Source: an uncultured Burkholderiales bacterium (lineage in GTDB: Bacteria > Pseudomonadota > Gammaproteobacteria > Burkholderiales > Burkholderiaceae_C). Taken from it: DNA of 37,077 nt. Of this stretch, positions 1-37,077 are shown piece by piece. Positions within the stretch are counted from its first letter, which is position 1. The number at the start of each line of letters is the position of its first letter. The notes below the pieces were generated by a model. It did no database searches. It saw only the letters and a program-made list of their open reading frames with translations, and was not told where the DNA came from. The stretch spans positions 1 through 37,077 of the forward strand of contig CAIVGK010000017.1 of assembly GCA_903905475.1 (NCBI GenBank). Direction: 5' to 3'. The position numbers were made by a program, and so were the translations under genes.

Positions 1-230
1 GCGCGGCCGACCCCGGCTTGAGTGACTCCGCCGCTGTCAATCGACAGGTACATGTGATGCGCGAGCTAACGACTTGCGAACGTCTGCTTAGACGCGATAC
101 GACTGACTACAACGGGTCGTCCAGAGACATCAAGCGATCTCACCCCGTGGTCGGCTGAAGGGCGCCTTGCTGACCTTCGCTCCACCTGACCCGTGCGCTC
201 CCGTTCAGGTGAAGAACTGCTCGCCAGCCC

Positions 231-617
231 TCAGCGCTCGGCGTCCCGCGAGTCCCGCATCCGTCGCGGCGGCACGCGGATCCAGGTCAACACGACCAAG
301 GCGCCGAATGCCACGTAAAGCACCGTGAAGACCCAGGCCGGCGCGTTCCAGTAGAGGATCGCACTCACCCAGCGCTGGACGAACCCAGTTTCGGCGCCCG
401 AGCCCCGCAAGGCATCCTCCCAGACCGTGAGCGGGCAGGCGTACCCCAGCAGCGACTCGACGACCACGAAGCCGATGGCCGCCAAGTGCAGGCCGCGTAA
501 CCACGGATTCGTGCACCACCGGCGACTCATGGCAAAGCCGATCCAGATCGCCGCGAGGCCCCCGACGACGAAGACCACGAAGGCGGCGTGCAGAACCAGG
601 ATGAGGTCGGCAAGCAT
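231..617 (-). CDS. DUF2784-like small membrane protein
   Basis: ORF from internal ATG: MLADLILVLHAAFVVFVVGGLAAIWIGF...; four hydrophobic stretches and a CPLTVWE motif typical of DUF2784. The longer ORF start is not supported. Confidence 0.8.
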   Translation of the reverse strand: MLADLILVLHAAFVVFVVGGLAAIWIGFAMSRRWCTNPWLRGLHLAAIGFVVVESLLGYACPLTVWEDALRGSGAETGFVQRWVSAILYWNAPAWVFTVLYVAFGALVVLTWIRVPPRRMRDSRDAER

Positions 618-932
618 GCCGCCGATCTTCGCGCATCGCCTGAGGCTGGGTACAGCGCAGCAGTTGGCGCCGCCCGACCAGTTCAGCCCCCCTTCCCTAC
701 CCAATGCTGCGGAAAAACTCGCTCGATCAGTCCGCGCGTAACCCGTTGATTTCAAAGGGTGCCGGTCCGGGCCTTTGCGGACTTCGAGCCACTCGCGGAG
801 AGCGAGGCCGGAGAGAAGATTGGCCACGAGAGAGCGAAACCGGCCCTGGAGCGTGCCACGGTGGCGACCGGCGAAGTCCGCAGCCTTCCGCACGAACCCG
901 CGACAACACGCGGCTTCTGGCGCGATCGGACG

Positions 933-965
933 AAAAAAAGCCCCAACCGAGAGTGGTTGGGGCTT
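933..965 (-). terminator. Rho-independent terminator of ssrA
   Basis: Minus strand reads GCCCCAACC-ACTCTC-GGTTGGGGC followed by a run of T (plus-strand aaaaaaa at 933-939). Confidence 0.85.
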
Positions 966-971
966 CGGGAC

Positions 972-1344
972 TGGTGGAACCGGGGGGAATCGAACCCCCG
1001 TCCGCAAGCCATCATCAGGTAGTTCTACATGCGTAGCTGACTGATTTGGTTTTAAAGATGATCACCGCGCAGCAGCACGCTGAGATCACCTCGATTCACT
1101 TGATTTGATCCTGAGCCGAGTGACCCGGTACAGGACGAGCCCATGTGTATGACTTCGCAGCTTTTAGGTGTTACCCCTCAAACCCAGCCCATCGGCCAAC
1201 TGTTGCGAAGCTCACCGGTTTTAAGCGGCGAGTGCGAACGTAGAGTCGTTTGCAGTTACTTTGTTTCCAGTGGTTTTACGAGCGAACTGGTGCTCGGCAT
1301 GCCCTAGTCCAAATCCGAACCCACGTCGAAACCAGGTCGGTCCC
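972..1344 (-). ncRNA. ssrA: tmRNA (one-piece)
   Basis: Minus strand: 5' GGGACC pairs with 3' GGTTCC followed by ACCA; T-arm CGGGGGTTCGATTCCCCCCG; internal tag reading frame GCA AAC GAC TCT ACG TTC GCA CTC GCC GCT TAA = ANDSTFALAA. Confidence 0.95.
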
Positions 1345-1357
1345 AGAACGAAGCAGT

Positions 1358-2023
1358 TTAGGCCATTGCCAGCCATTGCAAGAGGTCTTGTGGGGTGTTG
1401 GCGATGTGATGCGCGCCCCAGGCTTCCACCGGTTCGCCCAGCCCCAGATAGCCCCACTTCGCAGCGACGGTTTTCATCCCGGCGGCTCGCCCGGCTTGCA
1501 CGTCGCGCAGGTCGTCTCCGACGTAAAAGCAGCGGGTGGGATCGACCTTCATGCGGCGCGCGGCTTCCAGCAGTGGCTCGGGATGGGGTTTGGCGTGCGG
1601 TGTCGAGTCGCCGCCGATCACCACAGCGGCGCGCTCGAACAGGCCCAGCGCGCGTGACAGCGGATCAGCCAACCGGATCGACTTGTTGGTGACAATGCCC
1701 CAGGGCAGCGAACGAGACTCGAGCGAGCGCAGCAATTGATCCACGGCGTCGAAGATGCGGGTGTCGCGCGTCATGCGCGATTCGTAGCGCGTGAGGAACT
1801 CGTCTCGAAGCGGCTCGAAGGTCGCGTCACCCGGAATCACGCCAAAAGCTTCGCACACCAGCCCGCGCGCGCCCGAACCCACCGCTGCGCGCAGTCGGTC
1901 GTAAGGGGCGTCGGGCAAGCCACGGGCGCGCAGCATGTCATTGGCAGCCCCTGCCAGATCGGGCGCACTGTCGATGACCGTGCCGTCGAGGTCGAACAGG
2001 ACCGCTTCAACGATGAAGCTCAT
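1358..2023 (-). CDS. gph: HAD-family phosphatase, phosphoglycolate phosphatase-like
   Basis: [29 protein letters not shown]... (DxDGT motif), ...[27 protein letters not shown]; adjacent to ubiG. Confidence 0.88.
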
Positions 2024-2724
2024 GCGGGCCTGCGGCAAGCGATCATGTAGTTGACGCTGGTGTCGCCAGACAACCAGTAGCGCCTCGTGAAGGGGTTGTA
2101 TTCGAGCCCGCACGCCTCGTTGACCACCAGACCCGCCGCTCGGCAGTGGCTGGCGAGCTCACTGGGTTTGATGAATTTGGCGTACTCGTGCGTGCCCTTG
2201 GGCAGCAGTTTGAGAATGTGCTCGGCGCCCACGATGGCAAACAGAAATGCCTTGGGGTTGCGGTTGATGGTCGAAAAGAACAGCCAGCCGCCGGGTTTCA
2301 CCAACTTGGCGCAGGCAGCGACCACCTGCGACGGGTCCGGCACGTGCTCGAGCATTTCCATGCAGGTCACCACATCGAAACTGGCCGGAACCTCTTCGGC
2401 CAGCGCCTCGGCAGCGACCTCTCTGTATTGAACAGATGGGGTACCTGCCTCCAGCGCGTGCAATGAAGCCACCCGCAGGGCCTTGGTTGACAGATCGATG
2501 CCCAAAACATCCGCGCCAAGACGGGCCATGGCGTCAGACAGGATGCCACCGCCGCAACCGATGTCCACCACGCGCTTGCCGCGAACGCCGGCACGTTGAT
2601 CGATCCAGTCCAGCCGCAAAGGGTTGATCTGGTGCAAGGGCCGGAACTCACTTTCGGGATCCCACCAACGGTGGGCCAATTCGCTGAACTTGGCGATTTC
2701 CTGGGGATCGACGTTCACTGCCAT
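2020..2724 (-). CDS. ubiG: Bifunctional 2-polyprenyl-6-hydroxyphenol methylase / 3-demethylubiquinol 3-O-methyltransferase
   Basis: [41 protein letters not shown]..., SAM motif [16 protein letters not shown]. An ATG-like start at 2739 is also possible. Confidence 0.93.
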
Positions 2725-2744
2725 TTCCTTGCTCTCCAAAGAAA

Positions 2745-2768
2745 AACCCCGCCGAAGCGGGGTTGTTC
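2745..2768 (-). terminator. Rho-independent terminator downstream of the ompA-like gene
   Basis: Hairpin AACCCCGC-TTCG-GCGGGGTT with T-run on the minus strand (plus: aaaaaccccgccgaagcggggtt). Confidence 0.75.
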
Positions 2769-2787
2769 GACCACTTGCGGGAACCGC

Positions 2788-3420
2788 TTACTTCTTGGTA
2801 CCGACGAACTCGATCTCGACACGGCGGTTCTTGGCGCGGCCTTCTGCCGTCTTGTTGTCAGCCACGGGCTGCTTCTTGCCCTTGCCTTCGGTGTAGACGC
2901 GGTTCTTTTCAACGCCCTTGGCCACCAAATAAGCCTTGACAGCCTCGGCACGACGCACCGACAGCTTGTCGTTGTAGGAATCGGAGCCCACCGAGTCGGT
3001 GTGACCGACGGCGATGATGACCTCGAGATTGATGCTGCCGAGCTTGCTGATGACGCCGTCAAGCTTGGCCTTGCCTTCGGCCTTCAAGACTGACTTGTCG
3101 AAGTCAAAGAAAGCATCGGCTGCAAAGGTCACCTTTTGGCTGACCGGAGCGACGATCACCGGAACGACTGCCGGCGCGGCAGCGGACTCGGGCTGTGCCG
3201 CTACCTTGGCAGCCTTCGGCGCGCCGTCACAACCTGGCTGAGCCGTCGCTGGCGTCCAGTTGGCATCACGCCAGCACAACTCATTGGTGCCATTCTTCCA
3301 AGTCAACCCGTTCGGATTGACCCAGTTATCAACCTTGGCCGTTTGGGCAGATGCACCAAAGGTCGCACAGGCCATTGCAATGACCGCGAACAGCGATACC
3401 ACCTTATTCATTTTCTTCAT
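2788..3420 (-). CDS. OmpA family outer membrane protein (C-terminal OmpA peptidoglycan-binding domain)
   Basis: Signal peptide MKKMNKVVSLFAVIAMACATFGASAQ; OmpA_C motif VGHTDSVGSDSYNDKLSVRRAEAVKAYLV...EGRAKNRRVEIEF. Confidence 0.93.
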   Translation of the reverse strand: MKKMNKVVSLFAVIAMACATFGASAQTAKVDNWVNPNGLTWKNGTNELCWRDANWTPATAQPGCDGAPKAAKVAAQPESAAAPAVVPVIVAPVSQKVTFAADAFFDFDKSVLKAEGKAKLDGVISKLGSINLEVIIAVGHTDSVGSDSYNDKLSVRRAEAVKAYLVAKGVEKNRVYTEGKGKKQPVADNKTAEGRAKNRRVEIEFVGTKK

Positions 3421-3695
3421 GGTTTTCCTCTTAAGCGAAGGTGCAATTAAGTCTGCAGAAATATTCCGAACGGCAGCCGGTTTCGTGCGGCAACGAGCCA
3501 AAACGCATCAAATTTCCAACTTTTCGATTGTGCCATAGGGGTTTCGAGACGTTTGTGACAGCCTTGAATGCGAGGGGGCCTTAGCACGGCTGTCGCATCA
3601 AAGCAACACACGCCGCCCCCTACAATCAGCGGCTTCGAGCCCGACTGCGGCGCCTGTCCCCGTCCAATACTCTGCGCTCTGCGCGAATCCCCAGC

Positions 3696-6353
3696 ATGAG
3701 CCAGTTCGCCAAAGAAACACTGCCCGTCAGTCTCGAAGAGGAAATGCGGCGGTCTTATCTCGACTACGCCATGAGCGTGATCGTGGGCCGGGCCCTGCCG
3801 GACGCAAGAGACGGCTTGAAGCCGGTTCACAGACGCGTGCTGTTCGCCATGCACGAGTTGAGCAACGACTGGAACCGGCCCTACAAGAAGTCAGCTCGCA
3901 TCGTGGGCGACGTGATCGGCAAATATCACCCGCACGGGGATCAGTCGGTCTACGACACCATCGTGCGCATGGCGCAGGATTTCTCGCTGCGTCACATGCT
4001 CGTCGACGGTCAGGGCAACTTCGGATCGGTGGACGGCGACAACGCCGCAGCCATGCGGTACACCGAAATCCGCCTGGCCAAGATCGCCCACGAAATGCTG
4101 GCGGACCTGGACAAGGAAACCGTCGACTTCGGCCCGAACTACGACGGCAGCGAAAAAGAGCCGCTCGTGATGCCCAGCCGGCTGCCGAACCTGCTGGTCA
4201 ACGGCTCGGGTGGCATCGCCGTGGGCATGGCCACCAACATTCCGCCGCACAACCTCAATGAAGTGGTCGATGCCTGCCTTCACTTGCTGAAGAACCCGGC
4301 CGCCACCATCGATGAGTTGATGGAAATCATGCCGGCGCCGGACTTCCCGACCGCCGGCATCATTTACGGACTCAACGGCGTGCGCGACGGTTACCGAACC
4401 GGACGCGGTCGCGTGGTGATGCGTGCCAAGTGCCATTTCGAAGACATCGACAAGGGCCAGCGCCAGTCGATCATCGTCGACGAGATCCCCTACCAGGTGA
4501 ACAAGAAGAACCTGCTCGAGCGCATGGCCGAGCTGGTGCACGAGAAAAAGATCGAAGGCATCAGCCACATCCAGGATGAGTCCGACAAGGACGGCATGCG
4601 CGTCGTCATCGAGCTCAAGCGCGGCGAAGTGCCCGAGGTGGTGCTCAACAATCTGTACAAGCAAACGCAGCTGCAAGACACGTTCGGCATGAACATGGTG
4701 GCGCTGATCGACAACCAGCCCAAGCTGTGCAACCTGAAAGACCTGATCGCGGTGTTCCTCGAGCACCGCCGGGAAGTGGTCACGCGCAGAACCGTGTTCG
4801 AGCTGCGCAAGGCGCGCGAACGCGGTCACGTGCTCGAAGGTCTGGCGGTGGCGCTGGCCAACATCGACGAGTTCATCGAGACCATCAAGGCATCGCCCAC
4901 CCCGCCGGTGGCCAAGGCCGCCTTGATGAGCAAGAGCTGGGATTCGTCGATGGTGCGTGACATGCTGGCGCGCGCCGAGGGCGAAGCGCCGGGCGGGCGT
5001 GAGGCCTTTCGCCCCGAAGGTCTGCCCAAGAGCTTCGGCTTGCAAGCCGATGGCCTGTATCGCCTGAGCGAAGACCAGGCCGGCGAAATCCTGCAAATGC
5101 GTCTGCAGCGCCTGACCGGGCTCGAGCAAGACAAGATCATCAGTGAATACAAGGAGGTGATGACCACCATCGCCGACTTGCTCAACATCCTGTCGACGCC
5201 TGAGCGCGTGACATCGATCATCAGCGGCGAGTTGACGGCCATCAAGCTGGAGTTCGGCCAAACCAAGATCGGCGCTCGGCGCAGCGTGATCGAACACAAC
5301 GCGCAAGACCTCGGCACCGAGGACCTGATCACGCCCACCGACATGGTGGTCACGCTCAGCCACACCGGTTACTTCAAGAGCCAGCCGCTGGCCGAATACC
5401 GCGCCCAAAAGCGTGGCGGCCGCGGCAAGCAGGCCACGCAGACCAAGGAAGACGACTGGGTCGAGCAGTTGTTCATCGCGAACACGCACGACTACATCCT
5501 GTGCTTCACCAACAAGGGCCGCGTCTACTGGCTGAAGGTCTGGGAAGTGCCGCAGGGTTCGCGCAACTCGCGCGGCAAGCCGATCGTCAACATGTTCCCC
5601 CTGCTGCCCGGCGAAAAGGTGAATGTGGTGTTGCCGCTGACCGGCGAGGCGCGCACCTTCCCGGCCGAACGATTCGTGTTCATGGCCACGGCCAAAGGCA
5701 CCGTCAAGAAGACGCCGCTCGACGACTTCAGCAACCCGCGCAAGGCCGGCATCATCGCGGTGGATCTGGACGAGGGCGACTTCCTCATCGGGGCGGCCAT
5801 CACCGACGGGCAGCACGATGTGATGCTGTTCAGCGACGCCGGCAAGGCAGTGCGCTTCGATGAAAACGACGTGCGCCCGATGGGTCGCAACGCCCGCGGT
5901 GTGCGCGGCATGGCGCTCGAAGACGCCCACAGCGTGATCGCCATGCTGGTGGCCGAAGACGAGACGCAAAGTGTGCTGACGGCCACGGTCAATGGCTTTG
6001 GCAAACGCACCAGCATCGTCGAGTACACGCGCCATGGCCGCGGCACCAAAGGCATGATCGCGATGCAGCAAACCGACCGCAACGGCAAGGTCGTGGCGGC
6101 CACGCTGGTGCATCCCGACGATGAAATCATGCTGATCACCGACAAGGGCGTGCTGGTGCGCACCCGTGTGTCAGAGATCCGCGAACTCGGGCGCGCCACG
6201 CAAGGCGTCACGCTGATCGCGCTCGATGCTGGATCGACCTTGAGCGGCCTGCAGCGCATCGTCGAAAACGATGTGAATGCCACCGACGGCAACACCGACA
6301 CAGATACCCCCACCGGCGACGACGATGAGTCGCCATCCACCGAGAGCCTCTGA
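3696..6353 (+). CDS. gyrA: DNA gyrase subunit A
   Basis: [55 protein letters not shown]...; QRGGRGKQ GyrA-box region; 885 aa. Confidence 0.98.
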
Positions 6354-6964
6354 TGAAACGACTCCTTGCCCTCAGCGTCCTGTGCCTCGCCTTCGGCGCC
6401 CAAGCCCAATCCGCTGCCACGCTACCGACATCGCAAGCCAAGAAGGATCTTGTCAGCAAGATCCTCGTTCTGCAGCAACCTGACGTCGAACTGCTGGCGC
6501 GCAATCTGGCCCAAGAACCCGCTGGCCGCATGCTCCAGGAAGCCGGCCGTGTCCTGCAAACCCAGGTGGCCGACGACAAGCGCGATGCGATCGCCAGATC
6601 GCTCGAAGCGAGTGCCAAGAAGTACATCGACGAAGCCGTGCCGCTGGTGCGCGAGCGCGCCATCAAGCTGGCTCCGTCGACGATCGGAGCCTCGCTCGAA
6701 GAGCGTTTCACCGAAGACGAGCTCAAGGGACTGATCGCCTGGCTTGAATCACCCACCTTCAAGAAGTACCAGCAAGTCGCGCCTGAAATTCAACGCAACT
6801 TCATGCAAAAGCTGGTGACTGATGCGCGCCCAGCCATCGAGCCCAAGCTCAAGACGCTTGAAGAAAGCGTGCGCGCCACCCTCATGGCCGCAGGCTCTGG
6901 CTCGTCGCCGGCACGGGCTGCGGCTCCTGCTGGCAAGCCACCAGCGAAAGCCCCCACCAAGTAA
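6353..6964 (+). CDS. DUF2059 domain-containing secreted protein
   Basis: Signal peptide then [17 protein letters not shown]...[29 protein letters not shown], characteristic of DUF2059; TGATG overlap with gyrA. Confidence 0.8.
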
Positions 6965-6971
6965 CAGTTAC

Positions 6972-8087
6972 ATGCCACGTCCGTTCAATTTCTCGGCCGG
7001 GCCGGCGACTCTTCCCACCGAGGTCCTGGAGCAAGCCGCTGCCGAGATGCTGGACTGGCGCGGCAGCGGCGTCAGCGTGATGGAGATGAGTCATCGCAGT
7101 CGCGAGTTCATTTCCATCTGTGACGACGCCGAGCGTGATCTGCGTGACCTGCTGGCGGTGCCGGCGCACTTCAAGATCTTGTTCATGCAAGGCGGTGGCC
7201 TGGGTCAAAACGCCATCGTGCCGATGAACCTGATCGGTCGCGCGGCCAGCCAGACGGCCGATTTCGTGCTGACGGGATCGTGGTCGGTCAAGTCGCATGC
7301 CGAGGCGCGTCGCTACGGCCAGGCGCATGTGGCCGCGTCGAGCGTGGCTGAGCGCCCTGCCCGTCTGCCCGATGCCGCTGACTGGCAGCTCAGCGCGAAC
7401 CCGTCGTACGTGCACCTGTGCAGCAACGAAACCATCGACGGCATCGAGTTCCATGACTTGCCGGATCTGCAGTCGCTGGGCTGCGATGCGCCACTGGTGA
7501 TCGACTGCTCGTCGCATGTGGCGTCGCGTCCCATCGACTGGAGCCGCATCGGCATTGCCTACGCGGGCGCCCAGAAGAACATCGGCCCGGCCGGCTTGAC
7601 TCTGGTGTTCGTGCGCGAGGACCTGCTCGACCATGCCTTGCCGATCTGCCCGTCGGTGTTCAATTACCGCACCGTGGCCGATCAGGGCTCGATGTTCAAC
7701 ACGCCGCCGACCTACGCGATCTACATCGCGGGGCTGGTGTTTCAGTGGCTCAAGCGCCAGACCGAGGCCACCCTGACCGGAATTGCCGCCATCGAAGCGC
7801 GCAACATCGCCAAGGCTCGGTTGCTGTATGACTTCATCGACGGCTCTGGCCTTTACCGAAACGAAGTCGACGCGAGCTGCCGCTCGCGGATGAACATTCC
7901 GTTCTTTTTGGCAGACGACGCCCTCAACGAGTCGTTCCTGAAGCAGGCCCGCGAGGCGGGTTTGCTGCAACTCAAGGGACACAAGTCGGTCGGTGGACTG
8001 CGTGCCAGCCTCTACAACGCGATGCCGCTGGCGGGCGTGCAGGCCTTGGTGAATCACATGCAAGCGTTCGAGGCACAACATGGCTGA
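6972..8087 (+). CDS. serC: Phosphoserine aminotransferase
   Basis: [29 protein letters not shown]..., Schiff-base region [16 protein letters not shown]. Confidence 0.97.
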
Positions 8088-9186
8088 TGCGGCCCCCACG
8101 ATCCCCCCTGAGCTGCTGGCGCTGCGCGAGCAGATCGACGCGCTCGACCGCGACTTGCTGGCGCTGCTGAACCAGCGCGCCGCAGTGGCTTTGCAAGTCG
8201 GCGAGATCAAGAAAAAAGAAGGCTCGGTGGCCTTTCGGCCGGAGCGCGAAGCGCAGGTCATCGATGGCTTGAAGGCCCTCAATCAGGGGCCACTGGCATC
8301 GGACAGCGTGGCGCCCATCTGGCGCGAAATCATGTCGGCCTGCCGCTCGCTCGAGTCCCCGATGCGGGTGGCCTATCTGGGCCCTGCCGGCACCTTCAGC
8401 GAATCGGCCACGCTGGGGTTCTTTGGTTCATCGATCGTGCGTGTGCCGTGTTCCAGCCTCGATGAGGTGTTCCGCTGCGCTACGGCCGGGGCCGCCGATT
8501 TCGGCGTGGTGCCGGTCGAAAACTCCACCGAAGGCGTCATCGCACGGTCGCTCGATTTGCTGCTGACCACCCCGCTGACCATCATCGGCGAGACCAGCAT
8601 CCTCGTGCGTCACAACCTGCTGCGACGGGAAAATTCGCTGGCCGACATTGAAGCCGTGTGCGCACACCCGCAGGCGCTGGCGCAGTGCCAGGACTGGCTC
8701 TCGGCCCACCTGCCCCATGTCGAGCGGCGTGGTGTGTCGAGCAATGCCGAAGGCGCGCGCCTGGCCAGTCTCGATGTGCGCCTGGCCGCGGTGGCGGGTG
8801 AGCGTGCCGGCGCCGAATTCGGCTTGCACGTGGTCGCCCCGGCGATCCAGGACGACGCGCACAACCGCACCCGTTTCGCGGTGGTCACCCACCCGCAGCG
8901 CCAGCCTGCGCCCCAAGCCTCTGGCCACGACTGCACCAGCCTGGTGGTGTCGGTGGCCAATCGGCCTGGTGCGGTCCACGACATGCTCGTTCCGCTGAAG
9001 ACCCACGGCGTGTCGATGACGCGCTTCGAATCACGCCCGGCGCGCTCGGGCCAGTGGGAGTACTACTTCTACATCGATCTGGAAGGCCACCCCAGCCAGC
9101 CGAAGATGGCCGCCGCACTGAAAGACCTGCGTGAGGTCTGCGCCTTCTTCAAGCTGCTGGGCAGCTATCCCATCGACGTTCACTGA
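8080..9186 (+). CDS. pheA: Bifunctional chorismate mutase / prephenate dehydratase
   Basis: N-terminal chorismate mutase ([31 protein letters not shown]), PDT ([14 protein letters not shown]...[18 protein letters not shown]), ACT ESRP motif. Confidence 0.96.
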
Positions 9187-9203
9187 GCGCGAAGTTTCAG
9201 GCG

Positions 9204-10091
9204 ATGTTCAAGCAACTCGGTGTGATCGGCTGTGGGCTCATGGGTGGGTCTTTTGCGTTGGCGCTGCGCCGCGCAGGACTGGTCAAGCGTGTGGTGGGCT
9301 ACAGCAAGTCGCCATCCACCACCGACAAGGCACGCCGCATGGGCGTGATCGATCAGGCCGCCGAGTCGGCGCTGCTGGCCGTGTCGGGCTCGGACATCGT
9401 GCTGATGGCGGTGCCCGTGGCAGCCAGTGAAGCCACATTTCGGGCCATCCTGCCGCTGATCGAGCCCGGTGTGCTGCTGATGGACGTGGGCTCGACCAAG
9501 CGCGATGTGGTCGATGCGGCCATCCGCTCGCTCAAGGATCGGCTGCCCAACTTTGTGCCGGCGCACCCCATCGCCGGCAAGGAAGTCGCGGGCATCGAGC
9601 ACGCCGACGCCACGCTTTACCAGGGGCAACAAGTCATCCTCACCCCGTTGCCACAAACCTCGCCTGATTTGATCCAAAAAGCCACCGATGTCTGGGCGGC
9701 GATCGGCTCGCAGGTCTTGCGCATGACGCCGGAGAACCACGATGCCGCCTTCGCGGCCGTCAGCCACCTGCCGCATCTGCTGGCCTTTGCCTATGTGAAC
9801 GGCGTGGCCAGACAACCCGACGGTGCGGACTTCCTGTCGCTGGCCGGCCCGGGTTTTCGCGACTTCACCCGCATCGCCGCCGGCGACCCCGCTATGTGGC
9901 GCGACGTGCTGGTGGCCAACCGCGACGAACTGGGCAAGCAGTTGCAGCATTTCCGCCAGGCGCTCGAAGCGATGGAATACGTGATGAAGAGCGGCAACTC
10001 GGAAGCCCTTGAAGAGTTGATCCGTGCCGCCTCGTGTGCACGCGCAGGCTGGACGCCTGCCGCCACCAAGGGCAACGCTGCATCGCGTTGA
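9204..10091 (+). CDS. tyrA: Prephenate dehydrogenase
   Basis: [21 protein letters not shown] Rossmann motif; [18 protein letters not shown]; between pheA and aroA. Confidence 0.92.
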
Positions 10092-10098
10092 GACCACG

Positions 10099-12126
10099 AT
10101 GTACAGCACCGACCATCTCGATATCCCCCCTTTGCTGAGCGCTGCCGGAACGGTGCGCCTGCCAGGCTCCAAGAGCATCTCGAATCGTGTGCTGCTGCTG
10201 GCTGGGCTGAGCGAAGGCACCACGGTCATTCACGATCTGCTCGACTCCGACGACACGCAGGTGATGCTGGCCGGGCTGCGCACGCTGGGTTGCCGCGTGG
10301 AGGCGATCGACACCGAAACCGGCTTCGGCAGCCTGAGCATCAGCGGCCTGGGCGGGCGACTCGACGTGCGCGAGGCCGCGCTTTTTCTCGGCAACGCCGG
10401 CACCGCCATGCGTCCGCTGACCGCCGCGTTGGCCATGCTGGCGGCCACGCAAAACGGCTGCTTCGAGTTGAGTGGCGTGGCGCGCATGCACGAGCGCCCG
10501 ATCGGCGATCTGGTCGACGCGCTGCGCCCGCTGGGCTGCCGCATCGACTACCTGGGGCAGCCGGGCTTTCCGCCGCTGAAGCTGCTGCCGGGCAACGAGC
10601 CGCTGGATTTGTCGGTGCCGATCCGCGTGCGCGGCGATGTGTCGAGCCAGTTCCTCACGGCCATGCTGCTGGCCTTGCCGCTGCTGACCGCCGATCAACC
10701 GGCCGTCGTCGAGATCGACGGCGAGCTCATCTCCAAGCCCTACATCGAGATCACGCTCAATTTGCTGGCGCGCTTTGGCATCAAGGTGCAGCGCGACGGC
10801 TGGCAGCGTTTCGTGATTCCGAGCGGCAGCCGTTACCAGTCACCGGGCAGCATCCACGTCGAGGGCGATGCCTCGTCGGCGTCTTACTTCGTCGCGCTGG
10901 GCGCCATCGCGGCGACCGAACAGCCGCTGCGCATCGAAGGCGTGGGAACCGATTCGATCCAGGGTGACCTGCGCTTCATCGAGGCCGCGCGCTCGATGGG
11001 CGCCGAAGTGTCAGGCGGCGCGGGCTGGATCGAAGTGCGACGCGGTCGCTGGCCGCTGGCTGCCATCGACCTGGACTGCAACCACATCCCCGACGCGGCG
11101 ATGACGCTGGCGGTGATGGCGCTGTACGCCGACGGCACGACCCGCTTGAGCCACATCGCAAGCTGGCGCGTCAAGGAAACCGACCGCATCGCAGCCATGG
11201 CCACCGAGTTGCGCAAGCTCGGGGCGTCGGTGGTCGAAGGCGCGGATTTCATCGAGATCACGCCGCCGACGGTCTGGAAAGCTGCGGCGATCCACACCTA
11301 CGACGACCACCGCATGGCGATGTGCTTCTCGCTGGCGGCTTGCAACGCGCTGGCGGGACAGTCCCCTGCGGTGCCGGTTCGCATCCTCGACCCGAAGTGC
11401 GTGGGCAAGACCTTCCCTGACTACTTCGAGACTTTCTTTTCGGTGGCACACACCCGGCCCGAATGGATCCCGGTGATCGCCGTCGATGGCCCCACCGCTT
11501 CGGGCAAGGGCACGCTCGCCGGCGTGCTGTCCGACAAGCTGGGCTACCACGTGCTTGACTCCGGCGTGCTCTACCGCGCCACCGCGCTGGCCGCCATCGA
11601 TGCCCGGATTGACGCCACGGATGAGCCGGCCTTGGCCGCGTTGGCCGAAGGCCTCGACATCAACTTCAAGGGCGGCGTGGTGCGCCTGGGCGGCGAAGAG
11701 GTGACCAGCCGCCTGCGTCAGGAAGACGTGGGTCTGCTGGCCTCCAGGATTTCGGCGCTGCCCCAGGTGCGTCAAGCGCTGCTCAGGCTGCAGTTGTCGT
11801 TTCGCCGGCTGCCGGGCCTGGTGGCTGACGGGCGAGACATGGGCACGGTGGTTTTCCCCGACGCCCGACTCAAGGTCTACCTCACGGCCAGCGCTGAAGC
11901 ACGGGCGCAAAGACGCTTTTCGCAGTTGGCCACCATGGGCCTTTCCACTACACTCGAGGGCTTGCTGGCTGATTTGCAGGATCGCGACGCGCGGGATCAA
12001 AACCGCGCTGTTGCGCCGCTCAAACCAGCCGCAGATGCGGTGCTTCTAGACAACTCGACGCTGTCCATCGGTTCATCGACCGAAACGCTGTTGAATATCT
12101 GGAGCCAGCGCAGTTCGTTCGCTTGA
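10099..12126 (+). CDS. aroA-cmk: Fused 3-phosphoshikimate 1-carboxyvinyltransferase (EPSP synthase) / cytidylate kinase
   Basis: N-terminal AroA motifs ([49 protein letters not shown]) continue in the same frame into Cmk ([74 protein letters not shown]). Confidence 0.96.
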
Positions 12127-12174
12127 AGTTTCGCGGCCACCGGCTGCGCAGTTCAATCAGCGGATCAGGTCCAT

Positions 12175-12220
12175 CGCCCTCCCTTCGCGCCGTTCGAGGC
12201 GCAACGGGGCGGTGGTTTTT
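12175..12220 (+). promoter_or_regulatory. Terminator-like nested hairpin in the leader of rpsA
   Basis: CGCCC...GCGCC-GTTCGA-GGCGC...GGGGCG followed by GTGGTTTTT, between aroA-cmk and rpsA. Confidence 0.4.
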
Positions 12221-12262
12221 GCAACTCAAACCCGCAGCCACGGCTGCACCGGAAATACCTCC

Positions 12263-13981
12263 ATGTCACAAAACCAAACTACCACCACCGAAGGTGCGGA
12301 CTCTTTTGCCGCCATGTTCGAGGAATCGCTGTCGCGCTCTGAAATGCGCATGGGCGAAGTCATCACCGCTGAGGTGGTGCGTGTCGAACACAGCTTCGTG
12401 GTGGTCAACGCCGGACTGAAGTCCGAGGCTTACGTTCCCATCGAAGAATTCAAGAACGATCACGGCGAACTCGAAGTCCAGGTCGGCGACTTCGTTTCGG
12501 TCGCGATCGATGCCGTCGAAAACGGCTACGGCGACACCATCTTGTCGCGCGACAAGGCCAAGCGCCTGGCCTCGTGGCTGTCGCTCGAGACCTCGCTGGA
12601 ATCGGGTGAGTTCGTCACCGGCACGGTCAACGGCAAGGTCAAGGGCGGCCTGACGGTGCTCGTCAACGGCATCCGCGCCTTCCTGCCAGGTTCGCTGCTC
12701 GACACCCGTCCGGTCAAGGACATGAGCCCGTTCGAGGGCAAGACCATGGAGTTCAAGGTCATCAAGCTCGACCGCAAGCGCAACAACGTCGTGTTGTCGC
12801 GCCGCGCTGTGGTTGAAGCCTCGATGGGCGAAGAACGCGCCAAGCTGCTGGGCACGCTGGCCGAAGGCTCCATCGTGAGCGGCGTGGTCAAGAACATCAC
12901 CGAGTACGGTGCGTTTGTTGACCTCGGCGGCATCGACGGCCTGCTGCACATCACCGACATGGCATGGCGTCGCGTGCGTCACCCCAGCGAAGTCGTGCAA
13001 GTCGGCCAGGAACTGCAAGCCAAGATCCTCAAGTTCGACGCCGAGAAGAACCGCGTTTCACTGGGCATCAAGCAACTGGGCGACGATCCATGGCACGGCG
13101 TTGCACGCCGTTACCCGAACAGCACGCGTCTGTTCGGCAAGATCACCAACATCGCCGACTACGGCGCATTTGTCGAGATCGAACCCGGCATCGAAGGCCT
13201 GGTGCACGTCTCGGAAATGGACTGGACCAACAAGAACGTGGCTCCTTCGAAGCTCGTGACCCTGGGCGACGAAGTCGAAGTCATGGTCCTCGAGATCGAC
13301 GAAGACAAGCGCCGCATCAGCTTGGGCATGAAGCAGTGCAAGGCCAATCCTTGGGAAGAGTTCTCTTCGACCGTTCAGCGCGGCGACCGCGTCAAGGGCC
13401 CCGTCAAGTCGATCACCGACTTCGGTGTGTTCGTTGGCCTGGCTGCTGGCATCGACGGTCTGGTTCACCTGTCCGACCTGTCGTGGCACGAGCCAGGCGA
13501 AGCGGCTGTTCGCAACTACAAGAAGGGCCAGGAAGTCGAAGCGATCGTTCTGGCCGTCGACGTCGAACGCGAGCGCATTTCGCTGGGCATCAAGCAGCTC
13601 GACAGCGACCCGTTCACGACCTACACGTCGACCAATGACCGTGGCGCCATCGTCACGGGTCACGTCAAGACGGTGGACGCCCGTGGCGCTGAAGTGCAAC
13701 TGGCTGACGATGTGACGGCCTACCTGCGCGCTTCTGAAATCAGCCGTGACCGCGTGGAAGACGCACGCAACGTGCTCAAGGAAGGCGACGAAGTCAACGC
13801 CCTGATCATCAACGTCGACCGCAAGACGCGTTCGATCCAGTTGTCGATCAAGGCCAAGGACAACGCCGACAACCAAGAAGCCATGCAGCGCCTGTCGCAG
13901 ACGAGCGAGCGTGAAAGCGCTGGCACGACGAGCCTGGGTGCCCTGCTGCGCGCCAAGCTGGACAACCAGGGCAACACCTGA
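12263..13981 (+). CDS. rpsA: 30S ribosomal protein S1
   Basis: Repeated S1 domains ([62 protein letters not shown]; etc.). Confidence 0.98.
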
Positions 13982-14024
13982 GTCTGAGCAGGTGCCGACC
14001 GCCGTGGACGGAACCAAAGAGGGG

Positions 14025-14354
14025 ATGACCCGTTCGGATCTCGTGGGTCAGCTGGCGGAGAAATTCGACAAGCTGACCCACCGTGACACCGAGTTCGCGG
14101 TCAAGACCATCATCGATGCGATGTCCGATGCGCTCGCGCGCGGGCACCGCATCGAGATCCGCGGCTTTGGCAGCTTCTCGATCAACCGCCGGCCACCCCG
14201 GGTGGGGCGAAACCCCCGCTCCGGCGAGCAGGTGGTGGTTCCCGAGAAGCTGGTTCCGCACTTCAAGCCGGGCAAGGCACTGCGTGAGGCCGTCGACGCC
14301 AATCTGCCTGCCGATGAGGCCATGCTCGATGTCACAGGGCGATCTGCGTCCTGA
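14025..14354 (+). CDS. ihfB: Integration host factor subunit beta
   Basis: [14 protein letters not shown]...[55 protein letters not shown] Shine-Dalgarno-like sequence just upstream. Confidence 0.96.
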
Positions 14355-14408
14355 GCGTGCTGCCTTGACGTTCGGGCCCATGGGCTCGATGGACTTCGTG
14401 GAGACATC

Positions 14409-14717
14409 GTGCGCGTGATCACCTGGGTGCTTCGCGCCTTCATTTTTTTTGCGTTGTTCGCCTTTGCGCTGAACAACCAGCACGACGCGAGCGTGCGCTG
14501 GTTCTTTGGCTACAAATGGGCTGCCCCGATGGTGTTCATCGTGCTGGCGGCGTTTGGCCTGGGTTGCGCTTTCGGTGTGCTTGCGATGGTTCCGAGCTGG
14601 TGGAAGCACCGCCGCGTGGCCAGACGCATGCCTTCGGCGATGGCCGACGTCGACACGGCCGTCGCGCCCAAGACTGCCACCTCCGTTCCAGAACACCCGC
14701 CACGTGATGGACTTTGA
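14409..14717 (+). CDS. lapA: LapA-family (DUF1049) inner-membrane protein
   Basis: GTG start; VITWVLRAFIFFALFAFALNNQHDASVRWFFGYKWAAPMVFIVLAAFGLGCAFGVL, two TM segments, directly upstream of lapB. Confidence 0.85.
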   Translation: MRVITWVLRAFIFFALFAFALNNQHDASVRWFFGYKWAAPMVFIVLAAFGLGCAFGVLAMVPSWWKHRRVARRMPSAMADVDTAVAPKTATSVPEHPPRDGL

Positions 14718-15864
14718 TCTGCAGTGGCTGCTGCTGGGCCTGCCCATCGCGTTTGCCCTGGGCTGGTTGGCGTCGCGTCTGGACCTGCGGCAACTCAAGG
14801 GCGATCAACGTGAGACGCCCAAGGCCTATTTCAAGGGCCTCAATCTGCTGCTCAACGAACAGCACGACAAGGCCATCGACGCCTTCATCGAGGCCGTCCA
14901 GCAAGACCCCGACACCAGCGACCTGCACTTTGCACTGGGCTCGCTGTTCCGTCGCCGTGGCGAGTACGAGCGGGCGGTTCGCGTGCATCAGCACTTGCTC
15001 AGCCGCGCCGATCTGCCCGCCGCCGAGCGCGAGCGCGCCCAGCACGCGCTGGCGCAGGATTTCATGCGCGCCGGTCTGTTCGACCGGGCCGAGTCGGCGC
15101 TGCATGCGCTCGAAGGCACGGCCTACGACACCGACGCGCGGCTGTCCCTGCTGACGCTGCACGAGCGTTCGCGCGACTGGCGCGCCGCCGTCGACGACGC
15201 GCTCAGGCTGGAGCGCGGCAGCACCGGCTCGTACGCCTCGCGCATCGCTCATTACTGGTGTGAACTGGCCCTGGAAGCCGACGCCAGACAACAAGGCGAC
15301 GACGCCGACAGCGCGCTCAAGCGAGCACGCGATGCCTCGCCGCAATCCGCACGGCCGCTGGTGATGGCCGGCCGAAGGCTGGCGCGGCTGGGCCGCCACG
15401 CCGAGGCGCTGGCCGCTTGGGATGAATTGCTGGTGGCTCATCCGGTCAGCTTCAATTTGGTGGCCAGTGAGTACGCCCACAGCGCCATCGCCGGTTCGGC
15501 ACAGGATGCGGCCCGCTTGCGATTGCTCGCGCTGCACCACAAGAAGCCAAGCATCGACCTGCTCAACGCCATCGGGCTGCTCGACTCCGACGTGGCCTCA
15601 CGGCTGGATCGCTCGCGCACGCAGTTGTCTTTGCTGCCCACCCTGTCGTCGGCCCAGGCGGTGCTTCGCGCACACGAGACGTCAGCCACCGCCATGCTGC
15701 CAGCCGACATCGAAGCGCTGAACGTGGTGATCGGTCGGGCAGCCAAGGCGGGCCAGCGCTATCGCTGTGCGGGCTGCGGTTTCGAGGCACAGGCTCATTA
15801 CTGGCAATGCCCGGGCTGCCTGGGCTGGGACACCTACCCCCCGCAGCGCGTCGAAGAGTTGTGA
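14707..15864 (+). CDS. lapB: LapB/YciM TPR protein (LPS assembly regulator)
   Basis: N-terminal TM, YFKGLNLLLNEQHDKAIDAFIEAVQQDPDTSDLHFALGSLFRRRGEYERAVRVHQHLL TPR region, C-terminal rubredoxin-like YRCAGCGFEAQAHYWQCPGCLGWDTYP. Confidence 0.95.
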   Translation: MDFDLQWLLLGLPIAFALGWLASRLDLRQLKGDQRETPKAYFKGLNLLLNEQHDKAIDAFIEAVQQDPDTSDLHFALGSLFRRRGEYERAVRVHQHLLSRADLPAAERERAQHALAQDFMRAGLFDRAESALHALEGTAYDTDARLSLLTLHERSRDWRAAVDDALRLERGSTGSYASRIAHYWCELALEADARQQGDDADSALKRARDASPQSARPLVMAGRRLARLGRHAEALAAWDELLVAHPVSFNLVASEYAHSAIAGSAQDAARLRLLALHHKKPSIDLLNAIGLLDSDVASRLDRSRTQLSLLPTLSSAQAVLRAHETSATAMLPADIEALNVVIGRAAKAGQRYRCAGCGFEAQAHYWQCPGCLGWDTYPPQRVEEL

Positions 15865-15872
15865 AGACGTTC

Positions 15873-17642
15873 ATGGCGGGCCATCCCTCGACCGAGCTTT
15901 ACCTGCGCATCCTGAGACGGGTGCGCCCGCACTGGAAGACCTTCGCGCTGGGGATCGTCGCGATGGTCTGCTTTGCGATCACCGAAACCGCCTTGCCGGC
16001 GCTGCTCAAGGAACTGCTCGATGGCAGCTTCGTCAACCGTGACCCGACCGCCGCCTACAAGACGCCGCTGATGCTGGTGGGTCTGTTCCTCGCGCGTGGC
16101 ATTGCCGATTTCGCGCACGTGACCACCCTGAACTCGGTGGCCTGCAAGGTCATCCTGCAACTTCGCATCGACATGTTCGAGCGGCTGCTGCATCTGCCGG
16201 CAAGCCATTTCGACCGCGAGCCCAGCGCCGTGCTGATGTCCAAGCTGACCTACAACGCGCAGCAGGTCAGCCCGATCATCACGGTGTCTTTGATCACCAT
16301 CGTCAAGGACGGCCTGTGCATCGTCGGCTTGCTCGGCTACATGCTCTATCTGAACTGGCAGTTGTCGCTGGCGTTCTTCACCGTGCTGCCGGTGATCGCC
16401 TACGCCATCCGCTCGGTCAGCCGGCGACTGCGGGGCCTGAGCCAGGGCCAGCAATCGTCGATGGGCACGATGTCGCACGTCGTCGACGAGGTCATTGGTG
16501 GCCACCGCGAGATCAAGATCTTCGCCGGTGAGGCGTATGAATCGCATCGCTTCTACCAGGTGGCCAACGCGCTGCGCCGCTACACGATGAAGGCCATCAC
16601 CACGTCGGCAGCCAACGGTCCGATGGTGCAGTCGATCGCCGTGCTCGCGCTGGCGGGGATCATCTATTTCGCGTCGATGCAATCGCAGGGCAACCACCTG
16701 ACCGTGGGCGGCTTCGTGTCTTTCTTCGGCGCCATGGCGCTGATGCTGGCGCCGCTCAAGCGGCTGTCGAACGTCAACGAGGTGCTACAGCGCGGCCTGG
16801 CCGCCGCGGCCAGCGTGTTCGAGATCATCGACACCCCCAATGAGCCCGACAAAGGCACACGCACGCTGGGCCGCTCCACCGGCCACCTGCAATTCGAGGG
16901 CGTCGGTTTTCGCTACCCGCGGGCCGATCGGGATGCGCTGGTCGACATCCACCTTGACATCCGCCCCGGTGAGTCGGTGGCGCTGGTGGGCTCATCGGGC
17001 AGCGGCAAATCGACGCTGATGGCGACCATCCCGCGTTTTCACGCGCTGGGCAGCGGCACCATCCGGCTCGACGGCATCGACATCTGCGAGCTGAGCCTGG
17101 CCGATCTGCGCGCCAACATCGCGCTGGTCACCCAGCACGTGGTGCTGTTCAACGACACGGTGGCGGCCAACATCGCTTACGGAATCACCAACACCGCCAG
17201 CGAGGCCGACATCATTGCCGCCGCCGAGGCCGCGCACGCGATGGAATTCATCCGCGAACTGCCGCAGGGTCTGGCCACGCAGATCGGCGAAAACGGCGCG
17301 CGGCTGTCAGGCGGGCAACGCCAGCGCATCTCGATCGCGCGCGCACTGCTCAAGGACGCACCGATCCTGCTGCTCGATGAAGCCACGTCCGCACTCGACA
17401 CCGAATCCGAGCGTCTGGTGCAAGTGGCGATCGACAACCTCAAGCGCGGACGCACCACGCTGACCATCGCGCACCGGCTGTCGACCATCGCCAACGCCGA
17501 CCGCGTGGTGGTGATGGACCAGGGCCGCATCGCCGAAACCGGCACGCACAGCGAGCTGCTCGCGCAAGGCGGCATCTACTGCCGGCTGCATCGCATGCAG
17601 TTCGGCCAGGCCGATGCCTCGGCCGTCGGCGTCGAGGGCTGA
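15873..17642 (+). CDS. msbA: Lipid A export permease/ATP-binding protein (MsbA-type ABC exporter)
   Basis: Six-TM ABC exporter with Walker A GSSGSGKST, signature LSGGQRQRISIARALLKDAPILLLDEATSALDTESE; a GTG start at 15861 overlapping the lapB stop is also possible. Confidence 0.92.
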   Translation: MAGHPSTELYLRILRRVRPHWKTFALGIVAMVCFAITETALPALLKELLDGSFVNRDPTAAYKTPLMLVGLFLARGIADFAHVTTLNSVACKVILQLRIDMFERLLHLPASHFDREPSAVLMSKLTYNAQQVSPIITVSLITIVKDGLCIVGLLGYMLYLNWQLSLAFFTVLPVIAYAIRSVSRRLRGLSQGQQSSMGTMSHVVDEVIGGHREIKIFAGEAYESHRFYQVANALRRYTMKAITTSAANGPMVQSIAVLALAGIIYFASMQSQGNHLTVGGFVSFFGAMALMLAPLKRLSNVNEVLQRGLAAAASVFEIIDTPNEPDKGTRTLGRSTGHLQFEGVGFRYPRADRDALVDIHLDIRPGESVALVGSSGSGKSTLMATIPRFHALGSGTIRLDGIDICELSLADLRANIALVTQHVVLFNDTVAANIAYGITNTASEADIIAAAEAAHAMEFIRELPQGLATQIGENGARLSGGQRQRISIARALLKDAPILLLDEATSALDTESERLVQVAIDNLKRGRTTLTIAHRLSTIANADRVVVMDQGRIAETGTHSELLAQGGIYCRLHRMQFGQADASAVGVEG

Positions 17643-18740
17643 ATGGTGCCGGGCTCGCGCGCCGGATCCGGCGGGCTGGATCGAAACGAAGCGCCACGCA
17701 TCCTGATCCTTCGGCTCAGTGCGATCGGCGATGTGGTGATGGCCAGCGGCTTGATACCGGCTTTGCGTTCGCGCTGGCCACACGCCCATGTGGCCTGGAT
17801 GGTCGAGCCGGCGGCGCTGCCCTTGCTGGCGCACAACCCGCGCGTCGATGAACTGATCGTGTGGCCGCGAGGCGAATGGCGCCAGCTGTGGCGCGAACGC
17901 CGCTTCGTCACGCTGGCGCGGCGGATGCTGGCATTGCGCCGCACCCTGCGCGATGGCCGCTTCGATCTGGTGCTTGATTTGCAGGGTCTGCTCAAGAGTG
18001 CCCTGTGGAGCTGGCTCAGCGGCGCGCCCCGCCGCATCTGCCTGATCGGCCGCGAGGGCAGCCAGTGGCTCGCCACCGAACGGGTGATCCCGCCATCCGA
18101 GGGCGCCGCCAAACGCATGGGCACCGAATACCGCTACCTCGCCAGACACCTGGGCGTCGCCGAGGCTGCCTTTCAGCCCGATCTGGCGATCGGAACGACC
18201 GCCCGCGACGCCGCCCACGCGGCCCTGCGCGACGCGGGCATCGAGGCCGGGAAAGGCGCCTGCGTGGTGCTGTGCCCCTTCACGACACGGCCACAAAAGC
18301 ACTGGTTCGAAGACCGCTGGATCGGCCTCGCCCACCGCCTGCGCACGGCCGGTTGGACGCCGGTGCTGCTGGGTGGGCCCGACGACCGCGAGGCCGCCGC
18401 GCGCATCGCCGCGGGGGTTCCCGGCCTCGTCAACCTGGTGGGGCAGCTCAAGCTCGACGCCAGCGTGGCGGTGGTCGCGCAAGCCGCACTGCTGATCGGC
18501 GTGGACACCGGCCTGACCCACATGGGCAGCGCCTTGAACGTGCCGACCGTGGCGCTGTTCGGTTCCACCTGCCCGTACTTCGACCCGGTGGCACCGCGCA
18601 GCCGCGTGCTCTATGAAAAGCTCGCGTGCTCGCCGTGCCGCCGCAACCCGACCTGTGATGGCCGCATCGACTGCATGCGCGCGCTCGAGGTCGATCGCGT
18701 GATGGCCGAGGCGTTGAGCGTGGCGGCGCTGGCGCCATGA
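17643..18740 (+). CDS. Glycosyltransferase family 9, lipopolysaccharide heptosyltransferase-like
   Basis: ILILRLSAIGDVVMASGLIPALRSRWPHAHVAWMVEP...LVLDLQGLLKSA...LIGVDTGLTHMGSALNVPTVALFGST; typical GT9 motifs. Confidence 0.9.
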   Translation: MVPGSRAGSGGLDRNEAPRILILRLSAIGDVVMASGLIPALRSRWPHAHVAWMVEPAALPLLAHNPRVDELIVWPRGEWRQLWRERRFVTLARRMLALRRTLRDGRFDLVLDLQGLLKSALWSWLSGAPRRICLIGREGSQWLATERVIPPSEGAAKRMGTEYRYLARHLGVAEAAFQPDLAIGTTARDAAHAALRDAGIEAGKGACVVLCPFTTRPQKHWFEDRWIGLAHRLRTAGWTPVLLGGPDDREAAARIAAGVPGLVNLVGQLKLDASVAVVAQAALLIGVDTGLTHMGSALNVPTVALFGSTCPYFDPVAPRSRVLYEKLACSPCRRNPTCDGRIDCMRALEVDRVMAEALSVAALAP

Positions 18741-19762
18741 CCACGGTCAGTGTCTATTTCGTCGCCTCGCCGCTGCAGCTGCTGGCCGCTCGGCAGATCG
18801 CGCGCCATCACGAGGCGGGATCGCGCCAGGTCCTGATCTGGTACCAGCCAGGCGTCGCCCCGCAAGTGCACGCCGGCGATTGGGATGCCAGCAGCCACAT
18901 GCCGCGGCCGCGCCAGGAGCCGCTGCCCGGGTGGTTCGGTGGCCAGCGTCGGCTGCTGGCCAACATCGATCTGCTGGCGGGTCTGGTGGGCCCCTGCGAC
19001 ACGCTGCACCTGCACAGCGCAGTGTTCGACTCCGAAGCCATCAACTATTTCCTGCGGGCACTGCCGCAACGCTGCGGCGCGCACACGGTGCGCGCGCGCA
19101 TCCTGCCCGACGGTCTGATCAGCATCCGGCGCTACCCGCTGTCGCCGCTCAAGGCTGCGCTGCAGTGGTTTCGCAAGGTCAGGCGGATTCGGAACCCCTC
19201 GTTGAACTACTGGGTTTTCCGCGGCGATCGCATCGGCTCCGACGCACCGTTTTGCGACCGTGTCTATGTGCTGGCAGGCTGGCCGCACGAGTACGACCCC
19301 GCCAAGCTGGTGGTTCTGGAGCCGCTGGTCGAACGCCACCCGTCAGGCAGTGCTGACGATGCGGCACCGCGCGCACTGGTGATCGGCCAACCGCTGGTCG
19401 GCGCCGGCCTGATGGGTGCGGCCGACCGTGACGCGGTGGCGCTCGAGATCGAGCAGTGGCTGCTCGCGCAGCGCATCACGCACATCGACTACAAGGGGCA
19501 CCCCAAGGATGCCCAGCGCGAACTCTGCCGCGACACCTACCGGGTGCTGGAGCTCGACGAGCCACTCGAGGTGTGGCTGAGCCACACGAACTACCGCGCC
19601 GTGGTGGGCGTGCGCTCGACGGCATTGCTGTTTGCCAGGCAACTGGCCGGCGAAGGCGCCGACGTGGTCGCCTTCGGTTGGGACCGCACCCGTTTCAAGT
19701 CCGACGAGGAGCGCACCGACATGCAGTCGGTGTTCGACCGTGTCGGTGTCATGCGTCGATGA
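18737..19762 (+). CDS. Putative GT-B glycosyltransferase, possibly sialyltransferase-like
   Basis: N-terminal [31 protein letters not shown] and VRSTALL resemble the PLQ start and the D/E-D/E-G, HP and S/T motifs of bacterial sialyltransferases (GT52/GT38-type). ATGA overlap with the GT9 gene. Confidence 0.5.
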
Positions 19763-19850
19763 AGCGCTCTCGCCCAGCCGCGCAAAGCCGATAGCATCGC
19801 TGCCTTCGCGAAGGTTTCGCGGGCCATTTCAAACTCAAGAAGGACACACC

Positions 19851-20198
19851 ATGCAAACCACCGCTTCCGGGCTGCAGTACGAAGACACCACCACCGGCTC
19901 TGGCGCCGAGGCTGTGGCCGGTCAGCACGTCAGCGTGCATTACACCGGCTGGCTCTACAACGACGGGGTCAAGGGCACCAAGTTCGACAGCAGCAAGGAC
20001 CGTGGCGATCCGTTCAGCTTTGGGCTGGGTGCTGGACAGGTGATTCGCGGCTGGGACGAAGGCGTCCAGGGCATGCGCGTGGGCGGCACCCGAGTGCTGG
20101 TGATTCCGGCCCCACTGGGCTACGGCGCTCGTGGCGCGGGCGGGGTGATCCCGCCCAACGCGACGTTGATGTTCGAAGTCGAACTGCTGGGCGTCTGA
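19851..20198 (+). CDS. FKBP-type peptidyl-prolyl cis-trans isomerase
   Basis: [18 protein letters not shown]...[13 protein letters not shown]...[29 protein letters not shown]...FEVELLGV. Confidence 0.96.
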
Positions 20199-20220
20199 CA
20201 GCCACAGCCGTCAGACACCC
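20189..20220. terminator. Hairpin between the convergent FKBP and DEAD-box genes
   Basis: GGGCGTCTGAC-AGCCACAGCC-GTCAGACACCC inverted repeat covering the FKBP stop codon; no clear T-tract. Confidence 0.45.
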
Positions 20221-20228
20221 AGTGCTCG

Positions 20229-21677
20229 TCAGCGGTTGTTGAAACCGCCGCTGCGAGGACGGGCCGGCTTGAAGTCCGACCTGGGCGCTGCGCCACCTTC
20301 GGGGGCGCGGCGTGCCGGAGCCCGGTCAAACGGTCCGGCCGAACGCGGAGCGAATCCCTCTTCGCGACGCGGCGGATAGCCACCACCGTCACGGCTCGGT
20401 GCGAAAGGCTTGCCGAAACGCTTGTTCGCCGGGGCGCCTGAACGGTTGCCGAAGCCACCCGGACGGCTGTCGCCATCGCCGCCTGGACGCGGTGCGTACA
20501 TGCGTGGTTCCGGGCTCTTGGGCTCGAGACCGACGATGGTGGCCACCGGGATGCTCTGGGTGGTGAACTGCTGGATGCGGCGAATCATGCCGGTGTCCAT
20601 GCGCTCGCCCAGCGTGATCGCCAGACCGTTGCGCCCAGCACGGCCGGTGCGGCCGATGCGGTGCACGTAGTCCTCGGCCTTCATCGGCAAACCGTAGTTG
20701 ATGACGTGGCTGATGCTCGGCACGTCGATACCGCGAGCGGCGACGTCGGTGGCCACCAGCACCTTGAGCTGCTGCGAGCGCAGGCCTTGCAACACGCGGT
20801 TGCGACGACCTTGTGGCATGCCGCCGTGCAGGGATGCGACCGCGTGGCCCATCTCGGCCAGACGATCGGCCAGCCAGTCGGCGTCGCGCTGCGTGCTGGT
20901 GAACACCAGGGCTTGCTCCATGCTGCGCTCGGTCAGGATGTGATCGAGCAGCGCATTCTTGTGGTGGTGGTTGTCAGCCCAGTGCAGGCGCTGTTCGATG
21001 TTCTCGTGGGTGTCGGTGTGCGAAGCGACGTCGATGCGCTGCGGATCGCGCAACAGGTTTTGCGCCAGGCGGCCCACATGGCCGGCAAAGGTAGCGCTGA
21101 ACATCACCGTCTGGCGTTCGGCTGGCACGCTTTCAGCGATGGTGTTGATGTCGTCGATGAAGCCCATGTCGAGCATGCGGTCGGCTTCGTCGAGCACCAG
21201 CAGTTCGACGTTTTCAAGCACCGCCTTGCCGGTTTGCAGGTGGTCGAGCAAACGGCCAGGGGTCGAAATCAGGATGTCCAGCGGGCCGCGCAGCGCCTTG
21301 ATCTGCGCTGGGTAGGGAACACCGCCCACGACCGTGGCCACGCGCAGACCCTGCACGTGACGACCGTAGGTGCTGGCCGCCTTGGCGACTTGCATGGCGA
21401 GTTCACGCGTCGGTGTCAGCACCAGGATGCGCGGGCCGTAGACCACCGAGCGATCGCGGCGCTGCGTGGTGTCGGCACGCGAGGCGATGATGCGCTGCAG
21501 CGCTGGCAGGATGAACGCCGCGGTCTTGCCGCTGCCGGTGCTCGACGACACCATCAGGTCATGGTTGGCCAGCGCCAGCGGGATCGCCTTCATCTGAACT
21601 TCAGTGGCGGATTCGTAGCCGGCGTCGGCCACGGCTTTGGACAGGGCTTCGTGCAGGCCCAGGGATTCGAATGTCAT
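20229..21677 (-). CDS. rhlE: DEAD-box ATP-dependent RNA helicase (RhlE-like)
   Basis: MTFESLGLHEALSKAVADAGYESATEVQMKAIPLAL; SSTGSGKTAAF, DEADRMLDMGF, SAT, HRIGRTGRAG; Arg/Gly-rich C-terminal tail. Confidence 0.93.
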   Translation of the reverse strand: MTFESLGLHEALSKAVADAGYESATEVQMKAIPLALANHDLMVSSSTGSGKTAAFILPALQRIIASRADTTQRRDRSVVYGPRILVLTPTRELAMQVAKAASTYGRHVQGLRVATVVGGVPYPAQIKALRGPLDILISTPGRLLDHLQTGKAVLENVELLVLDEADRMLDMGFIDDINTIAESVPAERQTVMFSATFAGHVGRLAQNLLRDPQRIDVASHTDTHENIEQRLHWADNHHHKNALLDHILTERSMEQALVFTSTQRDADWLADRLAEMGHAVASLHGGMPQGRRNRVLQGLRSQQLKVLVATDVAARGIDVPSISHVINYGLPMKAEDYVHRIGRTGRAGRNGLAITLGERMDTGMIRRIQQFTTQSIPVATIVGLEPKSPEPRMYAPRPGGDGDSRPGGFGNRSGAPANKRFGKPFAPSRDGGGYPPRREEGFAPRSAGPFDRAPARRAPEGGAAPRSDFKPARPRSGGFNNR

Positions 21678-21831
21678 TGCATTGCTTTCAAGAATGCGGT
21701 GCCAGCGCTGCGCAAAGGCGCAACGCCCAAAGGCACCGGTCGGTTTTCGAGAACCGAACAGGTCAGGTCGCCAGGAGAACGTTCGCGAGGGAACAGTCAA
21801 AAGCGACGGCATCGCCGCCAACCGTTGCCTG

Positions 21832-21850
21832 AGGTGCCACGGTGGCACCT
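21832..21850. repeat. 19-bp perfect inverted repeat in the rhlE leader region
   Basis: AGGTGCCAC-G-GTGGCACCT. Confidence 0.8.
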
Positions 21851-21915
21851 GCTCAGCGAAATCAGGACCTGCCTCACGTGAAAGCGTGGGAAGACCCGAA
21901 GGAGGTCAGAGGGGA

Positions 21916-21930
21916 TGAACGAATCGTTCA
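21916..21930. promoter_or_regulatory. 15-bp palindrome, candidate operator
   Basis: TGAACGA-A-TCGTTCA between the divergent rhlE and DUF3717/DUF1289 genes. Confidence 0.45.
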
Positions 21931-22090
21931 CAAGGGCAAAACGCCTAAAGGAGCCAATGCGATCGAAGCACTAGAGTCTACCCTGATACGCCGCCGAGCG
22001 GGGCGACATTTTCGGCGCGATCTCGAATCCGCAAATTCGCGATTCCCTGCGCCGCAAAGTATCCTCGCCAACCGTTTTCCACTTGCACCC

Positions 22091-22540
22091 ATGGCTGGCA
22101 TCCACATCACCGACATCGAGTCCGCCATCAACTGGTGGCGCGAGCGCTCGCCCTCACCCGACGGCATCACCGCGTGCCCCGAGGTTCGCGCCCTGGCCGA
22201 GGTGTACGCGCTGATGGTCTACCACCATGAAAGCGACTGCGACGACCGCTCGATGCCGGCCAAATCACTCGCTGCCTGGCTCGCGTGGTACGGCACCACG
22301 CCCGATGCGCCGTGCATCGCGATCTGCTCGACCAGCCAGGGCGACAGCGTGTGCAAGGGCTGCGGTCGACTGTTCGACGAGGTGCAGAACTGGCCGGCCA
22401 TGAGTCCGGCCGAAAAGCGCATCACCTGGCGGCGCATCACCATGGAAGGCACCGCCTGGCGGTTCAACCGCTACGCCGAGCGGGCGCGCGAAGCCCTCGC
22501 TCAGCCAGCACCGGCAGCGCCGCTGGAGTCGGGTTCTTGA
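22091..22540 (+). CDS. DUF3717 + DUF1289 fusion protein
   Basis: N-terminus IHITDIESAINWWRERSPSPDG...CPEVRALAEVYALMVYH (DUF3717-like), C-terminus PCIAICSTSQGDSVCKGCGRLFDEVQNWPAMSPAEKRITWRRI (DUF1289 CxxC...CxGCGR). Confidence 0.8.
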   Translation: MAGIHITDIESAINWWRERSPSPDGITACPEVRALAEVYALMVYHHESDCDDRSMPAKSLAAWLAWYGTTPDAPCIAICSTSQGDSVCKGCGRLFDEVQNWPAMSPAEKRITWRRITMEGTAWRFNRYAERAREALAQPAPAAPLESGS

Positions 22541-23091
22541 CCGAAACAGCGCAGGTGGCTGGACCGACAGGCGAGCCCATCCGCTACGCCATTGCAGCGA
22601 ACTGGCTCGGCCTGGCGCTCGTCGCTCAAAGCGACCGAGGTCTGTGCGCCGTCTTTCTGGGTGACGACCCCGAGGCGCTGGCCACCGACCTGCAGCGCCG
22701 CTTCCCCCGGGCTGCGCTGCTCGCCTCAGACGCCGAGTGCCTGCAACGGATGGCACCGCTCTTGGGCTCGCCGCACACCGTGGGGATGGCCAGCGCCTTG
22801 CCCCTGGACCTGCGCGGTACCGCATTCCAGCAGCGCGTGTGGCACGCCCTGCTCGACATTCCCGCAGGCCAAACCGCGAGCTACACCGACATCGCCTGGC
22901 GCATCGGAGCGCCACGCTCGGTGCGCGCCGTGGCGCAGGCCTGCGGTGCCAATCCGGTGGCAGTGGTCGTGCCGTGCCACCGCGTCGTCGCAAAGGACGG
23001 CGCACTGACGGGCTACCGCTGGGGCGTGCAGCGCAAGCACGCGCTGCTCGAGCGCGAGGCGGCTCAGGCGTGCCTCATGCCGTCGCGCTGA
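22537..23091 (+). CDS. ogt: Methylated-DNA--[protein]-cysteine S-methyltransferase
   Basis: Active site NPVAVVVPCHRVVAKDGALTGYRWGVQRKHALLE; probable TTG start overlapping the upstream stop. Confidence 0.93.
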   Translation: MTETAQVAGPTGEPIRYAIAANWLGLALVAQSDRGLCAVFLGDDPEALATDLQRRFPRAALLASDAECLQRMAPLLGSPHTVGMASALPLDLRGTAFQQRVWHALLDIPAGQTASYTDIAWRIGAPRSVRAVAQACGANPVAVVVPCHRVVAKDGALTGYRWGVQRKHALLEREAAQACLMPSR

Positions 23092-23107
23092 ACGTGAGGC
23101 CTTCGGC

Positions 23108-24040
23108 TCAGCCGAACAGCTCGGCGTAGCTCGCCGAGGCGGTGCCGAACTTGCCGACGACGATGCCACCGGCTCGGTTGGCATGCGGCATCGCTTCGCG
23201 CGCATCAAGACCCGCGGCCAGCAGCACGGCCATCGTTGCGATCACGGTGTCACCGGCACCCGTCACGTCGAACACTTCGCGCGTTTGGGCAGGCTGATGG
23301 GTCGCACCACGCTCGTCGAACAGCGTCATGCCGTCTTCCGATCGCGTCAGCAGCAGCGCGTCCACGCGCAGCTCGGCGCGCAGCGCCTGAGCCCGCTCGG
23401 CCAGTTGCGCCTCGCTGCTCCACGCGCCCACGACCTGCGCGAGTTCGCCACGGTTGGGCGTGATCACCGAGGCACCGGCGTAGCGCTCGTAGTCGGTGCC
23501 CTTGGGGTCGACGAGCACGGGCTTGCCGGCCGCGCGGGCCGATTCGATCATCCGGGTGATGTGCGTCAGGCCGCCCTTGCCGTAATCCGAGAACAGCACC
23601 GCGTCGTGCAAGGGCAGTTCGCGCGCGAAGGCCTCAAGCATCTGGCCCAGCACCTCGTGGTCAGGCTCGTTCTCGAAGTCGATGCGCAGCAGTTGCTGCG
23701 AGCGCCCGATCACCCGCAGCTTGACGATGGTTCGCAGCCGCTCGTCCTCGCCCAGCCGGGCGTCTATGCCCTGCTGCTCGAGCAGCGCCTTGAGCCGCGC
23801 GGCCGGCTCGTCGGTGCCCACCACCGTGAGCAACGTCACCCGCGCGCCCAGCGTCTTGACGTTGAGTGCCACGTTGGCCGCACCGCCCAGGCGCTCTTCT
23901 TCGCGGGTCACGCGCACCACCGGCACCGGCGCTTCGGGCGAGATGCGATCGACCGCCCCGTGCCAGTAGCGGTCGAGCATCACATCGCCCACCACCAGCA
24001 CGCGGCGCTGCGCCAGATCCTGTGGCGAGGGGATCACCAC
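23108..24040 (-). CDS. rfaE1: D-glycero-beta-D-manno-heptose-7-phosphate kinase
   Basis: VLVVGDVMLDRYWHGAVDRISPEAPVPVVRV...GGAANVALNVKTLGA...FDVTGAGDTVIATMAVLLAAG; PfkB family, no nucleotidyltransferase domain. Confidence 0.95.
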   Translation of the reverse strand: MVIPSPQDLAQRRVLVVGDVMLDRYWHGAVDRISPEAPVPVVRVTREEERLGGAANVALNVKTLGARVTLLTVVGTDEPAARLKALLEQQGIDARLGEDERLRTIVKLRVIGRSQQLLRIDFENEPDHEVLGQMLEAFARELPLHDAVLFSDYGKGGLTHITRMIESARAAGKPVLVDPKGTDYERYAGASVITPNRGELAQVVGAWSSEAQLAERAQALRAELRVDALLLTRSEDGMTLFDERGATHQPAQTREVFDVTGAGDTVIATMAVLLAAGLDAREAMPHANRAGGIVVGKFGTASASYAELFG

Positions 24041-24341
24041 TGAAGCCGCCGCTCAGCGCAGCGGCCAACGTGCGTTGAAGGGGCAGTCGCGGTCAGGTTC
24101 ATGGGCATGGGGCTGTGTCGGTTCCGGTGGCGGGTTATATCAACCTCGTCGCACCCACTTCTGGGGGATGCGCAGCGACAGCCGTTTTCACGGGCACGCC
24201 CCACGTGCGCCGGGCGCCTCCCCCCCGCTGGGTGCCCCTGCGCTGGGGAGAGCCAAAAACAGCGTGCCTCTGCAGAATTTCTCTCAGGCCGACAAGCCCA
24301 CGCCGACGGCCTGAACCTCAACCTCAACACTGGAGAACATC

Positions 24342-24698
24342 ATGATTCGCACCCTCTTTGCCCTGCTCATCGCCACCTTCGCCCTGACGGCCCACGCGGC
24401 AGTGGACATCAACAAGGCCTCGCAAGCCGAACTCGAAACCATCAAGGGCATCGGCCCCAGCATGTCGGGCCGCATGCTCGATGAACGCAAGAAGGGCTCG
24501 TTCAAGGATTGGTCTGACATGGTGACCCGCGTGAAGGGCGTCGGCCAGGGCAACGCAGGCAAATTCGCCGCGGATGGCCTGACCGTCAACGGCTCGGGCT
24601 TCAAGCCCGAACTGCTGGCCTCCAGCAAGCCGGCCGCGCGGGCCGACAAGGCGCAGCCGGTTGCGGCCTCCCGCGCGGTGGCGACGTCGATGAAGTGA
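24342..24698 (+). CDS. Secreted helix-hairpin-helix (ComEA-like) protein
   Basis: Signal peptide MIRTLFALLIATFALTAHA then AVDINKASQAELETIKGIGPSMSGRMLDERKKGSFKDWSDMVTRVKGVGQG. Confidence 0.88.
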   Translation: MIRTLFALLIATFALTAHAAVDINKASQAELETIKGIGPSMSGRMLDERKKGSFKDWSDMVTRVKGVGQGNAGKFAADGLTVNGSGFKPELLASSKPAARADKAQPVAASRAVATSMK

Positions 24699-24720
24699 AG
24701 TTCGCGCCACCCGACAGCCC

Positions 24721-24743
24721 GCCCCGCACTTGCGGGGCTTTTT
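24721..24743 (+). terminator. Rho-independent terminator after the ComEA-like gene
   Basis: GCCCCGC-ACTT-GCGGGGC-TTTTT. Confidence 0.85.
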
Positions 24744-24983
24744 GGCGTCCGGCGAGCACGCGGCTGTCATCAGGCCTGCAACGGCGCTGAATCACCTTGC
24801 GGGCGGCGAACCCATCCGCCTAGGGATAAACAGCGCACGGGCCTGGCGTGGCCGCCCCCAGAATTTGAGCGTTCCGGCCAGCCAGGGCGCGGTGATTCAA
24901 GCGGGCAAGCACAGCGGTGGTCCGCCCCGGTGCCACGCGGCCAGGGGCCTTTCGGGACATCCAACAACACGAACGGAATCGAC

Positions 24984-25433
24984 ATGACCGAATACGAGTA
25001 CAGCTCGATGATGGGTTTTCTGGACAAGCTGGTTCACACCCGAACCGAAGCCAAGGACCTGACCGCCGAACGGCGAATCAAGCAGGCGCTGGAGCGGCAA
25101 CCCTTTTCGGCGTATTTCCTGGTCCAGCGAGCGATGACCCTGGAGATCGCCCTCAGCGCAGCGCAAGCCCGGATCAAGGAACTCGAGGGACAGCCGGCGA
25201 GCCCGGTGTCGGCTCCCCAGACATCGGCATTTCTGGGCGCAGGAGCGGCCGTTTGGGGAACCGGCCTGAACGAGCCCGCGCCGCCGAAGATCAGCGTGAC
25301 ACCAAGCGCAGGCCCGGACACGCGGCGCCTGACCACCGAGGACAAGTCCATCGAATTCATCGCCAATAACGCCCGGGCCATCTGGGTCGGCATCGGCTTG
25401 CTGGCCTTGTTGGCGGTGATCTTCAAACGCTGA
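24984..25433 (+). CDS. DUF2076-like membrane-anchored protein
   Basis: MGFLDKLVHTRTEAKDLTAERRIKQALERQPFSAYFLVQRAMTLEIALSAAQARIKELE resembles DUF2076; C-terminal TM AIWVGIGLLALLAVIFKR. Confidence 0.6.
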   Translation: MTEYEYSSMMGFLDKLVHTRTEAKDLTAERRIKQALERQPFSAYFLVQRAMTLEIALSAAQARIKELEGQPASPVSAPQTSAFLGAGAAVWGTGLNEPAPPKISVTPSAGPDTRRLTTEDKSIEFIANNARAIWVGIGLLALLAVIFKR

Positions 25434-25445
25434 GAGCGCGCTGCG

Positions 25446-25829
25446 TTGACCACCCCCTGCCCCTGTGGCACCGCCCTGGCCTACGCCGATTGCTGCGGGC
25501 GCTTCCACGCCGGTGCGCAGCACCTGCTCGCGCCCACGGCTGAAGCGTTGATGCGCTCGCGCTACAGCGCGTACACGCTGCAGCTCGACGACTACCTGCT
25601 CGCCACCTGGCACCCGAGCACCCGCCCGACCACGCCGTTCCACCACGAGAGCGGCCTGCGCTGGCTGGGCTTGCAGGTGCTGCGCCACGACAGCACCGAC
25701 GCCGATCACGCGCAAGTCGAGTTCGTGGCCCGCAGCAAGCTCGGCGGGCGCGCCCATCGCCTGCGCGAACTCAGCCGCTTCGTGCGTGAAGACGGCCGGT
25801 GGTTCTACCTGGACGCAGTCCACGGGTGA
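25446..25829 (+). CDS. YchJ-like SEC-C metal-binding protein
   Basis: CPCGTALAYADCCGRFHAG...PTAEALMRSRYSAYTLQLDDYLLATWHPSTRP...GRWFYLDA; TTG start. Confidence 0.9.
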   Translation: MTTPCPCGTALAYADCCGRFHAGAQHLLAPTAEALMRSRYSAYTLQLDDYLLATWHPSTRPTTPFHHESGLRWLGLQVLRHDSTDADHAQVEFVARSKLGGRAHRLRELSRFVREDGRWFYLDAVHG

Positions 25830-25862
25830 GAATCCGGGCTGCAACTCAAAGGACGGACCCAC

Positions 25863-26573
25863 ATGGGCGCGCAGTGGAAAGCAAAGCACAAGGACCTGGC
25901 CTCCAACGCCAAGGGTCGGCTGTTCGGGAAACTGGCCAAGGACATCATGATCGCGGCGCGCCACGGGGCCGACCCGGCGGCGAATTCACACCTGCGGCTG
26001 GTCATCGAGCAAGCGCGCAAGGTCTCGATGCCCAAGGAAACGCTCGAACGCGCCATCAAGAAGGGCGCCGGGTTGACCGGTGAGACGGTCCACTTCGAAC
26101 ACGCCGTGTACGAAGGCTTCGCGCCGCACCGTGTGCCGGTGATGGTCGAGTGCCTGACCGACAACGTGAACCGCGCCGCCTCCGAAATGCGCGTGCTGTT
26201 TCGCAAGGGCCAGCTGGGCACCTCCGGATCGGTGTCGTGGGACTATGACCACCTCGGCATGATCGAAGCCGAGCCCGCGGTGGCCGGCGCCGACGCCGAA
26301 ACTGCGGCCATCGAAGCGGGCGCGCAGGACTTCGAGGCCGCCGAGGGGGACGTCACCGTGTTCCTCACCGACCCCACCGATCTCGACCTGGTCAGCCGCG
26401 CCCTGCCGGCGCACGGCTTCACGGTGTTGTCGGCCAAGCTGGGCTACCGCCCGAAGAACCCCGTCGACCCGGCCAGCCTGAGCGCCGAGCAGCTCGACGA
26501 GGTCGAAGCCTTTCTGGCTGCGCTCGATGCGAGCGAGGACGTGCAACACGTGTACGCCGGCTTGCAAGGCTGA
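25863..26573 (+). CDS. YebC/PmpR family DNA-binding regulatory protein
   Basis: [70 protein letters not shown]. Confidence 0.95.
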
Positions 26574-26641
26574 GCCGGACCCCTGCCGGCCTTCCAGCTG
26601 GTTCCATGCCGACCGATGACTTCAGACACCCACCCATTCCC

Positions 26642-26890
26642 ATGACCGAATCCGCTCTCAAACCCCCGCTGCCCGACCACCTGTCCATCGACCCGCGCAG
26701 CCCGCATCACGTGGCGGCCGTGTTCGAGCAGGACATCGGCATCCGTTTCAACGACAAGGAGCGCTTCGATGTCGACGAGTACTGCATCAGCGAGGGCTGG
26801 ATCAAGGTCCCCGCAGGCAAGGCAGTCGACCGCAAGGGCCGGCCTTTGCTGATCAAGCTCAAGGGAACAGTCGAGGCGTTCTACCGCTGA
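26642..26890 (+). CDS. DUF3297 family protein
   Basis: PLPDHLSIDPRSPHHVAAVFEQDIGIRFNDKERFDVDEYCISEGWIKVPAGKAVDRKGRPLLIKLKGTVEAFYR. Confidence 0.85.
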   Translation: MTESALKPPLPDHLSIDPRSPHHVAAVFEQDIGIRFNDKERFDVDEYCISEGWIKVPAGKAVDRKGRPLLIKLKGTVEAFYR

Positions 26891-26983
26891 GCTGCGCGAG
26901 ACGCACGTCGGTATTGCCGACGAACGGCTCGGTGATGTCCCTCACACATTTGAAGCCGTGTTCGTTAAACTGTTTTTTCGTGT

Positions 26984-27059
<76 letters not shown>

Positions 27060-27187
27060 CCCGATGAAAGCCTCAGATTCATGAGTCAAATCAAGGACTC
27101 TTGGCTCTGGGGCTTTTCTCATTCACCACCTGCTTTCACCACTTTCGGCCCGCCGGTCTGGTGAGCGCTGCACCCCTGAACATCCCC

Positions 27188-27982
27188 ATGAGTCGACTGC
27201 ACATCGAGTTTCGTCGTCTCTTTCTCGCCGCCACGGCCTCGTGTGCCGGCGATGCCATTCAAGGGTCGGACGGGGTCGATGCCGAGGGACGCGTGCGCGC
27301 GCTGGTGATCCAACTGGCCCGGCCGGCCGACTGGCAGCCGCTGGCCGACGTGTGGATGGGCGTGCAAACTGAACTGGGTCTACCGGCGCCGGCCATTGCG
27401 GTGAACGGAGCGGACGGCATGCAGCTGTGGTTCTCGGTGGCGGTGCCGCTGGACACCTCGCGGGCGCGCTCCTTCCTCAACGGCTTGCGGCTGCGTTACC
27501 TGGCGGCGGTCAAGCCCGACCGCCTCGCGCTGCTGACAGGCGCTGATCCCGCCTTGGCAACCTGCTCGATCGCTCTGAGCGGCTCAGCAGGTGCGACACA
27601 AGAGGTCAACGGCTGCTGGCCGGCCTTCGTGGCCCCGGATCTGGCGCCCATCTTTGCCGAAACGCCCTGGCTGGACTTGCCGCCCGGCGACGAGGGTCAA
27701 TCCCGTGTGCTCGGCGGCCTGCAAAGCATCAAGCCGGCGCTGTTCGATGCCGCGCTGGCGCAACTGCAGGCGTGGGCCGCGACACCGGCTGCCGATGCAC
27801 AGGCGAATGCGACGGCGGCAGGCGCGATGGCGCGCCACGCCGATGCGCCTCACGCGGGTCACCCCGAAGCGCAGCGCTTCTTGCTGACGGTCATGAACGA
27901 CGGGGCCGCACCGCTGGCGCTGCGCATCGAAGCCGCCAAGGCCCTGCTGCCCTTTGGCGAGCGCGCTCAGTCGACCCATTGA
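27188..27982 (+). CDS. Hypothetical protein
   Basis: 264-aa ORF MSRLHIEFRRLFLAATASCAGDAIQGSDGVDAEGRVRALVIQLARPADWQPLADVWMGVQTELGLPAPAIAVNGADGMQLWFSVAVPL...; coding-like composition, no recognised family. Confidence 0.7.
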   Translation: MSRLHIEFRRLFLAATASCAGDAIQGSDGVDAEGRVRALVIQLARPADWQPLADVWMGVQTELGLPAPAIAVNGADGMQLWFSVAVPLDTSRARSFLNGLRLRYLAAVKPDRLALLTGADPALATCSIALSGSAGATQEVNGCWPAFVAPDLAPIFAETPWLDLPPGDEGQSRVLGGLQSIKPALFDAALAQLQAWAATPAADAQANATAAGAMARHADAPHAGHPEAQRFLLTVMNDGAAPLALRIEAAKALLPFGERAQSTH

Positions 27983-28240
27983 GTTCGGCCGATGGCGGTG
28001 CGGCCAGCCACTGAACGTCTTGACGAAGCCAACGCCATTGCGCGTGGCGACCGCAGCGTCGAGGGCACGGCGCAAAGCGCTGCGCCGACGCGGCCAGAAC
28101 CCGCTCCACCGCGTCGCGTGAGTCGGCCACCAAGCCCGCCAGACCGACGCGGGCGGCGTCGAACGCCACGCGGCGACTGCACTCCATAATGAAATTCACT
28201 CGCATATCTGCGCGAAAAGCACGCGCTCCGCGGCCATCTC

Positions 28241-29992
28241 ATGAACTTGAAACTCACCGCCAAGCGGCTCTTCACTTACGCCCGCCCGCACAAGTGGGGG
28301 GGGCTGCTGGGCATCTTGGCCTTCTTCCTGTCGGCGGCGATGGAGCCTCTGCTGCCGGCGCTGCTCCACCAGATGCTCGACACCGGCTTCACCGGCGATC
28401 TGGGCTACCCGCTTTGGCTGGTACCAGTGGTGATCGTTGGCCTGTTTGCCGTGCGCGGAACCCTGGCGTTCGCCGGTAAATACCTGCTGGGCTGGGCCAG
28501 CTCACGCATCGTGCTGGCCCTGCGCTCCGACCTCGTGGGCGCGATCCTGCGCGCTGATGCCAGCCTGTACTCGAAGCTCAGCCCCGGCGTGGCGGCCAGC
28601 CGCGTGATCAACGATCCGCAATCGTCGGCGGGCTCGCTGTCCGGTGCGATCACCACGCTCCTGCGCGACGGCACCACGCTGATCGCCCTGCTCGGCTACC
28701 TCTTCTATCTGAACTGGAAGCTGTCGCTGCTGTCGTTGGTCACCCTGCCGCTGCTCGCGCTGATCGTGCGCAAGGTGCATGCGCGCACGGTGCGGGTCGG
28801 CTCACTGTCTTATGAGTCGCAAAACCGACTGGTTGGCATCGTCGACGACTTCACCCGTGCCTGGCGCGTGGTGCGCACCTTCGGCGCCGGCGATTTCGAG
28901 CGCAAGCGCTTCGACGCCGAGGCGAGCCGGCTGCGCCGCGCGCAGATGAAGACCCTTGCTGCTGGCGCCATGATGACGCCGCTCACGCAGATCGCCGCGA
29001 GCATCGGCGTGGCCTTGATCCTCACGCTCGGTCTGGCCCAGGCCCGCGCGGGGACGGTGTCCGTCGGTGAGTTCGTCGCGTTCATCACCGCGCTGCTGAT
29101 GACGATCGGGCCGATGCGCCACCTGGCCGACATCACGCAGCCGGTGGTCGGTGGCCTGATTGGCGCGAATGCGTGTTTCGCGCTGATCGACACGCCGCAG
29201 GAGCCGGACTCTGGCACCGGCGAGATCGCCCACTGCGATGGCGACATCCGTTTCGACAACGTGCGCATTCAATACCCCGGCAGCGAGCAAGCTGCGCTGG
29301 CCGGGCTGAATGTCGAGATCACGGCCGGCAAGACCATTGCGCTGGTCGGCCCATCGGGCTCGGGCAAAACCACGGCGGTCAGCTCGCTGCTGGGCTTCGT
29401 CGCGCCGATGGCCGGGGTGATCACGCTGGATGGCATCGACATCCAGACCTTGCGCAAGGCGTCGCTGCGCCAGCAGTTCGCGGTGGTGTCGCAAGACATC
29501 GTCCTGTTTGACGACACGATTGCCGCGAACGTGGTCTATGCACAACCGCTGGACCTGGGCCGCGTCGAGGTTGCGTTGCGTGCCGCGAACCTCTGGGACT
29601 TCGTGAAGACGCTGCCCGAGGGCATGCAAACGACCATCGGCACCAATGGCAGCCGCCTGTCTGGCGGTCAGCGGCAGCGGCTGGCCATCGCGCGAGCGCT
29701 TTACAAGGACTCGCCGATCTGGGTGTTTGACGAAGCCACCTCGGCGCTGGACACCGAGTCCGAGCGCATCGTGCAACAGTCCATCGACCAGTGGCATGGT
29801 CAAAAGACGCTGATCCTGATTGCCCACCGACTGAGCACGATCCGCAACGCCGACAGCATCTACGTGCTGGCCGATGGGCGCGTGGTCGAAAGCGGCAACC
29901 ACGCCGAACTCATGGAGCACAACGGCCTGTACGCTGGCATGGTCTGCGCTCAAGCGCTGCCCGCCAACTTGACCGAGGCGCCGAACGCATGA
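28241..29992 (+). CDS. Second MsbA-like ABC transporter (fused permease/ATPase)
   Basis: MNLKLTAKRLFTYARPHKWGGLLGILAFFLSAAMEPLLPALLHQMLDTGF...; Walker A GPSGSGKTT, LSGGQRQRLAIARALYKDSPIWVFDEATSALDTESE. Confidence 0.93.
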   Translation: MNLKLTAKRLFTYARPHKWGGLLGILAFFLSAAMEPLLPALLHQMLDTGFTGDLGYPLWLVPVVIVGLFAVRGTLAFAGKYLLGWASSRIVLALRSDLVGAILRADASLYSKLSPGVAASRVINDPQSSAGSLSGAITTLLRDGTTLIALLGYLFYLNWKLSLLSLVTLPLLALIVRKVHARTVRVGSLSYESQNRLVGIVDDFTRAWRVVRTFGAGDFERKRFDAEASRLRRAQMKTLAAGAMMTPLTQIAASIGVALILTLGLAQARAGTVSVGEFVAFITALLMTIGPMRHLADITQPVVGGLIGANACFALIDTPQEPDSGTGEIAHCDGDIRFDNVRIQYPGSEQAALAGLNVEITAGKTIALVGPSGSGKTTAVSSLLGFVAPMAGVITLDGIDIQTLRKASLRQQFAVVSQDIVLFDDTIAANVVYAQPLDLGRVEVALRAANLWDFVKTLPEGMQTTIGTNGSRLSGGQRQRLAIARALYKDSPIWVFDEATSALDTESERIVQQSIDQWHGQKTLILIAHRLSTIRNADSIYVLADGRVVESGNHAELMEHNGLYAGMVCAQALPANLTEAPNA

Positions 29993-31815
29993 CCTCCCTT
30001 CTGGCCCGGCCCCTGTGCTGGTTTCGGTGCTGGAACCGCTCACGGGTGGCTCGCCGTCGTCAGCGACTGGGCCGCGACGTGGCCGCGCGCAATGCTGACT
30101 ACGACGCCTGGATCCGTCTTTACGACGTGCTCGACGATGAGACGCGCTCGCGCATGCGCCGGCGCATCGCGAGGCTGCCGAACGCCCCGCTGATCTCGGT
30201 CGTGATGCCGACCCACAACGCCGACCCGACCTGGTTGCGCGCCGCGATCGATTCGGTCCGAACCCAGATCTATCCGCGCTGGGAGCTGTGCATCGCGGAC
30301 GATGCGTCGACCTCGCCCGAGTCGCTCGCCGCACTGCGCTCATGCACCGCGGGAGATCCGCGCATCAAGACAGCGTTCCGCCGAGAAAACGGGCACATCT
30401 CGGCGGCGTCGAACACGGCGCTGGGGCTGGCCACCGGCGAATGGATCGTGTTGATGGACCACGACGATCTGCTGTCGGAGCACGCGCTGTTCTGGATCGC
30501 TGACGCGATCGCGAAGCACCCCGGCGCAGCGCTGATCTATTCGGACGAGGACAAGGTCAGCGAGGTCGGGGTTCGTTCAGACCCGTATTTCAAGCCGGAC
30601 TGGAACATCGATCTTTTCTTTTCGCAGAACCTGTTCTCGCACCTCGGCGCCTACAAGGCCGAGCTCGTGCGCAAGGTGGGCGGCTTCCGGTTGGGGCTGG
30701 AGGGCTCACAAGACTACGACCTTGTGCTGCGTTGCCTGGCGCACGTGGGCGCCGCCGAGATCCATCACGTGCCCAAGGTGCTGTATCACTGGCGTGTGCC
30801 TGCTCACAGCGCGGCCCGTTCAAACGACGTGAAACCCTGTGCCGTGGTCGCTGGGGAGACAGCGCTGAACGAGCATTTCCTGCGCGAGGGCATCCGCGGC
30901 CGAGCTGAGCATGTGGGTCCCGGCTACCGGGTGCGCTACGAATTGCCCGCCGAGCTGCCGCTGGTCTCGCTCGTCATACCCACGCGCAACGCGTTGAAAC
31001 TGGTGAGGAAGTGTGTCGAAAGCATCGTCGAACACACGACCTACGGCCGCTACGAAATCATCCTCGTCGACAACGGTTCGGACGAGCCCGAGGCACTGGC
31101 GTACTTCGCGGCGATGCAATCCGCTGGCGTGCTGCGCATCATCCGGGACGACGGCGAATTCAACTACTCGGCACTGAACAACCGTGCCGTGTCGGCGGCC
31201 CTTGGCGAAGTCGTCGGCCTGGTCAACAACGACATCGAGGTGCTTTCGCCTGAGTGGTTGTCGGAGATGGTGTCCATTGCCTTGCAGCCCGGTGTTGGCG
31301 CGGTGGGCGCCCGACTTTGGTACCCGAACCGCACGCTGCAGCACGGCGGCGTCGTTCTTGGCGTGGGTGGCGGGGCGAACCACGCCCACAGGGGCCTGCC
31401 CGAAGGCAGTGGTGGCCACTGCGGTCGCGCGTGCCTCATCCAGTCTTTTTCAGCGGTGACAGGCGCGTGCCTGGTCATCCGAAAGGATCGCTTTGAAGCC
31501 GTGCAGGGCCTCAACGAGACCGACCTGAAGGTGGAGTTCAACGATGTCGACTTCTGCCTGCGGCTGCGCGAGGCGGGCCTGCGCAACGTGTGGACGCCGT
31601 ACGCCGAACTGGTTCACCACGAGTCGGCCACGCGCGGCACCGACAACACGCCGGGCAAGCACAAGCGCCACGCCGCAGAGGTCGACTACCTGATCCGGCG
31701 CTGGGGCAAGTCACTTGCGTTCGACCCAGCCTACAGCCCCAACCTCACCTTGAGGGCCGAGGACTTCAGCTACGCGTGGCCGCCGCGCGTGCGCCCCGAC
31801 ATGCAGCTCGATTGA
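29989..31815 (+). CDS. Glycosyltransferase with two GT2-type domains
   Basis: First GT-A domain PLISVVMPTHNADPTWLRAAIDSV...MDHDDLL...YSDEDK; second LVSLVIPTRNALKLVRKCVESIVEHTTYGRYEIILVDNGSD...; ATGA overlap with the ABC transporter gene. Confidence 0.93.
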   Translation: MTSLLARPLCWFRCWNRSRVARRRQRLGRDVAARNADYDAWIRLYDVLDDETRSRMRRRIARLPNAPLISVVMPTHNADPTWLRAAIDSVRTQIYPRWELCIADDASTSPESLAALRSCTAGDPRIKTAFRRENGHISAASNTALGLATGEWIVLMDHDDLLSEHALFWIADAIAKHPGAALIYSDEDKVSEVGVRSDPYFKPDWNIDLFFSQNLFSHLGAYKAELVRKVGGFRLGLEGSQDYDLVLRCLAHVGAAEIHHVPKVLYHWRVPAHSAARSNDVKPCAVVAGETALNEHFLREGIRGRAEHVGPGYRVRYELPAELPLVSLVIPTRNALKLVRKCVESIVEHTTYGRYEIILVDNGSDEPEALAYFAAMQSAGVLRIIRDDGEFNYSALNNRAVSAALGEVVGLVNNDIEVLSPEWLSEMVSIALQPGVGAVGARLWYPNRTLQHGGVVLGVGGGANHAHRGLPEGSGGHCGRACLIQSFSAVTGACLVIRKDRFEAVQGLNETDLKVEFNDVDFCLRLREAGLRNVWTPYAELVHHESATRGTDNTPGKHKRHAAEVDYLIRRWGKSLAFDPAYSPNLTLRAEDFSYAWPPRVRPDMQLD

Positions 31816-31818
31816 GCC

Positions 31819-31899
31819 GCCGCTGGCTCACCCCACGAGCCAGTGCTCGGGGGTACTGAACCGGTTCCCGTGAAGCGCGTGCCTGGCGCGGCCTCATGG
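31819..31899. repeat. Structured direct repeat, copy 1
   Basis: First 34 bp (31819-31852, GCCGCTGGCTCACCCCACGAGCCAGTGCTCGGGG) identical to 34698-34731, followed by about 47 bp of diverged but alignable sequence; contains CTGGCTC-ACCCCAC-GAGCCAG hairpin. Confidence 0.9.
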
Positions 31900-32159
31900 C
31901 CACTTCGACGTGATAACGAGCAGCGATGCCGATCACGGCCAGGGCCAGGGCCAGATCGTCGCCACGGAGCAACAGCCGTTTGTCGGGCACGAACTCGAAA
32001 GTCGAGCGAGGCCCGCATCGGCCACGCATCGAACGGACGCTGATGCGTGGCATGGTGTCCACCGGTGGGCGGTTTGAAGAGCCCGACCGGTGAACAACGG
32101 CGCCAGCCAGACCGGGCGACAGTTGCTCGCCAGGCTGGTTGGCAGAGGTGAACCCCAGT

Positions 32160-34505
32160 TCAGTTGAGGATCTTCCCAAGCCGGATCAATTGGGTCTCGC
32201 CGCCGCCGGCGTGGTCATTCACGCCGTCATTGTCCGTGACCACCAGCACCTCGCCATTCGGCAGCACGGCCACGCCCTCGACCTTCTCCAGCACCAGTCC
32301 ACCGGGTGCGCGCAGGTCGTCCATCAGGTCATGGACCAAGGTCTTGGACAGCATGTCGCCATCGACCTTGCCGGTCAGGTCGATGCGGTAGAGGCGCTTG
32401 ATCCTCGCGTCGGGTCCCGCCTGGTTGTCTCGCTCGGCCACGAGGAAGCGGTTACTGCCAATGGAAGTGATCTCCGACAGCCCCACCCAGCCCGCGTTCG
32501 GCGACGCCACCCGATCGAGCGGATAGCTCACGAATGCCCATGTCTCGGTTGTCAGATCGAAAACGCCGATCAGTGGATCTGCGCTCTTGTTCGCAGGATC
32601 CCAGGAGCGCTGGATCGCCACCACGAGCTTGCCCTCGTGTTCGGCCACCCCCTCGAACCCATAGCGTGCCTGCATGTCGCTCATCTCGGCAGGCAGCGCG
32701 ATCACGCGCTCGATCACGCCCGTGGCAGACACCTTGAAAACGAGGTTGGCCGAAGTGATTTTTTTCTCACTCTCGTAGGCCGTTTTCGACCCCGCGCCCT
32801 CGGACGCCACCCAGAAGCCGCCGCCGGATGCGATCGCGATGCCTTCAGGGTCCAGGTTGACGCTTCCGTCCGCGTTGATCAGCTTCACCATGTCGACCTG
32901 ATCGAAGGCCTGGTTGTCTGCCGCGGCTGGAAGGGTTGCGCCGAAAGCTGCAAACACGTTGTCAGTGTCCTTGATGGTGATCTCGCTCTTGAGCACCGCA
33001 GGTTGCTGGCTGACATCGATCGAAAAGATTCGGTTGCTCCTGAAGAAGCTGTCGTCGACGGCGTAGACCGTCTTGCCATCCGCGGCGGCCGCCATGCCCG
33101 ACAACGCTGACCAGGGGATGGGCGTGCCATCGCTGCGGTCGGCCGATTGCAGGGTTGGGTAGGCGGCGGCTGATTTCTGATAGGCGTAGATGTTCAACGC
33201 CGCACGCGCTGGCAGGGCGCGGTCGTCAGTCTCGCTGGCGGAAATCACCAAGCCACGCGAAGGAATGGTCAGCAGACCCTCGGGGCTGATGGCACCGGGC
33301 AGGGCCTGCTTGAATGCGGGCCTGGTCGGATTGGTCATGTCGTAGACCGCCAGCAGGCTCGAGCGCTCGGACGCAACGAACAGGTAGTCGGTCGATCCGA
33401 ACCTCGCAAAGGCCACGTTCTCTGGCTCGTTGCCCTTGGCGTCAGATCGGCGGTCGTTGTAGTGGCCAAGACGCACCGCCAGATGGTCCAAGGCCGAGCC
33501 TGAGTCGTATTCGACCGTGCCATCGGTGCTCATCACCGTGAAGCTGCGGCTACCGCCGGCCAGATCACCTTCGTTGGCAATCGCAAACCGCGTCTTCGAT
33601 ATCCACGTCACGCCGTCGGGCTCACGCAGCCGGTCCGCCTGGGTCTCGACGAGCGACACCTGGTTGGCACGCTCGTCCGTCAAGTCGACCTGGGTCAACG
33701 TGACCTTGCCCGCACTGAAATGCCGAGTCACCGCGCCGCTCTTGAGGTCGACCAGCGCGATGTGGTTATTTTCCTGGAGCGTCACGACGGCGACGTTGTC
33801 CTCGTTGATTGCTACGTACTCGGGTTCGGGGTCGCTGCCGAACAGCGTCGCGATGCCGGTCAGGTCCACGTTGCGCGTCCGCCAGGTTGCCGGGGCCCCG
33901 GCCACATCGACGATCTTGAGGCTGCCCGCAGGGAGCTGGGGGAGTGCCCCGCCGTTGACGCCCTCGTCGCGCTGGTTCTCGATCACCACGGCCACGTACT
34001 TGCCGTCTTTGCTGACGGCCACCGAATCCGGTTGCCCGCCGAGGTCAATCTCGACCACCGTCTGGCGCGTCGCGATATCGATCACCACCAGCTTGCCGGC
34101 TGGGCTGACGAAGCTGGCCGAGGTGTCCACGACCACCATCGCGTAAGCACCGAGCACCGCCACCGACGTCGGCTCCCCGCCGACGGCCAGCGCGCCCAGA
34201 GGTTTCGGACTGGCGGGATCGGTGATGTCCACGAAACCGACTTCACCCTTGGGGCTGTTGGTGTAGATCACGGTCAGGCCGTCTGTGCTCGCCGCTGCGA
34301 TCTCGGCGGCCGTTGCGACATCGGATTCGCAAGACGAGCCCAACTGCGCGCAGATCGGAAACGATGCAACTCGGTTGAAGTTCATCGTGGCGTCAGGCTT
34401 GGAGAGCACCGGCCCGTCCGAACCACCATCGCCGCAACCTTGAATCGACAGAGCCAGCAACGAAGCCGCCGCAACGGCGGTGAGGGAAGTCTTGAATTTG
34501 GACAT
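32160..34505 (-). CDS. Lipoprotein with beta-propeller-like N-terminal region and phytase-like esterase C-terminal domain
   Basis: Lipobox LALSIQGCGDGG; propeller-like repeats; phytase-like motifs LDPEGIAIASGGGFWVASEGAG, GFEGVAEHEGKLVVAIQRSW, KVEGVAVLPNGEVLVVTDND. Confidence 0.85.
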   Translation of the reverse strand: MSKFKTSLTAVAAASLLALSIQGCGDGGSDGPVLSKPDATMNFNRVASFPICAQLGSSCESDVATAAEIAAASTDGLTVIYTNSPKGEVGFVDITDPASPKPLGALAVGGEPTSVAVLGAYAMVVVDTSASFVSPAGKLVVIDIATRQTVVEIDLGGQPDSVAVSKDGKYVAVVIENQRDEGVNGGALPQLPAGSLKIVDVAGAPATWRTRNVDLTGIATLFGSDPEPEYVAINEDNVAVVTLQENNHIALVDLKSGAVTRHFSAGKVTLTQVDLTDERANQVSLVETQADRLREPDGVTWISKTRFAIANEGDLAGGSRSFTVMSTDGTVEYDSGSALDHLAVRLGHYNDRRSDAKGNEPENVAFARFGSTDYLFVASERSSLLAVYDMTNPTRPAFKQALPGAISPEGLLTIPSRGLVISASETDDRALPARAALNIYAYQKSAAAYPTLQSADRSDGTPIPWSALSGMAAAADGKTVYAVDDSFFRSNRIFSIDVSQQPAVLKSEITIKDTDNVFAAFGATLPAAADNQAFDQVDMVKLINADGSVNLDPEGIAIASGGGFWVASEGAGSKTAYESEKKITSANLVFKVSATGVIERVIALPAEMSDMQARYGFEGVAEHEGKLVVAIQRSWDPANKSADPLIGVFDLTTETWAFVSYPLDRVASPNAGWVGLSEITSIGSNRFLVAERDNQAGPDARIKRLYRIDLTGKVDGDMLSKTLVHDLMDDLRAPGGLVLEKVEGVAVLPNGEVLVVTDNDGVNDHAGGGETQLIRLGKILN

Positions 34506-34556
34506 GACCGGAAGCCTTCTATGGTTTGAGGACGAGATGAGACCCGGCGTCAGCTT

Positions 34557-34596
34557 ATGAAGGCAATTTGACGTGGTGATGACGGCCCCATGACGC
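34557..34596 (-). promoter_or_regulatory. Candidate Pho-box array (four 7-bp units at 11-bp spacing)
   Basis: Minus strand: GCGTCAT GGGG CCGTCAT CACC ACGTCAA ATTG CCTTCAT, unit starts (plus coordinates) 34590, 34579, 34568, 34557; 52 nt from the lipoprotein start codon. Confidence 0.6.
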
Positions 34597-34697
34597 TTCG
34601 CAGGCCGCGTGATGGGCGGGCAGGCGCAGTTCGCATGGCCGTTTGGCGACGATGGCCATGACGGACCGCTGCCGTGCCTGTTGATCGACGCCGGGCA

Positions 34698-34780
34698 GCC
34701 GCTGGCTCACCCCACGAGCCAGTGCTCGGGGACCCTGAATCGGGGTTCCCGTGGAGCGCGCACTCTGTGCCGCCTCACGG
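34698..34780. repeat. Structured direct repeat, copy 2
   Basis: GCCGCTGGCTCACCCCACGAGCCAGTGCTCGGGG identical to copy 1, then diverged CTGAA.CGG..TTCCCGTG.AGCGCG...GCCTCA.GG. Confidence 0.9.
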
Positions 34781-34861
34781 TCCGTTTGGTGTGGTTCCCG
34801 GCGGTCTCCCCGACGCTGACCGCCACGTTCGCGCCGCGCTCGCAGCGCCCGTCAGGCGAAC

Positions 34862-36529
34862 TCAGGCCTGCAGTTCAATGTCCCCGACGGCCCAGGTGCA
34901 GCACGCATAGACGAACCCCGCGTCCTTCGATCGGGCGTCGATGCCGCACTCCTTGTCGATCTTCACGTCGCCCTTGCACTTGACCTCGCACATGCCACAG
35001 CTGCCCACGCGGCAGCTGTATTCGATTTCGAGGCCATTGGCTTCGGCCAGTTCCAGCAGCGAGATCTGCTCGTCGGTCTCCACGGTGAGTCCCGAGTTGG
35101 CGAACGTCACCCGGTGCGTGGGTCCGGTGAATTGCAGCGTTTTCTTGCGGCTGGTGGTGCCCTGCGCAGAGCGGCCTGACCCGAAGCTTTCCGAGTGCAG
35201 CCGGCCGAGGTCGAAGCCCATGCCCTGGAGGAGCTGCGTCACGCTGTGGGAGAACGGTTCGGGTCCGCACAGGAACACGTGGCGCTCATCGATGTCAGGC
35301 ACAAAGGCGCGCAACATCTCGGCGCTGACCCGACCCCGAAATCCATCCCACGCATCGGTGTCCGGCACCTCAGCGGTGAGCGTGACGCCCACACCGAAGC
35401 GAGGGTTGCGGGCAGACCAGAGTTCGAGTTCCTTGCGAAAGATGATGTCCGGCGCTGACTTGAACGACGCCAGCAACTTCACATCCACATCGGCGCCCGT
35501 GTCGTTGATCCACCGGCCCATGGAAACGATGGGCGTGATGCCGCTGCCGGCCCCGATGAACAGCATCTTGCTGCACGGGTACTCGAAGCAGCTGAACTTG
35601 CCGTGTGGCCCCTTGACGCTCAGGCGGTCTCCCAGCTTGACCTCGTCGCAAAACCAGTTCGAGACCAGCCCACCGGGCACGCGCTTGATCGTGACTTCAA
35701 GCAGGTAGGGTCGCGAGGGGCTCGATGACATGCTGTACGAGCGTTTGACCTCCTCGCCCTGGATGCTCAGGACAAAGGTCACAAACTGCCCGGGGCGGTA
35801 GGAGAACAGCAAAGGCTGTTCGCCCGCCAGCCGAAAGGTCTTGGTGTCGGTGGCCTCATCGATGATGTCCACCACCTTCAGCACGGTCGTGCCCTCGGAC
35901 CACAGCCCGATCGACGCTCGCTCGTCCACCAGGTTCGCCAGCAGCGGACTGGCCGGCGGTGCGGGCGGCGTGTAGAAGAAATCGGGGATTTCCGCGAGCT
36001 CCTCCAACGCCCCATCCGCGCTTTCCGCAGGCTTGGCCACGCCGCTGAGGACAAACTCCAGCCGGTAACCCGGCAAGTCCACCTGCGCACCGTCCCACAG
36101 CGCCAGCGGCGCTTTGCCCGTGAGCTTCTTGCGGTCCAGCAGGACGCCGACATCCTGGTCCAGTGACTTCACATAAACACGTCCAGCCACCTTGAGCACC
36201 ACCAGGTGGTACATGCCCAGCCGGTGCGACTCCAGTTGCAAGTCGGCGGTCGGGTGGCGACCGATGAGTGTTTCGGCTCCGAGCCTGTGCAGCGCGATCT
36301 CGTGAACCACGACGCCGTTTTTCAGCACGACCATCTTGTCGCCGGGATCGCTGTCGAGCGGTGCGCCCTCGAACAGGCACTTCATCCAATGCTCGGCGCC
36401 GTGATCGATGCTGGCGGCCGGCGATGCCGTCAGATCATGCCTGCGTCGCTCGAGGGCCGAGATCGAGTTCTGTCCGAAAAAAAACGCCCTGCGCCAGAAC
36501 TGGTTGTCATCAAGGATCGTGTCGTCCAT
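34862..36529 (-). CDS. FHA domain + FAD/NAD(P) ferredoxin-reductase module + plant-type 2Fe-2S ferredoxin fusion
   Basis: FHA-like ETLIGRHPTADLQLESHRLGMYHLVVLKVAGRVYVKSLD; FNR-type RSYSMSSSP and FIGAGSGITPIVSM; C-terminal CRVGSCGMCEVKCKG...YACCTW 2Fe-2S motif. Alternative TTG start at 36556. Confidence 0.92.
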   Translation of the reverse strand: MDDTILDDNQFWRRAFFFGQNSISALERRRHDLTASPAASIDHGAEHWMKCLFEGAPLDSDPGDKMVVLKNGVVVHEIALHRLGAETLIGRHPTADLQLESHRLGMYHLVVLKVAGRVYVKSLDQDVGVLLDRKKLTGKAPLALWDGAQVDLPGYRLEFVLSGVAKPAESADGALEELAEIPDFFYTPPAPPASPLLANLVDERASIGLWSEGTTVLKVVDIIDEATDTKTFRLAGEQPLLFSYRPGQFVTFVLSIQGEEVKRSYSMSSSPSRPYLLEVTIKRVPGGLVSNWFCDEVKLGDRLSVKGPHGKFSCFEYPCSKMLFIGAGSGITPIVSMGRWINDTGADVDVKLLASFKSAPDIIFRKELELWSARNPRFGVGVTLTAEVPDTDAWDGFRGRVSAEMLRAFVPDIDERHVFLCGPEPFSHSVTQLLQGMGFDLGRLHSESFGSGRSAQGTTSRKKTLQFTGPTHRVTFANSGLTVETDEQISLLELAEANGLEIEYSCRVGSCGMCEVKCKGDVKIDKECGIDARSKDAGFVYACCTWAVGDIELQA

Positions 36530-36576
36530 CAGCGTGGTTCCCTCAGAAGCAGTCAAGTCGGGCCATGTCGGGGGCT

Positions 36577-37077
36577 TCAGCGGCCCATCACGGCATCGCG
36601 CATGCTTTGGAGAACTTCCAGCATGCCGTCGTGCTCTTTTTGCGAAACGTTCAGTTCTTCCAGGGTCTCGCTGAACAACTGCAACACGCGGTCGAAGTGC
36701 TGGTCGTTGAGGCCCAGCTTGTCGATCAGGGCGCCGTGGGCCTTGCGCAAATCCTGCCCGTTGAACTGATAAGGGCCACCAAAGGCCATGGACAGAAAGT
36801 TTTTCTGTTTGATCCGCTGGCCCGCCATGTCGATGTCTTCAAAAAATCGGCCCACCAGGTCGTCAGCCAGCACCTTGTTGTAAAAAACGTCGACCGCGAT
36901 TTCCATGGCTTTGCTGCCACCCACGCGCTCATACAGAGGCAGATCCATCAACTGGAAATAATCGCCGCCCTTGGCCGCGATGCTGTCGGTGCCCCAGTCA
37001 ATGGATTTTTCTGCCTTCTTCATCAGGGGAATGTGTTTGGAGCACTGGATATAGGCCTCCTCGACCTCCACCATCAC
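36577..37077 (-). CDS. Group 1-like truncated hemoglobin preceded by the C-terminal tail of a pyridoxamine-phosphate-oxidase-like domain (partial; runs off the window)
   Basis: VEVEEAYIQCSKHIPLMKK is typical of the PNPOx-like C-terminal tail; LYERVGGSKAMEIAVDVFYNKVLADDLVGRFFEDIDMAGQRIKQKNFLSMAFGG...LRKAHGALIDKLGLNDQHFDRV is a truncated hemoglobin. Confidence 0.88.
   Translation of the reverse strand: MMVEVEEAYIQCSKHIPLMKKAEKSIDWGTDSIAAKGGDYFQLMDLPLYERVGGSKAMEIAVDVFYNKVLADDLVGRFFEDIDMAGQRIKQKNFLSMAFGGPYQFNGQDLRKAHGALIDKLGLNDQHFDRVLQLFSETLEELNVSQKEHDGMLEVLQSMRDAVMGR

Follow-up and report, generated by a model that had tools for sequence, protein, structure and literature searches.

Does the four-domain reductase encoded at the end of a Burkholderiales contig serve the truncated hemoglobin encoded beside it, and if so, in which reaction? 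We investigated this question starting from the window, that is, the whole stretch of 37,077 nucleotides analysed here, which is the entire contig C17 of a draft genome (2.86 Mb, 307 contigs) of an uncultured Burkholderiales bacterium. The features on which the argument draws are collected in Table 1.

Domains of the fusion protein and of the reductase

Firstly, we assigned the domains of the reductase. Both genes are found on the minus strand at the right end of C17 and, as the original prediction stated, are about 47 bp apart, counted from the globin stop to the ATG. Pfam recognised FHA, FAD_binding_6 (2e-16), NAD_binding_1 (1.7e-14) and Fer2 (6e-12) in this order, every match being above its gathering score, which bears out the predicted FHA-FAD-NAD(P)-[2Fe-2S] chain on one polypeptide. 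The FHA match of the window protein reaches 3.9e-5 (24.4 bits for a gathering score of 20.7) and is stronger in the reductases of its relatives (2.5e-15 and 6e-11); judged from these profile matches, the FHA fold assignment is sound. The FAD (RxYS), NAD and four-cysteine [2Fe-2S] motifs are all present, and the cysteines (515, 520, 523 and 552) are invariant across 33 reductase sequences. A structure model of the reductase matched the FAD/NAD domain of a Vibrio NO dioxygenase (4eh1, TMt 0.89), the mean pLDDT of the models being near 75. The open reading frame (34862-36556) would encode 564 aa if translation started at the in-frame TTG at 36556; the ATG at 36529, located behind GAGGGA, appears the likelier start.

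Secondly, we established the class of the hemoglobin. The upstream reading frame matches Bac_globin (Pfam, 9e-18, 65 for a threshold of 21 bits), its closest solved chains are those of cyanobacterial GlbN (5e-28), and Chlamydomonas THB1 is also matched (3e-23). The family match, HisF8, TyrB10 and a distal Gln all place it among the group 1 truncated hemoglobins (trHbN), the class that had been predicted for the end of this gene.

Thirdly, we completed the upstream gene, whose reading frame is open at the contig end. When the contigs of the genome were searched with a profile of the fusion, the absent part, comprising the N-terminal 249 codons, was retrieved from contig C67. The end of the window and the start of C67 share 141 identical bases, and we infer that this is the overlap typical between neighbouring short-read contigs. 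Joining the two contigs gives a protein of 368 aa, composed of a PNPOx-type split barrel and the globin, with 62% identity to P0005, a complete relative; this length depends on the contig overlap, while the claims on the globin and on the pairing need the window part alone. In P0005, PNPOx_N (1.2e-14, 55.2 for a gathering score of 28.1 bits) is found together with Bac_globin (2.9e-17), so that the split barrel, originally guessed from 46 residues, proves to be correct. Scored with the FMN-type NCBIfam family TIGR04025, the split barrel of P0005 obtains 93.1 bits, below the 170-bit cut-off. The model of P0005 matches the split-barrel structures 2htd and 7kq2, and its globin part matches THB1 and M. 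tuberculosis HbN.

The extension into C67 also revealed what lies upstream of the pair: divergent recC and recB genes. A Ser/Thr kinase or phosphatase, which the original prediction proposed to look for beyond the contig end, did not appear; neither adjoins the window pair, nor does an Rrf2 gene or another gene for an NO-responsive regulator. A promoter scan gave no match, and terminator-like sites were found only within genes and were set aside.

Table 1. Features of the gene pair and of the island that carries it. Positions are those of the window unless contig C67 is named.
Feature	Position	Strand	Remarks
Split-barrel/truncated-hemoglobin fusion gene, C-terminal 166 aa	36577-37077	-	reading frame open at contig end
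5' remainder of the fusion gene	C67 142-747	-	
PNPOx-type split-barrel tail (VEVEEAYIQCSKHIP...) and linker	36937-37077	-	the 141-bp exact overlap with C67
Group 1 truncated hemoglobin domain	36589-36936	-	Pfam, alignment
Intergenic gap	36530-36576		47 bp, GAGGGA ahead of the ATG
FHA-FAD-NAD-[2Fe-2S] reductase gene	34862-36529	-	555 aa from the ATG at 36529
FHA domain	36074-36271	-	motif Arg and His retained, Ser to Gly, Asn to Val
FAD-binding domain	35594-35878	-	RSYS motif
NAD(P)-binding domain	35240-35560	-	GAGSGITP
Plant-type [2Fe-2S] domain	34895-35098	-	four Cys (515, 520, 523, 552)
Phytase-like/choice-of-anchor I protein	32160-34505	-	on the island
Island, window part	31883-37077		island of about 6 kb, on to about base 932 of C67; no counterpart in same-genus G010
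Repeat copy 1	31816-31909		about 65-95 bp with hairpin, island boundary
Repeat copy 2	34695-34760		between phytase-like gene and reductase
Repeat copy 3	C67 929-1006 (L074)		

Distribution of the pair and the island that carries it

We then assayed how constantly the two genes occur together. A scan of 84,980 species genomes with the reductase returned two full-length relatives, each forming part of the same pair in a MAG named Methylococcaceae. In 301 genomes of the order of those MAGs, which their names suggest is Methylococcales, we counted 36 fusions that are complete or nearly so, spread over 34 genomes. In a 399-genome sample of the phylum, the fusion was found at E<=1e-40 only in the window's genome, and no other full fusion was among the matches listed for a 369-genome sample of the class. 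Otherwise the pair was found here only in methanotrophs.

Next to 34 of the 36 fusions, a gene of the FHA-reductase family stands on the same strand, adjoining or one gene off. In seven loci a gene intervenes; it encodes a further Fer2-FNR reductase except in one locus, where it is a fragment broken off the FHA reductase. The two exceptions are L123, where the contig ends just past the fusion, and L135, where only a Fer2-first reductase of a different FNR type is found. The neighbours beyond the pair vary between loci. Homologs that rarely neighbour each other, the outcome that would have spoken against the predicted pairing, were thus not what the neighbourhood check found. Two gene orders occur. 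In what we name type A, the fusion comes first and the FHA reductase lies downstream (the window and 22 loci, the reductase being seen in 20 of the 22), while in type B, likewise named here, the reductase comes first (14 loci, L137-L150). The tree distances of the two proteins are correlated over 33 loci (r=0.95), a value that none of 5000 permutations reached, and remain so within type A (r=0.88). This agreement of the trees points to co-inheritance. The pairing of fusion and reductase is strongly supported, and we are confident, if short of certain, that the two genes constitute a dedicated reductase-hemoglobin pair.

Several related arrangements were seen in the same searches. In L132, L133 and L134, a cluster is composed of a single trHb, a Fer2-first reductase, the fusion, a second Fer2-first reductase and the FHA reductase. 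Beside or near four pairs (L119 6007-6771, L135 10862-11494, L142 194-871, L150 5132-5779), HTH regulators of a single sequence cluster are encoded; they are weakly SufR-like, below cut-off in the two that were scanned, and are candidate redox-responsive regulators. Tandem arrangements, in which an open reading frame of about 270-300 aa matches truncated hemoglobin twice (L046, L049, L057, L060, L061, L065 and L067), occur across several families of the class. Lone split-barrel relatives are found at L075 (7852-9232, genome G379), where the next gene is for an Rrf2 regulator that matches NsrR best, though below cut-off, and at L081 (4995-5606), on a Paenibacillus plasmid, where carrier-protein, adenylation and P450 genes belong to the same cluster.

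We also compared the surroundings of the pair with the corresponding region in the same genus. In G010, a glycosyltransferase gene matching window positions 30078-31882 is followed directly by DNA that matches C67 from base 933; this empty site implies that the window's genome has about 6 kb more at this place, comprising the phytase-like gene and the gene pair. RecC, encoded beyond the junction, is 87-91% identical in three same-genus genomes, and a full-length relative of the reductase is absent in fourteen relatives of the genus. The phytase-like protein (781 aa, combining choice-of-anchor I and phytase-like parts) has no close full-length relative in the genus either. The hairpin-containing repeat is present in three copies only in the genome, and these bound inserted segments. 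The same hairpin repeat is found upstream of recC in the relatives G010, G005 and G002. Both protein trees place the window copy inside methanotroph type A, with support of 0.69-0.98 at the nearby nodes. The pair was probably acquired by the window's genome, and transfer from a methanotroph-like donor would be the simplest reading of the sequences. We considered whether the contig was a binning error and rejected this, as this contig contains DNA that matches a same-genus genome at 83-92% identity, and such a match is also found at the other island junction.

Heme pocket, FHA domain and known systems

Helix positions of the globin were assigned by alignment with GlbN and THB1. In the numbering of the 368-aa protein, the heme pocket of the window contains TyrB10 (Y268), GlnE7 (Q289), LysE10 (K292), GlnE11 (Q293), PheE15 (F296) and HisF8 (H316). 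TyrB10, LysE10, GlnE11, PheE15 and HisF8 are invariant in the 23 type-A globins, and E7 is Gln in 19 of them. LysE10 is the sixth heme ligand of THB1, THB2 and THB4 (PMC7082302) and, by analogy, could slow O2 binding. In type B, HisF8 is replaced by Tyr (12 of 14) or Leu (one) and is His in a single protein; TyrB10 is also lost in ten. Most type-B reductases give no FHA match, the FHA domain being kept in L137 and L138, which are the type-B branches nearest type A. Roughly, then, the loss of heme ligands goes along with the loss of FHA.

In the FHA domain of the window, Arg100 is kept, the Ser of the SxxH motif is Gly114 and the Asn of the NG motif is Val136; the Ser position is mostly Gly or Ala in type-A relatives. 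The two substitutions argue against phosphopeptide docking by the window protein, and of the docking or regulatory role originally proposed, a phosphothreonine dock is not supported, although the domain may dock a partner in another manner. No kinase was recognised beside type-A pairs.

We compared the pair with described systems. In Legionella, a trHbN-ferredoxin reductase operon was proposed for NO detoxification in 2005 (PMC1274295), and glbN-lpg2536 of Legionella pneumophila is the predicted sole NsrR target (PMC1274295; NsrR control also in PMC3820574). As in that operon, a group 1 trHb gene is followed in the window by a ferredoxin-reductase-type gene on the same strand, here after a 47-bp gap; compared by description, the Legionella cyanoglobin is mentioned with neither a fused split barrel nor FHA, and the NsrR control predicted there is not seen for the window pair. 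The original view of the operon as undescribed consequently holds in part: the operon idea was known from Legionella, and what appears new is the two domain fusions, since no relevant paper on a split-barrel/globin fusion, or on FHA with such reductases, was found in open-access full text.

Flavohemoglobin (Hmp) combines a globin with a FAD/NAD reductase module that shares the fold class of the window reductase, but it does so in a single polypeptide whose globin is 3/3 and which lacks [2Fe-2S]. The window pair consists of two proteins encoded by separate genes; its globin is 2/2, and it has a [2Fe-2S] domain and two domains more. The raphidophyte NR2-2/2HbN is a nitrate reductase-trHbN fusion, joining trHbN to an FNR-type reductase (PMC3820574). 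The pair is like NR2-2/2HbN and THB1 in coupling a group 1 trHb to an FNR-type reductase in connection with nitrate metabolism, and has LysE10 as THB1 does; those proteins are eukaryotic, with other fused domains, and the nitrate link here is one of neighbourhood in some relatives. The FAD-NAD-[2Fe-2S] order is that of GbcB and other FNR-[2Fe-2S] reductases, but the window reductase scores 324.8 bits in the GbcB family (NF058606), below the cut-off of 500, and has an additional N-terminal FHA. For the split barrel, the closest named family is that of the MSMEG_1061-type PPOX flavoproteins (TIGR04025), from which it differs by its sub-cut-off score and its fusion to a globin. The same four-domain architecture, FHA-FNR-Fer2, is encoded on plasmids of Leptolyngbya boryana, at 32-35% identity, where it has no globin neighbour and lies beside genes for a kinase and for a membrane protein that weakly matches 4Fe-4S. 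In these plasmids (L036 6156-9365, L037 6186-9464), FHA-FNR-Fer2, Ser/Thr kinase, membrane protein and CHRD protein form a conserved set.

Reactions that the pair may carry out

To approach the substrate, we analysed the nitrogen-oxide context. Neighbours of this kind occur in a single subclade, made up of four loci, and most other loci show none. In L118 and L034/L076, the genes after the pair encode a NasC-like assimilatory nitrate reductase together with its FAD reductase; a NarK-family transporter lies near the pair in L152; and in L119 (2146-4728, minus strand), a nearby gene combines a heme-NO-binding (HNOB) domain, a NirB-like FAD reductase and a BFD-type [2Fe-2S] domain. No nitrate-linked genes were found next to the window pair. 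The idea that the pair is a general component of nitrate assimilation was rejected, because most loci lack such neighbours. In the host genome, narK-narGHJI is accompanied by a NarXL-type pair; its NarG is closest to those of Variovorax, Aquabacterium and Ideonella (84-79%, plasmid records), which makes a Burkholderiales host probable. A search of the host genome for cd1 nitrite reductase returned nothing above cut-off, and a COX1-family search returned two genes (oxidase or NO reductase).

In the reading that we favour, the main job of the pair may be NO dioxygenation, carried out by two proteins, a proposal to which we give even odds. M. tuberculosis HbN is an established NO dioxygenase (PMC3493545). 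In the proposed cycle, NAD(P)H would deliver hydride to the FAD of the reductase, and single electrons would pass through its [2Fe-2S] centre to the heme, either directly or via the split-barrel flavin of the fusion; the ferrous truncated hemoglobin would bind O2 and convert NO into nitrate, and the reductase would then re-reduce the ferric heme. The net result would be a flavohemoglobin divided between two proteins. The sequences and models give the architectures, the kept pairing, the unbroken cofactor motifs and the acquisition, and from knowledge of the families we infer the electron transfer between the two proteins, the flavin of the split barrel and NO as the substrate. The flavin is putative: the TIGR04025 score is sub-threshold, and the heme-handling barrels HupZ and HutZ are structural neighbours in the model. 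A more elaborate form of the proposal, possible but doubtful as a whole, is an NO detoxifier not described before, in which the split-barrel flavin would relay electrons from [2Fe-2S] to the globin, and in which the sister branch, having lost the heme ligands and mostly FHA and having reversed the gene order, would use the flavin domain alone as acceptor.

Truncated hemoglobins are able to reduce nitrogen oxides at low O2. It is nevertheless unlikely, in our judgement, that the pair reduces hydroxylamine or nitrite instead of oxidising NO. Its main home in methanotrophs and the nitrate-assimilation neighbours of some loci would fit such a role, as would the ammonia-derived hydroxylamine discussed for methanotrophs (PMC8788690) and the reduction of nitrite by THB11 (PMC7082302); but ammonia or methane oxidation is not known here for the Burkholderiales host, and the TyrB10/GlnE11/PheE15 pocket resembles that of NO dioxygenases, although nothing in the evidence sets the two readings cleanly apart.

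The loss of HisF8, and mostly of TyrB10, in type B raises another possibility. Type B keeps the pair despite these losses, which implies some function without ordinary heme chemistry there, and the fusion might be an O2/NO sensor or a redox switch, the reductase setting its redox state and FHA belonging to a signalling route. The Leptolyngbya FHA-FNR-Fer2 proteins adjoin a Ser/Thr kinase, and a kinase gene also lies close to one of the type-B pairs. We nonetheless regard this role as improbable, since neither protein has an output domain, the phosphothreonine-binding residues of FHA are not all retained in the window and in most type-A proteins, and type A shows no variation in the catalytic heme residues.

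That the split barrel binds or degrades heme in the manner of HugZ, HupZ or HutZ, the pair handling heme and not NO, is very improbable: HupZ (7kq2, E 2.3e-8) is the best single structural match of the P0005 model, with HutZ (3tgv) and the putative heme oxygenase 1vl7 as further matches, but FMN- or F420-type split barrels match as well, the sequence match points to the FMN-type subfamily TIGR04025 (below cut-off), and we recognised no genes for heme uptake next to the pairs. There is, finally, little to recommend a reductase that mainly serves another acceptor, such as an oxygenase, its position reflecting co-inheritance only, since the closeness of its reductase part to oxygenase reductases such as that of glycine betaine monooxygenase, GbcB, and the globin-less Leptolyngbya proteins are set against a pairing kept in 34 of 36 loci while the neighbours change, and against close neighbourhoods in which no oxygenase gene was recognised.

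Thus, across many genomes, the evidence points to a single donor for a truncated hemoglobin. The type-B clade, with its degenerate globin, offers a natural control for the role of the heme. NO dioxygenation by the pair would suggest how methanotrophs may cope with NO from nitrate use or ammonia oxidation, and the island indicates that both genes can be transferred together to a nitrate reducer from a different order.
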